DNA of 64,000 nt, from contig NZ_JACIBU010000001.1 of NCBI RefSeq assembly GCF_014195485.1, positions 3,162,001-3,226,000 on the forward strand, written 5' to 3'. The position numbers and the translations under genes were made by a program. Below, one piece after another: positions 1 through 64,000 of this stretch; the stretch's first letter is position 1, and each line of letters opens with the position of its first letter. The notes under the pieces were generated by a model. It had not been told where the DNA came from. It made no database searches and saw only the letters and a program-made list of their open reading frames with translations. Source of the DNA: Modestobacter versicolor. Lineage in GTDB: Bacteria > Actinomycetota > Actinomycetes > Mycobacteriales > Geodermatophilaceae.

Positions 1-703
1 CCGGCAGGTCGACCTCGCGCTCGTCGGCGACCTCGTAGGTGAGCCCGTACAGCTGGACGTACTGCTTGAGCAGCTGGACCTCCGCGGAGGCGGCGAGCTG
101 CCGGCGCATCTCGTCGGCGTCACCGACCGCGGTGACGACGAACGGCGGGGAGTACTTGCGGCCCTGCAGCAGCAGGGTGTTGCCCACGCAGATCACCGCG
201 CTGGTGCTGATCAGGCGCTGGCCCATGATCGCCACCCCGTCGGCCCCGGCCGCCCACATCGCGTTGACCACGCCCTGGACGTCGGACTGGTGGATGACCA
301 GGTCGTCACCGGTCGCGCCGGAGGGCAGGTCGGCGCCGTCGCCCTGCGGTGCGTCGTCCAGCCGGACCGTGAGACCCGGGCCGCTGACCGGGGTGAGCCC
401 GGCGGAGGCGAGCCCGACGGCGCCCTCGGCCGACGCCTCGGCGACCGCGCCGTTGCGGCTGGCCGCCTGGTCGGTGAGCTCCTGGACCTGCTGCTGGAGG
501 AGGGCCAGCTCGTCCTGCTGCCGGGCGACCGCGTCGTCGCGCTGCTCGATGAGCCCGGACAGCTGGGAGCTCTCCCCGGCCCGCAGGTCGGTGCCGAGCG
601 CGGTGCGGCTCGAGGTGGCGAAGAGCAGGCCGGCCACCAGGGCCACCACGGGGACGAGCACCGACCAGAGCGACGGGCGCTGCAGGCGTGGGGTCCGCGG
701 CAT
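1..703 (-). CDS. DUF881 family membrane-anchored protein (C-terminus beyond window)
   Basis: Reading from an ATG at 703 gives about 234 residues before the window edge. The N-terminus is basic and is followed by one hydrophobic segment (about residues 13-30). Next comes a Gln/Glu-rich stretch (about 50-80) that looks like coiled coil, then the alpha/beta DUF881 domain with the tract GLTPVSGPGLTVRLDD and the later VNAMWAAGADGVAIMGQRL, both typical of the family. DUF881 proteins are single-pass proteins found near crgA and division genes in actinobacteria; their molecular role is not established. The gene diverges from crgA across about 158 bp. The extreme C-terminus lies outside the window, so this entry is partial. 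Confidence 0.85.
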   Translation of the reverse strand, partial: MPRTPRLQRPSLWSVLVPVVALVAGLLFATSSRTALGTDLRAGESSQLSGLIEQRDDAVARQQDELALLQQQVQELTDQAASRNGAVAEASAEGAVGLASAGLTPVSGPGLTVRLDDAPQGDGADLPSGATGDDLVIHQSDVQGVVNAMWAAGADGVAIMGQRLISTSAVICVGNTLLLQGRKYSPPFVVTAVGDADEMRRQLAASAEVQLLKQYVQLYGLTYEVADEREVDLP

Positions 704-861
704 GGTCACCTCCTGGCTGGCGTCCGCGGCGGGCGCGTGCACACCCGGCCCCGGAGGGTGACGCGCGGCTGCCACGGGGCAGGTCTGCCCGGCCTGCAGC
801 TTAGGCTGGTGGCAGTTCACGCCGGGGCGACAGGCCACCGGCCCGGGAGGGAGTCCGCACG

Positions 862-1134
862 GTGCCCAAGTCGAAGGTGCGCAAGAAGTCGGTGTACACA
901 CCGCCGGAGGGCGTCCTGCCCTCGCGCGCGGCCCGCGCCAAGGCTGCGGAGCCGAGCCCCCGCTGGTACGCCGCCCTGATGGTCGCGCTGATGCTCATCG
1001 GGCTGCTGTGGATCGTCGTCTACTACGTGGCCGGCGACCGGATCGGCTTCATGGTGTCGCTGGGCGCCTGGAACTTCGCCATCGGCTTCGGCGCGATGGT
1101 CGCCGGACTGGTGATGTCGATGCGCTGGCGCTGA
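862..1134 (+). CDS. crgA: Cell division protein CrgA
   Basis: This 90-residue protein has the CrgA hallmark N-terminus MPKSKVRKK, two membrane segments (about 36-56 and 63-85) and the ending MSMRWR. CrgA is a small inner-membrane division factor that interacts with FtsZ and septal peptidoglycan synthases in mycobacteria and inhibits Z-ring formation in Streptomyces. The GTG at 862 is preceded by a GGAGGGAG ribosome site. A possible -10 (TAGGCT, 802-807) lies in the divergent gap with the DUF881 gene. A strong hairpin terminator follows 25 bp after the stop. The position near ppiA and gyrA matches other actinobacteria. Confidence 0.95.
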   Translation: MPKSKVRKKSVYTPPEGVLPSRAARAKAAEPSPRWYAALMVALMLIGLLWIVVYYVAGDRIGFMVSLGAWNFAIGFGAMVAGLVMSMRWR

Positions 1135-1159
1135 CCGCGCCGGCACGACCCGTTCGTCC

Positions 1160-1194
1160 ACAGGCCCCTGTCCCGCTCCGGGACGGGGGCCTGT
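1160..1194 (+). terminator. Intrinsic-type terminator after crgA
   Basis: A 16-bp stem (1160-1175 with 1179-1194) has one G-T pair and a 3-nt loop. It lies 25 bp downstream of the crgA stop. There is no long T tract, which is common for GC-rich actinobacterial terminators. Confidence 0.75.
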
Positions 1195-1648
1195 GTCGTC
1201 CCCGGGGACGTGCGGTGACTCCCGGCCGCCCACGGTCACCGACCGGACGAGTCGACAAGGGGTCAACGTGCAGGTCAGCGCTGCGACCGGCACCGAGGGC
1301 GAAGATCGACTGTGCACAGCGCCCGCGTCCGTCCACAGGCCGCTGGATCGGCCGTCCTCAGGGTTGTCCACGACATGTGGAGTGCGGCGGGTGGTCGTCA
1401 CCGCTCTGACCTGCACGGACACCCCGCGTGTGACCACTGTGGCGGGAACGGCACAGCGGTAACTACATCGCTGGAACTTCGTCCCCAGCTGTGTACACAC
1501 CTGTGGGTAAACGTGGACGGCGAAGCCCCGCCAGAGCCCCTTACTACCCCCCGGCCCGGAGCGCAAACGGCCAGCGTGACGGGCCGGTCCGGCGCGTTCC
1601 CGGGCGTGTTGTCGACATCGGGCACGGGTCGTCGACGACCCGGACATG
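1195..1648. other. Gene-free block between two facing terminators, with DnaA-box-like motifs
   Basis: I see no credible gene here. The block separates convergent crgA and the thiolase gene and is closed by a terminator on each side, so it carries no promoter for either. It contains 9-mers close to the actinobacterial DnaA box TTGTCCACA: CTGTGCACA (1310-1318), CCGTCCACA (1329-1337) and TTGTCCACG (1364-1372). All three lie between the arms of an 11-bp inverted repeat, GTGCAGGTCAG (1268-1278) and its complement (1406-1416). TGTGTACAC (1490-1498) and TGTGGGTAA (1502-1510) follow. Short open frames in it have no recognisable product. Its function is unknown. Confidence 0.55.
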
Positions 1649-1682
1649 CCACAGCCCCCGTCGGTGGGGACGGGGGCTGTGG
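1649..1682 (-). terminator. Terminator after the thiolase gene
   Basis: A perfect 14-bp stem (1649-1662 with 1669-1682) has a 6-nt loop. It lies 11 bp beyond the thiolase stop codon. Confidence 0.75.
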
Positions 1683-1693
1683 ACGGACGCACG

Positions 1694-2851
1694 TCAGGAG
1701 GAGACGAGCTCCAGCAGGGTCGCGTTGGCCATCCCGCCGCCCTCGCACATCGTCTGCAGCCCGTAGCGGGTCCCCGACGCCTGCATGTGGTGCACGAGCG
1801 TGGTCGCGATCCGGGCACCCGAGGCGCCGAGGGGGTGTCCGAGCGCGATCGCGCCGCCGAGCGGGTTGACCCGGTCGAGGTCGGCCCCGAGGTCGTGCTG
1901 CCAGGCCAGCGGCACCGGGGCGAAGGCCTCGTTCACCTCGAGGACGCCGATGTCGGCCAGTGGCACCCCGGACCGCTCCAGCAGCTTCCGGGTGGCCGGG
2001 ATGGGCGCGGTGAGCATGATGACCGGGTCGTCACCGGCCACCACCGTGGTGTGCACCCGCACGATCGGCGTCAGGCCGAGCTCGCGCGCCTTCTCGGAGG
2101 TGGTGACCAGCAGCGCGGCCGCCCCGTCGGAGATCTGGCTGGCGTTGCCGGCGCTGATCACGCCGTCGGCCTGGAACGGCGTCTTCAGGCCGGCCAGCTT
2201 CTCCAGGGTGCCCCCGGCGCGGATCCCCTCGTCGGCGGTGACGACGCCGTCCGGGGTGCTCACCGGGACGATCTGCTCGTCGAAGGCGCCGTCGGCCTGC
2301 GCCTTGGCCGCGCGCTCGTGCGAGCGCAGCGCGAACTCGTCGAGCTGCGTGCGGGAGAAGCCCCAGCGGACCGCGATCATCTCGGCGCCGACGCCCTGGT
2401 TGGGGGCGACGCCGTCGTAGCGGTCCAGGAAGCGGGGACCCAGCGGGCGCCCGGCCGACCCGTCGCCGACGGAGGAGCCCATCGGCACCCGGCTCATCGA
2501 CTCCACGCCGCCGGCGACCACGACGTCGGCCTGGCCGCTGACCACCATCGCCGCGGCGAAGGCCAGCGCCTGCTGGGACGAGCCGCACTGCCGGTCGATC
2601 GTCGTGCCCGGCACCGACTCGGGCCAGCCGGCGGCGAGCACCGCGACCCGGCCGATGTTGTACGTCTGCTCCCCGACCTGGCTCACGCAGCCCCACAGGA
2701 CGTCGTCGACGTCGGCCGGGTCCAGCCCGGTGCGCTCGACCAGCGCGGTGAGCACCGTGGCGGACAGGTCGGCGGCGTGGACGCCGGACAGGCCCCCGCC
2801 GCGCCTGCCCACCGGGGTGCGGACGGCGGCACAGATGACGGCATCACGCAT
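1694..2851 (-). CDS. Thiolase family protein (acetyl-CoA C-acyltransferase)
   Basis: This 385-residue protein has the full thiolase fold and normal length. The nucleophile Cys89 sits in RQCGSSQQ, the catalytic His339 in NPLGGAIALGHPLG, and the second Cys369 in CEGGGMAN. Thiolases cleave or form 3-ketoacyl-CoA in fatty-acid or sterol breakdown or in acetoacetyl-CoA synthesis. Sequence alone does not fix chain length or direction. ATG at 2851 follows a GAGGAG-like ribosome site. It stands alone, diverging from the PH-domain gene and followed by its own terminator. The gene is not a usual member of the oriC neighbourhood, so this may be a lineage-specific placement. Confidence 0.92.
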   Translation of the reverse strand: MRDAVICAAVRTPVGRRGGGLSGVHAADLSATVLTALVERTGLDPADVDDVLWGCVSQVGEQTYNIGRVAVLAAGWPESVPGTTIDRQCGSSQQALAFAAAMVVSGQADVVVAGGVESMSRVPMGSSVGDGSAGRPLGPRFLDRYDGVAPNQGVGAEMIAVRWGFSRTQLDEFALRSHERAAKAQADGAFDEQIVPVSTPDGVVTADEGIRAGGTLEKLAGLKTPFQADGVISAGNASQISDGAAALLVTTSEKARELGLTPIVRVHTTVVAGDDPVIMLTAPIPATRKLLERSGVPLADIGVLEVNEAFAPVPLAWQHDLGADLDRVNPLGGAIALGHPLGASGARIATTLVHHMQASGTRYGLQTMCEGGGMANATLLELVSS

Positions 2852-2940
2852 GGACCCACTCCTCGCTCGGCGGCACTGCCTGTGCCGCGATGCTAGGCGC
2901 CGCGGCCGGGTCCACCAGGGGGTGCTGACAAGCTGGGCGG

Positions 2941-3342
2941 GTGCAGTGGTCGCCCCGGTCCGGCGAGGTGGTCGCGACCGCGGTCGTGGGCCTCGGTCTG
3001 GCGCTCGCCGTCGTGCTGGTCGACCCGGTCGGCCGGGTGCTGCTCGGTGGGGCCGCGCTGCTGCTGCTCGGGCTCGCCGCGCACGACGCCCTGCTGCGCC
3101 CGCGGGTGCGGGCCGACGGTGCCGGGGTGACGGTGCGGGGGCTCACCCGCGCCACCACGATCCCGTGGCCGCGCCTGCGGGCCCGGCTGCGCACCCAGCG
3201 GCGGTGGGGCGTCCGCACCCGCACGCTGGAGCTGGAGGACGCCGCGGACGACACCGTCCTGCTGGTGCTGGGCCGCCGCGAGCTGGGCACCGACCCGGAG
3301 GTCGTCGTCGAGGCGCTGCACGCCGCCGGCGCAGGCGGCTGA
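2941..3342 (+). CDS. PH domain-containing small membrane protein
   Basis: The product is 133 residues: two hydrophobic segments near the N-terminus (about 9-27 and 31-47), then a basic beta-rich region resembling bacterial PH domains. The signature is an RPRVRADGAGVTVRG stretch, then an IPW motif and a C-terminal helix. Proteins of this shape are common in actinobacteria near the origin; their function is unknown. The GTG start at 2941 has no clear Shine-Dalgarno. The gene converges on the rhomboid gene, whose stop lies 3 bp after this one. Confidence 0.75.
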   Translation: MQWSPRSGEVVATAVVGLGLALAVVLVDPVGRVLLGGAALLLLGLAAHDALLRPRVRADGAGVTVRGLTRATTIPWPRLRARLRTQRRWGVRTRTLELEDAADDTVLLVLGRRELGTDPEVVVEALHAAGAGG

Positions 3343-3345
3343 CGT

Positions 3346-4236
3346 TCAGCCGATCCCGGCGAAGACCAGCACGAGCAGGACGGCGGTGAGGGCGGCCGTC
3401 CCGCCGATGGCCGCCGGCCGGGACCGCCGGGTGAGCACCAGCACCGTGGCTGCCGCAGCGCCGCCCACCAGCCCGCCGAGGTGGCCGATCAGCGAGACCC
3501 CGGGCAGGAAGCTGATCACCAGGTTGATGCCGAGCAGCGTCAGCAGCCCGCGGAGGTCCTGCTTCTGGTGCAGCAGGACGACGCCGAAGGCGCCCATCAG
3601 GCCGTAGATGGCGGTCGAGGCCCCGGCGACCTGGCCGAACGGCTGGCCCAGCAACTGGATCGCGGCGGCGCCGCCGACGACGGCCACCAGGTAGACGGTC
3701 AGGTAGCGGACCCGGCCCATCAGCCGCTCCAGCTCCGACCCGAAGATCAGCAGGGACACCATGTTCAGCGCCAGGTGGAACACCCCGTAGTGCAGGAAGG
3801 CGGCGGTGAACGGCCGCCACCAGTCGCCCATCTCGACGAACACGGGCACCTGGGCGAGCCGCTGGAACAGCTCGGCCCGGTAGTTCTGCAGCGGGTCCTG
3901 GCCACCGATGCCGGTGAGCACGGCGGTGAGCAGGAACATCGCCACGTTGATCCCGATGAGGGTCAGCGTGACGGGCCCCCAGCGCCGCCCGGCCAGCCGC
4001 AGGCCGGTCGTGCGGCGGGGCTGGCGGACCCCGGCGTTGCCGGCGGAGACGTCGTCGGGGCACTGGAAGCCGACGGAGGCCGGTGTCATGCACTCCGGGC
4101 AGATCGGCCGTCCGCAGCGGACGCAGCGGATCCCGGTCGGCCGGTCGGGGTGCCGGTAGCAGGTGGCCGGAGGTGCCGGCTGCGGTCCACCCGCGCCGGC
4201 ACCCCCGGTGCCCTCCGTCCCGTCAGGTGCGGTCAG
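3346..4236 (-). CDS. Rhomboid intramembrane serine protease with N-terminal zinc ribbon (probable CTG start)
   Basis: The membrane core carries the rhomboid signature HxxxHxxxN ([12 protein letters not shown]), a catalytic serine in GASTAIYG and a catalytic histidine in [10 protein letters not shown] (S207 and H252 if counted from CTG 4236). The first ATG, at 4089, would start inside a zinc ribbon. In frame upstream are CYRHPDRP, then [12 protein letters not shown], exactly the zinc-binding head that actinobacterial rhomboids carry. There is no ATG, GTG or TTG upstream. A CTG at 4236 overlaps the ppiA stop as CTGA and has a GAGG 10 nt upstream, so I place the start there (296 residues). The conservative start is 4089 (247 residues). 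It is likely translationally coupled to ppiA. Confidence 0.85.
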
Positions 4237-4769
4237 CTGCGCTGCACCTCGACGGAGGTGATCACGACGTCCTCGACCGGGCGGTCGCCCCGGGCGGTCG
4301 GGGTGGTGGCGATCGCGTCGACGACCTGGCGGCTGGCGTCGTCGGCCACCTCACCGAAGATCGTGTGCTTGTTGTTCAGGTGCGGGGTGCTGGTGACGGT
4401 GATGAAGAACTGGGAGCCGTTGGTGCCGGGGCCGGCGTTGGCCATCGCCAGCAGGTAGGGGCGGTTGAAGGCCAGGTCGGGGTGGAACTCGTCGCCGAAG
4501 CGGTAGCCCGGGCCGCCGGTGCCCTGACCGAGCGGGTCGCCGCCCTGGATCATGAAGCCGTCGATGACCCGGTGGAAGACGGTGCCGTCGTAGAGCTTGG
4601 CGGTGGTCTTCTCGCGGGTGCGCGGGTCGACCCACTCGCGGGTGCCCTCGGCCAGCTCGGCGAAGTTGGCGACCGTCTTGGGGGCGTGGTCGGGGAACAG
4701 GTCGACGGTGATGTCGCCGCGGTTGGTGTGCAGGACGGCGCGCCGTGCGGCAGGAGTCTGTTCAGTCAC
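4233..4769 (-). CDS. ppiA: Cyclophilin-type peptidyl-prolyl cis-trans isomerase
   Basis: About 178 residues cover a complete cyclophilin fold. The catalytic-site motif is [15 protein letters not shown], followed by the substrate pocket [14 protein letters not shown] and the HTIFGEV loop. The enzyme isomerises X-Pro peptide bonds during folding; no signal peptide is present, so it should be cytoplasmic. The start is taken at GTG 4769 ([10 protein letters not shown]), because the frame continues only three codons further upstream. PpiA sits between the gyrA/tRNA cluster and crgA in Mycobacterium too. Its stop overlaps the inferred CTG start of the rhomboid gene. Confidence 0.95.
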
Positions 4770-4838
4770 GGGCACCACTCTCCCACTCGCCGGCCGGGGA
4801 GGTGCCGGGCACCCGGTGGGCGGGCGCTGCGCGGTGCG

Positions 4839-4911
4839 TGGAGACGAGGGGAATCGAACCCCTAACCCCCGCCTTGCAAAGGCGGTGCTCTGCCAATTGA
4901 GCTACGTCCCC
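4839..4911 (-). tRNA. tRNA-Ala (anticodon TGC)
   Basis: The 73-nt minus-strand gene folds as a cloverleaf. Acceptor GGGGACG pairs with CGTCTCC, the anticodon stem is CCGCC/GGCGG with loop TTTGCAA (TGC at 34-36), and the T-loop contains GGTTCGATTCC. The 3' CCA is not encoded. It is paired with tRNA-Ile nearby, as downstream of gyrA in mycobacteria. Confidence 0.97.
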
Positions 4912-4942
4912 GGGGGTGGCGCGGTCCGGCCGCGCCGCCGGT

Positions 4943-5086
4943 TCAGGAGGAGCGCGGGGTGCTGACCGCTCCCGGGCCGCGGGTGGCCTCGGCCCAGAGG
5001 TCGGCCTCGCCCTTGCCCGCCCCGCGCTTGCGGACGGCGACCACGGCACTGGCAGCGAGCGCTGCCACCGCCAGCTTCTTCAGCAC
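4943..5086 (-). CDS. DLW-39 family small protein
   Basis: The 47-residue product begins MLKKLAVAALAASAVVAVRK and has the ADLWAEAT block that names the DLW-39 family. One hydrophobic N-terminal helix is followed by a short polar tail. GTG 5086 has a GGAGG ribosome site about 7 nt upstream. Proteins of this family occur between gyrA/DUF3566 and ppiA in actinobacteria; their role is unknown. It lies between the two tRNA genes on the same strand. Confidence 0.88.
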   Translation of the reverse strand: MLKKLAVAALAASAVVAVRKRGAGKGEADLWAEATRGPGAVSTPRSS

Positions 5087-5201
5087 GCGGGACCTCCTCC
5101 ATCGGTGGTGGTCACCGCGGCTCCGGTGACCGCTGCGGGCGACCGGGGAGCGGGAGACCGGGCCCCGGAGGGCGCCGGTCGTCCCGCCGTCGGTGCACGG
5201 G

Positions 5202-5275
5202 TGGGCCTGGGAGGACTTGAACCTCCGGCCTCATCCTTATCAGGGATGCGCTCTAACCGCCTGAGCTACAGGCCC
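5202..5275 (-). tRNA. tRNA-Ile (anticodon GAT)
   Basis: The 74-nt gene forms a cloverleaf with acceptor GGGCCTG/CAGGCCC, D-arm AGCTCAGGCGGTTAGAGC, anticodon loop CTGATAA (GAT) and T-arm GGAGGTTCAAGTCCTCC. CCA is not encoded. It is the first tRNA downstream of gyrA and DUF3566, the usual actinobacterial position. Confidence 0.97.
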
Positions 5276-5337
5276 GTGGACCGAGGAAGAGCTTACCTGG
5301 CCCCTTCCCACCCCCCGACGCGGGGGGAGGCGACGTG

Positions 5338-5403
5338 CTGGAACGGCCCCGCTGCAGGGGCCCGCCGCGAGCTCGCGAGCAGTGGGGGGCAGCGGGGTCC
5401 TTC
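5338..5403. repeat. 3'-end hairpin repeat, copy A
   Basis: This 66-bp element begins 1 bp after the DUF3566 stop. Its arms CCCCGCTGC and GCAGCGGGG pair around a GC-rich centre containing the palindrome GCTCGCGAGC. It matches copy B (13048-13113) at 62 of 66 positions, in the same orientation. Confidence 0.8.
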
Positions 5404-5404
5404 G

Positions 5405-6478
5405 TCAGTCGCGCTCGGCGAGGGTGACCTCGAGGCCACCGACGAGGTCCGAGCAGAGGTTGTAGACGAACGCGCTGACAGTCGACAGCGCCGTCAGCAG
5501 CACGATGTTCACCGCGCCGATGACCGCGGCGCCGCCGAGCACGATCTTGGCGTTGATGACGTCACCGGTGGTGGCCTCCTCGCCCGACGAGCTGCCCAGC
5601 TGCCCGATCAGGTCGTTGAGGGTGTCGAAGACGCCGAGCTGGCCCAGCACGCCGTAGAGGATTCCGACGGCGACCATCCACACGCAGAAGAGCGCGATGG
5701 ACAGCACCAGCGAGATCTTCAGCGCCGACCAGGTGTCGATGTGCCGGAGCTGCAGGCGGGCCCGCCGCGGGCCCTTCCCGGCGCCGCGCACCTTGCCCGG
5801 GCGGGCGGCGGCGTCCGCCGCGGGGCGGGCACCGGCCGCCGTGCGGGACCCGGCCTCGGTGGCCCGGGCCGCCGCGGGGCGGGACGGCTGGTCGGCCGGG
5901 CGCGCGCCGGCCGGGGGGAGGGTGACCGCCTGGGTCTGGTCGACGGGCAGCTGGCCGGCCTCCGCCGCGCTGCTGCGCGACCCCACGGCCCGGCCGACCC
6001 CGGTGGAGGGCGGCACGGGCGGAGCGGGGCTGGTGACCGGGCGGGCGCCGTCGTCGGCCGGGCGGGACGCCGGCCGGGGGGCCGCGCCGGTGGGACCGAG
6101 GGGGGTGACCGGGTGCGCTGCCGGCGGCGCCGGGGCGGCGGCCGCCTGGGTCATCTCGGCCGGGGACGGCTCGGCAGCCTTGGTCGGGGCGGCCTTGGCC
6201 ACCACCGGCTTGCCGGCGGCGGGCTGGACGTCCGCGACGTCCGCGGTCGGCTCGGCTGCTGCCCGGGACGACGAGCGCTTCCCGGCCGGCGCCGGCTCGG
6301 CCGCCGCCGGGGTGGCACCCGCTCCGGACGGCGTGCCGCGGGGGGCGGTCGCAGAACCGCTGGCCGTGGCCCCGGCGCCCGCGTCGTCCACCGGGCCGGC
6401 GGCCTCCGGCACCCCGTCGGACGTCCCGGACCCGTCACGGGTCCCGGTACGCACCGAACTGCGCGCCCGGTCGCTCAT
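5405..6478 (-). CDS. DUF3566 domain-containing membrane protein
   Basis: The first two thirds of this 357-residue protein are low-complexity Ala/Pro/Gly/Thr. The C-terminal 120 residues are the DUF3566 domain: an RRARLQLRHIDTWSALKIS entry, a first membrane helix (SLVLSIALFCVWMVAVGIL), a loop, and a second helix. DUF3566 proteins sit directly downstream of gyrA in most actinobacteria (Rv0007 in Mycobacterium tuberculosis). Their function is unknown. Hairpin repeat A lies immediately after the stop. Confidence 0.9.
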   Translation of the reverse strand: MSDRARSSVRTGTRDGSGTSDGVPEAAGPVDDAGAGATASGSATAPRGTPSGAGATPAAAEPAPAGKRSSSRAAAEPTADVADVQPAAGKPVVAKAAPTKAAEPSPAEMTQAAAAPAPPAAHPVTPLGPTGAAPRPASRPADDGARPVTSPAPPVPPSTGVGRAVGSRSSAAEAGQLPVDQTQAVTLPPAGARPADQPSRPAAARATEAGSRTAAGARPAADAAARPGKVRGAGKGPRRARLQLRHIDTWSALKISLVLSIALFCVWMVAVGILYGVLGQLGVFDTLNDLIGQLGSSSGEEATTGDVINAKIVLGGAAVIGAVNIVLLTALSTVSAFVYNLCSDLVGGLEVTLAERD

Positions 6479-6634
6479 CCCAGTCTCCTGTCCCCCAGCG
6501 GCCCTCGCCGCGTCGCTGCACCCACCGGACCGCCGTCGCTCGAGGCGACGGGGGTCCGGTCACTGCCGTGATCGTCGCGCAGACCCGGGCGGGGACGGCG
6601 TCGTCCGCTGCCCTGGTCTGGCATCCGCCCCACC

Positions 6635-9103
<2,469 letters not shown>

Positions 9104-9142
9104 GTCTGGTTCTCCACAAGTCGATGCACAGCGGTGGGTAAC

Positions 9143-9199
9143 GGACCCCCGTGCCCCCCACCGCTCGCGAACTCGCGGCGGGCCCCGGCACGGGGGCCG
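9143..9199. repeat. 3'-end hairpin repeat, copy C
   Basis: A 57-bp element lies in the gyrB-gyrA gap, 25 bp after the gyrB stop. It shares the core GCTCGCGA, then CTCGCGGCGGGCCCC, with copy A but in inverted orientation. The stem is changed on both sides (CCCCCGTGCC with GGCACGGGGG), so pairing is kept. Confidence 0.75.
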
Positions 9200-9224
9200 C
9201 CGGGCGGGGGGCGCGGAGTCCCTC

Positions 9225-11525
<2,301 letters not shown>

Positions 11526-12941
11526 TCAGTTGACCGGGCCGCCCGAGGTGAAGCGCTCCGGGTCGAGCGCCGGGACGCCGGGACCGGTCCGCCGGTTCAC
11601 CAGCACCGTGACCACCCACAGCAGGACGCCGATCGCCAGCAGGATGCCCGCGATGCGGTACTGCTCGGAGGGCCGGCCGGCCCACGGCGTGGCGAGGAAC
11701 GCGCAGGCCAGCGCCCCGACCACCGGCAGCACCGTGGGGGTGCGGAAGTGGTCGGCGTCGACGGGGTCGCGGCGCAGCACCAGCACCGCGGCGTTCACGA
11801 CGGTGAAGACCAACAGCAGCAGGAGCGCGGTCGTGCCGCCGAGTGCGGGGACCGCGCCGACGAAGGTGATCAGCCCGAAGGCCAGCGCGGTGGTGAACAG
11901 GATCGCCGTCGTCGGGGTGCGCCGCTTCGGGTGCACCCGGCCCAGCAGCGGCGGCAGCACGTGCTGGTTGCTCATGCCGTAGACCAGCCGGCTGGCCATC
12001 AGCATGTTGATCAGCGCCGAGTTGGCGACGGCGAACATGGTGATGACGCCGAACAGGCCGATCGGGAAGCCGGGGGCGCCGGCCTCGACCACCTGGAGCA
12101 GCGGGGTGTCGCCCTGGCTGAGCGCGTCGGCGGGCACCAGCGCGATCGCCGAGATGGACACGAGCACGTAGATGAGGCCGGTGGCCAGCAGCCCGGCCAG
12201 CAGCACCTTGGGGAAGATCCGCCGCGGCTCCTTGCACTCCTCGGCCATGTTGACCGAGTCCTCGAAGCCGACCATCGCGAAGAACGCCAGGCCGGTGGCG
12301 GCGATGACCCCGCCGACCAGCGAGCGCTCACCGGTCTCGAACTCCGTCACCCGGGAGAAGTCGCCCTCCCCGCCGCCCAGCGCCCAGACGCCGACCCCGA
12401 TGACGATCAGCAGGCCGGTGAGCTCGACGCAGGTGAGCACCACGTTGGCCTTGACGCTCTCGCCGACGCCGCGGTGGTTGACCAGCGCGACCAGGGCCAT
12501 GAAGCCCAGCGCGATCAGCGTGATGCCGATGCCCTCGGAGAAGCCGAGGCCGAGCACCTCCGCGGCGTTGGCGCTGAACGCCCGGGCCGCGGTGGACGCC
12601 GAGGTGATGCCCGAGCTCATCACGGTGAAGGCGACCAGGAACGTGACGAAGTGGATGCCGAAGGCCTTGTGCGTGTACAGCGCCGCGCCCGCGGCCTGCG
12701 GGTACTTGGTGACCAGCTCCAGGTAGCTGAACGCCGTCACCAGGGCCACCAGGAAGGCGACCAGGAAGGGCAGCCAGACGACGCCGCCGACCTGCGCGGC
12801 CACCTGGCCGGTCAGCGCGTAGATGCCGGTGCCCAGGATGTCGCCGACGATGAAGAGCAGCAGCAGCCCCGGGCCCATCACCCGCTTGAGGCTCGGCTGG
12901 CCGGTGCTGGACTCCTCGTCGGTGCGCACGCTCTCGGCCAT
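11526..12941 (-). CDS. APC-family amino-acid permease
   Basis: The 471-residue protein has about 12 membrane helices. The N-terminal helix reads GPGLLLLFIVGDILGTGIYAL, the classic APC unwound-helix motif with GTGIY, and later there is GFEDSVNMAEECKEPRR. These proteins exchange or import amino acids or polyamines; the substrate cannot be read from sequence. ATG 12941 follows a GGGAGG ribosome site. It is a single gene upstream of which lie a parS site and hairpin repeat B. A GGCCCC/GGGGGCC hairpin just past the stop may terminate it. Confidence 0.9.
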   Translation of the reverse strand: MAESVRTDEESSTGQPSLKRVMGPGLLLLFIVGDILGTGIYALTGQVAAQVGGVVWLPFLVAFLVALVTAFSYLELVTKYPQAAGAALYTHKAFGIHFVTFLVAFTVMSSGITSASTAARAFSANAAEVLGLGFSEGIGITLIALGFMALVALVNHRGVGESVKANVVLTCVELTGLLIVIGVGVWALGGGEGDFSRVTEFETGERSLVGGVIAATGLAFFAMVGFEDSVNMAEECKEPRRIFPKVLLAGLLATGLIYVLVSISAIALVPADALSQGDTPLLQVVEAGAPGFPIGLFGVITMFAVANSALINMLMASRLVYGMSNQHVLPPLLGRVHPKRRTPTTAILFTTALAFGLITFVGAVPALGGTTALLLLLVFTVVNAAVLVLRRDPVDADHFRTPTVLPVVGALACAFLATPWAGRPSEQYRIAGILLAIGVLLWVVTVLVNRRTGPGVPALDPERFTSGGPVN

Positions 12942-13017
12942 CGCACTGCCTCCCGGGTCTGTGGTGGCAGTGATCGTGCTGCGTCCGGGTCCGGCTGTCG
13001 ACCTGAGTGACGACCAC

Positions 13018-13031
13018 GTTCCACGTGGAAC
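13018..13031. promoter_or_regulatory. parS site (intergenic, near gyrB)
   Basis: This is the perfect 14-bp palindrome GTTCCACGTGGAAC, identical to the two copies in front of parA. It differs from the widespread parS core GTTTCACGTGAAAC by one symmetric pair. It probably binds ParB about 7 kb from dnaA on the gyrase side. Confidence 0.85.
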
Positions 13032-13047
13032 GCCGGCACGTGACGGT

Positions 13048-13113
13048 CTGGAACGGCGCCGCTGCAGGGGCCCGCCGCGAGCCTGCGAGCGGTGGGGGGC
13101 AGCGGGGTCCTTC
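13048..13113. repeat. 3'-end hairpin repeat, copy B
   Basis: A 66-bp element overlaps the last bases of the ABC-exporter gene. It is nearly identical to copy A (four differences), in the same orientation and the same place relative to the upstream gene's stop codon. Confidence 0.8.
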
Positions 13114-14875
13114 AGACCAGCAGCTGGGCGGTGGCGAGCTCGCGGTACAGCGGGTCGGTGTCGACCAGCTCGGCGTGGGTGCCGACCGCGACGACCCGGC
13201 CGCCGTCCAGCACCACGATCTGGTCGCTGTCGATCACGGTGGACAGCCGGTGCGCGACGACCAGCAGCGCCCGGTCGGCGGCGGCCGCGGCCAGGGTGTC
13301 GCGCAGCAGCTGCTCGTTGCGGGCGTCGAGGCTGGCGGTCGGCTCGTCGAGCAGCAGCAGCGCGGGGCGGGACAGCAGCGACCGGGCGATGGCCAGCCGC
13401 TGCCGCTCCCCGCCGGACAGCAGCACGCCGTCGTCGCCGACGGGGACGTCGAGCCCCAGCGGCGAGCGCGCGACGACCGCGGTGAGCCCGACGTCGGCCA
13501 GCGCCTGCCACAGCTGGGCGTCGTCGGCGTCCGGGGTGGCCAGCAGCAGGTTCTCCCGCACGGTGCCGGCGAGCACCGGTGCCTCCTGCTCGACGTAGCC
13601 CATCCGGGCCCGCAGCGCCGCCCGCGGCAGCTCACGCACGTCGGTGCCGGCCCAGCGGACGGCGCCCGACGTCAGCGGGTAGAAGCCCTCCACCAGGGCG
13701 AGCACGGTCGACTTCCCGGCTCCCGACGGGCCGACCAGCGCGGTGCGGCTGCCGGCCGGCACGGTGAAGGAGACCCCGTCCAGCACCGGTGTGCCGTCCG
13801 GGTAGCCGAACCCGACGCCGTCCAGCTCGAGCAGCGGCACCGGGTCGCCGGCCCGCGGCACCCGCAGCACCGCGCCGGCGGCGGGGCGCTCGGCGACCTC
13901 GTCGTGCTCGGGGTCGAGGGCCAGCACCTCCTGCACCCGGGCCAGCGCACCGAGCCCGGTCTGCAGCTGGGTGTAGGAGCCGATCACCTGCCCCAGCGGC
14001 ATGACCAGCAGGAACAGGTACAGGATGAACGAGACCAGGTCGGCGACGGCGATCGAGCCGGTGGCGACCCGGTAGCCGCCCAGCCCGAGGACGGCGAGGA
14101 ACGCGCCCTGCACGGCGATCGAGCCGGCGGGGGAGACCAGCGCCTCCAGCCGGGCGACCTGCACGCCGGCGCGGTACGCGCGGTCGGCGCTCACGCCGAC
14201 CGTCTCGACCTCGCGCGCGGTGGCACCGCTGGCCCGGATGGTGCGCACCGCCGACAGCGCCCGCTCCACCGCGGCGCTCATCGCACCGACCTGCTCCTGG
14301 GCCTGCCGGGACAGCCCGCGCACCCGGCGGGCGGCCAGCACCGCCGTCGTCACGCCCACGCTCACCGCCGCCACGGTGACCAGCAGCAGCCAGACGTCGA
14401 CCAGGGCCATCGCCACCAGCGCCCCGACGCCGACGACCAGCGAGCCGGCCAGGTCGACCACCCCGCTGGTGACCGTGGCGCGCAGCAGGGTGGTGTCCGA
14501 GCCGACCCGGGACATCAGGTCCCCGGTCCGCCGCCGGTCGTACTCGGCGACCGGCAGCCGGAGCAGCCGGTCGGTGAGCAGCCGGCGGGTGCTGAGCACC
14601 ACGCCCTCCGCCGTCCGCTGGAGCAGGTACTGCTGGCCGGCGCCGAGGAACGCGCCGGCGACCAGGACGACGACGAGCAGCAGCACCCCGGGCAGGACGG
14701 CCCCACCGGAGCCCACCGCGCCGATCACCCGGCCCACGAGCGCGGGCTGCGCCAGCGCGGCGGCGGCGGAGACCAGGGAGAGGAGCGCGGCCGCGGCGAG
14801 CGCCCGGCGGTGCGGGCGCAGCAGCGGCAGCAGCTCCCGCAGCCCCGCCGACGGCGCCTCGGCCTCGGTGCTCAG
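13112..14875 (-). CDS. ABC exporter, fused membrane and ATPase domains (probable CTG start)
   Basis: A six-helix type-IV membrane domain is followed by an ATPase: Walker A GPSGAGKS (about 382-389), signature LSGGERQ (486-492), Walker B LLLLDEP (506-512) and the switch VVAHRLS. The first GTG, at 14737, would delete membrane helix 1. In frame upstream, with no stop, lies LRELLPLLRPHRRALA and then a hydrophobic helix ending ALAQPALVGRVI, which is normal exporter sequence. No ATG, GTG or TTG is available there. CTG 14875 (LSTEAEAPSAG) with AGG 6 nt upstream is the best start (587 residues). It is a multidrug-type half transporter; the substrate is unknown. Confidence 0.88.
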   Translation of the reverse strand: MSTEAEAPSAGLRELLPLLRPHRRALAAAALLSLVSAAAALAQPALVGRVIGAVGSGGAVLPGVLLLVVVLVAGAFLGAGQQYLLQRTAEGVVLSTRRLLTDRLLRLPVAEYDRRRTGDLMSRVGSDTTLLRATVTSGVVDLAGSLVVGVGALVAMALVDVWLLLVTVAAVSVGVTTAVLAARRVRGLSRQAQEQVGAMSAAVERALSAVRTIRASGATAREVETVGVSADRAYRAGVQVARLEALVSPAGSIAVQGAFLAVLGLGGYRVATGSIAVADLVSFILYLFLLVMPLGQVIGSYTQLQTGLGALARVQEVLALDPEHDEVAERPAAGAVLRVPRAGDPVPLLELDGVGFGYPDGTPVLDGVSFTVPAGSRTALVGPSGAGKSTVLALVEGFYPLTSGAVRWAGTDVRELPRAALRARMGYVEQEAPVLAGTVRENLLLATPDADDAQLWQALADVGLTAVVARSPLGLDVPVGDDGVLLSGGERQRLAIARSLLSRPALLLLDEPTASLDARNEQLLRDTLAAAAADRALLVVAHRLSTVIDSDQIVVLDGGRVVAVGTHAELVDTDPLYRELATAQLLV

Positions 14876-14897
14876 GACGTGCCTGCCCGGCGGCCGG

Positions 14898-15926
14898 TCA
14901 GGGCGCCGCGGCCAGCGCGGCGACCACCCCGGCCAGCAGCCGGGCGTGGTGCTCGACCAGCTGCGGCCGGTTGCCGTCGGGCCGGATCGCGGCGACGAAG
15001 CCCGCGGCCGACCACAGCTCGTCGCCGTCGTCGGTGCCCAGCAGCGACTGGCGGACCACCGGGTCCTCGACCAGCCGGCGCACCTGCGGTCCGTCCTCGG
15101 CGGCCAGCAGCACCCAGCGGCGGTCGAACTCCGGGTCCGGGCTCGGGATCTGCAGCAGCCCGCCGGTGCCGTGCCGCCACATCCGCGCCGGGGAGAGCCG
15201 GAAGCCGGGCACCGCCCCGAGCACCGGGGCGGCGGTGATCGCGTGCGTGCTGAGCCAGGAGCGGCCCATCGGGGAGGCGACGTCGAAGGCGACCAGCTCC
15301 AGGCCGTTGCCGCGGCCGCGCATCACCCGGCTCGGGCGGTCCTCCTTGCCCGGCCGGACCGGTGCGCTCTGCAGCAGCGGCAGCAGCGCCTCGTCCTCGG
15401 GGGCCGTGCCGTCCGACAGCACCCAGCCGACCTGCTGCGCCCAGGCCTGGGTGGAGAACGGGTCGGCCGGCGGGACGGCGATCGTCTCGTGCTCCGGCCG
15501 GATCCCGCTCCAGTCGACCGACGACTGCGACGTCGTCGGCCGCTGCTGCGGGGGCTGCTCGCCGGGCTGCTGCTCGGGACCGGCCGGCGGGCGGGAGCCG
15601 AAGAGGCCGCCCAGCCCGCGCCGCGGCGGCGCCGCCTGCTCCGGCGGGACGTCGGACTGGCGCTGCTCGGCGACCGGCGGCTGCCACGGCGCCGGGGCCT
15701 GCGCAGCGGGCGGGGCCGGCCGCTCGGGCTCCACGGCCGGCAGGTCCCAGCCCGGCGGTTGCCAGGCGTCCGGGGTGCTCGCCCCGGCCGCCGGGGGTCC
15801 GGCCGGCGGGTCGGCCGGCGGGGTGTCGCTGCCGCCGCCCAGGTGGGCCGGCTCCTGCCAGCCCGACTGCCCGTCGGCCCGGCCGTCGTCGAAGCCGTCT
15901 CCGTCGCGGTCGCGCGGGGTGCTCAT
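14898..15926 (-). CDS. Hypothetical protein, Pro-rich N-terminus with conserved C-terminal domain
   Basis: I do not recognise this 342-residue protein. Residues 1-130 are low-complexity Pro/Ala/Gln with an acidic start (RDRDGDGFDDGRADG). The C-terminal 180 residues look folded, with FDRRWVLLAAEDGPQVRRLV, then RQSLLGTDDGDELWSAAG and VEHHARLLAGVVAAL. That last block resembles the ends of actinobacterial proteins that read as membrane-associated hypotheticals, but no membrane segment is visible here. It lies between dciA and the ABC exporter on the same strand, with short gaps, so co-transcription with either is possible. Confidence 0.7.
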   Translation of the reverse strand: MSTPRDRDGDGFDDGRADGQSGWQEPAHLGGGSDTPPADPPAGPPAAGASTPDAWQPPGWDLPAVEPERPAPPAAQAPAPWQPPVAEQRQSDVPPEQAAPPRRGLGGLFGSRPPAGPEQQPGEQPPQQRPTTSQSSVDWSGIRPEHETIAVPPADPFSTQAWAQQVGWVLSDGTAPEDEALLPLLQSAPVRPGKEDRPSRVMRGRGNGLELVAFDVASPMGRSWLSTHAITAAPVLGAVPGFRLSPARMWRHGTGGLLQIPSPDPEFDRRWVLLAAEDGPQVRRLVEDPVVRQSLLGTDDGDELWSAAGFVAAIRPDGNRPQLVEHHARLLAGVVAALAAAP

Positions 15927-15961
15927 CGCCCGGTGCTCCTCATCGTCCTGTCGCTGCTCGG

Positions 15962-16462
15962 TCAGCCGTAGGTGTCGCGCGGTCCGCGGCCGCGGACCGT
16001 GCGCGGGCCCTTCTTCCAGCTGGGGGCCGTCGGACCGACAACGCGCAGCTTGGTCACGACGTCCCCGCCCACCCCGGCGCGCAGCCGGCCCAGGATGCTC
16101 GGTGCCAGCAGCCGCAGCTGGGTGGCCCAGGCCGTGGACTCGGCGACGACCAGCAGCTCGCCCTCGTTGAGCGACTCCGGCCGGCAGTGCGCGGCGATGT
16201 CCGGGCCGACCAGGGTGTCCCAGCGGCCGAAGACCGCGCCCACCTTGGTCCGCGCCGTCCAGTCCTGCTGGGTGACCAGGGCGTCGACCAGCGACCCGAA
16301 CAGCTGCGGGTCGTCGGCGCCGGGGCCCGGCCCGGTCCAGCGGCGGCGCGGGCCGGCGACCCGGCGCCGGGTGGGCTGCGGCCGGGCAGCCGACGCGGCC
16401 CGGGCGGCCTCCAGCGCCGCTCGGGCGATGTCCGAGGGTCGAGCCGGCCGTTCCTCAGCCAC
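15962..16462 (-). CDS. dciA: DciA-type helicase-loading protein (DUF721)
   Basis: The 166-residue product has a basic disordered N-terminus and a DUF721 domain from about residue 50: [18 protein letters not shown], then [21 protein letters not shown] and a beta strand [18 protein letters not shown]. DciA is the ancestral bacterial loader of the replicative helicase DnaB. GTG 16462 overlaps the recF end by eight bases (GTGGCTGA), which implies translational coupling. The gene follows recF here as in other actinobacteria. Its partner dnaB is in this same window at 56.3 kb. Confidence 0.9.
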
Positions 16463-17648
16463 CGTCCACCTCCGTGCTCCCGTCGTCCCCGTCGCCGCCG
16501 TCGCGGGGCAGGACCGCCAGCGTCCCAGCTGCGACCTGCACGCGGGTGCCGCGCAACGCCGCGGGGACGTCCTCAGCGACGGCGGCGGTGATCAGGGTCT
16601 GCTCGGCGCTGCCGGCGACCTCGGCCAGCGCCGAGCGGCGGCCGGCGTCCAGCTCGGCGAAGACGTCGTCCAGCACCAGGATCGGGTCGTCGCCCTCGTT
16701 GCGGAGCAGCGCGAAGCAGGCCAGCTTCACCGCGAGGGCGAACGACCACGACTCCCCGTGGCTGGCGTAGCCCTTGGCCGGGGCCGGCCCCAGGTGCAGC
16801 ACGAGGTCGTCGCGGTGCGGGCCGACCAGGGTGATCCCGCGGTCGACCTCGTCCTTGCGCCGCTCGGCGACCCGGTCGCGCAGCGCGGCGGCCAGCTCGG
16901 CCGCACCGGGCAGCGGCCGGGCCGGGTCGATCGGCGCGCCGTCACCGGCCAGCGGCACCGTCGAGCTGTAGCCGAGCGCCGCCCGGTCCGCGCCGGGGCC
17001 GGCGACCGAGGCGTAGGAGTCCGCGACGTAGGGCGCGAGGTCGGCGACCAGCCGCAGCCGGGCCTCGAGCAGCTGCCCGCCGAGCTCGGTGAGGTGGCCG
17101 TCCCAGACGTCCAGCGTGGCCAGCGCGTTGCCGCGGGCCAGCTTCGCCGTCTTGAGCAGGGCGTTGCGCTGCTTGAGCACCCGGTCGTAGTCGCTGCGCA
17201 CCCCGGCCAGCCGCGGCGTGCGGCTGACCAGCAGGTCGTCGAGGAACCGCCGGCGCTCGGCCGGGTCGCCGCGCACCAGGGCGAGGTCCTCGGGGGCGAA
17301 GAGCACGGTCTTCACCAGCCCGAGCAGCTCGCGCGGCCGGGTCAGCGGCGCCCGGTTCACCCGCACCCGGTTGGCCCGGCCGGGGTTGATCTCCACCTCG
17401 ACGAGCAGCTCGCGCTCGTCCTTGCGCAGCGCGGCCCGCACCACGGCCTGGGTCGCGCCGTGGCGCACCAGCGGGGCGTCCGCGGAGACCCGGTGGCTGC
17501 CCAGCGTGGCAAGGTAGCCGACCGCCTCGACCAGGTTGGTCTTGCCCTGCCCGTTGCGGCCGACCAGCACCGTCGGGCCGGGCGTCAGCGCCAGGTCGGC
17601 CAGCTCCCAGCTGCGGAACTGGCCGACCTGCAGGTGCCGGAGGTACAC
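16455..17648 (-). CDS. recF: DNA replication and repair protein RecF
   Basis: The 397-residue product is an SMC-like ATPase with Walker [10 protein letters not shown] (about 33-41), the RecF block [22 protein letters not shown], signature region [15 protein letters not shown] and Walker [14 protein letters not shown]. RecF loads RecA at gaps with RecO and RecR. GTG 17648 begins [14 protein letters not shown], the conserved family start. The gene is 17 bp after gnd in the dnaN-gnd-recF-dciA series. Confidence 0.96.
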
Positions 17649-17665
17649 CGCTCAGCGCGCCGGCG

Positions 17666-18598
17666 TCATGCGGGCTTCTCGGCCTCCTGGGCCTGGATGG
17701 CGTGCACGGCGTGACCGCCGAACTGGTTCCGCAGCGCGGCGACGGCCTTCATCGTCGGGGAGTCGTCCTGGCGGGAGACGAACCGGGCGAACAGCGAGGC
17801 GGAGATCGCCGGCATCGGGACGGCGTTGTCGATGGCCGCCTCGACGGTCCACCGGCCCTCGCCGGAGTCCTCGGCGTAGCCGGTGATCCGGTCCAGGCCC
17901 GGGTCCTCCTGCAGCGCGCGGACCAGCAGGTCCAGCAGCCAGGAGCGGATGACGGTGCCCTGGGTCCAGGAGGCGACGACGCCGGGGACGTCCTCGATGA
18001 GGTCGACCTTCTCGAGCAGCTCGTAGCCCTCGCCGTAGGCCTGCATCATCGCGTACTCGATGCCGTTGTGGACCATCTTGGCGAAGTGGCCGGCGCCGAC
18101 CGGGCCGGCGTGCACGAAGCCGGCGCCGGGGTCGGCCGGGCTGCCCTCGGCCACCTCGGCCGGCGGCTTGAGCGCGTCGAACACCGGCTGGACCTTGGCG
18201 ACGTCCTCGGCGGACCCGCCGACCATCAGCGCGTAGCCGTTCTGCAGGCCCCACACGCCGCCGGAGACGCCGGCGTCGACGTAGCCGATGCCCTTGGCGG
18301 CCAGCTCGTCGGCGTGGACCTTGTCGTCGGTGTACTTGGAGTTGCCGCCGTCGACGACCACGTCGCCGGGGCTCAGCAGCTCGCCCAGCTCCCGCACGGT
18401 GGCCCGGGTCGGGTCGCCCGCGGGCACCATCACCCACACCACGCGGGGGGCCTGCAGCGCCTCGACGAGCCCCTGCAGGCTGTCGACGTCCCGCTTGCCC
18501 GGCGAGTGGTCGTAGCCGACCACCTCGTGCCCGGCGCGGCGGATCCGCTCGGCCATGTTGCCGCCCATCTTGCCCAGCCCGACCAGCCCCAGCTGCAC
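17666..18598 (-). CDS. gnd: 6-phosphogluconate dehydrogenase, decarboxylating (short form)
   Basis: The 310-residue product is the short NAD-preferring type. Rossmann start MQLGLVGLGKMGGNMA, the substrate loop GVSGGVWGLQNGYALMVGG and the catalytic block HFAKMVHNGIEYAMMQAYGEG are present. It converts 6-phosphogluconate to ribulose-5-phosphate. GTG 18598 is chosen because it directly begins the Rossmann strand and has a GGGAG site upstream; the open frame runs 57 codons further without conservation. Its place between dnaN and recF is an actinobacterial trait. Confidence 0.94.
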   Translation of the reverse strand: MQLGLVGLGKMGGNMAERIRRAGHEVVGYDHSPGKRDVDSLQGLVEALQAPRVVWVMVPAGDPTRATVRELGELLSPGDVVVDGGNSKYTDDKVHADELAAKGIGYVDAGVSGGVWGLQNGYALMVGGSAEDVAKVQPVFDALKPPAEVAEGSPADPGAGFVHAGPVGAGHFAKMVHNGIEYAMMQAYGEGYELLEKVDLIEDVPGVVASWTQGTVIRSWLLDLLVRALQEDPGLDRITGYAEDSGEGRWTVEAAIDNAVPMPAISASLFARFVSRQDDSPTMKAVAALRNQFGGHAVHAIQAQEAEKPA

Positions 18599-18755
18599 GT
18601 CCGCTCCCTCAGCTCTCGATGTCTCGCTCGTGTGCCGCGGTCGTCCGCGGCAGGTCTCGGTGGGGGCGCGCTGCGCTGCGGGGCCCCGGTGGACCCGGTT
18701 CCCCGGGCCACTCGCCGGCCACCATCGTGCTCGCCCGGTTCTCGACCCGCACCAT

Positions 18756-18803
18756 CGGCCCCGCTGCAAGGGCCCGCGCCGAGCCCGGTGACGTGCTGGG
18801 TCC
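18756..18803. repeat. 3'-end hairpin repeat, degenerate copy D
   Basis: A 48-bp element sits 4 bp after the dnaN stop. CGGCCCCGCTGCA and GGGCCCGC match copy A, but the right arm is eroded and shortened, so the stem is only partly formed. Confidence 0.55.
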
Positions 18804-18807
18804 TCGA

Positions 18808-19968
18808 TCAGCCGGGGAGGCGCACCGGCATGATCAGGTAGCGGTAGCTGCCGGCCCGCTCGGCCGGCCGTCCGCCGTCGCCCTCGTCACCCGAGGGCTC
18901 CTCGACGCCGGAGAGCACCGCGGGCTTGAGCGCGGTGGTGAAGTCCATCCGGGCCCGGTCGGTGTGCACCGCGGCCAGCCCGTCGAGCAGGAACGTCGGG
19001 TTGAAGCCGATGGTCAGCGGGTCGCCGTCGAACTCGACGTCGCAGCGCTCCTCCGCCTGGCCCTCGTCGTCGGTGCCACCGGCGCGCAGCGTCACCTGGC
19101 CGGAGGTGAACTCGCAGCGCAGCGGGGTGCCCCGCTCGGCGACCAGGGCCACGCGCTTGGCGGCGTCGGTGAACAGGCCCACCGGCAGCGTGGCGAAGGA
19201 CGAGGACTCGCTCGGCATGATCGCGCGGTACTTGACGAACTCGGCGTCCAGCAGCCGGGTGGTGGTCTGCCGGTCCTTGCCGGACAGCCCCAGGATCCCC
19301 TCGCCCGAGCCGCCCGACGAGAGCGACAGCGTCACCTCGGGGCCGCTGGTCAGCGTCTTGGCGGCGTCGGCCAGCGTGCGGGCCGGCACCAGGACGGCGG
19401 CGGACAGGCCCGGGGTCTCCGGGCGCCAGGCGAACTCGCGGACGGCGAGCCGGTAGCGGTCGGTGGCGGCCAGGGTGACCAGGTCGTCCTCGATCTCCAG
19501 CCGGACGCCGGTGAGCATCGGCAGGGTGTCGTCGCGCCCGGCGGCGACCGCGACCTGGCTGACCGCCTCGGCGAACGCGTCGCTGTCGACGGTGCCGGCG
19601 GTGGAGGGCAGCGAGGGCAGCGACGGGTAGTCCTCGACCGGCAGCGTCGGCAGGCTGAACTTGGCGTTTCCGCAGCTGATCGCCAGCCGGGCGCCCTCGG
19701 CGACGACGTCGACCGGGTGCGGCGGCAGGGCCCGGGTGATCTCGGCGAGCAGGCGTCCGGGCACCAGCGTCCGGCCGCTCTCGGTCGACTGGACGTCGAC
19801 CTCCGAGCGCGCCGACACCTCGTAGTCGAAGCCGGACACCGACAGCTGGTTGCCCTCGACCTCCAGCAGGATCCCGGCGAGCACCGGCACCGACGGCCGC
19901 GGCGGCAGGCTGCGCGCCGTCCACGCCACGGCCTCGGCGAGCACCTCACGTGCCACCCGGAACTTCAT
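18808..19968 (-). CDS. dnaN: DNA polymerase III beta sliding clamp
   Basis: The 386-residue product has three clamp domains. It starts MKFRVAREVLAEAVAWTARS and ends with the partner-binding region SYRYLIMPVRLPG. The clamp holds polymerase and repair enzymes on DNA. ATG 19968 has GGTGGG upstream; the open frame extends 43 codons further but without family similarity. It is separated from dnaA by about 630 bp containing the probable oriC, the normal actinobacterial arrangement. Confidence 0.97.
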   Translation of the reverse strand: MKFRVAREVLAEAVAWTARSLPPRPSVPVLAGILLEVEGNQLSVSGFDYEVSARSEVDVQSTESGRTLVPGRLLAEITRALPPHPVDVVAEGARLAISCGNAKFSLPTLPVEDYPSLPSLPSTAGTVDSDAFAEAVSQVAVAAGRDDTLPMLTGVRLEIEDDLVTLAATDRYRLAVREFAWRPETPGLSAAVLVPARTLADAAKTLTSGPEVTLSLSSGGSGEGILGLSGKDRQTTTRLLDAEFVKYRAIMPSESSSFATLPVGLFTDAAKRVALVAERGTPLRCEFTSGQVTLRAGGTDDEGQAEERCDVEFDGDPLTIGFNPTFLLDGLAAVHTDRARMDFTTALKPAVLSGVEEPSGDEGDGGRPAERAGSYRYLIMPVRLPG

Positions 19969-20597
19969 CTCGTACCCACCCTGTGCTCGTCTGCGCCGGC
20001 TCGTCCGGTGCGGTGTGCGGCGCCCATCCTCTCCCGAGGGACCCCCTGCCTGACCAGCCCCATCTGCGAGAGCACTGCTCTGTCGCAGCGTCCCCACCCA
20101 GAGTGTGGTTCGAGAACACCCTGGGAGAAGTACTTCATCTTCCTCATCACGGCTGTGGGTTCTGGGGAACGGACCACTTCCTGCAGGTCAGTCCCCGGAT
20201 GGCCCTGTTGGCCCGCTGTGGGCCGCTGACCCTCCGCCTGTGTCGACACGTGGACAACTCGACCGCCGTGCACCGTCACCGTGCTGTCTCCACCTGCCAT
20301 CCCCCCTCCACTCGCAGGCTCGTCCCCACACCGTGCGCAGCGAGCCGGTCGTCCACCGTCATCGGTGGGCGACTTGTGGACACGGCGGGGACGGCGGTGG
20401 GCGGACGCGGGCCCGGGGCCTGCGCCGTCCCGTCGACGTGCGGCTGAGCTGCCGGTCGGCCCTGCGGACAGCCGCACGGACCGGTAGTCCCCAACCTGTG
20501 CACAGAACTGGGGACAAGGCGACAATCGAGGGACCCCGTCGCCCGCCCACCAATTGCGCGCCCGCGGCCGGCCCCTGCGGCGGGGGCCGAGGCGGAC
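19969..20597. other. oriC: Probable chromosomal origin (oriC), dnaN-dnaA gap
   Basis: This 629-bp gap has no credible gene. DnaA-box-like 9-mers (one mismatch to TTGTCCACA) are TTGTCCACG at 20249-20257, GTGTCCACA at 20377-20385 and TTGTCCCCA at 20509-20517, all on the minus strand. TGTGCACAG follows at 20497-20505. The segment about 20125-20160 (GAGAAGTACTTCATCTTCC and beyond) is the most AT-rich run I see in the window and is a candidate unwinding element. The position between dnaA and dnaN is where oriC lies in Streptomyces and Mycobacterium. The exact start site of replication cannot be shown from sequence. Confidence 0.75.
20531..20589. repeat. 3'-end hairpin repeat, copy E
   Basis: A 59-bp element ends 8 bp before the dnaA stop. 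It shares GGACCCCGTCGCCC and GGCCCCTGCGGCGGGGGCC layout with the other copies, oriented like copy C. Stem arms CCCCGTCGC and GCGGCGGGG still pair, with one G-U. Confidence 0.65.
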
Positions 20598-22454
20598 CTA
20601 CGACCGGGCGCGGCTCTTGATCCGGGCGGTCAGCTCGGTGACCTGCGTGTACGTCGCCCGGCGCTCGCTCATCAGCCCGGTGATCTTCTTGACCGCGTGC
20701 ATGACCGTGGTGTGGTCCTTGCCGCCGAAGGAGGCCCCGATCCGGGGCAGCGACAGCTCGGTGAGCTCCCGGCACAGGTACATGGCGATCTGCCGGGCGT
20801 TGACCAGCGTGCGGCTGCGGTTGCTGCCCTGCAGCTCCTCCATCGTCACGGAGAAGTACTCCGCGGTGGCGGCCATGATGATCGCCGCGGTGATCTGCGG
20901 GCCCTGCTCGTCGCTGATCAGGTCCTTGAGCACCAGCTCGGCCAGCGCGAGATCGACCGGCTGCTTGTTCAGGCTGGCGAAGGCGGTGACCCGGATCAGC
21001 GCGCCCTCGAGCTCGCGGATGTTGGTCTGCACCTTGCTGGCGATGAACTCGAGCACGGCGTCGGGCGCCTGCAGCCGCTCGCCCCACGCCTTCTTCCGCA
21101 GGATCGCGATGCGGGTCTCGAGGTCCGGCGCCTGGACGTCGGTGATGAGCCCCCACTCGAAGCGGGTGCGCAGCCGGTCCTCCAGCGTCGTGAGCTTCTT
21201 CGGCGCCCGGTCGGAGGTGATGACGATCTGCTTGCTGGCGTTGTGCAGCGTGTTGAAGGTGTGGAAGAACTCCTCCTGGGTGCGCTCGGCGCGCTCCAGG
21301 AACTGGATGTCGTCGATCAGCAGGAAGTCGATGTCCCGGTAGCGACGGCGGAAGTCCTCGGCCCGGCCGGAGTGCACCAGGTTGATGAACTCGTTGGTGA
21401 ACTCCTCGGTGCTCACGTACCGCACCCGCACGTTGGGGAACATCCGGGCCGCGTAGTGCCCGATGGCGTGCAGCAGGTGGGTCTTGCCCAGCCCGGAGTC
21501 GCCGTAGATGAACAGCGGGTTGTAGGCGCGCGCCGGCGCCTCGGCCACCGCGACCGCGGCCGCGTGGGCGAACCGGTTGCTGTTGCCGATGACGAAGCTG
21601 TCGAAGACGTACTTGGCGTTCAGCCCCGGGTCGAGCCCGGCCGGCCGCCGGTCGGCGAACAGCGGGACGGCGCCCTGGCCGCGCCCCTGCCGGTCGGCCG
21701 GACGTCGGTCGTCGGCGGGCCCGCGGCCGGGCTCCCCGGCGTCGTCGGACTCCCGGTCCCACGGGGCCAGCCGCGGCTGGACACCGACCCCGGCGCCGCT
21801 GTCGGACCCCGACCACTCCCCCGGGCCGTCCGCGGAGGCCTGCCCGCGGGACCAGTCGCGCCCGTCGCCGGACTCCGGCAGCCAGGCCTCGGCGCGGGCG
21901 GCGTCGGCACGCACCCCGAAGGCGCTGCGCCCATCGTCCACCCGGTCGCGATCGGCGCGGTCCTCGGCGGCCCGGTCGTGCGCGGCACGCTCGCGGGCGG
22001 CGAGCTCCTGAGAGGCGCGGTCGTGGTCGATGCGGTCCTGGGCGAGCCGGTCCTGGGCGCCGCGCTCGTCGGCCGTCCAGTCCGGGGACTGGCCGACCGG
22101 GCCCGGGCGCTCGCGGTCGAGCGGGGCCCAGCGGCGGTCGTCGGCGTCCTCGACCCGGCGCGGCGGGGTGACCGGGGCCGGGTCCGGCTGCGCCGGGACG
22201 TCCTCGAGCTGGACGGCGACGCGGATGGCGCGGCCGAACTCGGCAGACAGCGCCTCGGCCAGCTGCATCCGCATCCGCGACTCGAGCACGGTCTGGGTGA
22301 ACTCGTTCGGCGCGGCCAGCACGGCGGTGTCCTCGACCAGGCCCAGCGGGCGGGTCAGGTTCAGCAGCGCGTTCTGCTGCGGGGACAGGCTGGTGGCGAG
22401 CCGCTCGCGGATCTGGTCCCAGACCGTCGCCAGGTCGACCGTGGAGTCGGCCAT
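20598..22454 (-). CDS. dnaA: Chromosomal replication initiator DnaA
   Basis: The 618-residue product has domain I (1-85), a long linker (86-265), AAA+ domain with Walker A GDSGLGKT (318-325) and Walker B LLIDDIQ (378-384), and the DNA-binding domain with signature [14 protein letters not shown] (577-590). The linker holds a run of alternating Asp-Arg-Ala units (about 133-176, for example [15 protein letters not shown]), probably a charged helix. Long linkers also occur in Streptomyces DnaA. ATG 22454 ([12 protein letters not shown]) has AAGGGA upstream; the frame stays open for 292 codons further without meaning. DnaA binds boxes in oriC and opens it. Confidence 0.97.
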
Positions 22455-23147
22455 CGACTGTGTCCCTTCCCGTGCCTTCTCATCAGTGCTCCGCAGCTGC
22501 CGTCCACAGGTGGGGACGGGTGCGCAGGCCCCGCTGGATCCCCCGTCCGGTCCCCAGCTGTGGACCGCCGTGGGCAGGTGTGTCCACAAGAGTGTCCACA
22601 GTCTGTGCACGCCCGGCGACACGTGGTCCGGCTGCCGGGGGTGCCGGCCGCCGGATCGGGCGTCGTCGCTGGTCGGCGCCCTGTGCGGACGTCGGGGGAA
22701 GGAGTGCTGGACCGCCGGGACGACGGGCGGACCGGACGAACAGGCCACCAGGAGTCCAACGCGGAGCGACGGGGACGCTAACAGCTCCATCCACAGCCCG
22801 GCAACGACGCCGACCAGCGGGGCCGCACCGGCCGCGGCGTGTCCCTCCGGAGAGCGGTGGGGAGAGGGTGCACCATGGACGGTCCGGCCAGTGCCGCCGG
22901 CGCCGCCGCGGCCCGCCGCAGTCCTCCGTGCGTCTCGGCTATGCTGGTCGGAGTCTGTGCACAGGTCCTGGTGGACTCCCCCGCTCCGTGGGGTGCCACC
23001 CCGGGCCCGGGCACGGCAGACCAGCCTCGGGTACGGGTGCCGGTCGGGAGGCCCTCGAACGCCGGGCCGACGACCTGCCCGTCCCCGCGTGTGCGGTGCC
23101 CGCCCGGGTCCGCGCCGCACCGACGTCGTCAGCAGTGGGAGTCCCTC
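22455..23147. promoter_or_regulatory. Divergent dnaA/rpmH regulatory region with DnaA-box-like motifs
   Basis: This 693-bp gap has no credible gene. Box-like 9-mers are CCGTCCACA (22500-22508), TGTGGACC (22559-22566), and two tandem GTGTCCACA (22580-22588 and 22592-22600). The second runs into GTC and TGTGCACG (604-611 of the 22 kb block), forming the composite motif also seen before dnaB. They lie 46-157 bp upstream of the dnaA start, as expected for DnaA autoregulation. A -10-like TATGCT at 22940-22945 may serve rpmH. The middle (about 22620-22900) shows nothing I can name. Confidence 0.65.
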
Positions 23148-23285
23148 GTGAGCAAGCGCACGTTCCAGCCGAACAACCGTCGCCGGTCCAAGACCCACGG
23201 CTTCCGGCTGCGGATGCGCACCCGTGCCGGTCGCGCCATCCTCGCCGGCCGCCGGCGCAAGGGTCGCGACAAGCTCTCCGCCTGA
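23148..23285 (+). CDS. rpmH: 50S ribosomal protein L34
   Basis: The 45-residue product starts [20 protein letters not shown] and ends [12 protein letters not shown], a complete bL34. GTG 23148 begins the conserved start. L34 is a very basic large-subunit protein. The gene diverges from dnaA and is followed 1 bp after its stop by the rnpA start, as in nearly all bacteria. Confidence 0.98.
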
Positions 23286-23286
23286 G

Positions 23287-23679
23287 GTGCTGCCCGCGCA
23301 GGCACGCCTGCGCCGGCGGCCGGAGTTCACCGCGGTGGTGCGGTCCGGCCGGCGTGCCGGGCGTCCGACCCTGGTGCTGCACTACCTCCCCGAACGGCCC
23401 GTCGCCCGGTCCGGGGGTCCGCTGGACCCCGAGGCCGGGCCGCGGGCCGGTTTCGTGGTCGGCCGGTCGGTCGGCAACAGCGTCTGCCGGCACCGGGTGA
23501 CCCGTCAGCTGCGCCACCTCGTGGGTGCGCAGCTGCACCGGCTCCCCCCGACGGCCGACCTCGTGGTCCGGGCCCGTCCCGAGGCCGCCGATGCCGGCTC
23601 CGCCGTGCTCGGCCGCGACCTGGACAAGGGCCTGGACCGGCTGCTCGGCGACCGCGCCCCCCGGGCACCCCGGCCGTGA
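23287..23679 (+). CDS. rnpA: Ribonuclease P protein component
   Basis: The 130-residue product has the RNase P fold with the RNR-type motif region [20 protein letters not shown]. It assists the catalytic RNA in trimming tRNA 5' ends. GTG 23287 lies 1 bp after the rpmH stop and begins [13 protein letters not shown], the conserved start. The stop overlaps the yidD start as GTGA. Confidence 0.95.
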
Positions 23680-24071
23680 GCGCCTCCCCCGCCCGCGCGC
23701 TGCTGGCCGCCGTCCGCTTCTACCAGCGGGCGATCAGCCCGGCGTTCCCGCCGCGGTGCCGGTTCCAGCCCAGCTGCAGCGCCTACGCCGCCGAGGCGAT
23801 CGAGGTCCACGGTGCGGGGCGGGGCAGCTGGCTGGCCGTACGCCGGCTGGCCAAGTGCGCACCCTGGCACCCGGGCGGGGTCGACCTGGTCCCGCCGCGG
23901 GCGGGCACCGCCGGTCCCACCGGAACCGCAGAGCAGACCCACTCGTCGTGCACAGCGGCGCCGGGCCCGAACCCCCCACCGGTGCCGGCGGGAGACGACG
24001 ACCGTCGTCCCCACCGTGCCACCCCGCCGGCCCCGCGCCGGTCAGCGCAGCAGGAGGCTGGCGTTGCTTGA
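23676..24071 (+). CDS. yidD: Membrane protein insertion efficiency factor YidD
   Basis: The 131-residue product has the YidD core in residues 1-75: [33 protein letters not shown] and [14 protein letters not shown], with the conserved Cys residues. YidD associates with the inner membrane and aids YidC-dependent insertion. The C-terminal 55 residues are disordered and not conserved. It overlaps rnpA by 4 bp and yidC by about 8 bp. Confidence 0.94.
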
Positions 24072-25173
24072 CTGGATGTACACCGCGATCGCGTGGGTGA
24101 TGAAGCAGTGGCACGCGCTGTTCAGCACCTTCCTGGACCCGGCCGGGGGCATCACCTGGGCGCTGTCGATCGTCTTCCTGGTCATCACCATCCGCATCCT
24201 GCTGTTCCGGCTGTTCGTCAAGCAGGTCAAGTCGCAGCGGGCGATGCAGGAGATCCAGCCGGAGATCCAGAAGCTGCGCAAGCAGTACGGCGCTGACAAG
24301 CAGGGCTTCAGCCAGGCGATGATGGCGCTGCAGAAGGAGCGCGGGGTCAACCCGCTGGCCGGCTGCCTGCCGCTGCTCCCGCAGATCCCGGTGTTCATCG
24401 CGCTGTTCCACGTGCTGCGCCGCCTCGCCCCGGGCAAGGACGGCCTCTACAGCTGGGACGACGCCCTCACCGACCAGGCGTCCAAGGCCGACCTGTTCGG
24501 TGCGCCGATCTCCTCGTCGTTCAACATGACGGGCGAGAAGGCCGACGCCATCCTCGCGCTGCCGGGCGTCACCACCACCAGCATCCGGATCGTCGCCTTC
24601 GCGCTGATCGTGATCATGTGCGCGACGACCTTCTTCACCCAGAAGCAGATCCAGAAGCGCTCCGGCCCGGTCGAGGGCCAGGCAGCCATGGTGCAGAAGC
24701 TGCTGCTCTACGGCATGCCGCTGAGCCTCTTCGTCTCCGGCTTCTTCTTCCCGATCGGCGTGCTGCTCTACTGGTTCACCAACAACCTGTGGACCCTGGG
24801 CCAGCAGTTCTACATCCTGAAGAAGCTGCCGCCGCCCGGGTCGCCGGCTGCCCTGGCCAAGGCCGGCGCCGACAAGCCGCAGATCGACCCCAAGACGCTC
24901 GCGCCCAAGCCCGGCGCCAAGCCGGTGCGCCCCAAGCCCGGCCGTCCGGCCACCGCCGCCCCCACCTCAACGGTGAGCACCGACGGTTCAGCGGTCGACG
25001 CCCCGTCGGTCGACGGCACGCCGGGTGACGGCGTCGTGGGCGCGACCGAGGGCGCTGCCGGTGGCTCGGCCAACGGCCGCCCGGCCGGCGGGGGCAACCG
25101 GCCGCGCACCGGGTCGACGGGCAGCCGTTCGGCGCCCGGCCCGGCCAACCGCGGCAAGCGCAAGCGCCGCTGA
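24064..25173 (+). CDS. yidC: Membrane protein insertase YidC
   Basis: The 369-residue product is the Gram-positive-type YidC without the large periplasmic domain. Helix 1 reads [20 protein letters not shown] with the hydrophilic-groove Arg, followed by the coiled-coil loop [32 protein letters not shown], and two more helices. The tail (about 265-369) is Pro/Gly/Arg-rich and ends KRKRR, a ribosome-facing basic tail. The start is TTG 24064, 6 nt after AGGAGG; ATG 24076 is the alternative. Confidence 0.95.
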
Positions 25174-25262
25174 CCGGCGCGGGCACCCGGGCAGCGCCCG
25201 CGGCGTGCCCGCCCCTCGACCACCGGGCACACCCCGGCCGCCTGCACGACTTGGAGGACCCC

Positions 25263-25916
25263 GTGACTGCACCCAACGACCACACCGACACCGTGGCGAC
25301 GGCTGAGGCCACCTCGGACGCGGTGCTGCCGCAGACCGGTGGGACGGGCGACCCCGCCCTGCCCGATGCCGACCCGGCCTCGTCCGACGCCGTCGTCGAG
25401 CCGGTCGACCTCGAGGACGAGGACGACGAGGAGGACGACGACGCCGAGGAGGGTGAGGGCCTGCTCGTCCGCGAGGGCGACGTCGCCGGCGACTACCTCG
25501 AGCGGCTGCTCGACATCCTGGACGTCGACGGGGACATCGACCTCGACGTCGAGGGCGACCGCGCGTCGGTCGCCGTGGTCGGCGGCCAGCTCAAGACGCT
25601 GATCGGACCGGACGGCGCCACGCTGGAGGCGCTGCAGGAGCTCACCCGGCTCGCGGTGGCCCAGTCCACCGGGGTGCGCAGCCGGCTGATGCTGGACATC
25701 GGCGGGTTCCGCGCCAAGCGCCGGGCCGACCTGACCAGCCTGGCCTCCGCCGCCGCCGAGCGGGTGGCCGAGAGCCGCCAGCCCGAACGGCTGTCGGCGA
25801 TGAACCCCTTCGAGCGCAAGGTCGTGCACGACGTCATCGCCGCGGCGTCCGGCGTGCACAGCGAGTCGGAGGGCGAGGAGCCGAACCGCCGCGTCGTGGT
25901 CCTGCCGGACGCGTGA
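25263..25916 (+). CDS. jag: Jag/KhpB-type KH-R3H RNA-binding protein
   Basis: The 217-residue product has an acidic N-terminal tail (EDEDDEEDDDAEEGEG), a KH domain (about 75-150, with VAVVGGQLKTLIGPDGATL) and an R3H domain (NPFERKVVHDVIAAA, then NRRVVV). KhpB binds RNA and affects cell division and envelope in Gram-positives. GTG 25263 follows GGAGG by 5 nt. The stop overlaps rsmG as GTGA, so both belong to the rpmH-to-rsmG run. Confidence 0.94.
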   Translation: MTAPNDHTDTVATAEATSDAVLPQTGGTGDPALPDADPASSDAVVEPVDLEDEDDEEDDDAEEGEGLLVREGDVAGDYLERLLDILDVDGDIDLDVEGDRASVAVVGGQLKTLIGPDGATLEALQELTRLAVAQSTGVRSRLMLDIGGFRAKRRADLTSLASAAAERVAESRQPERLSAMNPFERKVVHDVIAAASGVHSESEGEEPNRRVVVLPDA

Positions 25917-26617
25917 CGCCGCCGGTCCCGCCCGAGGGCGAGGCAGTTCCGGAGGTTGTCGTTCCGGAAGTGCCCGCCCTGGCGTCCGCCGTCTTCGGCG
26001 AGGCCACCGAGGCCGTCGCCCGGTACGTGGCCATGCTCGCCGGTGACGGCGTCGTGCGCGGGCTGATCGGCCCGCGGGAGGTCCCGCGGCTGTGGGACCG
26101 GCACGTGCTGAACAGCGCTGCCCTGGCCGAGGCGGTACCGCAGGGTGCCCGGGTGGTCGACGTCGGCAGTGGCGCCGGCCTGCCCGGCATCCCGCTGGGG
26201 CTTGCCCGGCCGGACCTCACGCTCACCATGGTCGAGCCGATGGCCCGGCGGGTGGAGTTCCTGCAGGACGTCGTAGAGGCGCTGGAGGCTCCGTGGCGGA
26301 TCGTTCGCGGGCGGGCGGAGGAGCGCTCCGTCGTCCGTGCGGTCGGACCGGTCGACGTCGTCACCGCTCGGGCGGTCGCCCCGCTGCCCCGCCTCGTCGG
26401 CTGGTGCCGCGGGCTGCTCGCTCCCGGGGCGCAGCTGATCGCCCTCGTCGGGGCCAAGGCGGCCGCTGAGGTGCCCTCCCTGGTGCCCGAACTGGAGGCG
26501 GCCGGCATGCGCGACGTCCACACCCGGGCTGTCGGTGTCGAGCTCGGTGCGGCAGCCACTACCGTGGTGGTCATGACGCGCGGAGGAACACCACGACCTG
26601 CGCGCTCGGCGGGTTGA
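25913..26617 (+). CDS. rsmG: 16S rRNA (guanine527-N7)-methyltransferase
   Basis: The 234-residue product has the SAM motif VVDVGSGAGLPGIPL, the later VTARAVAPLPRLVGWC and the N-terminal helical extension of GidB. It methylates G527 of 16S rRNA; in other actinobacteria loss gives low-level streptomycin resistance. It overlaps jag by 4 bp. Two parS sites follow its stop, before parA. Confidence 0.96.
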   Translation: MTPPVPPEGEAVPEVVVPEVPALASAVFGEATEAVARYVAMLAGDGVVRGLIGPREVPRLWDRHVLNSAALAEAVPQGARVVDVGSGAGLPGIPLGLARPDLTLTMVEPMARRVEFLQDVVEALEAPWRIVRGRAEERSVVRAVGPVDVVTARAVAPLPRLVGWCRGLLAPGAQLIALVGAKAAAEVPSLVPELEAAGMRDVHTRAVGVELGAAATTVVVMTRGGTPRPARSAG

Positions 26618-26625
26618 GCGGTCGC

Positions 26626-26639
26626 GTTCCACGTGGAAC
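26626..26639. promoter_or_regulatory. parS site upstream of parA (1 of 2)
   Basis: A perfect palindrome GTTCCACGTGGAAC lies between rsmG and parA. It is the expected ParB binding site in the origin region. Confidence 0.92.
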
Positions 26640-26648
26640 ACAGGCACC

Positions 26649-26662
26649 GTTCCACGTGGAAC
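26649..26662. promoter_or_regulatory. parS site upstream of parA (2 of 2)
   Basis: A second identical palindrome lies 23 bp after the first (start to start) and 22 bp before parA. It may also mediate ParB control of parAB. Confidence 0.92.
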
Positions 26663-26684
26663 AGACCGTGAGGAGGAAGCACCG

Positions 26685-27764
26685 ATGACGGACCCGGGCG
26701 AGCGGCTGCGCAACAGCCTCGCCGCCGACCAGGCAGTCACTGCTGACTTCGACAGCCCGATCGCCATGGAGGCGATGCGGGCGACCCGCGTCCTGCACGC
26801 GGCGGACCAGGACCCCTTCCCCGCCCCCGGGCGCATCCGGGTGGTCACCATCGCCAACCAGAAGGGCGGCGTCGGCAAGACCACCTCGACCGTCAACCTG
26901 GGGGTGGCGCTGGCGATGTACGGCCTGCGCACCCTGGTGATCGACCTGGACCCCCAGGGGAACGCGAGCACCGCCCTCGGGGTCGAGCACACGGTGCGGA
27001 CGCCGTCGATCTACGACGCCCTGGTCGGCGACAACACGCTGGCCGAGGTCACCCACCCGACGACTGCCAGCCCCAACCTGTTCTGCGTGCCGGCGACCAT
27101 CGACCTGGCCGGCGCGGAGATCGAGCTCGTCTCCGTCGTGGCGCGCGAGCACCGTCTCCGCCGCTCGATCGAGGCGTACCTGCACGAGCTCCCCGCCGAG
27201 GAGCGCCCGCACTACGTCCTCATCGACTGCCCGCCGTCGCTGGGTCTGCTGACGCTGAACGCGCTGGTGGCCGGTGACGAGGTGCTCATCCCCATCCAGT
27301 GCGAGTACTACGCGCTGGAGGGCCTCGGGCAGCTGCTCTCCAACATCGACCTCGTCCGGCAGCACCTCAACCCGGGCATCTCGGTGAGCACCATCCTGCT
27401 CACCATGTACGACGGGCGCACCAAGCTCGCCGACCAGGTCGCCGACGAGGTGCGCAACCACTTCGGCGAGCTCGTCCTGAAGGCCGTCATCCCGCGGAAC
27501 GTCCGGGTGAGCGAGGCGCCGGGCTACGGCCAGTCGGTGCTCACCTACGACCCGGGTTCCCGGGGGTCGACCAGCTACGTCGAGGCCGCCCGCGAGTTCG
27601 CCCACCGGGGTGTCGGCCTGCCCCAGGTGGTCGCACCCCCGAAGGCCGCCCCGCCACCGCCGGTGGCCGCTCCCCCGCCCGCCATGGGCCCGCCGTCCGT
27701 CGCCGCCCTGGTACTCGGCGAGCCGGTCGCCGGCCCGGCCCAGCGCGGACGGCACGCGACGTGA
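26685..27764 (+). CDS. parA: Chromosome-partitioning ATPase ParA
   Basis: The 359-residue product has the deviant Walker [21 protein letters not shown], and [15 protein letters not shown] disordered 60-residue N-terminal tail and a Pro-rich C-terminal tail (about 310-359) flank the ATPase. ParA forms the gradient that moves ParB-parS complexes. ATG 26685 follows AGGAGG. parB starts 67 bp downstream. Confidence 0.96.
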
Positions 27765-27831
27765 CCGTCGTCCGCACCCTGACCACCGCCCGGCCGCACC
27801 TGCGGTCCCCGGGCACCTGCGAGGAGGACCA

Positions 27832-28872
27832 GTGACGAAGCGCGGCGGTCTCGGCCGGGGCCTGGCGGCCCTCATCCCCACCAGTGCACCCGCTCCGACG
27901 GCGACCCCGGCGGCGCGTGCCGCTGAGGCTGCTGAGGCGGCTGGTGCTGCTGCGGTCGAGCAGACCGGGGCAGCGCCGCCGGCCACCGACGCCGGCCGCA
28001 CGGCGTCGGTGCACGAGCTCCCCGCGCGGGTGCTCGAGGAGGTCGCGGGCGTGCCCGGCGCGCAGCTGCGCGAGGTCCCGGTGGGCGACGTCGTCCCCAA
28101 CCCGAAGCAGCCCCGGCAGGTCTTCGACGACGAGGCGCTGGAGGAGCTCACCCACTCGGTGCGCGAGTTCGGGTTGCTCCAGCCGATCGTCGTCCGCGAG
28201 GCCGCGGACGGTACGTACGAGCTGATCATGGGCGAGCGCCGGCTGCGCGCCTCCCGGGCCGCGGGCCTGGCGACGGTGCCGGCGATCGTCCGGGACACCA
28301 CCGACGACGCCATGCTCCGCGACGCGCTGCTGGAGAACATCCACCGCGTCCAGCTCAACCCGCTGGAGGAGGCCGCCGCCTACCAGCAGCTGCTGGAGGA
28401 GTTCGGCGCCACCCACGAGGAGCTGGCCAGCAAGATCGGCCGCAGCCGCTCCCAGGTCACCAACACCATCCGGCTGATGAAGCTGCCGGTGAAGGTGCAG
28501 ACCCGGGTCGCCGCCGGCGTCATCTCCGCCGGCCACGCCCGTGCGCTGCTCGGCCTGCCCGACGCCGAGGCCCAGGACGCGCTGGCGACCCGGATCGTCG
28601 CCGAGGGCATGTCGGTGCGGGCCACCGAGGAGGCGGTCGCGATGGCGGTCGCGGAGAGCCCGACGGCTGCCCGCCGGTCGTCCCGCAAGATCACCGCGCC
28701 GGGGGTCGAGGACCTGGCCGGCCGGCTGTCCGACGTCTTCGAGACGAAGGTCAAGGTGCAGATCGGCCGCGCCAAGGGGCGCATCGTCGTCGAGTTCGGC
28801 TCGGTCGACGACCTGCAGCGGATCGTCGGGATGATGGCCCCGGACATCACCGGGCGCTCCACGCCCTCCTGA
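27832..28872 (+). CDS. parB: Chromosome-partitioning protein ParB
   Basis: The 346-residue product begins [16 protein letters not shown], the ParA-activating start. It has the CTP-binding region with [12 protein letters not shown] and [14 protein letters not shown], the helix-turn-helix around [16 protein letters not shown], and a C-terminal dimer domain. ParB clamps on parS and spreads. GTG 27832 has GAGGAGG upstream. The four perfect parS palindromes in this window are its likely sites. Confidence 0.97.
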
Positions 28873-28883
28873 GCAAGGGCCTA

Positions 28884-28914
28884 CCGCCCGTTCCGTCACT
28901 GACGGAACGGGCGG
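28884..28914. terminator. Bidirectional terminator between parB and the D-Ala ligase gene
   Basis: A perfect 14-bp stem (28884-28897 with 28901-28914) with a 3-nt loop lies between convergent genes. It is 11 bp after the parB stop and 1 bp from the facing stop. Confidence 0.85.
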
Positions 28915-28915
28915 C

Positions 28916-29905
28916 TCACTCGCCGGGGTGCGCGGCGCGGGTGAGCAGCCGGCCGAGGACGTCCCCGAGTCGGTAGCCGGCGGCCTCGACGGCCATCGGG
29001 AACATCGAGGTCTCGGTCAGGCCCGGGGAGACGTTCACCTCGAGGAAGTGCACCTCGCCGTCCGGCGTGACGATGGCGTCGGTGCGGGACAGGCCGGCGA
29101 GCCCCAGCACCTCGTGCACCCGCAGCGCCACCTCGCTCGCCCGCGCGGCCACCTCGTCGGAGACCCGGGCCGGCGAGTGGTACTCGGTGAGCCCCGGGGT
29201 GTACCGCGAGGTGTAGTCGAAGACGCCGGACTCCGGCGCGATCTCCACGGCCGGCAGCGCCTCCGGGCCCTCGCCCAGGTCGATGACCGACAGCGCGAGC
29301 TCCACCCCGTCGACGAAGCGCTCGACCATGACCGTGTCGCCGTAGGCGAAGCAGCTGACCATCGCGGCCGGGAGGTCCTCGACCCGGCTGATCTTCTGCA
29401 CGCCGAGGGACGAGCCGCCGGAGGCGGGCTTGACCATCAGCGGCAGCCCCAGCCGGGCGACGATGAGGTCCAGCACCGCACCGGCGCCCAGCTCGCGGAA
29501 GGTGCTGTGCGGCAGCGCGACCCAGTCCGGCGTCGACACCCCGGCGGTCCGGACCACCGACTTCGCCGCAGGCTTGTCCCAGGCGAGCCGGCAGGCCGCG
29601 GCGGGCGAGCCGACGTAGGGCACGCCGGCCAGGTCGAGCACCGCGCGCAGCGCGCCGTCCTCGCCGGTGGCCCCGTGCAGGGCGATGAAGACGGCGTCGA
29701 CCGGAGCCGCGGACAGCCCGGGCAGCAGCTCGGCGTCGGCGTCGTGCAGCTCGGCCTCGAGGCCCGCACGGGTGAGCGCCTCGACGACCTGGCCACCGGA
29801 GTTGATGCTCACCTCGCGCTCGAAGGTCAGCCCGCCGGCGAGCACCAGGGCGCGCAGCGGCTCCTTGCGGGGGGTGTCCACCGGTGCGGCGGCCGGCTCG
29901 CTCAT
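28916..29905 (-). CDS. D-alanine-D-alanine ligase family protein
   Basis: The 329-residue ATP-grasp protein has the ligase start LVLAGGLTFEREVSINSG, the substrate segment IALHGATGEDGALRAVL, the ATP loop PASGGSSLGVQK and the metal site FLEVNVSPGLTETSMFP. The family joins two D-alanines for peptidoglycan; a gene of this kind sits beside parB in several actinobacteria in addition to ddlA elsewhere, so a paralogue role is possible. ATG 29905 overlaps the aminotransferase stop as ATGA. Confidence 0.85.
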   Translation of the reverse strand: MSEPAAAPVDTPRKEPLRALVLAGGLTFEREVSINSGGQVVEALTRAGLEAELHDADAELLPGLSAAPVDAVFIALHGATGEDGALRAVLDLAGVPYVGSPAAACRLAWDKPAAKSVVRTAGVSTPDWVALPHSTFRELGAGAVLDLIVARLGLPLMVKPASGGSSLGVQKISRVEDLPAAMVSCFAYGDTVMVERFVDGVELALSVIDLGEGPEALPAVEIAPESGVFDYTSRYTPGLTEYHSPARVSDEVAARASEVALRVHEVLGLAGLSRTDAIVTPDGEVHFLEVNVSPGLTETSMFPMAVEAAGYRLGDVLGRLLTRAAHPGE

Positions 29906-31347
29906 GGCTGCTGGTCCTCGTCTGCGTGCGGCGGGGTGCCGCTGTTGGCCGGCCCGATGACCGGTGCGGAGTAGGGGGCGGGCGGCACCGGGCGGGCCGG
30001 GACCGCCCGGAACGTGCCGGTGTCGACCGCGTCGAAGGTGGAGTGCAGGTCGAGCTCGGCCTCGATCACCCGGGCCAGCCGGCGCACGCCCTCCCGGATC
30101 CGGTCCGGCTCGGGGTAGCAGTAGGAGAGCCGCATGTACTCGCGGCCCTGCCCGTCGGCGTAGAAGCCGATGCCGGGCACGTAGGCGACGTGGGCGGCGA
30201 CCGCGCGCGGCTGCATGAGCTTGGCGTCCAGCCCGTGCGGCAGCTTCAGCCACACGTAGAACCCGCCGTCCGGCCGGGTCCAGGTGGTGCCGGGCGGCAT
30301 CAGCGCGGTGAGCGACTCCAGGGTGGCGTCCCGGCGCTCCCGGTACAGCTCGGTGAAGACCTTGATCTGCTCGCGCCAGGGCTGGGTGTCCAGGTACCGG
30401 GCGACGGCGTACTGGGTCAGCGACGGCGGGCAGAGCACCTGCGCCTCGGTGGCGAGCACCAGCTTCTCGCGCACGGCCAGCGGCGCCAGCACCCAGCCGA
30501 CCCGCAGCCCGGGCGAGAACGTCTTGGAGAACGAGCCCAGGTAGATGACCCGTTCCTCGTTGCGGGCCCGCAGCGCGCGCATCGGCTCGTGGTCGAAGCC
30601 GAGCAGGCCGTACGGGTTGTCCTCGATCACCAGCAGGTCGTACTGGTCGGCGATCGCGATGATCGCGTCGCGCCGCGGCTCGGACAGCGTGACGCCGGCC
30701 GGGTTGTGGAAGTTGGGCACCGTGTAGAGGAACTTGACCCGGTCGCCGCGGGCGCGGCACTCCAGCAGCGCCTGCTCCAGCGCCTCGGGCACCAGCCCGT
30801 GCTCGTCCATGGCCACGTGCCGGACCTGCGCCTGCGCGGCCTGGAACACCCCGAGCGCGCCCACGTAGGACGGCGCTTCGGCGAGGATGACGTCGCCGGG
30901 GTCGACGAAGACGCGGGTGACCAGGTCCAGGCCCTGCTGCGAGCCGACGGTGACGACGACCTCGCTGGCGCGGGCGTCGGTGATCCCCTCGAGGGCCATG
31001 ACGTCGCAGATCCGCTCCCGGAGGCGGGGGTCGCCCTGCCCCGATCCGTACTGCAGGGTCTGCGCGCCCATCCCGGAGACGAGCTCGCCGATCATCGAGC
31101 CGACCGCGTCCAGCGGCAGCGCGGTCACCGCGGGCATGCCGCCGGCGAGCGAGACGACCTCCGGGCGGCTCACCACCGAGAACAGCGCCCGGATCTCCGA
31201 GCTCTTCATCCCGTGCGTGCGTGCTGCGTACCGGTCTGCCAGGGGGTCCAGCCGCGGGTGCCGCGGGGAGACGTGCGGGGACGCACTGGAGGAGTACGCC
31301 CCGGCCTGACCGGTTCCGACCGCGGGGTCGGGCACAGGAGGGGTCAC
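29902..31347 (-). CDS. PLP-dependent aminotransferase (2-aminoadipate transaminase-like)
   Basis: The 481-residue class-I/II fold enzyme has the PLP lysine in LGSFSKTFSPGLRVGW (K275), the NPAG substrate turn and IEDNPYGLL. It lacks the GntR helix-turn-helix of MocR proteins. LysN-like family members transaminate aminoadipate and related acids; the true substrate is not known. GTG 31347 is chosen over ATG 31368 because a -10 (TAGACT, 31355-31360) ends 7 nt upstream, giving a leaderless transcript. The gene is coupled to the D-Ala ligase gene. Confidence 0.9.
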   Translation of the reverse strand: MTPPVPDPAVGTGQAGAYSSSASPHVSPRHPRLDPLADRYAARTHGMKSSEIRALFSVVSRPEVVSLAGGMPAVTALPLDAVGSMIGELVSGMGAQTLQYGSGQGDPRLRERICDVMALEGITDARASEVVVTVGSQQGLDLVTRVFVDPGDVILAEAPSYVGALGVFQAAQAQVRHVAMDEHGLVPEALEQALLECRARGDRVKFLYTVPNFHNPAGVTLSEPRRDAIIAIADQYDLLVIEDNPYGLLGFDHEPMRALRARNEERVIYLGSFSKTFSPGLRVGWVLAPLAVREKLVLATEAQVLCPPSLTQYAVARYLDTQPWREQIKVFTELYRERRDATLESLTALMPPGTTWTRPDGGFYVWLKLPHGLDAKLMQPRAVAAHVAYVPGIGFYADGQGREYMRLSYCYPEPDRIREGVRRLARVIEAELDLHSTFDAVDTGTFRAVPARPVPPAPYSAPVIGPANSGTPPHADEDQQP

Positions 31348-31386
31348 CCCGGGGAGTCTACGGCGCATCCCGCCCGGTGGTCCCGC

Positions 31387-32529
31387 TCAGCCGGTGGGCG
31401 AGCTCAACCGGGGCGGCAGCAGGAAGGTGCCGGTCGGCGGGTCCGCCTCGGCGGGCAGGAACAGCCGCTGGACGGCCGCGACGACCGCCTGGGCGACCGT
31501 GCTGCGCAGCCGGGCGTCGAGCAGCAGCAGCCGGTCGACCGGGTGCGAGAGGTACCCGCAGTCGATCCGGACGGCGGGCATCCGGGTCATCCGCAGGATG
31601 TCCCACGTCTTGGGGTGCGACCCGCAGTCGAGCATGCCGGTGCGCGCGATGACCTCGCGGCGGACCAGGTTGGCGAACTGCTCGCCGACCGTGGAGCTCG
31701 CCCCGGAGCCGGTGCCGTAGTAGTAGCTGGCCACGCCCCGGGCGTGCGCCGAGCCGTGCGCCTCCATGTGCAGGGAGAGGAACAGGTCGGCGCGGGTCTC
31801 GTTGGCGAACGCGGTGCGCTCCCCGACGACCGGGTCGCCGGTGCGGCCGCGGGTCAGGTAGACGGTGGCACCGGCCGCGGCCAGCCGCCCCTCGATCCGG
31901 GAGGCGAGGTCGAAGACCAGGTCGGACTCGGTGGTCTCCCCCGCGGTGTACCCGGTGTCCTCGCCGCCGTGGCCGGGGTCGATGACGATGACCCGGCCGA
32001 TCAGGTGCGAGCCGGACTCGACCATCGACGCGCTCTGCCGGAGCAGCTGCGGGCGGCCACCGGTGACCCGCCGGCCCAGCTGCTTGAGCGCCCGGAGGGT
32101 CGCCGGGCCGCAGGTGCCGTCGGCGGTCAGCCCGTAGTCGCGCTGGAAGTTGCGCAGCCCCTGCTCGGTCTCCGCGCCCAGGATGCCGTCGGCCCGACCG
32201 GCGTCGTAGCCCAGCTCGAGCAGCAGCTCCTGCAGCCGGCGGACGTCGTCACCGCGCGCCGGGCGCTCGGGGTCGTAGCGGAGCAGCCGGTCGCCGAGCG
32301 ACCACCGCGCCTCGTGCAGCGCGCGGTAGGTCTCGTCGCCGACCCGGCCGTCGACCGAGAGCCCCCGCACCTGCTGGAAGTGCCGGACGGCGAGCTCGGT
32401 GGGCTGGTCGAACTCCGCCGCGGGTGCGGCCGGCTGCGCCGGGTCGCCGTCGAGGAGGCCGAGGGAGCGCAGCACCGCCTGCACCTCGGCCACGGCGGGG
32501 CCGGTGCTGCCGGGTCGCAGGACGTCCAT
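31387..32529 (-). CDS. cwlM: CwlM-like N-acetylmuramoyl-L-alanine amidase family protein
   Basis: The 380-residue product has two peptidoglycan-binding domains (about 5-75 and 90-150), then an amidase_3 domain (178-365). Zinc ligands His187, Glu201 and His254 are present. The catalytic glutamate, normally in a VELGFLSN-type motif, is Asp323 in RIDCGYLSH. No signal peptide is visible. In mycobacteria CwlM is a cytoplasmic regulator that activates MurA rather than a hydrolase, and this gene holds the same position beside trxA. I expect the regulatory role. Confidence 0.88.
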   Translation of the reverse strand: MDVLRPGSTGPAVAEVQAVLRSLGLLDGDPAQPAAPAAEFDQPTELAVRHFQQVRGLSVDGRVGDETYRALHEARWSLGDRLLRYDPERPARGDDVRRLQELLLELGYDAGRADGILGAETEQGLRNFQRDYGLTADGTCGPATLRALKQLGRRVTGGRPQLLRQSASMVESGSHLIGRVIVIDPGHGGEDTGYTAGETTESDLVFDLASRIEGRLAAAGATVYLTRGRTGDPVVGERTAFANETRADLFLSLHMEAHGSAHARGVASYYYGTGSGASSTVGEQFANLVRREVIARTGMLDCGSHPKTWDILRMTRMPAVRIDCGYLSHPVDRLLLLDARLRSTVAQAVVAAVQRLFLPAEADPPTGTFLLPPRLSSPTG

Positions 32530-32656
32530 GCGGAGGTGATCGCTCCTGTCGTCTCGGTCGGGTGACGGGTGTCGCTCACCGACGATTGTGGCTGGTGTGC
32601 GCCAGTGGTGCGCGCACCGGGTGACCGGAGGCCCGTCAGCGGGCGGGGACGACGAA

Positions 32657-32684
32657 GCCCGCCGGTCCGGCAGGACGGGCGGGC
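32657..32684 (-). terminator. Terminator after trxA
   Basis: A 12-bp stem (32657-32668 with 32673-32684) has one mismatch and a 4-nt loop, 53 bp after the trxA stop. Confidence 0.75.
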
Positions 32685-32736
32685 CTCATCGATCACGTAC
32701 CTCGGGGGAGCGGCCGGCGGTCGGCCGGCCGGTCGC

Positions 32737-33063
32737 TCAGAGGTAGTCGGACAGGTCGGACAGGATGGCGCCCTTGGGCTTGGCGCCGATGATGCTCTTG
32801 ACCGGCTTGCCGCCCTGGAACACCGTCATGGTCGGGATCGACATGACCTGGTAGTCGCGGGCGATCTGCGGGTTCTCGTCGATGTTCAGCTTCGCGATGG
32901 TGAGCTTGTCCTTGTGCTCGGCCGCGATCTCCTCGAGCACCGGGGCGACCATCTTGCACGGCCCGCACCACTCGGCCCAGAAGTCGACCAGCACGGGCTT
33001 GTCGCTGCCCAGGACGTCACTGGCGAAGCTGGCGTCGGTCACGGTCACGGTGTTGCCTGCCAT
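32737..33063 (-). CDS. trxA: Thioredoxin
   Basis: The 108-residue product is a complete thioredoxin with active site WCGPC (32-36), cis-Pro in SIPTMTVF and buried Asp in VDFWAEW. It reduces protein disulfides with electrons from TrxB. It lies 92 bp after trxB on the same strand and should share the SigR-type promoter upstream of trxB. Confidence 0.97.
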   Translation of the reverse strand: MAGNTVTVTDASFASDVLGSDKPVLVDFWAEWCGPCKMVAPVLEEIAAEHKDKLTIAKLNIDENPQIARDYQVMSIPTMTVFQGGKPVKSIIGAKPKGAILSDLSDYL

Positions 33064-33155
33064 GGAGTGCTCCCTGTGGTTGCTCGGTGGTCCGCCTGGA
33101 GAACAGGCGGGGAGGTGGATCTATGCCGCGTGCGGGCGCGGCGGCCGGGTGGTGC

Positions 33156-34163
33156 TCAGCGCTCGTCGAAGGTCTCGGCGAGCCAGCGCTCGGCGTCGAT
33201 CGCGGCGGCCGCACCGGTGCCGGCCGAGGTGATCGCCTGCCGGTAGATGTGGTCGACGACGTCACCGCAGGCGAAGACGCCCTCGATGTTCGTGCGCGTG
33301 GTCGGGTGGTCGACGACGACGTAGCCCTCGTCGTCCAGCTTCAGCTGGCCGACGAACAGCTCCGTGCGCGGGTCGTGCCCGATCGCGACGAACAGCCCGG
33401 TGACCGGCAGCTGCTCGGTCGCGCCGGTGGCGACGTCGGTCAGCTCGACCGCCGCCACGGTCTGCTCGCCGTGGACGTCGGTGACCTGCTTGCCCAGCGC
33501 CCAGCGGATCTTCTCGTTGTCCAGAGCGCGCTTCTGCATGATCTTCGAGGCGCGCAGCTCGGGACGGCGGTGCACCACGGTGACCGACTTGGCGAAGCGG
33601 GTCAGGAAGGTGGCCTCCTCCATCGCGGAGTCGCCACCGCCGACGACCACGATGTCCTGGTCGCGGAAGAAGAAGCCGTCGCAGGTGGCGCAGGCCGACA
33701 CCCCGCGGCCGAGCAGGCGCTGCTCGTTGTCCAGGCCGAGGTAGCGGTACTTGGAGCCGGTGGCGACGATGACCGCGTGCGCGAGGTGCACCTCGTCGCC
33801 GACCTTGACCACCTTGGGGTCGGCCGTCAGGTCGACCTCGGTGACGTCACGGGCGACGAGCTCGGCACCGAAGCGCTCGGCCTGGGTGCGCATGTCGTCC
33901 ATGAGCTGGGGGCCCTGGATGCCCTCGGGGAACCCGGGGAAGTTCTCCACCTCGGTGGTGGTCATCAGCGCGCCGCCGAACTGCGAGCCCTCGAACACCA
34001 GCGGGTGCAGGTTCGCGCGGGCGGCGTAGGTCGCGGCCGTGTACCCGGCCGGACCGGACCCGATGATGATCAGGTCGCGGATCCCGTCGTGCTCCGCCGG
34101 CGGGATGGCGGGCGGGCCGTCGGTCGAGACCGCGGGGCCGGGAGTGGGCTGGTCGTTCGTCAC
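33156..34163 (-). CDS. trxB: Thioredoxin reductase
   Basis: The 335-residue flavoprotein has FAD motif [13 protein letters not shown], redox pair CATC (C158 and C161) and the NADPH motif [13 protein letters not shown]. It reduces thioredoxin with NADPH. The start is GTG 34163 rather than GTG 34172: the -10 of the SigR-like promoter ends at 34173, so the transcript should begin near 34163-34166, after the upstream codon. The gene order murJ-pseudokinase-trxB-trxA-cwlM is actinobacterial. SigM, usually found here, is absent. Confidence 0.95.
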
Positions 34164-34172
34164 AGGCGGCAC

Positions 34173-34198
34173 AACCGACAGGGTAGGGGCGCTATTCC
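34173..34198 (-). promoter_or_regulatory. SigR/SigH-type promoter for trxB-trxA
   Basis: On the minus strand GGAAT (34198-34194) is followed by exactly 18 nt and GTT (34175-34173). This is the consensus for the thiol-stress sigma factor SigR (Streptomyces) or SigH (Mycobacterium), whose best-known target is trxBA. It supports oxidative induction. Confidence 0.88.
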
Positions 34199-34238
34199 AC
34201 GGTGTCCCACGGGTCGCCCGTGAGCCGGAAGGCCGGGA

Positions 34239-35891
34239 TCAGCCCGCTGCGGTGACCGTGACCTCGGCCAGGTCGGCGCCGAAGCCGTCGTCGTTGGCGA
34301 CCAGCCCGGTCACCCACACCAGCACGTAGCGGGTGGAGACCGGCTCGGCGAAGGTGAGCTCGTCGGTGCCGCTGAGCTCGGCGTCGGTGGCGACGGTGAA
34401 CGCGTCCAGGTCGCCGTCGGGCGTGCCGCCGGTGCGCACCTCGACCGTGGCGCCGGGGGTGGTGGTGGTCAGGGTGACGCCGGCCAGCGACTGCTCGCTG
34501 CCCAGGTCGTAGACGATGCCCACGCCGGGCTTGAGGTTCCCGAAGTCGGCCGAGCCCCGGTAGTTCAGCGTCGACCAGGTGGTCGTCGGGTCGCCGTCGA
34601 AGGTCAGCGGGACCTCGTCGTCGTTCTCCGGCTCGCCGTCGCCGAACGGGTCGAACACGCCGGCCGAGGCGATGGTGGCCGGCGCACCGGCCGCCGGGGC
34701 CGAGCTGGACGCCGGACCGCCGGTCGTCGCGCTGCCGGACGGCGGGGTGGAGCCGGCGCCGTCCTGGTCGACGTTGCCGGCGACCGAGAGCACGTTGTTG
34801 CCGAACCAGAGGGCGGCCGCGATGACCAGGGCCAGCGCCATGACCAGCACCCCGGCGACGGCGAACCGGCGGCGGGCGGTGGTCGGCGGCCCGTCGTCGT
34901 CGGCCGGGTCGTCCTCGGCGGCGAAGGTCTCGCCCCAGTCGAGGTCGTCGTCCTCGTCGGCGGGGGCCGGGGGGCGGGCCGAGAGCGGGCGGGCCAGCCC
35001 CGCGCCGGGGACCGGCGGCAGGGTGTTGCGGTCCAGCCGCACGGGCTGCTCGCCGTCGGGGTCGTCGCGCCGGGCCTCCTCGGCGTCGACGAGGTCGCGG
35101 CGGTCGCGCAGCCGCCGCATCCAGCCGCTGTCGGTGAAGCCGTCGGGCCGCACGGCGTCCTGCGGGCCGGTGCCCGCGCCGGCACCGGGCCGGGGGCGCT
35201 CGGCCAGCAGCGAGGCCATGGTGCTGACGTTGGACAACCCGGTGGCCGGGTCGGTGGAGCGGGCCCGGCGGACCAGGGCGGCCAGGTCGGGGGAGCTGAT
35301 CACGGTGGGGCGCGCGCCGGGGAGGTCGGACCGCTCGCCGGTGAGGCACAGCTCCAGCAGCGCCCCCAGGGCGGCGATGTCGCCCTTCTCGGTGCCGCTG
35401 GCCGCCGGCACGGACAGCAGGCCGACCAGCCCGCCCGGGCGCAGCACGACGTGCTCGGGGGTCAGGCCGCCGACGGCGAGCCCCACCCGGTGGGCCTCGG
35501 CGACGCCCTCGGCGAGCCGGCGCACCAGGGCCCGGGCCTCGCGCTCGGGCAGCGGGCCCTCGGTGGCGAGCCGGTCGGAGAGCCGGGTGCCCTCGATCCA
35601 CTCGTTGACCACGTAGGCGGCGCCACCGGGCTCGGTGCCACCGGTGCCCTCGGCGGCGTCGTAGACCATCGAGAGGGCCGGGGTGGCCAGCCCGCCGGCG
35701 GTCAGGGCGCGGGTGATCCACTCCCGGGCGGCCGGACCGCCGGGGGTGTGCACGCGCAGCGCCACGTCACGGTTGAGCACCCGGTCGCGGGCGCGCCAGG
35801 AGCGGATGACGCCGGTCGGCGTCTCCTCGTCGGGGGCGACCTGGTCCAGCGGGCGGTAGCGGTCGGGCAGCCCGGTTGTCGTCGACGTCAC
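34239..35891 (-). CDS. Membrane pseudokinase with C-terminal discoidin-like domain
   Basis: The 550-residue product has a kinase-like fold (about 10-260) lacking catalysis. The HRD loop is replaced by GGLTPEHVVL, and no DFG or glycine loop is seen. A disordered segment, one membrane helix (about 345-367: RRFAVAGVLVMALALVIAAAL) and an outer beta-rich domain (about 420-550) follow. This is the architecture of the pseudokinase part of mycobacterial MviN (Rv3910), here encoded as a separate gene 70 bp after murJ. It probably regulates MurJ through FhaA-like phosphothreonine readers; that partner is not in the window. Confidence 0.87.
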   Translation of the reverse strand: MTSTTTGLPDRYRPLDQVAPDEETPTGVIRSWRARDRVLNRDVALRVHTPGGPAAREWITRALTAGGLATPALSMVYDAAEGTGGTEPGGAAYVVNEWIEGTRLSDRLATEGPLPEREARALVRRLAEGVAEAHRVGLAVGGLTPEHVVLRPGGLVGLLSVPAASGTEKGDIAALGALLELCLTGERSDLPGARPTVISSPDLAALVRRARSTDPATGLSNVSTMASLLAERPRPGAGAGTGPQDAVRPDGFTDSGWMRRLRDRRDLVDAEEARRDDPDGEQPVRLDRNTLPPVPGAGLARPLSARPPAPADEDDDLDWGETFAAEDDPADDDGPPTTARRRFAVAGVLVMALALVIAAALWFGNNVLSVAGNVDQDGAGSTPPSGSATTGGPASSSAPAAGAPATIASAGVFDPFGDGEPENDDEVPLTFDGDPTTTWSTLNYRGSADFGNLKPGVGIVYDLGSEQSLAGVTLTTTTPGATVEVRTGGTPDGDLDAFTVATDAELSGTDELTFAEPVSTRYVLVWVTGLVANDDGFGADLAEVTVTAAG

Positions 35892-35961
35892 GGACGCTGC
35901 CGACCCCCTGCTCGCTCACTGCCGGGGACGGCGTCCCCGGGTCAGGCGGCGCACGCCCCGG

Positions 35962-38082
35962 TCACCGTGACCGCCCGAGCCGCGCCCGGACGCCGGTCAG
36001 CGCGGCCCGGACCTCCGGGACGCCGACCACCACGGCACCCGCGACCACCGCGCTGCCGATGACCACGGTACCGAGGAGGACCGTCCCGAGCGAGCCCGGT
36101 ACCGACGTCCCCAGGGAGCGGCCGGCCAGCGACACCGCGGCCCACCCCAGCACGGCCGCCACCGCGGACACCAGCGCCATCCGCGCGACCGTCCGGCCGG
36201 CGTCCGGACCGCTGCGCACGCCCAGCTTGCGGCGCAGCGCGATGCTGCCGGCCAGCCAGCCCATCAGGTAGGTCGTGCTGGTGGCGATCATCAGCCCGGC
36301 GACGACGTCCTCGGGCCCGACCAGCGCCGGGACGAGCAGCAGCAGCGGCACCCGGACGGCGACCATCGCCAGCTGGATGAAGGTGGGGGTGCGGGCGTCC
36401 TTCATGGCGTAGAACACCCGCAGCTGCAGCAGGGTGACCGCCATCGGCAGCAGCCCGAACGCGCCCCAGGCCAGGGCGACGCCGATCGCGCGCGCCTGGT
36501 CGACGCTGGTGTTGCCGTAGCCGAAGGCCACCGTGGCGACCGCCGGGCCCAGCACGACCAGCAGCGCGGTGACCGGGAGCAGGCCGGTCGCCGAGAGGCG
36601 GGTGCCCAGGGTCAGGTCGGCGACCACGCCGTCCAGGTCGTGCCGGGCGGCCGCGCGGCTCATCCGCGGCAGCAGGGCGGTGAGCAGCGCGACGCCGATG
36701 ATCCCGTAGGGCATCTGGAACAGCAGGCTGGCGATCGCGAAGGCGGCCGAGCCCAGCCCCTCCGCGCGGCCGGCGGCGTTGGCCACCCGCATGGCGACGA
36801 TGACGCCCACCTGGCTGATCGCGGCGTAGGCGACCACCCAGAGGCCCAGCGAGCCGACCTCGGCCAGCCCGGTGCCGCGCAGCGCGAACCGCGGGCGCAG
36901 CGGCACCCCGGCCTTGCGCATCAGCGGCAGCAGCACGATCGACTGGACGGCGATCCCCGCCGTGGTGCCGATGCCCAGCAGCCAGACCTGGTACTCGCTG
37001 ATCGTGACCTCGGTCAGCTCGCCCGGCCCGCTGGCGGCGATGAACAGCAGGCCGGTGGCGATGACGACCACGTTGTTGAGCACCGGGGCCCAGGCGGGGG
37101 CGCCGAAGACGCCGCGCGAGTTGAGCACCGCGGTGACCAGCGCGCCCAGGCCGTAGAAGACGATCTCGACCAGCAGCAGCCGGGCCAGCCAGTTGGCCAG
37201 CGCCACCTGCTCGGCGTTCCCGGAGATGTCCGACAGCCGGGTCAGCAGCGGGGCGGCCAGCACGGCGAGCCCGGTGATCACCAGCAGCCCGGCGGTGGCG
37301 ACGGTCATCAGCCGCTGCGCGTAGCCGACGCCGCCGTCCCGGTCGCGTTCCTGGGCCTGCACCAGCAGCGGGACGACGACGGAGGACAGCACCCCGCCCA
37401 GCAGCAGCTCGTAGACCAGGTTGGGCAGCGTGTTCGCGGTGTTGTACGCGTCGTTGACCAGGCCGACGCCGAGCGCCGCGGCGATCACCACGGTGCGCAG
37501 CAGCCCGGTGAGCCGGCTGACCAAGGTGGCCACGGCCATGGTCCCGGCCGCGCGCAGGATGCCGCCGCTCGCGCCGGGGGCGCCCTCGCGGAGCTCGGTG
37601 GCCGCCTCGTCCTCGTCCTCGGCCGGCTGGACGACCGGGAACGCCGGGATCAGCTGGGTGTCGTCGGGGCCCGGCACGAACCGGCGCACCCGGGTGGGCG
37701 GGGGCACCGGTGGCAGCACGGTGCGCCGCCGGGGGGCCTCGGCGACGACGGGAGGGGCGACGAGAGGGGCGACGGGAGGGGCGACGGGTGGCGCGACCGG
37801 GGGTGCGACGGGGGGCGCGGCCGGGGGGGCCGGGACCACCGCGGGCCGGGAGCCGGTCGGCGGGGGCACCGGCGGCAGCGGGCGGGGCCGGGCAGCCGGC
37901 ACCGCGGGCCGGGCGCCGGTCGCCGGCCGCGAGGCGGGGGGCACCGGCGGGCGCCCGGCGGCGGGTGGCGCGGGCACGTTCTTGTACGGCGGCGGGGGCA
38001 GCGGCACCGCAGGCCGCGGCCGCCCGCGTGGCGGGTCGGCCTGCTGGTCCTCGCGCGCGCCGGCCCCGGGGCCGCCGGTCAC
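35962..38082 (-). CDS. murJ: Lipid II flippase MurJ
   Basis: The 706-residue product has a Pro/Ala-rich cytoplasmic head (1-175) and 14 membrane helices. Family motifs include SRLTGLLRTVVIAAALG with DAYNTANTLPNLVYELLLGG, and LLPRMSRAAARHD. MurJ flips lipid II across the membrane. GTG 38082 overlaps the DUF6049 stop as GTGA. The head contains six tandem 12-bp units encoding Ala-Pro-Pro-Val repeats (37746-37817). Confidence 0.95.
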   Translation of the reverse strand: MTGGPGAGAREDQQADPPRGRPRPAVPLPPPPYKNVPAPPAAGRPPVPPASRPATGARPAVPAARPRPLPPVPPPTGSRPAVVPAPPAAPPVAPPVAPPVAPPVAPLVAPPVVAEAPRRRTVLPPVPPPTRVRRFVPGPDDTQLIPAFPVVQPAEDEDEAATELREGAPGASGGILRAAGTMAVATLVSRLTGLLRTVVIAAALGVGLVNDAYNTANTLPNLVYELLLGGVLSSVVVPLLVQAQERDRDGGVGYAQRLMTVATAGLLVITGLAVLAAPLLTRLSDISGNAEQVALANWLARLLLVEIVFYGLGALVTAVLNSRGVFGAPAWAPVLNNVVVIATGLLFIAASGPGELTEVTISEYQVWLLGIGTTAGIAVQSIVLLPLMRKAGVPLRPRFALRGTGLAEVGSLGLWVVAYAAISQVGVIVAMRVANAAGRAEGLGSAAFAIASLLFQMPYGIIGVALLTALLPRMSRAAARHDLDGVVADLTLGTRLSATGLLPVTALLVVLGPAVATVAFGYGNTSVDQARAIGVALAWGAFGLLPMAVTLLQLRVFYAMKDARTPTFIQLAMVAVRVPLLLLVPALVGPEDVVAGLMIATSTTYLMGWLAGSIALRRKLGVRSGPDAGRTVARMALVSAVAAVLGWAAVSLAGRSLGTSVPGSLGTVLLGTVVIGSAVVAGAVVVGVPEVRAALTGVRARLGRSR
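37746..37817. repeat. Six tandem 12-bp units in murJ
   Basis: The consensus is CGACGGGAGGGG on the plus strand. The first three units differ by at most one base; the last three drift. They encode an APPV repeat in the cytoplasmic head, a place where slippage could change length without frameshift. Confidence 0.8.
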
Positions 38083-40421
38083 ACCGGGCTCCGGGTGGGC
38101 GGCACCGCGGAGACGCCGTCGAGCAGCGGGTCGGCCTCGGGCTCGCCGCGGCGGCGCTTGAGCACGAACCGGACCGCGCGGCGCAGGAAGAGCAGGCCGA
38201 GCAGCGCGGCCGCGCCGATGGTGATGCCGAGGGTGATCGGCCCGTAGGCGGTGCTCTTGACCTGCATCTGCACGTCGTCGCCCAGCGGCTCTCCGCCGGG
38301 CGTCGTCAGCCGGGCGGTGACGGCGAAGCCACCGGACTGCCGGACGTGCGCGGGCACCTGCAGGGTGGTCCGGGAGGAGGGCTCCAGGGTGGTGACGCCG
38401 ATGTCGTCGGTGGTGAGCCCGACGTTGCCGCGCGCCTGCAGCTCCAGCCGCACGTCGACGGCGAAGGGCAGGTCGTTCTGCACGGTCAGCACCAGCGGGG
38501 CGTCGCTGGAGGCCAGGCTGTACGTGCCGTCGACCGGCGCGAGCAGGGTCACCTGGTCGCGCAGCTGCGCCACGGTGTCCCGCAGGTCGGCGGCGGAGGC
38601 GGCGAAGCCCTCGGGGTCGGTGCGCCACTGCGCCGAGCCGGCCCGGGCGATGGCGGCGTCGTAGCCGGCCAGCACCGCGTCGGTGTCGCCGACGACGGCG
38701 TCGGCGAAGTCGTCGCGCACCCGCATGGTCTCGGTGATGCCGGCCAGCCCGTCGGCCGGCAGCCGGGCCCCGGTGCTGTCGCCGGCAGCCAGGTCACCGG
38801 CGGCGACCGACGGCCCGTCGGCCAGCGCGTCCAGCGAGCCGGCGGCCAGCCAGGGCTGGGTCGCGGTGTCGGAGATCATCGCCGCCACGGTCGCCGGGTC
38901 GGGGTCGACCCGGCGGGGCGGGGTGACCAGCACGGTCTGCGGGGTGCCGGGCTCGCGCGCGGCGAGCTGACCGGTCAGCGCCGCCAGCTCGGCCAGGTAG
39001 CGCTGCTCGACCAGCCGGCCGTCGCCGGACCCGGGCGTCGCGTCCGCCACGACGTCGGTGAGCCGGCTGTCGGCGACCAGCACCGAGATGTCGCCGCCGG
39101 CGGTGGTCAGCGTGCTGCGTGCGGCGGCCGGCTCGCCCCCGCCGCCGACGGCGAGGTCGCCGTCGGTCAGCGCGGTGTCGGGCAGCACCACGGTCTCGAC
39201 GCCGCCGGCCTGCAGCGTGTCCAGCGTGGGTGCGGACACGGTCGTGCCCGCCGGCCAGGCGAGGTCGGTGCGCGGGTCGACGCCGAGGACCTCGCGGACG
39301 ACCGCGGCCCCGGCGCCCGGGCCGCCCTCGGCACCGGCCGGTGCGCCCTCGCCCGCCGGGGTGCCGGCGTCGTCGCCGTCCGCCGGCTGGCGCGCGGTGC
39401 CCGTCGGGAGGCTGCGGGTGACCGCGGCGGCCTGGCCGGCGGTGACCAGGGCGTCGGCGTCGACGTCGGCGTAGCCGAGCGCGACCACCGGCAGCTCCCC
39501 GGCGAGCCGGCGCAGCCGGTCCAGCAGGTCCGCGGCGTCCTCGGTGCCGGAGCCGTCGCCGCCGCCGGCGCGGTAGGGGCCGGCGGCCATGACCGACAGC
39601 TCCTCCAGCAGTGCCGGGTCGACGGCCAGGGTCACCGGGACGGCGGGGTCGCCGTCGGCCGGTGCGGCGCCACCGGTGCGCGGCAGCTGCTCGAGCACCT
39701 CGACGGCCCGGTCCAGCCGGCCGCCGTCGGTGACCTCGTCGGCCAGCTCGTCGTCGGTGAAGGCGCCGGTGGCGTCCCGGTGCGGCCGGTCGGTGATCGG
39801 CCACAGCCAGGCGACCGTGGTGCGGGCGGCCGGGATCGGCTGCTCGAGGACCAGGTGGGTGGACTGCTGCCCGACGCGCTCGGGGGTGCCGCCGGTCGGG
39901 GTGCCGTTGAGGTTCACCAGCAGCGGGTAGACGCCGTCGGCGGTGAGCTGCAGGACGTCGGCGGTGGTCGTGTACGTGAAGGTCACCGAGTCGCCGGGCT
40001 CGAGCTCGCCGGGCACCTCCTGGAACTCGGTGGTGGCCACCGAGGCGTCGCCGGGGTCGGTGAGGTCGTCGACGAACTGCCGGCGGCTGGTCAGCACCTC
40101 ACCGCGCTGCACCCGCACGGCCAGGTCGGAGTAGGTCTCCGTGCTGTCGTTGACCAGCGTGACGCCGACCTCGATCGGCGAGCCCGGGGTGACCGTGCGC
40201 GGTTCGAGCCGGTTCACCGTGACCTGCACCGGCCGGCCGTCCGTGGAGCTGTCGACCGCGGGTGCGGCCTGCGCCGGTGCGGCCGGCAGGGCGCCGAGCA
40301 GCACGGTGCCGAGCACCAGCAGCGACGGGAGCACCCCGCCCCGGGCGGCGCAGGACGGCGGCGTCGCGGCGGAGGGGGTCCGGGGGCGGCCGTCGGCGCG
40401 GCCGGCGGCCCGCCGTGTCAC
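38079..40421 (-). CDS. DUF6049 family secreted/membrane protein
   Basis: The 780-residue product has an N-terminal signal ([18 protein letters not shown], ending AQA), a long extracellular region of beta-sandwich and alpha/beta domains, and one C-terminal membrane helix ([16 protein letters not shown]) with a basic tail. The family sits between MutT4-like and MurJ genes in actinobacteria (Rv3909). The function is unknown; context suggests cell-wall work with MurJ. GTG 40421 overlaps the NUDIX stop and its stop overlaps murJ, so the three genes are coupled. Confidence 0.9.
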
Positions 40422-40894
40422 GCGCTGTCGGCCAGCAGGCCCGGCGCGCGCTCCACCAACGCGCGCTCGTCGGCGTAGGCCAGCCGCCCACCCAGCTCGG
40501 TCAACGGGACCCAGGCGACCTCGGTGACCTCCACGTCGGCGTCGGAGAGCACGCCGCCGACGGCCCGCAGCAGGAAGTGGTGCACCGTCTTGTGCACCCG
40601 GCGCCCGTCCGCGACGAACCAGAAGTCGATGATCCCGAGCGGGGCGACGACCTCGCCGATGATCCCGGTCTCCTCCGCGACCTCGCGGACGGCGGTGTCC
40701 TCCGGCGTCTCGCCCTCCTCGATGTGCCCCTTGGGCAGGGACCAGAGCAGGCGGCCACGGCGGTCGGTGCGGCCGATCAGTGCGGCGCGGGGGCCGGTCC
40801 CGTCGTCGTCGGCGACCACCAGGCCGCCGGCGGAGGTCTCGTCGACCCGGCGCAGGCGGCGGCCGGGGCGCTGCCGCCCGCCCGTCCCAGCCAT
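40418..40894 (-). CDS. NUDIX hydrolase (MutT4-like)
   Basis: The 158-residue product has an intact Nudix box, [23 protein letters not shown] in part (Gly, Glu, Arg-Glu and Glu-Glu positions all kept, about residues 56-78). Nudix enzymes cleave nucleoside diphosphate-linked compounds; the Rv3908 homologue shares this position. ATG 40894 lies 6 nt after a -10 (TACCCT), so the mRNA is probably leaderless. It heads the NUDIX-DUF6049-murJ-pseudokinase run. Confidence 0.92.
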
Positions 40895-40900
40895 GCCAGG

Positions 40901-40928
40901 AGGGTAGCGCGCGCAACCGCACTACCCT
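40901..40928. promoter_or_regulatory. Back-to-back leaderless promoters, NUDIX and pcnB
   Basis: An inverted repeat AGGGTAG (40901-40907) and CTACCCT (40922-40928) provides a TACCCT -10 for each direction. Start codons lie 6 nt (NUDIX) and 8 nt (pcnB) beyond. Each promoter's -35 zone covers the other's -10, so the two should interfere. Confidence 0.7.
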
Positions 40929-40936
40929 CGACCGTC

Positions 40937-42430
40937 GTGTCCGTAGAGCCGCCGCGTCGTCCCCCCGCCCTGCCCGTCCCCCCGGCGGTGCAGCAGACGG
41001 TGCGCGAGCTCGTCGAGGTCTCCCCCGTGCTCGTCGAGCTGGGCGAGCGCTTCACCGCCGCCGGCTTCCAGGTGCACCTGGTCGGCGGGTCGGTGCGCGA
41101 CGCCCTGCTGGCCGCCGGGTCGGCCGGGGCGGAGCCCGCCCGCCCGGTCGGCGACCTGGACCTGACCACCGACGCCCGCCCCGAGCAGACCCTCGAGGTG
41201 CTGCGCGGCTGGGCCAGTTCCACGTGGAACACCGGCATCGCCTTCGGCACCGTCGGCGCCGAGGTGCGCGGCGAGCGGGTGGAGATCACCACCTTCCGGG
41301 CCGACCGCTACGACCGGGAGTCGCGCAACCCCGAGGTGGCGTGGGGCAGCTCGCTCACCGAGGACCTGGCCCGCCGGGACTTCACGGTCAACGCGATGGC
41401 GGTCTCGCTGGGGCCCGACCGCGCGGTCACCGACCCCTTCGGTGGGCTCGGCGACCTGCTCGCCCGCCGGCTGCGCACCCCCGGGGCGGCCGTCGACTCC
41501 TTCGCCGACGACCCGCTGCGGATGCTGCGCGCGGTGCGCTTCGTCGCGCAGCTGGGGCTCACCCCGGACGACGAGGTGGTGGCGGCGATGACCTCGCTCG
41601 CGCCCGAGCTGGGCCGGATCACCGCGGAGCGGGTGCAGCACGAGTTCTCCCGGACGCTGCTCAACCCCTCCCCCCGCGCCGCGCTGGAGCTGTTCGTCTC
41701 GACCGGGCTGTCCGACGTCGTGCTGCCCGAGCTCTCCGCCCTGCGGATGGAGATCGACGAGCACCACCAGCACAAGGACGTCTACACGCACTCGCTGACA
41801 GTGCTCGACCAGGCGATCGAGCTCGAGCGCGCCGACCCCGAGGCACCCTCGCCGGACCTGGTGCTGCGGCTGGCCGCGCTGCTGCACGACATCGGGAAGC
41901 CGGCCACCCGCCGGCACGAGGCCCGCGGCCGGGTCTCCTTCCACCACCACGAGGTGGTCGGCGCCAAGCTGGTGCGCAAGCGGCTGGCCGCCCTGAAGTA
42001 CCCCAAGGACGTCATCGAGGCGGTCTCCCGGCTCACCTTCCTGCACCTGCGCTTCCACGGCTACGGCCGCGGGGAGTGGACCGACTCGGCGGTGCGCCGC
42101 TACGTCACCGACGCCGGTGACCTGCTGCCCCGGCTGCACAAGCTGGTCCGGTCGGACTGCACCACCCGGAACCGGAAGCGCGCCGCGTCGCTGTCGGCGA
42201 CCTACGACTCGCTCGAGGAGCGGATCGCCGAGCTGTCGCAGGCCGAGAACCTCTCCCGCATCCGGCCCGACCTCGACGGCAACCGGATCATGGAGCTGCT
42301 GGAGATCGGCCCGGGCCCGGAGGTCGGTCAGGCCTGGCGGTTCCTCAAGGACCTGCGGTTGGAGCGGGGGCCCTTGGCGCCCGAGGAGGCCGAGGCCGAG
42401 CTGCTCACCTGGTGGCGCGGCCGCTCCTGA
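40937..42430 (+). CDS. pcnB: CCA tRNA nucleotidyltransferase with HD domain
   Basis: The 497-residue product has the nucleotidyltransferase head (HLVGGSVRD, GDLDLTTDA, RRDFTVNAMA), RNA-binding domain RMLRAVRFVAQLG and an HD domain (LLHDIGKPATR). It adds or repairs tRNA 3' CCA; the tRNA genes in this window do not encode CCA. GTG 40937 is 8 nt after TACCCT, so it is probably leaderless. A perfect parS palindrome lies inside the gene at 41217-41230, encoding part of SSTWNTG. Confidence 0.93.
   Translation: MSVEPPRRPPALPVPPAVQQTVRELVEVSPVLVELGERFTAAGFQVHLVGGSVRDALLAAGSAGAEPARPVGDLDLTTDARPEQTLEVLRGWASSTWNTGIAFGTVGAEVRGERVEITTFRADRYDRESRNPEVAWGSSLTEDLARRDFTVNAMAVSLGPDRAVTDPFGGLGDLLARRLRTPGAAVDSFADDPLRMLRAVRFVAQLGLTPDDEVVAAMTSLAPELGRITAERVQHEFSRTLLNPSPRAALELFVSTGLSDVVLPELSALRMEIDEHHQHKDVYTHSLTVLDQAIELERADPEAPSPDLVLRLAALLHDIGKPATRRHEARGRVSFHHHEVVGAKLVRKRLAALKYPKDVIEAVSRLTFLHLRFHGYGRGEWTDSAVRRYVTDAGDLLPRLHKLVRSDCTTRNRKRAASLSATYDSLEERIAELSQAENLSRIRPDLDGNRIMELLEIGPGPEVGQAWRFLKDLRLERGPLAPEEAEAELLTWWRGRS
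41217..41230. promoter_or_regulatory. parS site inside pcnB
   Basis: The perfect GTTCCACGTGGAAC palindrome is embedded in coding sequence, about 14.6 kb from the parA-proximal sites. Intragenic parS sites are normal in other bacteria. Confidence 0.85.
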
Positions 42431-43761
42431 GGGGCCGGCGGGGGTGCCGGTGCGGGCTCGGCGGCGTGCGGTGACTCCAGGGAGTGGCCGGGCCGCCGGC
42501 TCCAGCGGGTGAAGGCGACGGCGGTGAGCAGGTAGCCCCCGCCGATCGCCACCAGCAGCGCCAGGCTCACCCCGGACTCGGGCAGCAGCAGCGCACCGGC
42601 CAGCAGCGACGCCACGAAGGTGACGTTGAACAGGGTGTCGTAGACGGAGAAGACCCGGCCGCGGAAGTCGTCGTCCACCGACTCCTGCAACGTGGTGTCC
42701 ACGCAGATCTTGATGCCCTGGGCGACGAAGCCGAGGGTCAGGACGGCGGCGACGACGGCCGGCGGCTCGAACAGCCCGCCGAGCACCAGCTGGCCCACCC
42801 CGGCGAGCACCAGCAGCCCGGTCACCCACGGCGCCTTGCCCCAGCGGCGCACCGCCCACGGGGTGACCGCGGCGGCCAGTAGCGTGCCGGTGGCGCCGGC
42901 GGCCAGCACCTCGCCCAGCCCGGCGAGGCCGCCCCGGAAGAGGCCGGTGCTGCCGGTGAAGGTGTTCCGGTACAGCAGCAGGGTCATCAGCGTCAGCACG
43001 CCGTAGAACAGCCGGTGGGCGGCCATCACGGTGAGCACCGCGGTGGCCGGACGGTGCTGCACCATGTGCCGGGCGCCGGCGACCATCCCGTGCAGGACGT
43101 CGCGGGCGCTCACCGTGGCCGCCAGGGTGAGGTGGTCGGGGCCCAGGTACGGGCGGGAGAACCCGGAGACGACCCAGGCCGCCGCCAGGTAGGGCAGCGC
43201 CGAGCCCAGCGCCAGCGCGGCGTACCCCCCGGAGCTGGAGTCGGCCAGGCCGGTGACGCCGATGGAGACGCCGCCCCCGAGCACGGCGGCCACCGCGCCG
43301 GCCGTCGTCGACAGCGCGTTCGCCGACACCAGCGACGGCTCGTCGGTGACGTGCGGCAGGCCGGCCGACAGCGCGGAGAGCACGAACCGGGTGACCGAGA
43401 AGACGGCGAGCCCGGCGACGTAGAACATCGTGCCCTGGACGCCGCCGAGCACCAGCGCGGCGACGACGGCGACCAGCACCGCCCGCACCACGTTGGCGAC
43501 CAGCAGCACCTGCCGGCGGCTCCACCGGTCCAGCCACACCCCGGCGAACGGGCCGACCAGCGAGTACGGCAGCAGCAGGACGGCGAAGCCCGCCGCGACG
43601 CCCATCGGGTCGGCGGCCTGCTGGGGGTTGAACAGCACCGTCCCGGCCAGCGCGGCCTGGAAGACGCCGTCGCCGAACTGGGAGGCCAGACGGGTCAGCA
43701 GCAGCCTCCTGAAGTCCCTGCGGACCAGGAGGTGGCGCACGGTCGTGGGCGCCTGCTGCAC
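42328..43761 (-). CDS. Major facilitator superfamily transporter
   Basis: The 477-residue product has about 10-12 membrane helices and the MFS motif GPFAGVWLDRWSRRQVLL between helices 2 and 3. Substrate unknown; the family resembles drug or metabolite exporters. GTG 43761 is 7 nt after a -10 (TAGTGT, 43769-43774), arguing for a leaderless start; the longer frame to 43851 would run into yqgE. Its last 103 bp overlap the end of convergent pcnB, and that low-complexity tail may be dispensable. Confidence 0.88.
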   Translation of the reverse strand: MQQAPTTVRHLLVRRDFRRLLLTRLASQFGDGVFQAALAGTVLFNPQQAADPMGVAAGFAVLLLPYSLVGPFAGVWLDRWSRRQVLLVANVVRAVLVAVVAALVLGGVQGTMFYVAGLAVFSVTRFVLSALSAGLPHVTDEPSLVSANALSTTAGAVAAVLGGGVSIGVTGLADSSSGGYAALALGSALPYLAAAWVVSGFSRPYLGPDHLTLAATVSARDVLHGMVAGARHMVQHRPATAVLTVMAAHRLFYGVLTLMTLLLYRNTFTGSTGLFRGGLAGLGEVLAAGATGTLLAAAVTPWAVRRWGKAPWVTGLLVLAGVGQLVLGGLFEPPAVVAAVLTLGFVAQGIKICVDTTLQESVDDDFRGRVFSVYDTLFNVTFVASLLAGALLLPESGVSLALLVAIGGGYLLTAVAFTRWSRRPGHSLESPHAAEPAPAPPPAPQERPRHQVSSSASASSGAKGPRSNRRSLRNRQA

Positions 43762-43829
43762 CCCAGCCACACTACGAGCCGGGCCGCGCCGTCGCCCCTC
43801 CGCTCCGGACCTGATGCACACTGGAGGCG

Positions 43830-44501
43830 ATGAACCCGGTGCCCTCGTCACCCGACCCCGAGCGTCGGCCCGCAGCCGGACAGGCCGCAGGCCGAGGCCG
43901 GCGGAACGCCGTCCCGGCCCTCTCGGTCGGGTGCCTCGACGACGTCCGGCCCGGGTCGCTGCTGGTCGCGATGCCGAGCCTCACCGACCCGACCTTCGCC
44001 GGGGCGGTCGTCTACGTGCTCGACCACTCCGGCACCGGCACGATCGGCGTCGTGCTGGGTCGGCCGAGCGAGGTGCGGATCGGCGACGTCCTGCCCGGGT
44101 GGTCCGAGCTGGCCGTCGAGCCGGGCGTCTTCCACGTCGGCGGGCCCTGCGAGACCGACACCGCGCTGTGCCTGGCGACCCGCGCCGGTGACGGCCCGCT
44201 GGACCCGGACAGCGGGCTCCGGCCGGTGGCCGGCCGGGTGCACCTGGTCGACCTGGACGGCGACCCGGAGCTGCTGGACGGCGAGATCGAGGGCCTGCGG
44301 GTCTTCGCCGGGTACGCCGGCTGGTCGGCCGGGCAGCTGGCCGGTGAGCTCGCCGAGGGCGCCTGGGCCTGCGTCACCGGCGACCCCGCGGACGTGCTCG
44401 CCGCCGCGGACGGGCCCCAGCTGTGGCGCTCGGTGCTGCGCCGCCAGTCCGGCCGGCTCGCGGTGCTGTCGACCGCACCGGCCGACCCCTCCGCCAACTG
44501 A
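43830..44501 (+). CDS. YqgE/AlgH family protein (DUF179)
   Basis: The 223-residue product carries the family marks PGSLLVAMPSLTDPTFAGAV, VFHVGGPCETDT and GLRVFAGYAGWSAGQLAGEL. The family is widely conserved with unclear molecular function. ATG 43830 has TGGAGGCG directly upstream. A strong hairpin terminator follows 58 bp after the stop. It diverges from the MFS gene. Confidence 0.92.
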   Translation: MNPVPSSPDPERRPAAGQAAGRGRRNAVPALSVGCLDDVRPGSLLVAMPSLTDPTFAGAVVYVLDHSGTGTIGVVLGRPSEVRIGDVLPGWSELAVEPGVFHVGGPCETDTALCLATRAGDGPLDPDSGLRPVAGRVHLVDLDGDPELLDGEIEGLRVFAGYAGWSAGQLAGELAEGAWACVTGDPADVLAAADGPQLWRSVLRRQSGRLAVLSTAPADPSAN

Positions 44502-44559
44502 CCGGACCGGCCCGCGTGTCGCTGGTCGGCAGCCCCGGGAGCTGGTAGGAAAGAGCCTG

Positions 44560-44598
44560 CAGGAGGGGGCGACCTGGGGAAGAGGCCGCCCCCTCCTG
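44560..44598. terminator. Bidirectional terminator between yqgE and the lipoprotein gene
   Basis: A perfect 12-bp stem (44560-44571 with 44587-44598) and a 15-nt loop sit between the facing stops at 44501 and 44607. Confidence 0.75.
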
Positions 44599-44606
44599 TG
44601 CTCATC

Positions 44607-45386
44607 TCACAGCCCCAGCGCGGCGGCGATCTCCGGGTGCGCGGCGAGGTCGACGGCGTCGGTGTCGGCCGGCAGGGTGATCTCCCGCTGGCCGTGGTCG
44701 TCGAGGGTGATGGTCACCCGGAAGTCCTGCAGCGTGGTCGCGTACTGCACCAGCAGCCGGCTGTCCGCGGCCACCGTGACCTCCGCGCCGGTCCCGCTGC
44801 GGAAGACCGACGCCAGCTGGCCGTTCACCGACTGGGTGCCGCCCCAGGTGTAGGCCTCGAAGGACCGCGGGTCGTCCGCGGAGCGGGCCGACAGCCGGGT
44901 CACCATCTGCACCAGCACGTCCAGCAGCGACGCGGTGCCCGTGGCGTCCGTCGCCGCGATCGGCCGGCGCGCGTAGCCGGCCGCCGGCAGCCCCGCCGCC
45001 GTGACGGCCTCGGCCAGACCCGGCACGTCGCCCTGCCACAGCTCGCTCTCGGTGAAGAACAGCGTGCGGGTCTCCTCGGGCTGCCCGTCGCTGTAGGTGG
45101 TGACGGCCTGGGCGCGGCCGGTGGACCGGCTGAAGTCGACCTCGCCGGTCAGGGTCAGCAGGGCGCCCTCGGCGAAGGGGGCGCTGACCTCGAAGTCGGC
45201 GCCGCCCTCCTGGAGGTCGTTGTAGAGCACCTCGGCCAGGACGGCCGCCTCCTCGGAGGTGACCGCGTCCCCGGGCCGGCGCTCGGTGGGCTCGTCGCCG
45301 CTGCAGCCGGCGAGGACCGCGACCAGGGCGGCGACGGCGGAGAGCACGACCAGCCGCAGCGGACCGGGACGGCGGGAGGAGCGCAT
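44607..45386 (-). CDS. Hypothetical lipoprotein
   Basis: I do not recognise the fold of this 259-residue protein. It has a basic start, a hydrophobic run and a lipobox LAGC near residue 28, so it should be a membrane-anchored extracellular lipoprotein. The body is alpha/beta with conserved-looking TLTGEVDFSRSTGRAQ and TVAADSRLLVQYATTLQDFRV, reminiscent of LppX/LprG-like lipid carriers but not diagnostic. ATG 45386 lies 6 nt after a -10 (TACGCT, 45393-45398), again a leaderless arrangement. Confidence 0.8.
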   Translation of the reverse strand: MRSSRRPGPLRLVVLSAVAALVAVLAGCSGDEPTERRPGDAVTSEEAAVLAEVLYNDLQEGGADFEVSAPFAEGALLTLTGEVDFSRSTGRAQAVTTYSDGQPEETRTLFFTESELWQGDVPGLAEAVTAAGLPAAGYARRPIAATDATGTASLLDVLVQMVTRLSARSADDPRSFEAYTWGGTQSVNGQLASVFRSGTGAEVTVAADSRLLVQYATTLQDFRVTITLDDHGQREITLPADTDAVDLAAHPEIAAALGL

Positions 45387-45426
45387 GCCCAGAGCGTAGG
45401 AGGCGCGGCCTCCCGGGCCGGGACGC

Positions 45427-45470
45427 ACGACGGCCCGCCGCCCTGCCGGAGCAGGGAGGCGGGCCGTCGT
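45427..45470 (-). terminator. Terminator after ino1
   Basis: Stems 45427-45439/45458-45470 (13 bp) and 45441-45446/45451-45456 (6 bp) flank a one-base mismatch and a 4-nt loop. It lies 6 bp from the ino1 stop. Confidence 0.85.
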
Positions 45471-45476
45471 CCTCGT

Positions 45477-46556
45477 TCAGCGCTCCAGGTCGCCCCGGAT
45501 GAACGCCTCGACGGCGTCGCGCGCCTCGCTGTCGCTGTACTGCTCCGGCGGGCTCTTCATGAAGTAGGAGGACGCCGAGAGGATCGGGCCGCCGATGCCG
45601 CGGTCCTTGGCGATCTTCGCGGCGCGGACGGCGTCGATGATGATGCCGGCCGAGTTCGGGGAGTCCCAGACCTCGAGCTTGTACTCGAGGTTCAGCGGCA
45701 CGTCACCGAACGCGCGACCCTCCAGGCGGACGTAGGCCCACTTGCGGTCCGAGAGCCACGGCACGTGGTCCGACGGGCCGATGTGCACGTTGCCCTTGCC
45801 CATGTCGCGGTCGACCTGGCTGGTCACCGACTGGGTCTTGGAGATCTTCTTGGACTCCAGGCGCTCGCGCTCGAGCATGTTCTTGAAGTCCATGTTGCCG
45901 CCGACGTTGAGCTGCATGGTGCGGTCCAGCTGCACCCCGCGGTCCTCGAAGAGCTTGGCCAGCACCCGGTGGGTGATGGTGGCGCCGACCTGGCTCTTGA
46001 TGTCGTCGCCGACGATCGGCACACCGGCGTCGGTGAACTTCTGCGCCCACGCGGGCGTGCCGGCGATGAAGACCGGGAGGGCGTTGACGAAGGCGACCTT
46101 GGCGTCGATGGCGGCCTGCGCGTAGAACTCCGCGGCCTGCTGGGAGCCGACGGGCAGGTAGCAGACCAGGACGTCGGCGCCGGACTCGCGCAGCGCCGTC
46201 ACCATGTCCACCGGGGAGTCGTCGGACTCCTCGACGATCTCGCGGTAGTACTTGCCGAGCCCGTCGAGGGTGGTGCCGCGCTGGACGGTGACGCCGAGCG
46301 GCGGCACGTCAGCGATCTTGATGGTGTTGTTCTCGCTCGCGACGATGGCCTCGGAGAGGTCGCGGCCGACCTTCTTGGCGTCGACGTCGAAGGCGGCGAC
46401 GAACTCGATGTCGGACACGTGGTACTCGCCGAAGCGGACGTGCATCAGCCCGGGGACCGATGCCGACTCGTCGGCGTCCCGGTAGTACTCGACCCCCTGG
46501 ACGAGCGAGGCGGCGCAGTTGCCGACGCCGACGATGGCGACCTTGACCTTGGGCAT
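45477..46556 (-). CDS. ino1: Inositol-3-phosphate synthase
   Basis: The 359-residue product starts [21 protein letters not shown] (NAD motif) and has the MIPS blocks [10 protein letters not shown] and [16 protein letters not shown]. It makes inositol-3-phosphate from glucose-6-phosphate for mycothiol and phosphatidylinositol lipids, both actinobacterial hallmarks. ATG 46556 has GGAGGGAG upstream. It is 67 bp after padR on the same strand, the same pair as Rv0046c-Rv0047c in Mycobacterium tuberculosis. Confidence 0.95.
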
Positions 46557-46623
46557 GGACTGTCTCCCTCCGGCGGACCCGTGGGCCCGGACGATGTGTG
46601 CGATCACGTGCGGGTGGTGCTGT

Positions 46624-47247
46624 TCAGGTGGTGCTGGTCTCGCTCGGTGGTGCGGTCGGTGGGGGCGTCTGCTCCGCCCGGGCGGCTGCGGCGCGGGCGT
46701 CGTCCCGCTCGCTGTCGATCAGCTCGGTGAGCCAGCGGACCTCGCGGTCGACGGAGTCCAGACCGTGGCGCTGCAGCTCGAGGGTGTAGCGGTCGAGCTT
46801 CTCCTGGGTGCGGCGCAGCGAGTCCATCAGCCGGTCGCGCTGCCGCTCGACGGTGCGCCGCCGGCCCTCGAGGATGCGCAGCCGCACGTCGGCCGCGGTG
46901 TGCCGGAAGAAGGCCAGGTGGACGCCGAAGCGGCCCTCGTCGTCGTAGGCCTCCGGGCCGGTGTCGCTGACCAGGTCGTGGAAGCGCTCCTTGCCCTCGG
47001 CGGTGATCGTGTAGACGACCTTGCCGCGCCGGCCGGTCAGCGCCGGGGCGTCGGCCGGGAGCAGCGACCGCGGGGTCGGGTCGTCGCTGGCGATCAGCCC
47101 GGCGGCCTGCAGCCGCTTGAGCGCCGGGTAGAGCGACCCGTAGGAGATCGAGCGGAGGCCGCCGAGCACCGCGGCGAGCTCCTTGCGCAGCTCGTAGCCG
47201 TGCATCGGCGACTGCTGCAGCAGCCCGAGGATGGCGAACTCGAGCAC
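46624..47247 (-). CDS. PadR family transcriptional regulator
   Basis: The 207-residue product has a winged helix ([38 protein letters not shown]) and a C-terminal coiled-coil dimer domain (about 115-190). It is likely autoregulated through the palindrome at 47285-47305 and may control ino1 downstream; the ligand is unknown. GTG 47247 has GAGGAGG upstream. The final 20 residues are disordered. Confidence 0.92.
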
Positions 47248-47284
47248 GTCGCCACCTCCTCGTTCGCCCGGCGTTCACCAGGTC

Positions 47285-47305
47285 GATGTATCGAGACGAT
47301 ACATC
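47285..47305. promoter_or_regulatory. Palindromic operator in front of padR
   Basis: Perfect 9-bp arms GATGTATCG and CGATACATC with a 3-bp spacer lie 38 bp upstream of padR. ATGT and ACAT ends are typical of PadR-family operators, although the usual spacing between them is shorter. It is a likely PadR site. Confidence 0.75.
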
Positions 47306-47447
47306 GGTGACGTGTCCGGACCGCAAGTCCGGCGGGCTGCCCAGCGGTCGCCCAGCGGGCGCACACCCGCCGTCCACCGGCCACCCAGCGGCCGGGACGG
47401 GTGCCGTGTCGACATCGGAGGAGGCCCAACGGGCGGCCTCCGGTGCG

Positions 47448-47453
47448 TACATT
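47448..47453 (+). promoter_or_regulatory. -10 element of leaderless DUF5318 mRNA
   Basis: TACATT lies 7 nt before the GTG at 47461, so transcription should begin at or next to the start codon. Confidence 0.65.
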
Positions 47454-47460
47454 GGCGGCC

Positions 47461-47874
47461 GTGCCCGGACGACGGTCGGTGGTGGACTACGCGCTGCAGC
47501 GGCGCGCACTCATCGCCGAGGTGCACGCGGGGCGGACCGGTCTGCTCGAGGTCTGCGATGCGAGCCCCTACCTGTCCCGGGCGGCGAAGTACCACGGGGA
47601 GCCGACCGACTCGCCGTGCCCGATCTGCCGCCGGGAGAGGCTGACGCTGGTCAGCTACGTCTACGGCGACGGGCTGGGCCCGGTGTCCGGGCAGGCGAAG
47701 ACCGGGCCGGAGCTGGCCCGGATGGACGCTGCGCAGGACGAGTTCTCCGTGTACACGGTCGAGGTGTGCCGCGGCTGCGGCTGGAACCACCTCGTCACCT
47801 CCTACGTGCTGGGCGCCGAGCTGGTGCCCGGCCGGGCACCACGCAAGACCCGCCGCCGGGCGGCGACCGAGTAG
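47461..47874 (+). CDS. DUF5318 family protein
   Basis: The 137-residue product has two CxxC pairs (SPCPICRRERL and VCRGCGWNHL), probably a zinc site, and a basic tail. It matches DUF5318 (Rv0049 position, between padR/ino1 and ponA). The function is unknown. GTG 47461 is chosen because a -10 ends 7 nt upstream; the frame is open 20 codons further. Confidence 0.88.
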   Translation: MPGRRSVVDYALQRRALIAEVHAGRTGLLEVCDASPYLSRAAKYHGEPTDSPCPICRRERLTLVSYVYGDGLGPVSGQAKTGPELARMDAAQDEFSVYTVEVCRGCGWNHLVTSYVLGAELVPGRAPRKTRRRAATE

Positions 47875-48014
47875 TCGCCGTCGGACCGGCTCCTGCCGGA
47901 CCGCGATGCCGCCTGCCCGCCGCGGCGCACAGCTGAAGACGTCACCCTGGGTGCACCGGACGCGCGACCACGCTGCTGCCCGACCACCCACGACCTGCAG
48001 GAAGGGGCCACCGA

Positions 48015-50477
48015 GTGCCTCCCCACGACGAGACCGCCCGGGTCGGCTCCGCCGGCTCGGTGCGCCGCCCACCGGCCGCCCGCGCCACGAGCAGCGGCGG
48101 TGCGGGCGGCGCCCGCCGGCCGACCGTCAGCGGCAAGGCCCGCAGCTCGGCGTCCGCGCCGGGCCGCGCGCCGGCCCGCTCCGGTGGGGGCGGCGGCGGC
48201 CGACCGCCGGTGAAGCCGCCCACGGGCGGCAGCCGGCCGGGGGGCAGCGGAAAGGGCCGCCCGCCCGGTGGTGGCGGTGGCGGCAAGAAGAAGCGCACCG
48301 CGAAGCAGAAGCGGCGCCGCTGGCTGAAGATCATCTCCGGGACGATCGTGGGCCTGATGGTGATGCTCGGCGTCTTCGTCGGCGTCGTCTACGCCTCGAC
48401 CGAGGTGCCGTCGCCGGACTCGATCACCAACAAGCAGACGACGATCATCTACTACGCCGACGGCGTCACCGAGATGGCGCGGCTCTCCGACGAGAACCGG
48501 ATCAACGTCCCGCTCTCCCAGGTCTCCGAGCCGGCCCGCAACGCGATCCTGGCCGCGGAGAACCGGAACTTCTACAACGACCCGGGCATCTCCTTCACCG
48601 GCATCGTCCGGGCCGCCTGGAACAACCTGACCGGCGGCTCGACGCAGGGTGGCTCGACGATCACCCAGCAGTACGTGAAGAACGCCTTCCTGAGCTCGGA
48701 CCAGACGTTCAGCCGCAAGTTCAAGGAGCTCTTCCTCGCGATCAAGCTCGACAACGAGTACACGAAGGACGAGATCCTCGAGAACTACCTGAACACCATC
48801 TACTTCGGCCGCGGCGCCTACGGCATCGAGGCGGCGGCCGGCACGTACTTCGGGGTCAAGGCGGCCGACCTGACCGCCGAGCAGGGCGCCGTCCTGGCGG
48901 TGCTGGTGCGCAGCCCCAGCTACTACGACCCGGCGAACAACCCCGAGGAGGCCGCCGACCGCTGGGGCCTGGTGCTGGACGCCATGGTCGGCGAGGGCTG
49001 GCTGGACTCCGCGGCCCGCGCCCCGATGGTGTACCCCGGCGTGCTGCCCAACACCGGCAACACCAACGGCACGCCGCCCGGGCCGGAGGGCTTCATCGTC
49101 AACCTGGTGAAGAAGGAGATGCGCGAGCACGGCTACGACGACATCGAGGCCGCCGGGCTGCGCATCACCACCACGGTCAACAAGGGCTACCAGGACGCCG
49201 CCGTCGCCGCGGTGAACGACGTGATGACCGGCGAGAACGAGGACGGCACGCTGCGCCAGGCGCTGGTCTCGGTCGACCCGAAGACCGGTGGCGTGCTCGC
49301 CTACTACGGCAACGCGCAGAGCAGCAGCCAGGACCCCGCCGTCGACACGACCGACTACGCGCAGGCGCTCAAGCAGCCGGGCTCGTCGTTCAAGCCGTAC
49401 ACGCTGGCGACCGCGCTGCAGAACGGCTACAGCGTCGACACCCGGCGGGACGGCACCTCGCCGCAGGAGTTCCCCGACCGCGAGCAGCCGGTGCGCAACT
49501 CCGGCAACGCGCAGTGCGCCAACTGCACGCTCAAGGAGGCGATCACCCGGTCGCTGAACACCACCTTCTACGGCCTCGCCTACGAGGTGGGCGCGGAGAA
49601 CGTGGCCGCGACGGCGCGGGCGGCGGCCGGCATCCCCGAGGTGTGGCCCGCCGACGACCCGACGGCTCCCGTGGGGGTCGCCGGCTTCGAGTCGCTGAGC
49701 ATCCCGACGACCAACGACACCGGTGGGGCGATCGGCATCGGCGAGTACCCGGTGCGGCCGATCCAGCAGGCGGTCGGCTTCGCCACCTTCGCCGCCGGCG
49801 GGGTCTACCACCCGGCGCACTTCGTCGCGACCATCGCCGACAGCGCGGGCACCGTGCTCAAGACGATCGACGGCAGCGCCGGCGCGAACCAGGTGATCCC
49901 GGCCGACGTCGCCAGCGACGTCACCTTCGCCATGGAGGACGTCGCCTCGACGTCCAAGCGCGCGCTCGACGGCAACCGCCCGGTGGCCAGCAAGACCGGC
50001 ACCCAGGGCATCGACGCGGTGAACAACTCCGACGCCTGGATGGTCGGGTACACGCCGTCGATCTCCACCGCGGTGTGGATGGGCACCCAGGGCATCGCGC
50101 CGATCGAGAACGCCGCGGGCGGGATCATCTACGGCTCGGGGCTGCCCGGTGCGATCTGGCAGCAGTACATGGACGCCGTGCTGGCCGGCACCCCCGAGGA
50201 GCCGCTGCCCAGCAAGGCGCTGATCAAGGGCGACCCGGAGCTGAGCGTCCCGGAGGAGACGGAGGAGGCGCCGGCAACCACCTCCGAGGCGCCGGCGCCG
50301 GTCACCAGCCGGGCTCCCGCGCCGACCAGCCAGGCCCCGGCCACCACCAGCGAGGTGCCGGTTGAGACGACCGAGACGGTGCCGGTGACGCCGACCGTGC
50401 CGGTGCCCTCGCCGTCGACCGCGGCGGGCCGGCCGACGTTCAGCATCCCGGTACCGGGAGGACCGCCGAACGGCTGA
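48015..50477 (+). CDS. ponA: Bifunctional penicillin-binding protein (class A)
   Basis: The 820-residue product has a Gly/Arg-rich cytoplasmic head (1-100), a membrane anchor (about 104-126), glycosyltransferase domain (catalytic Glu182 in AENRNFYNDPG, and GGSTITQQYVKNAF) and transpeptidase domain with SxxK at S457 (SSFK), SLN (513-515) and KTGT (in VASKTGTQG). A Thr/Pro-rich outer tail ends it. It polymerises and crosslinks peptidoglycan; position matches PonA1 of mycobacteria. GTG 48015 follows GGAAGGGG. Confidence 0.95.
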   Translation: MPPHDETARVGSAGSVRRPPAARATSSGGAGGARRPTVSGKARSSASAPGRAPARSGGGGGGRPPVKPPTGGSRPGGSGKGRPPGGGGGGKKKRTAKQKRRRWLKIISGTIVGLMVMLGVFVGVVYASTEVPSPDSITNKQTTIIYYADGVTEMARLSDENRINVPLSQVSEPARNAILAAENRNFYNDPGISFTGIVRAAWNNLTGGSTQGGSTITQQYVKNAFLSSDQTFSRKFKELFLAIKLDNEYTKDEILENYLNTIYFGRGAYGIEAAAGTYFGVKAADLTAEQGAVLAVLVRSPSYYDPANNPEEAADRWGLVLDAMVGEGWLDSAARAPMVYPGVLPNTGNTNGTPPGPEGFIVNLVKKEMREHGYDDIEAAGLRITTTVNKGYQDAAVAAVNDVMTGENEDGTLRQALVSVDPKTGGVLAYYGNAQSSSQDPAVDTTDYAQALKQPGSSFKPYTLATALQNGYSVDTRRDGTSPQEFPDREQPVRNSGNAQCANCTLKEAITRSLNTTFYGLAYEVGAENVAATARAAAGIPEVWPADDPTAPVGVAGFESLSIPTTNDTGGAIGIGEYPVRPIQQAVGFATFAAGGVYHPAHFVATIADSAGTVLKTIDGSAGANQVIPADVASDVTFAMEDVASTSKRALDGNRPVASKTGTQGIDAVNNSDAWMVGYTPSISTAVWMGTQGIAPIENAAGGIIYGSGLPGAIWQQYMDAVLAGTPEEPLPSKALIKGDPELSVPEETEEAPATTSEAPAPVTSRAPAPTSQAPATTSEVPVETTETVPVTPTVPVPSPSTAAGRPTFSIPVPGGPPNG

Positions 50478-50499
50478 GGCCAGCAGGCAGACTGACCGC

Positions 50500-52068
50500 G
50501 TGAGCGGAACACCGACGGGCCCGTCCGTCCCGGCCGACCGGCCGGGGGGCGGGCCCGCGGTGTCCGCGCCGGCGCGGCGGCCGGTCACGGAGGTGCCCCA
50601 GGTCGCGGCTCCGCCGTGGCCGGACCGGGTGGTGCCCAGCTGGACCGACCCGGTGGTGGTGCAGGCCAGCGAGGCCGTCGGTGGCCCGTGGGGCCGGCAC
50701 GCGGTCACCGGCCGGGCGCTGTTCTGGACGCCGCTGCGGGTGTGCCTGCTGTTCACCGTGCTGGTGCTCAGCCTCGCCTGGACCAAGCAGGCGCCGTGCT
50801 CCGACGGCAACTGGACGGGCTCCAAGCAGTACACGCACCTCTGCTACAACGACGCCGTCCCGCTGTTCGGCATCCACGGCCTCTCCACCGGCGACGTCCC
50901 CTACCTGGACTCCCCCGTCGAGTACCCGGTGCTCACCGGCGGGCTGATGCAGCTGTCCGCGGTGATCGCCCGCGGCTACGACTCCCTGGCCGCGGGCATC
51001 GGGCCGCTGCCGGACGCGGTGCCGGTGCAGACCTACTACGTGGTCACCTGCCTGCTGCTCTCGGCGCTGGCCCTGCTGGTCACCCGCGGCGTGCTCGGGC
51101 TGACCGGCCGGCGGCCGTGGGACGCCGCGATGATCGGCCTGTCCCCCGTCCTGCTGGTGCACGCCTTCACCAACTGGGACCTGCTGGCCGTCGCGCTGAC
51201 CACGCTGGGCATGTGGGCCTGGGCGCGCCGGCACCCGGCGGTCGCCGGCGTGCTGCTGGGGCTGGGCATCGCGGCGAAGCTCTACCCGGTGATGGTCGTC
51301 GGCGTGCTGTTCGCGCTGTGCCTGCGGGCCGGGCAGCTGCGGCCCTGGCTGACCACGGCGCTCACCGCAGGCCTGGCCTGGCTGGTGGTCGACCTGCCGA
51401 TCGCCGTCCTGGCGCCGGAGAACTGGGCGCGGTTCTTCACCCTCAACGACACCCGCCCGGCCAACCCGGAGAGCATCTGGGCGATCGTGCTGCACTGGTG
51501 GCCCGGCTTCCTGGACGGGCCGCTGGCCGAGGGCGAGAGCCCCACGGTGCTCAACGCGACCGTCGCCGTCCTGCTGGTGCTGGCCGCGGCCGGGGTGGTC
51601 TGGCTGGCGCTGGCCGCACCGCTGCGCCCGCGGGTGCCGCAGCTGGCGTTCCTGCTGATCGCGGCGTTCCTGCTGCTCAACAAGGTCTACAGCCCGCAGT
51701 ACGCGCTCTGGCTGCTGCCGCTCGCGGTGCTCGCCCGGCCGCGCTGGCGCTCGCTGCTGCTCTGGCAGGCCACCGAGGCCCTGGTCTGGGCGCTGACGAT
51801 GCTCTACTACCTGGGCGGGGACAACCGCGGCGTCGACGTCGAGTGGTTCTACCTCGCCGTCGGGCTGCGCGACGTCGCCCTCGTCGTCCTGATGGCGCTG
51901 GTCGTGCGGGACGTCTGGCAGCCCGACGCCGACCTGGTGCGGCGCAGCTGGCCGGGCACCGACGACCCCGCGGGTGGCTTCCTGGACGGCGCCCGGGACG
52001 TGCGCACCCTGCGGCGGCGGGCTCAGCCGGCGAGGGCCTCGCGCAGCAGGGAGATCTCCTCGGCGTGA
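50500..52068 (+). CDS. GT87/DUF2029 polyprenyl-phosphate mannosyltransferase-like membrane protein
   Basis: The 522-residue product has a disordered head, about 10-11 membrane helices and the DUF2029 patterns DSPVEYPVLTGGLMQL, NWDLLAVAL and GIAAKLYPVMV. GT87 enzymes transfer mannose from polyprenyl-phosphate to lipoglycans; Rv0051 holds this place next to ponA1. GTG 50500 is 6 nt after CAGACT (50488-50493), a weak leaderless -10. Its last 46 bp overlap the convergent AP endonuclease. Confidence 0.87.
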   Translation: MSGTPTGPSVPADRPGGGPAVSAPARRPVTEVPQVAAPPWPDRVVPSWTDPVVVQASEAVGGPWGRHAVTGRALFWTPLRVCLLFTVLVLSLAWTKQAPCSDGNWTGSKQYTHLCYNDAVPLFGIHGLSTGDVPYLDSPVEYPVLTGGLMQLSAVIARGYDSLAAGIGPLPDAVPVQTYYVVTCLLLSALALLVTRGVLGLTGRRPWDAAMIGLSPVLLVHAFTNWDLLAVALTTLGMWAWARRHPAVAGVLLGLGIAAKLYPVMVVGVLFALCLRAGQLRPWLTTALTAGLAWLVVDLPIAVLAPENWARFFTLNDTRPANPESIWAIVLHWWPGFLDGPLAEGESPTVLNATVAVLLVLAAAGVVWLALAAPLRPRVPQLAFLLIAAFLLLNKVYSPQYALWLLPLAVLARPRWRSLLLWQATEALVWALTMLYYLGGDNRGVDVEWFYLAVGLRDVALVVLMALVVRDVWQPDADLVRRSWPGTDDPAGGFLDGARDVRTLRRRAQPARASRSREISSA

Positions 52069-52838
52069 CCGGCGGCGTCGCCCGGGGTCTCCAGGACGAC
52101 GGGGGCACCGGCCGCGCGGGCGACGCCGACCAGCAGCTCCAGCGGGATCTCCCCCGAGGTCAGCGGCGCGTGCCGGTCCCGCCCCGAGCCCGCCGGGTCG
52201 CGGCTGTTGTTCAGGTGCACCAGGTCGATCCGACCGGTGACCGCCCGGACGTCGTCGACCACCCGGGCGAGGTCCCAGCCGGCGGCCCAGGCGTGGCAGG
52301 TGTCGAGCACGAAGCCGGCGCCGAACTCGCCCACCGCCTCCCACAGCCGCGCGACGGCGTCCAGCTCGCGGGCCATCGCGTTGTCGCCGCCCGCGGTGTT
52401 CTCGATCAGCACGGGGATGCCGAACCCGCCGTCCTCGGCCTGCCGGGCGAAGGTCTTGCGCCAGTTGTCGACGCCGGCCGCGGGATCGTCCTTGGCCAGC
52501 ACGTGACCGCCGTGCACGACCATGCCGCGCGCGCCGACCGCCGCCGACGCCGCGGCGTGCTGGCCCAGCAGCTTGCGGCTGGGGATCCGGATCCGGTTGT
52601 TGGTCGAGGCCACGTTCAGCACGTACGGGGCGTGCACGAACACCGCGACGTCGGAGGCGAGCAGCGGCTCGGCGTCCGGGCGGGGCCTGGGCGCCTTCCA
52701 GCCCTGCGGGTCGGCGAGGAACACCTGGACGGCGTCGGCGTCCATCTCCGCCGCGCGGGCCAGCGGGCCGCCGTCCAGCAGCTCGTTGTCCTCGGTCAGA
52801 CCCGGTCCGACGTGCACGCCGATCAGCTGCTCAGCCAC
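52023..52838 (-). CDS. nfo: Deoxyribonuclease IV (AP endonuclease, TIM barrel)
   Basis: The 271-residue AP2 endonuclease has zinc-site residues in VVHGGHVLA, VLIENTAGG, FVLDTCHAWAAG, VHLNNSRDP and the late Glu in VVLETPG. It incises abasic sites and oxidised bases. GTG 52838 is 7 nt after a TAGGGT -10 (52846-52851), so the mRNA is probably leaderless. The 3' end overlaps the GT87 gene by 46 bp. EndoIV-type enzymes are longer in Escherichia coli; 271 is within the actinobacterial range. Confidence 0.9.
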   Translation of the reverse strand: MAEQLIGVHVGPGLTEDNELLDGGPLARAAEMDADAVQVFLADPQGWKAPRPRPDAEPLLASDVAVFVHAPYVLNVASTNNRIRIPSRKLLGQHAAASAAVGARGMVVHGGHVLAKDDPAAGVDNWRKTFARQAEDGGFGIPVLIENTAGGDNAMARELDAVARLWEAVGEFGAGFVLDTCHAWAAGWDLARVVDDVRAVTGRIDLVHLNNSRDPAGSGRDRHAPLTSGEIPLELLVGVARAAGAPVVLETPGDAAGHAEEISLLREALAG

Positions 52839-52844
52839 CCCGGC

Positions 52845-52901
52845 GACCCTAGTCGGGCGCACCTCCCCGCCGGGCGGGCGTATCGCGGAGCGCCTAGGGT
52901 C
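52845..52901. promoter_or_regulatory. Divergent promoter pair, nfo and secreted-protein gene
   Basis: GACCCTAG (52845-52852) and CTAGGGTC (52894-52901) are inverted copies of one -10 element, TAGGGT, facing opposite genes. The left one gives a leaderless nfo transcript. Confidence 0.65.
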
Positions 52902-52965
52902 GTTGACCCCGTGACGGGGAGCACGTCCGGCGGGTGACCGGCGGGCGCGAGCGGGAGGGGTGGGC

Positions 52966-54060
52966 GTGCAGGGTCGCATGCGCAGCGGTGGGGTCGGCCG
53001 GACGGCACGGCGGGCGGTCGCGGTGGCCGTGCTCGGCGCGCTGGCGGTGCTGACCGGCTCCGTGTTGTCCGCTCCGGTCGCCGGCGCGGCGCCGACCGCC
53101 ACCGTCGAGGTCAGGGACCTGACCCCGCCCCTGGTGAGCATCGACCCGGGCGGCACGGTCACCTTCGTCAACCTGGTCCAGGACAAGACCGTCCAGGTCG
53201 GCGGCGGCGGGCTGCTCCCCTCGCTGGTGACCGTCGTGGTGCACACCGACGTCGCGCTCACCCTCCCCTCCGGCCAGCACCCGCTGAAGCCGGGCGAGTC
53301 CTGGGCCGAGCGGTTCGACCGCAGCTGCCTGGTCGGCTGCGCCATCACCTACACCTACCGGGCCGAGGTGCCGGGCAGCTCGGTCGTCGGCTCGCTGCTG
53401 AGCACCGTGACCGGCAAGGCGCTCGCGACGCTGCCGCAGAGCCAGGTGGTCGGCTACGACGGCCAGCAGACCACCGTCACCCTCGGCGTCCCGACGCCCT
53501 TCCTGGTCAACACGATCGTGCCGCTGCCCAACCTGCCCTCGGTCGACCTGCCGCAGCTGCCCGCGGTGACGGTCCCGGTCCCCGGCGCACCCGTCCCCGG
53601 CGTCCCGGCGCCGGAGCTGCCGGCCACCGAGCAGCCCGCCGGTGGGGGCACCGAGCAGCCGGCCGCCGTCCTGCCGCCCCCGGTGGGCGGCACGGGGTAC
53701 GCCTACGGCACCCCGAGCGGCGCCGCCCAGCTGTCGCCGACCTCGGCCGCCGGCACGGCGTTCGACCCGTCCCGTCTCGGGGTGCCCGGCTCGGTGGCCG
53801 GCGCGGGCCCGGCGTCCGCCAGCGGGGGCTCCGGCAGCGGGGGCCTGGCCGGTGGACCGGACGGCTCCGGTGCGCCGACGTACGGTGCGCTGGCCGGTCT
53901 GGGCAACCCGCTGGACGAGAGCGGCGAGGACGTCTCGGTCGCCTCGGACGACGCGGCGCTGCCGGCCCCCGGGCTGAGCGTCCCGGCGCTGCTGGCGGTC
54001 ATCGCGCTGGCCGGCACCTCGTCGGCGCTGGTCAAGGTCCGCCGCGCCCGGCGTCCCTGA
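52966..54060 (+). CDS. Hypothetical secreted cell-surface protein
   Basis: I do not recognise a named family. The 364-residue product has an export signal ([20 protein letters not shown], cut near AGAAP), a beta-rich plastocyanin-like domain (about 45-170: [25 protein letters not shown]) with a C-x4-C pair, then a long Pro/Gly/Ala-rich stalk and a final membrane helix ([20 protein letters not shown]) with basic tail. It looks like a wall-spanning surface protein. GTG 52966 has GGGAGG 7 nt upstream; ATG 52978 and GTG 52960 are alternatives. Confidence 0.8.
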
Positions 54061-54085
54061 GAGCCGCGCTGGTAGCCTGTGCGGT

Positions 54086-54133
54086 GCGCGTCCCGACCGA
54101 TGCCCGCTCCTGCGGGTCACCGACGGGACGTGC
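54086..54133 (+). ncRNA. S6:S18-type leader RNA of the rpsF operon
   Basis: The stem 54086-54095/54124-54133 (10 bp with one G-U) encloses an internal loop ACCGATG/TCACCGA and an inner hairpin 54103-54107/54112-54116. The layout and the CCGA element match the known S6:S18 complex-binding mRNA motif. A -10 TAGCCT (54073-54078) puts transcription start at about 54085, so the stem opens the transcript. It probably gives feedback control of rpsF-ssb-rpsR-rplI. Confidence 0.75.
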
Positions 54134-54201
54134 GACGCGTGTACGACCCTCCTGCTGCAGATGTACTGCGGCCGCTGAGACCAGAGGAGGTGGGGTTCTC
54201 C

Positions 54202-54489
54202 GTGCGTCACTACGAACTGATGATCATCCTCGACCCCGAGCTCGAGGAGCGGACCATCGCTCCCAGCCTGGACCGGTTCCTGACCGTCGTCACCAACTCC
54301 GGTGGCACCGTCAAGACCGAGATCTGGGGCCGCCGTCGGCTGTCCTACGAGATCAAGAAGAACGTCGAGGGCATCTACGCCATCGTCGACATCCAGGCCG
54401 AGCCCGCCGCCGTGGCCGAGCTGGACCGCCAGCTCAACCTCAACGAGTCGGTGCTCCGGACCAAGCTGATGCGCCCCGAGGCCCACTGA
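54202..54489 (+). CDS. rpsF: 30S ribosomal protein S6
   Basis: The 95-residue product starts [18 protein letters not shown] and has [20 protein letters not shown], a complete bS6. S6 pairs with S18 in the small-subunit platform. GTG 54202 is preceded by GAGGAGG about 11 nt upstream; the longer frame lacks similarity. The leader element precedes it by 68 bp. Confidence 0.97.
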
Positions 54490-54491
54490 CC

Positions 54492-54989
54492 ATGGCCGGC
54501 GAGACCGTCATCACCGTCATCGGGAACCTGACGGCCGACCCGGAGCTGCGGTTCACGCCGTCCGGCGCCGCCGTCGCCAACTTCACCGTCGCCTCGACCC
54601 CCCGCACCTTCGACCGCCAGTCGCAGGAGTGGAAGGACGGCGAGGCGCTGTTCCTGAGGTGCAACGTCTGGCGCCAGGCCGCCGAGAACGTCGCGGAGTC
54701 GCTGACCCGCGGTTCGCGGGTCATCGTGTCCGGTCGCCTCAAGCAGCGTTCCTTCGACACGAAGGAAGGCGAGAAGCGCACCGTCATCGAGCTCGAGGTC
54801 GACGAGATCGGCCCCTCGCTCCGCTACGCCACGGCCAAGGTCACCCGCGCTGCCCGCTCCGAGGGCGGCGGCGGCGGTGGCTTCGGTGGCGGTGGCGGCG
54901 GCAACAGCGGCGGTGGCAGCTTCTCCGGTGGCGGTGCCAGCGACCCCTGGTCGACCCCGCCGGCGTCCTCCGACGAGCCCCCCTTCTGA
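54492..54989 (+). CDS. ssb: Single-stranded DNA-binding protein
   Basis: The 165-residue product has the OB fold ([38 protein letters not shown]), a Gly-rich linker (about 118-150) and the partner-recruiting tip DEPPF, a variant of the acidic DDIPF-type tail. ATG 54492 lies 2 bp after the rpsF stop. It protects single strands at the fork and binds DNA-repair partners through its tip. Confidence 0.96.
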
Positions 54990-55022
54990 TCCACCTCCCT
55001 GTACTGATCTCTGGAGAACCCA

Positions 55023-55259
55023 GTGCCCAAGCCCCCCGTTCGCAAGCCCAAGAAGAAGGTCTGCCAGTTCTGCAAGGACAAGGCGACCGGCGTCGACTAC
55101 AAGGACACGACCCTGCTGCGGAAGTTCATCTCCGACCGCGGCAAGATCCGTGCCCGCCGCGTCAGCGGCAACTGCAGCCAGCACCAGCGTGACGTCGCCG
55201 TGGCCGTGAAGAACAGCCGCGAGATGGCCCTGCTGCCCTACACCTCCACGGCGCGCTGA
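55023..55259 (+). CDS. rpsR: 30S ribosomal protein S18 (zinc-binding type)
   Basis: The 78-residue product has [18 protein letters not shown] and RVSGNC, the S18 core. CQFC near the N-terminus and CSQH later form a CxxC...CxxH zinc site, marking the zinc-dependent C+ form; a zinc-free paralogue may exist elsewhere in the genome. GTG 55023 follows GGAGAA upstream. Confidence 0.97.
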
Positions 55260-55260
55260 C

Positions 55261-55716
55261 ATGAGCGCGACGAAGCTGATCCTGACCCAGGAGGTCAACG
55301 GCCTCGGCTCTGCCGGGGACACCGTCGAGGTGAAGGGCGGGTACGCCCGCAACTACCTCCTGCCCCGCGGGCTGGCCATCGTGGCCACCCGGGGTGCCGA
55401 GAAGCAGGTCGAGAGCCTGCGCCGGGCGCGTGCCGCCCGGGACGTCCGGACCCTCGAGGAGGCCCAGGCGGTCGCCGCGCGGCTGTCCGGGCTCACCGTC
55501 ACGCTGCCGGCCCGCTCCGGAGACGGTGGCCGGCTCTTCGGCCGGATCACCACCGCCGACGTCGCCGCTGCGGTCACCGCCGCTGGTGGCCCGGAGCTCG
55601 ACCGCCGCCGGATCGAGCTGCCCAGCAGCATCAAGAGCGTGGGCACCCACACCGTCACGGTGCGGGTCCACCCGGAGGTCAACGTCCCGGTCACCCTGGA
55701 CGTGGTCGCCGGCTGA
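55261..55716 (+). CDS. rplI: 50S ribosomal protein L9
   Basis: The 151-residue product starts MSATKLILTQEVNGLGSAGD, with VKGGYARNYLLPRGLA, a connecting helix and the C-terminal domain ending VDV-type VTLDVVAG. L9 restrains frameshifting. ATG 55261 lies 1 bp after rpsR. It ends the operon; a terminator follows. Confidence 0.97.
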   Translation: MSATKLILTQEVNGLGSAGDTVEVKGGYARNYLLPRGLAIVATRGAEKQVESLRRARAARDVRTLEEAQAVAARLSGLTVTLPARSGDGGRLFGRITTADVAAAVTAAGGPELDRRRIELPSSIKSVGTHTVTVRVHPEVNVPVTLDVVAG

Positions 55717-55731
55717 CAGCGCCAGCACTGC

Positions 55732-55771
55732 CCACGAGGGGCGTCGGACTCCGGTCCGGCGCCCCTCGTGG
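55732..55771 (+). terminator. Terminator after rplI
   Basis: The 12-bp stem (55732-55743 with 55760-55771) and 5-bp inner stem (55745-55749 with 55754-55758) are joined by a one-base mismatch. It lies 15 bp after the rplI stop. Confidence 0.85.
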
Positions 55772-56154
55772 CGTTCCCGGGACCGTCCGCCGCCACCGGC
55801 GGCCACCGGCCGTCCACAGCCCTCGCGGGTCGTCTGCCCGCTGACCGGGCCGCCGGTCGACATGTCCACAGGCTGTGCAGATCGACGTGCACAGCGGCGG
55901 TGGACGGCGGCCGGGCCGGGGGGCCGCCGGCGCGGTGCGTGGGGCCGGTGGGACGACACGACACGCCCGGGCGCAGGCGACACGGGGGCAATCCAGGACT
56001 TTCCCGCGTCCACAGGGTGGGAGTGGTCGCCGCGCAGGTGGAGGCCGGGTTGCCGGGAGGTGTCCGGCGTCCGTCCCCCCGGCCCTCCACACGGTCACCG
56101 TGCTCGTCCACCGACATGTCCACATGTTGTGCAGAACCCTGCGCACAGGCGGTG

Positions 56155-56184
56155 TTGGACCTGGCCGCAGAAGCTTCCTAACGT
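56155..56184 (+). promoter_or_regulatory. Sigma-A-type promoter for dnaB
   Basis: TTGGAC (56155-56160), an 18-nt spacer and TAACGT (56179-56184) give a good housekeeping promoter and a leader of about 125 nt. Confidence 0.7.
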
Positions 56185-56236
56185 CCACCCCGCTGCCACC
56201 GGGCGCGAACTGTCGGCGCCCGGTGGTAGGTACACG

Positions 56237-56252
56237 TCGAACAGTTGTTCGA
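56237..56252. promoter_or_regulatory. SOS box (LexA operator) in the dnaB leader
   Basis: TCGAAC, AGTT, GTTCGA is a perfect match to the actinobacterial SOS box TCGAAC-N4-GTTCGA, extended by one pair to 7-bp arms. It lies about 45 bp after the probable transcription start and 65 bp before the dnaB start codon. Confidence 0.85.
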
Positions 56253-56316
56253 CAGGGACATGCGCCCACCCGGCCGGCACACCCGCCGGGTCCTGGGCGA
56301 AGAGGGAGGAACGTCA

Positions 56317-57687
56317 GTGGCGGTCGTCGACGACATCAGCAGGCCGAGGGCCGCGGCTCCGGAGTACGACCGCCAGCCCCCTCAGGACGTCGCAGCCGAG
56401 CAGTCGGTGCTGGGCGGCATGCTGATGTCCAAGGACGCCATCGCCGACGTGGTGGAGGTCCTGCACGGCGCCGACTTCTACCGCCCGGCCCACCAGGTCG
56501 TCTTCGACGTGATCCTCGACCTCTACGGGCGCGGTGAGCCGGCCGACGCGATCACCGTCGCCGCCGAGCTGAACCGCACCGACCAGCTGTCGAAGATGGG
56601 CGGTGCGGTCTACCTGCACACGCTGATCGCCTCCACCCCCACCGCGGCCAACGCCGGCTACTACGCCGCGATCGTCGCCGAGCAGGCCGTGCTGCGCCGG
56701 CTGGTCGAGGCCGGCACCCGGGTGGTCCAGCTGGGCTACGGCGCGGCCGGCGGCAAGGGCGACGTCGACGACATCGTCGACCGGGCGCAGCAGGAGATCT
56801 ACGACGTCACCGAGAAGCGGATGAGCGAGGACTACTCCCGGCTGGCCGACGTCCTGCAGCCCACGATGGACGAGCTGGACGCGATCGCCTCCCGCGGTGG
56901 CGTCAGCCGCGGTGTCCCGACCGGCATCCGCGACCTCGACGAGCTGACCAACGGCCTGCAGGCCGGCCAGATGGTCGTCATCGCCGCCCGTCCCGGTGTC
57001 GGCAAGAGCACCCTGGGGCTGGACATCGCCCGCTCCGCGACGGTGAAGCACCACCTGCCGGCGGCGATCTTCTCGCTCGAGATGAGCAAGCACGAGATCA
57101 CCATGCGCCTGCTGTCGGCGGAGGCGAAGGTGCCGCTGCACCACATGCGCGCCGGCACGCTGTCCGACGAGGACTGGTCGAAGCTGGCCCGTCGGATGGG
57201 CGAGATCGCCGACGCCCCGCTCTACATCGACGACTCGCCGAACATGACGATGATGGAGATCCGGGCCAAGGCGCGGCGGCTCAAGCAGCGCAACGACCTC
57301 AAGCTCATCGTCATCGACTACCTCCAGCTGATGACCTCGGGCAAGAAGGTCGAGAGCCGCCAGCAGGAGGTCTCGGAGTTCTCCCGTGCGCTGAAGCTGC
57401 TGGCCAAGGAGCTGGAGCTGCCGGTCATCGCGATGAGCCAGCTGAACCGCGGGTCCGAGCAGCGTCAGGACAAGAAGCCGATGCTGTCCGACCTCCGCGA
57501 GTCCGGCTCGATCGAGCAGGACGCCGACATGGTGATGATGATCCACCGCGAGGACATGTACGAGAAGGAGTCCCCGCGGGCCGGCGAGGCCGACATCATG
57601 CTGGTCAAGCACCGCAACGGCCCGACCGCGAACGTCACCGTCGCCTTCCAGGGCCACTACTCGCGCTTCGTCGACATGGCCAACTGA
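56317..57687 (+). CDS. dnaB: Replicative DNA helicase DnaB
   Basis: The 456-residue product has the N-terminal helical domain (PPQDVAAEQSVLGGML), linker, and RecA fold with Walker A ARPGVGKSTLGLD, Walker B LIVIDYLQLM and arginine-finger region RESGSIEQDAD. DnaB unwinds the fork and is loaded here presumably by the DciA protein at 16 kb. No intein interrupts it, unlike in Mycobacterium tuberculosis. GTG 56317 (AVVDDISRPRA) has GGGAGGA upstream; the longer frame to 56245 is possible but unlikely. Confidence 0.97.
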   Translation: MAVVDDISRPRAAAPEYDRQPPQDVAAEQSVLGGMLMSKDAIADVVEVLHGADFYRPAHQVVFDVILDLYGRGEPADAITVAAELNRTDQLSKMGGAVYLHTLIASTPTAANAGYYAAIVAEQAVLRRLVEAGTRVVQLGYGAAGGKGDVDDIVDRAQQEIYDVTEKRMSEDYSRLADVLQPTMDELDAIASRGGVSRGVPTGIRDLDELTNGLQAGQMVVIAARPGVGKSTLGLDIARSATVKHHLPAAIFSLEMSKHEITMRLLSAEAKVPLHHMRAGTLSDEDWSKLARRMGEIADAPLYIDDSPNMTMMEIRAKARRLKQRNDLKLIVIDYLQLMTSGKKVESRQQEVSEFSRALKLLAKELELPVIAMSQLNRGSEQRQDKKPMLSDLRESGSIEQDADMVMMIHREDMYEKESPRAGEADIMLVKHRNGPTANVTVAFQGHYSRFVDMAN

Positions 57688-57786
57688 CCGGCCCGTCCAC
57701 CCGACCGCCGCGCGACACGGCCGTCCGAGGTCCCCGGGGAGCGCCGCTCGCGCGCCTAGCGTCGAGAGCCGACCGACTCCCCGGGG

Positions 57787-57800
57787 GCTCCACGTGAAAC
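57787..57800. promoter_or_regulatory. Imperfect parS-like site over the next start codon
   Basis: GCTCCACGTGAAAC keeps the CACGTG core and one full half-site, with two mismatches to GTTCCACGTGGAAC. It contains the GTG start codon at 57794. Confidence 0.45.
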
Positions 57801-58678
57801 AGCGCTACGCCGCGCTCGCCGTCCTGGCGGTGCTGGCCACCGCCGGCTGCCAGCCCGGCGAGGTGGGCGCCACCCCGCCGGCTCCCGACGCGGTGTCCGA
57901 GGCCGCCGAGCAGGCCTCGGCGAGCGCCCCGGTCGCCGGGCAGGCCGCCACCGACGTCCTCGCGACGCTTGCGGTCAAGGGCCGCGCGCCGAAGACCGGC
58001 TACGACCGCGACCAGTTCGGCCCGCAGTGGGCCGACGTCGACCGCAACGGCTGCGACACCCGCAACGACGTGCTGGCCCGCGACCTGACCGCCGAGGCGT
58101 TCAAGCCCGGCACCCGGGACTGCGTGGTGCTCAGCGGCACCCTGGCCGACCCGTACACCGGCACCACCATCGCCTTCGAGCGAGGCGACGGCAGCAGCGT
58201 GGACATCGACCACGTGGTGGCGCTCAGCGACGCCTGGCAGACCGGCGCCTTCGGGTGGGACGAGGCCCGGCGGACTGCCTTCGCCAACGACTCGCTCAAC
58301 CTGCTGGCCGTCGACTACTCGGCCAACCGGCAGAAGGGCGACGGCGACGCCGCGACCTGGCTGCCCGGCAACCGCGGCTACCGGTGCGCCTACGTCGCGC
58401 GCCAGGTGGCGGTCAAGGCCGCCTACGAGCTGTGGGTGACCCCGGCCGAGCACGACGCCATCGCCCGGGTGCTGGGGGACTGCCCCGGTGAGCCGGTGCC
58501 CGCGCCGACCACGCCGGCCCCGGCCCCGGCCCCGGCGGACGTTCCCGCGGGAACGCCGGCCCAGCCCTTCGAGAACTGCGCCGCCGCCCGCGCAGCGGGT
58601 GCGGCACCGCTGCACCGCGGCGACCCCGGCTGGTCCGACGGCATGGACGGCGACGGGGACGGCGTCGCCTGCGAGTGA
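57794..58678 (+). CDS. Secreted HNH-family nuclease lipoprotein with excalibur domain
   Basis: The 294-residue product has a lipobox TAGC (about residue 19), a GmrSD/HNH-type nuclease domain (about 60-210: SVDIDHVVALSDAWQTG, NDSLNLLAVDYSANRQKGD) and a C-terminal excalibur calcium-binding motif (GDGDGVACE). It is probably an extracellular nuclease anchored to the membrane. GTG 57794 overlaps a parS-like sequence. A -10 TAGCGT lies near 57757. Nutrient scavenging is a guess; no partner gene is nearby. Confidence 0.88.
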   Translation: MKQRYAALAVLAVLATAGCQPGEVGATPPAPDAVSEAAEQASASAPVAGQAATDVLATLAVKGRAPKTGYDRDQFGPQWADVDRNGCDTRNDVLARDLTAEAFKPGTRDCVVLSGTLADPYTGTTIAFERGDGSSVDIDHVVALSDAWQTGAFGWDEARRTAFANDSLNLLAVDYSANRQKGDGDAATWLPGNRGYRCAYVARQVAVKAAYELWVTPAEHDAIARVLGDCPGEPVPAPTTPAPAPAPADVPAGTPAQPFENCAAARAAGAAPLHRGDPGWSDGMDGDGDGVACE

Positions 58679-58698
58679 GGCCAGGCGGCGCGAGTGGC

Positions 58699-59157
58699 TC
58701 AGTCGTGCAGGTTGAGCTGGTCGTGCTGCAGCGCGAACGCGTCGATCTCCGCGGTGGTCGGCGTCCGGCCGTCCGCGTGGAGCTCCAGCAGCCCGGTGAA
58801 GTACTCCTCCCGCGGGATCCCCGGGGTGAACAGGATGAGGAAGCGAGCCCCGACGTCCGGCCCGGCCGAACGGAACGCGTGCACCCCGGACCGGGGCACG
58901 TAGACGAGGTCGCCCGCGTGCGCCGTCGTCCACCCGTCGTCGGCCAGCACGTCCAACGAGCCCTCGAGCACGTGGAAGGACTCGCTGAACGTGCGGTGCA
59001 GGTGCGGGCCCGGGCCGCTGCCGCCGGGGGCCATGGTGACCTCGAACAGGCCGTAGTCGCCGCGGGTCTGGCTGCCGGTGGCGACGAACCGGGTGCGGCC
59101 GGCCGAGGGCTGGTCCGCGCGCCGGGAGAAGGTCGCCGGGTCGGGGAGGAACGTCAT
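58699..59157 (-). CDS. Cupin domain protein
   Basis: The 152-residue single-domain cupin has both motifs: GPGPHLHRTFSESFHVLEG (metal His and Glu) and DLVYVPRSGVHAF. Cupins range from isomerases to dioxygenases, so no reaction can be named. It lies 9 bp after the methyltransferase on the same strand and probably shares its transcript. It converges on the HNH gene. Confidence 0.85.
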   Translation of the reverse strand: MTFLPDPATFSRRADQPSAGRTRFVATGSQTRGDYGLFEVTMAPGGSGPGPHLHRTFSESFHVLEGSLDVLADDGWTTAHAGDLVYVPRSGVHAFRSAGPDVGARFLILFTPGIPREEYFTGLLELHADGRTPTTAEIDAFALQHDQLNLHD

Positions 59158-59166
59158 GCCAGGTGC

Positions 59167-59757
59167 CTACACCCGGCGGAGCACCGCCACCAGGAAGTCC
59201 CCGTCCGGGGCGTAGGGCCGCAGGTCCCAGGTCGACAGCAGGACGTCGGGCACCAGCCCACCGGCGCGGGCGTCGTCCAGGAACTCCTCGAACGGGTACC
59301 CGCGCCCGGCGCCGAAGCCGATCGCCGCCCGCCCGTCGGGGACCAGGTGCGCCGCGAACCGCCGCAGCACCTCCCGCCGGGTGCTGGGGGCCAGGAACGC
59401 CATCACGTTGCCGGCGCAGACGATGCCGTCGAACTGCTCGCCGAGGTCGAGCTCGGCCAGGTCGCCGACGATCCACCGCGGTCCGGGGTGGTCCTCCTCC
59501 GCGGCGGCGATCAGCACCGGGTCGCCGTCGACGCCCACCACGGTGTGCCCGGCGTCGGCCAGGACCGCCCCGACCCGGCCGGGCCCGCAGCCGGCGTCCA
59601 GCACCCGGGCGCCGCGCGGCAGCAGGGCGTCGACCAGCCGGGCCTCACCGGCCAGGTCGGCGCCCTGGGCGGCCAGCGTGCGGAACCGCTGGACGTAGGC
59701 GGCCGAGTGCCCGGGGTCGGCCTGGGTGATCTGCGTCCACGCGCTGGGTTCCGTCAC
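59167..59757 (-). CDS. Class I SAM-dependent methyltransferase
   Basis: The 196-residue product has motif I ARVLDAGCGPGRVGAVLADAG, the acidic VVGVDGDPVLIAAA, and GDLAELDLGEQFDGIVCAGNVM. The target is unknown. GTG 59757 (MTEPSAWTQITQ) is chosen because the longer frame runs antisense through dinB without conservation. It diverges from dinB and leads the cupin. Confidence 0.87.
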   Translation of the reverse strand: MTEPSAWTQITQADPGHSAAYVQRFRTLAAQGADLAGEARLVDALLPRGARVLDAGCGPGRVGAVLADAGHTVVGVDGDPVLIAAAEEDHPGPRWIVGDLAELDLGEQFDGIVCAGNVMAFLAPSTRREVLRRFAAHLVPDGRAAIGFGAGRGYPFEEFLDDARAGGLVPDVLLSTWDLRPYAPDGDFLVAVLRRV

Positions 59758-59859
59758 GGGTCCATCCTCGCCTGCGCGCTCCCGTTGTACCGGCGGGGCA
59801 TCATCGAGGGTCGGGTCCGGCGACGGCGGGACGGGTGACGGCGGGGAGGTGGGGACGGC

Positions 59860-61206
59860 GTGCGGCGCGAGCCGAGCATCATGCACCTCGACCTCGACGC
59901 CTTCTTCGCCGCCGTCGAGCAGCGCGACAAGCCCTCGCTGCGCGGCCGGCCGGTGGTCGTCGGCGGCACCGGCGGTCGCGGCGTGGTCTCCACCGCCTCC
60001 TACGAGGCCCGCGCGTTCGGGGCCCGCAGCGCCATGCCCACCGCCGAGGCCCGGCGGATCTGCCCACCCGGCACCGCCTTCCTCGGGCCGCGGTTCGCCG
60101 CGTACAAGCGCACCTCGGACGTCGTCATGACGATGCTGCGCGAGCTGTCCCCGCTGGTCGAGCCGGTCTCCATCGACGAGGCCTACGTCGACCTGGCCGC
60201 CGGCGACCACGACCTGTCCGTGGCCGGGGTGACCGCGCTGGCCGAGGACCTCAAGGCGCGGCTGGCCGTGGCCACCGGCGGGGTCACCGGGTCGGTGGGC
60301 ATCGGCACCTCCAAGTCGCTGGCGAAGATCGGCTCGGAACTGGACAAGCCCGACGGGCTGACCGTCGTCCCGGCCGGCAGCGAGCTCGACGTGCTGCACC
60401 CGCTGCCGGTGCGCAGCCTCGGCGGGGTCGGCCCGGCGACCGCCGAGCGGCTCGCGCAGGTGAAGGTGAAGACCGTCGGCGACCTGCACCGGATGACGCT
60501 GGTCGACCTCACCACCCTGGTCGGCCAGGCGCACGGTGCCGGCCTGTACCGGCTGGCCCGGGCCGACGACGACCGCCCGGTGATCACCGACCGGGAGGCG
60601 AAGTCGGTCAGCGCGGAGGAGACGTTCGCCCGCGACCTCACCGACCCGGCCCGGCTGACCGCTGAGATCGACGCGCTGGCCGAGCGGGTGGGCTCGCGGC
60701 TGCAGCGGTCGGGCACCTCCGGGCGCACGGTCACGCTCAAGGTCCGCCGCTACGACTTCACCACGCTCACCCGCTCGCTCACCCTGCCCCAGCCCGTCGA
60801 CGACCCCCGGCAGATCGCCGAGGTGGCCCGCCGGCTGCTGGCGGCGGTCGACCGCAGCGGTGGCCTGCGGCTGCTCGGCGTCGGCGTCTCCGGGCTCTCC
60901 CCGTACGCCCAGGGCGACCTGTTCGCCGAGGCGGTGGAGCAGGCGGAGGAGACCACCGAGCTGCCGGCCGAGCCGGTGCCCGCCGACCCGGCGCCGGGGC
61001 CCGCGGTCGTGGCCTGGTACCCCGGCCAGGACGTCGTCCACCCCGACCACGGTGCGGGCTGGGTGTGGGGCAGCGGGCTGAACCGGGTCACCGTGCGGTT
61101 CGAGGGTCCGCGGACGCCGCCGGGCCGGGTGCGCACCCTCGCCGCCGACGACCCGGACCTCCAGCCGGCCGACCCACCCGACTGGACCACCCCTGTCGGG
61201 GGGTGA
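59860..61206 (+). CDS. dinB: DNA polymerase IV with C-terminal Tudor-like extension
   Basis: The 448-residue Y-family polymerase has active-site residues Asp11 (HLDLDAFF), Asp106 and Glu107 (VSIDEAYVDL), GVGPATAERLA helix-hairpin-helix, and little finger. Clamp motif QGDLF is at 351-355. Residues 384-432 (YPGQDVVHPDHGAGWVWGSG, VTVRFEG) form a small extra domain like the Tudor-type folds of CarD and UvrD tails. Pol IV makes translesion DNA. No SOS box is visible upstream. GTG 59860 has GGGGAGG upstream. Confidence 0.94.
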   Translation: MRREPSIMHLDLDAFFAAVEQRDKPSLRGRPVVVGGTGGRGVVSTASYEARAFGARSAMPTAEARRICPPGTAFLGPRFAAYKRTSDVVMTMLRELSPLVEPVSIDEAYVDLAAGDHDLSVAGVTALAEDLKARLAVATGGVTGSVGIGTSKSLAKIGSELDKPDGLTVVPAGSELDVLHPLPVRSLGGVGPATAERLAQVKVKTVGDLHRMTLVDLTTLVGQAHGAGLYRLARADDDRPVITDREAKSVSAEETFARDLTDPARLTAEIDALAERVGSRLQRSGTSGRTVTLKVRRYDFTTLTRSLTLPQPVDDPRQIAEVARRLLAAVDRSGGLRLLGVGVSGLSPYAQGDLFAEAVEQAEETTELPAEPVPADPAPGPAVVAWYPGQDVVHPDHGAGWVWGSGLNRVTVRFEGPRTPPGRVRTLAADDPDLQPADPPDWTTPVGG

Positions 61207-61256
61207 CCCCCCTCAGGTCGTGGGCGGACGCCCCTCGGCACGGCAGACTCCCTGCC

Positions 61257-62201
61257 GTGCCCGCACCCCGAGACGACGACGACCTGGACGTCGACGCACT
61301 GATCGACCGCGGGTGCGAGCTGGCCGACCTCGGCGAGCACGAGCAGGCCGTCGTCCTCTTCCGCCGCGCGGCGGTGGGCGGCGACCCGGTGGCCCTGTTC
61401 GACCTCGGCAACAGCCTGAGCGCCCTGGGCCGCTGGGCGGAGGCCGTGGAGGTGCACCGGGAGGCCGCCGACGCCGGTGAGGACGACGCCTGGCTGAACC
61501 TGGCCCACGACCTGCGCCGGCTCGGCCGCTGGGCGGAGGCCGAGCACGCGGCCCGCCAGGCGGTCGACTGCGGCGACCCGAACGGCTGGGCGGTGCTGGC
61601 CGACACCCTGCGGGTGCAGCGCGGCGCCGCGGAGGCCGAGCGCCAGCTCCGCGGGGCCGCCGGTCGCGGGAACGCCTCGGCGGCCCTGGAGCTGGCCTAC
61701 GACCTGCGCGAGTCCGGGCGCCAGCTGGAGGCCTGGCACTGGGTGCAGGTGGCGGCGGACGCCGGTGACGACGTCGCGGCGGCCACCCTGGCCTGCTGGC
61801 GCTGGGACGAGACCCGCGACCCCTCGCTGGAGCCGCTGCTGCGCGCCGGCGTCGCCGTCTACGAGCACGCCCGCACCAGCCTGTCCCACCTGCTCCGCGG
61901 CACCGACCGCGTCGAGGAGGCCCGGGCGCTGCTCGAGGAGGGCGCGCTGCACGGCGAGGTCGCCAGCTGGCTGCCGCTGGGCAACCTCTACCGCGACGAG
62001 CTGGACGACGACATCGCCGCCGAGGCCGCCTACCGGGCCGGCATCGAGGGCGGTGACCTGCACTCCCACCACAACCTGGGCGTGCTGCTGCTCGACGCCG
62101 GTGACGTCGACGGCGCCATCGAGCACTTCTCCATCGCCGCCGCAGGCGGCGACGACCTGGCCGCCCGGGTGCTGCGCGAGGTCCTGGCCGAAGAGGACTA
62201 G
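61257..62201 (+). CDS. Tetratricopeptide/Sel1-repeat protein
   Basis: The 314-residue product is built of helical repeats (ALFDLGNSLSALGRWAEAVE, WLNLAHDLRRLGRWAEAE, HHNLGVLLLDAGDVDGAIE), about eight units of 33-36 residues. It should act as a protein-binding scaffold; the partner is unknown. There is no signal or membrane segment. GTG 61257 lies 7 nt after CAGACT (61244-61249), a weak leaderless -10. It converges on thiD with a 4-bp gap. Confidence 0.85.
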   Translation: MPAPRDDDDLDVDALIDRGCELADLGEHEQAVVLFRRAAVGGDPVALFDLGNSLSALGRWAEAVEVHREAADAGEDDAWLNLAHDLRRLGRWAEAEHAARQAVDCGDPNGWAVLADTLRVQRGAAEAERQLRGAAGRGNASAALELAYDLRESGRQLEAWHWVQVAADAGDDVAAATLACWRWDETRDPSLEPLLRAGVAVYEHARTSLSHLLRGTDRVEEARALLEEGALHGEVASWLPLGNLYRDELDDDIAAEAAYRAGIEGGDLHSHHNLGVLLLDAGDVDGAIEHFSIAAAGGDDLAARVLREVLAEED

Positions 62202-62205
62202 CGCC

Positions 62206-63036
62206 TCAGGCCGGCCACCAGCCGGCGAAGTGGTGCACCGGGCCGTGCCCGGACCCCACCTCCAGCGCTGCGCCGGCGACCAGCGCGGCCTGCAGGTAGT
62301 CGCGGGCGCCCTCGACCAGCGGCGCCCACTCGGTCGGCTGGTCCGGCGCGGCCAGCCGGGTGCGGGCGGCCAGCGCCGCCAGCGCCGAGGAGAGCGTGCA
62401 GCCGGTGCCGTGGGTCGACGTGGTGTCCACCCGCGGCCGGCGGGTCTGCAGCACCCCGTCGGTGGTGACCAGCACGTCGACGCTCTCCGCGCCGCCGAGG
62501 TGCCCGCCCTTGAGGAGCACCGCGCCCGGGCCGAGGGCCAGCAGCGCCTGGGCCTGGGGCGCCAGCTCCTCGACCGTCGTCGCCGGCGCCACGTCCAGCA
62601 GCGCGGCGGCCTCCGGCACGTTCGGCGTGATCAGGTCGGTGACCGGCAGCAGCACCGTGCGGACGGCGTCGACCGCGTCCTCGGAGATCAGCCGGTCGCC
62701 GCTGGTGGCCACCATGACCGGGTCGCAGACCACCGGGCCGGACGGGCGGTCGGCGAGCACCGCGGCCACCTCGCGCACGACCTCCGCCGTCCCGAGCATG
62801 CCGAGCTTGGTGGCGTGCACGGTGACGTCGGCCAGCAGCGTGCGCAGCTGCTCCCCCACGAACTCCGCCGGGACGGCGTGCACCCCGGTGACGCCGCGGG
62901 TGTTCTGCGCGGTCAGCGCGGTGAGCACCGCGGTGCCGTAGGCGCCCAGCGCGCTGAAGGTCTTCAGGTCGGCCTGGACCCCGGCCCCGCCGCTGGGGTC
63001 GCTGCCGGCCACGGTGAGCGCGACGGCCGCCGTCAC
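62206..63036 (-). CDS. thiD: Hydroxymethylpyrimidine/phosphomethylpyrimidine kinase
   Basis: The 276-residue ribokinase-fold enzyme has [34 protein letters not shown] and [13 protein letters not shown]. It phosphorylates HMP twice for thiamine synthesis. GTG 63036 overlaps the thiE stop as GTGA. It ends the thiM-thiE-thiD run. Confidence 0.95.
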
Positions 63037-63698
63037 GCCGGCACCCGCTCCCCGGCGAGCGCGGCGCGCAGCGTGCGGGCGGCGGCCGCGGGGTCGGCGG
63101 CCGCGCAGACGTCGGAGACCACGCAGATGCCGTCGACCCCGGTCGCGGCGACCGCGGCGGCGGTGTCCGCGTGGATGCCGCCGATCGCCACCGACGTCAG
63201 CCCGCCGGCCCGGGCCCGGGCGGCGAGCGCGCGGGTGCCCTCCAGGCCCAGCGCCGCCCCGGTGTCGGGCTTGGTGGGCGTCGACCACACCGGGCTCAGG
63301 CCGACCAGGTCGACGGTGCCCGCGGGGAGCGCCAGCACGTCGTCCAGCTCGGCCGCCGAGCCCACCGACACCCCGATCAGCGCGTTCGGCCCGAGCAGGT
63401 CCCGCACCTCGGGCGCGGGCAGGTCGTCCTGGCCGACGTGCACGCCGTCCGCGCCGGTCAGCAGCGCGACGTCCACGGCGTCGTTGACGATCAAGCGCAC
63501 CGACGGCGTCGCCGCGAGCACCGCCTGCACCGCGCGGGTGAGCGCCAGCAGCTCGCGGCGGCTCGCCGTCTTGTCCCGCACCTGGACGGCGGTCACCCCG
63601 CCGGCCACCGCAGCGGCCACCACCTCCGGCACCGACCGGGGCGCGCACAGCGCGGTGTCGGTGACCAGGTAGAGCGTCGGGTCGAACGGGCGGGACAT
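63033..63698 (-). CDS. thiE: Thiamine-phosphate synthase
   Basis: The 221-residue TIM barrel has [40 protein letters not shown] in part ([11 protein letters not shown]), and [15 protein letters not shown]. It couples HMP-PP with thiazole phosphate. ATG 63698 overlaps the thiM stop as ATGA, so translation is coupled. Confidence 0.96.
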
Positions 63699-64000
63699 CA
63701 GGACAGCTGGGCGCGGAGCAGGGTCTCGCCGTCCACGGCGTCCAGCGCGTCCAGCCAGCGGATCGCGAACGTGCCCGGCCCGTCGGCGAGCGCGGCCGCG
63801 GCCTCGGCCGCCAGCGCGACGTGCGCGTGGGCGGCGACCGTGGCGGTCACCAGGTCACCGGCGGTGGCGACGTAGGCGGCGACGATCGCGCCGAGCGCGC
63901 AGCCGGCGCCGGTGGTGCGGGTCAGCAGCGGCGAACCGCCGCCCACCCGGACGACGGTGTCCCCGTCGGTGACGACGTCGACCGGACCGCTGACCGCGAC
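63698..64000 (-). CDS. thiM: Hydroxyethylthiazole kinase (N-terminus beyond window)
   Basis: The last 100 residues are present: [13 protein letters not shown], then [16 protein letters not shown] with the catalytic Cys, ending LRAQLS. ThiM salvages thiazole. The start lies outside the window, so any TPP riboswitch would also be outside. Confidence 0.93.

Follow-up and report, generated by a model that had tools for sequence, protein, structure and literature searches.

A REP-like hairpin repeat family of Geodermatophilaceae placed at stop codons, a possible mRNA 3'-end element

Why do similar hairpins lie behind five genes, among them gyrB, dnaN and dnaA, in one region of the Modestobacter versicolor genome? 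The window analyzed here is a stretch of 64,000 nucleotides from that genome (contig NZ_JACIBU010000001.1, positions 3,162,001 to 3,226,000). A first-pass annotation had described the hairpins as a family located 3' of five minus-strand genes, with compensatory changes in the outer stem, and had considered a terminator, an mRNA 3'-end stabilizer or a protein site in the origin domain. The copies and the genes they follow, with scores from our covariance model R1, are:

5329..5403, minus strand: full copy with 3' tail (88.2 bits, E 4.9e-18)
5405-6478, minus strand: DUF3566 gene (Pfam DUF3566); the copy at 5329..5403 starts 1 nt past its TGA
9140..9214, plus strand: tail-less copy, antisense to gyrB (59.2 bits)
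9225-11471, minus strand: gyrB; the copy at 9140..9214 lies ~25 nt past its stop
13039..13113, minus strand: full copy with 3' tail (82.3 bits)
13112-14737, minus strand: ABC exporter gene (Pfam ABC_membrane/ABC_tran)
18756..18806, minus strand: eroded sense copy after dnaN, below the model R1 cut-off and read from the letters
20528..20604, plus strand: degenerate copy, antisense to dnaA (34.6 bits, E 4.3e-5, a weak match)

Four of the five copies match model R1, three of them strongly and the dnaA copy weakly, whereas the dnaN copy fails the threshold of E 0.01. The latter had been called eroded, and its letters agree: GAGGACC runs straight into the tail letters CAGCACGTCACC, and a 3' half comes after them. 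It reads as a deletion derivative and starts at +1 nt from the dnaN stop, with CGA counted as its start. The copies do lie 3' of five genes on the minus strand, as described, but the set mixes three sense copies, anchored by their 5' ends, with two antisense copies. At the ABC exporter gene, the first two letters of the copy, GA, double as the last two of the gene's TGA (distance −2); at dnaA, whose stop is at 20598, the core of the copy ends ~8 nt past that stop. The outer-stem pairs are compensatory as described, except that the stem of the ABC exporter copy has one C:C mismatch and that of the dnaA copy contains a G-U pair. Folded singly, the copies at DUF3566 (z −2.8) and gyrB (z −3.7 and −4.5 on the two strands) were clearly better than shuffles, and those at the ABC exporter (z −0.75), dnaN (z 0.15) and dnaA (z 0.72) were not.

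A covariance model search of the genome and its relatives, as the annotation had suggested, returned at least 148 related copies in the own genome (two of these matches sit at contig ends and may be one place counted twice) and matches in 46 of 56 family genomes (Geodermatophilaceae, assigned by gyrB). The dispersed family, its nested copies and the 5' end as the end that meets the stop had escaped the first reading. In an order-level survey the repeat was matched in 17 of 121 genomes, 15 of which are Geodermatophilaceae. In the other two, the matches lie no more than 3 kb from the start of a contig. The repeat in these two genomes of other families is, we infer, probably contamination. The core of ~60 nt reads GAAGGACCCC-NNN-GC-CCCCCACCGCTCGCnnGCTCGCGGCGGGCCCC-TGC-N'N'N'-GGGGCCG, and about one third of the copies carry a 15-nt tail (TTCCAGCACGTCACC), which extends them to 75 nt. 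An Rfam scan of the window gave two tRNAs only and no family for the repeat above the gathering score, and the plasmids and phages searched had no match. Viral contigs were rejected as carriers: of two pattern matches there, neither is a profile match, and the surrounding letters look unrelated. The genomic distribution also makes a protein-binding site of the origin domain, to which five copies near dnaA, dnaN and gyrB had pointed, very improbable, as the copies are spread over both contigs and show no origin clustering in 200-kb bins.

Across 47 aligned copies, the outer stem is beyond chance and its two arms co-vary. Double-sided stem changes numbered 58 compared to 14.3 in shuffles, and 96.9% of the stem cells were paired, against 89.0% when shuffled and 39–51% when slid; these statistics are to be read with caution, as the structure was derived from the same 47 copies. 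The 3-nt block (NNN/N'N'N') is complementary in 79 of 91 sixty-nt cores. Since no link was seen between the stem word and a further two variable positions (MI p 0.38 and 0.48), the stems appear to have largely changed in place; with loop and tail there is a weak association (p 0.04 and 0.012). Hairpin-templated repair without selection could be an alternative source of the covariation, which we considered because at one locus (L093) one arm, as read from the letters, perfectly complements the other half.

The placement of the copies relative to the stop codons of genes unrelated to one another is far from random. Among the listed copies, 146 could be placed, and 118 of these start ≤3 nt from a same-strand stop codon, a position that random intergenic placement would give to ~1.6%. 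The spacing from stop to stem is 0–6 nt in all 118 anchored listed copies (GGACC was located in 107, the offset assumed in 11). It is the 5' end that is anchored: between convergent genes this holds for 52 of 57 listed copies, compared to 9 of 57 for the 3' end, and in tandem gene pairs 65 of 70 listed copies are anchored to the stop. Anchoring was likewise seen in 16 of 18 genus-mate copies, in 22 of 26 copies in best-hit loci and in 25 of 46 copies of the gyrB region, the last number including nested, tandem and antisense copies. In 2 of the 28 unanchored listed copies, and in two genus-mate copies, the gene as called runs into the copy or past it; a stop word touches 10 of the 28, some of which may mark ends of uncalled genes. 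The register depends on the stop, the distance being 1 mod 3 for 75 of 88 listed copies at TGA and 0 of 25 at TAG (Fisher 7e-16). With copies neither scattered without regard to stop codons nor lacking covariation, the proposal of a conserved structure tied to gene ends stands.

Anchoring shows no trend with age, as judged by quartiles of nearest-sister identity (33/37, 23/34, 29/37 and 33/38 anchored). This agrees with copies having been placed on insertion, and slow selective sorting to stops was therefore rejected. A fixed target word was also rejected: CTGAC precedes 24 of the 118 anchored and 1 of the 28 unanchored listed copies, and the register varies by stop type. Random insertion followed by purging of transcription-terminating copies predicts looser anchoring between convergent genes, which is absent (52/57 compared to 65/70 in tandem).

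In our reading of the letters, copies are nested at one locus (L064) and three deep at another (L061). The gyrB site of relatives holds copies in both orientations, and orthologous gene ends differ in repeat content between relatives; in 22 of 22 Geodermatophilaceae loci, gyrB itself terminates at an identical codon position, copy present or not. Nesting and differing contents at orthologous gene ends indicate turnover. The idea that every gyrB end in the relatives has a strong hairpin was dropped, since 10 of the 22 fold better than single-letter shuffles (z < −1.65, 75 nt) and 12 do not. At sites without the copy, the flanks have diverged (the closest pair is ~95% identical in that region) and no clear target-site duplication was seen. 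MITEs are likewise short, repeated and non-coding and have nested copies; the repeat differs in that neither a target duplication nor a parent transposase was found here.

Among known repeats, a close comparison is to the GTAG- and CGTC-tagged REPs, dispersed intergenic palindromes of 20–40 bp (Di Nocera et al. 2013, PMC3733652). As that paper describes them, these also lie between convergent or same-direction genes; they stay near the 3' end of the gene upstream, and the gap to the gene downstream varies. The termini of GTAG REPs often supply the stop codon, and CGTC REPs lack a dedicated transposase (PMC3733652). The Geodermatophilaceae repeat is likewise a high-copy dispersed extragenic palindrome, but it is longer (~60 nt, or 75 with the tail), has a bipartite stem with a conserved inner part, and in 81% of listed copies is anchored within 3 nt. 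Of the 146 listed copies, only 5 have GTAG across the left junction; 29 show CGTC at the offset predicted for it in the tail, and 34 have GACG at their left end. The main text of PMC3733652 does not contain the word 'actinobacteria'; a table in the RepRanger paper (PMC12306157) gives predicted palindromes by the thousand for three genomes of Actinomycetota, so that in this phylum REP-like repeats as such are not new.

REPs driven by RAYTs have a Y1 transposase gene in the genome. The corresponding domain (PF01797) was found in 0 of 54 Geodermatophilaceae genomes, compared to 5 of 14 in the control rings, and the sole match in an earlier 23-genome set was in another family. A transposon bounded by two copies was rejected, as the 12 genes called between close copy pairs (11 with a Pfam family) include no transposase and comprise enzymes, transporters, ribosomal proteins and similar. 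One of the 12 is a 53-aa frame without a family.

The repeat might be a purely selfish palindromic element without a host role, which keeps its hairpin for its own spread and either prefers gene ends on insertion or has its insertions purged where the junction lacks a stop. Nesting and anchoring without an age trend agree with this, as do the register by stop type, which looks as if stop and element shared the letters GA, and the stop codons reported from GTAG REP termini (PMC3733652). Yet neither the Y1 domain, a transposase between close pairs nor a clear target duplication was found, sequence-specific targeting alone leaves the in-frame stop of a real gene unexplained, and the stems vary but remain paired. 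We consider a purely selfish element unlikely, though a serious contender.

Transcription termination is a further candidate role. TTTT was not found within 20 nt after any of the 146 listed copies, and the 16 nt after the core contain at most three T per 8-nt window; lacking a U-tract behind the hairpin, the repeat is not a canonical intrinsic terminator. It could still be a terminator, perhaps bidirectional, of the 'I-shaped' kind, which lacks U and occurs in GC-rich bacteria, given its strong GC hairpin and the location of 57 of 146 listed copies between convergent genes and 10 between divergent ones. In Streptomyces, 353 of 535 highly structured 3' ends are reported to lack U (PMC8269248), and those of S. 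clavuligerus, a GC-rich actinobacterium, resemble the repeat in being GC hairpins at mRNA ends with no U-tract; they are, however, a structural class rather than one repeated sequence. The stem lies 0–6 nt from the stop, in the zone where a ribosome reduced the efficiency of an E. coli terminator from ~90% to <10% (PMC4824070). Moreover, in 23 of 70 tandem listed cases the next called start is ≤40 nt from the core (19) or overlaps it (4), and a separate downstream hairpin (CCGGTCGCG..) follows the aldo/keto reductase gene in 13 of 21 listed loci. These points disfavor the classical terminator of the first-pass annotation and make the U-less variant improbable as well.

The explanation we prefer, at a probability of about 0.5, is that the repeats are a new REP-like family of Geodermatophilaceae which would act on mRNA as a stop-adjacent 3'-end hairpin. 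Some process of copying or transposition would spread the copies, and those that last would be the ones whose 5' end (GA.., GAA..) abuts a stop codon or supplies the missing letters of one, leaving the protein unchanged. In the mRNA, the copy is predicted to fold as a two-part GC hairpin with its base 0–6 nt from the stop. The terminating ribosome may hold the hairpin partly open; once it departs, the hairpin would close, forming the 3' edge of the message and barring 3'-to-5' exonucleases after termination downstream, which is probably Rho-dependent. Such an end would be akin to the Streptomyces 3' ends formed by hairpins without U (PMC8269248). Stabilization of the mRNA 3' end remains the leading candidate function.

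Gene ends without the repeat speak against this reading. By a crude score, their best hairpin lies ≤5 nt from the stop in 26 of 100 cases, compared to 20 of 100 in shuffles, and at convergent ends the folding excess is ~6–18 nt downstream of the stop. A rule that all gene-end hairpins touch the stop is therefore unsupported at these ends. They are not similarly anchored, so contact with the stop is no requirement for a 3'-end hairpin, and a precision of ±3 nt calls for more than protection from exonucleases.

The proximity to the stop could instead reflect a translation brake like the one reported for E. coli REPs: the terminating ribosome would be stalled by the hairpin, and the gene upstream would yield less product. 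The spacing agrees with the ≤15 nt rule of the work cited in PMC12306157, where RepRanger places 446 of 4,072 predicted E. coli REPs within this distance; here, 118 of 146 listed copies are even within 3 nt. A brake seems costly, however, directly after the gene for ribosomal protein L7/L12, where the own genome has a copy, and after gyrB and dnaN, where relatives have sense copies, and we judge it rather improbable.

REP-like repeats pose an old puzzle, host function versus parasite. To this the Geodermatophilaceae family adds stop joining at near single-nucleotide precision and a fixed orientation, in genomes in which the usual transposase domain was not found. It makes two questions directly testable: whether, in GC-rich actinobacteria, a hairpin that touches the stop defines the 3' ends of mRNAs, and what puts the hairpin there. 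A more speculative and doubtful reading joins the two in a mobile 'stop-plus-hairpin' module, whose left letters would complete the stop, whose hairpin would set the mRNA 3' end and whose delivery would in effect see stop codons. If true, a mobile element would be rewriting the gene ends of its host while leaving the proteins unchanged.

In a search with a single copy of the hairpin repeat, the host genome, which contains the window and consists of two contigs (C1 and C2, 4.59 Mb), gave 41 matches. The first-pass annotation had proposed a covariance-model search of this genome and its relatives; the model that we built from 47 aligned copies (R1) returned at least 148 matches in the genome at E ≤ 0.01, of which 47 are expected by construction, being the copies behind the model. 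The best 150 candidates were scored, and more copies may exist. That the five window copies form one family was borne out, with the reservation that two of them, the weak one at dnaA and the eroded one at dnaN, are absent from the 148 matches listed. Two equal-scoring copies near contig ends (C1:4100551-4100625 and C2:490401-490475) are likely an assembly overlap counted twice, and at C1:2906329-2906488 two copies face each other head to head across 11 nt, resembling a REP dimer.

Gene calling used codon log-odds, with the window as training set, and 146 of the 148 listed copies could be placed relative to them. A same-strand upstream gene was present for 128 of these, and 118 of the 146 copies started at −3 to +3 nt of its stop codon (anchored copies), most often at +1 (64 copies). 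In the placement test that the first-pass annotation had proposed, copies are not scattered regardless of stops: 60-nt segments placed randomly in the same intergenic gaps, with gene overlap disallowed, lay at 0 to 3 nt in 1.6% of cases. Convergent gene pairs, with stops on both sides, provide an internal control independent of this random-placement model; here the element's 5′ end lay within 3 nt of a stop in 52 of 57 pairs, its 3′ end in 9 of 57. In tandem pairs (n = 70), the next called start followed 15-456 nt downstream or, in 4, overlapped. Anchoring was alike over quartiles of R1 score (31/37, 31/36, 29/36, 27/37) and without trend over quartiles of nearest-neighbor identity (33/37, 23/34, 29/37, 33/38). 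Among relatives, omitting copies less than 200 nt from a locus end, the anchored share was 16 of 18 copies for stretches from genus mates and 22 of 26 for best-hit loci. It was 25 of 46 around gyrB in named relatives, a region in which antisense, tandem and nested copies are frequent.

The stop codon and the element start, GA(N)GAAGG, have letters in common (T|GA.., TA|G..): the distance between them is 1 mod 3 in 75 of 88 anchored copies with TGA, 2 mod 3 in all 25 with TAG and 0 in all 5 with TAA. Stop usage at anchored copies is somewhat unlike the sampled background (TGA 88, TAG 25, TAA 5 versus 470, 65, 6; Fisher 0.0017). Where comparison is possible, the element leaves protein ends unmoved, the gyrB end codon being identical in 22 of 22 Geodermatophilaceae loci, copy present or absent; as a read-through exception, a called gene continues through a copy in two relatives' loci (L256 and L261).

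In the alignment, the core of about 60 nt runs from GAAGGACCCC through a variable arm, a conserved inner hairpin around GCTCGCnnGCTCGC and a complementary arm to GGGGCCG. RNAalifold predicts 16 pairs, seven with double-sided changes. For a structure of 19 pairs, drawn from the 47 copies on which pairing was also scored, 96.9% of cells are paired and 58 are changed on both sides, versus 14.3 in shuffles, which upholds the compensatory changes first noticed in the window; sliding the stem partner by 1-3 columns lowers pairing to 39-51%. The stem word is associated with the tail (p 0.012) and weakly with the loop (p 0.04). Among 91 cores of 60 nt, 79 have an exactly complementary 3-nt variable block, and the stem word shows no association with columns 24-25 or 44 (p 0.38, 0.48); stems thus largely changed in place with pairing retained. 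Selection may be one reason for this retention and hairpin-templated repair another. At the gyrB 3′ end of one relative (L093), the copy's 3′ arm, read from the letters, perfectly complements the whole 5′ half, as expected if hairpin-templated repair or template switching had acted.

Since the nearest named relatives in the gyrB comparison are Modestobacter and Blastococcus (88%), we infer that the genomes compared are Geodermatophilaceae. Within the family, the element had matches in 46 of 56 genomes, representing 9 of 12 genera. Across the order, under stricter filters (E ≤ 1e-6), 17 of 121 genomes matched, 15 of them within the family; in the two outside, hits lie no more than 3 kb from the start of a contig. 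In the host genome, a stretch of C1 at about 0.4-1.0 Mb is copy-poor (three 200-kb bins with 1 copy each, versus 4-12 in all other full bins) and could mark acquired DNA.

REP elements sit near gene 3′ ends, and GTAG REP termini have been reported as a source of stop codons (PMC3733652). Compared with REPs as described in that paper, the Geodermatophilaceae element is longer, tagged differently and much more tightly anchored to stops; it also occurs in genomes without the RAYT-type transposase domain Y1, which a domain search found in none of 54 family genomes. In the RepRanger table, three genomes of Actinomycetota have large numbers of predicted palindromes (PMC12306157). Among open-licence papers we found no earlier description of the element, and the available excerpts of a Geodermatophilaceae paper use "palindromic" for CRISPR only.

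Orthologous gene ends differ in content. Past the gyrB stop, relatives carry a sense element, an antisense element or other GC-rich letters resembling different inverted repeats, and the 75 nt past 22 such stops folded with z < −1.65 in 10. Past the stop of an aldo/keto reductase gene, named from its family match, genus mates vary: some have the element, some have other palindromes and some a short spacer. A shared hairpin lies downstream of this gene in 13 of 21 loci listed. By our reading of the letters, copies lie within copies at two gene ends of L064, and three are nested one inside another in L061; nested copies lie in the outer loop, whose 5′ half appears missing. Nesting and varied contents at orthologous ends show a process of copying or insertion rather than convergent evolution. 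No target duplication was established in the sites compared among relatives.

Other repeat-like sequences occur in loci of relatives. A second family, like GAGGGCAGAA(A/G)TGGCCA(T/C)TTCTGCCCTC, likewise lies near stop codons. Intergenic paired palindromes like GATCAGGTGACCTGATC (L254, L255, L259, L267) are possibly another repeat family, and a similar block like CGTCCTCCGGACGACACCGCGGCCA 3′ of the DUF3566 gene (L058, L060, L065) is possibly a further repeat.

Loci of relatives with the second palindrome family
L256, L261, L268: 3′ of the aldo/keto reductase stop
L063, L065: 3′ of the homologue of window gene 17666-18598

The first-pass annotation had read the element as a selected structure, with a terminator and an mRNA 3′-end stabiliser among the candidates. 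The stem of the 118 anchored copies starts 0-6 nt past the stop (offset assumed in 11), and TTTT within 20 nt 3′ of the copy was found in 0 of 146. An E. coli terminator placed 5 bp from a stop retained almost no activity, owing to the ribosome (PMC4824070), and of 535 highly structured 3′ ends in Streptomyces clavuligerus, 353 have no U; these may represent I-shaped terminators or the ends of transcripts terminated by Rho (PMC8269248). Together these findings disfavour a classical terminator relative to a 3′-end hairpin. The main rival is that the element is selfish. We give roughly even odds (about 0.5) to the statement as a whole, that the element would serve these genomes as a 3′-end hairpin in preference to a classical terminator.
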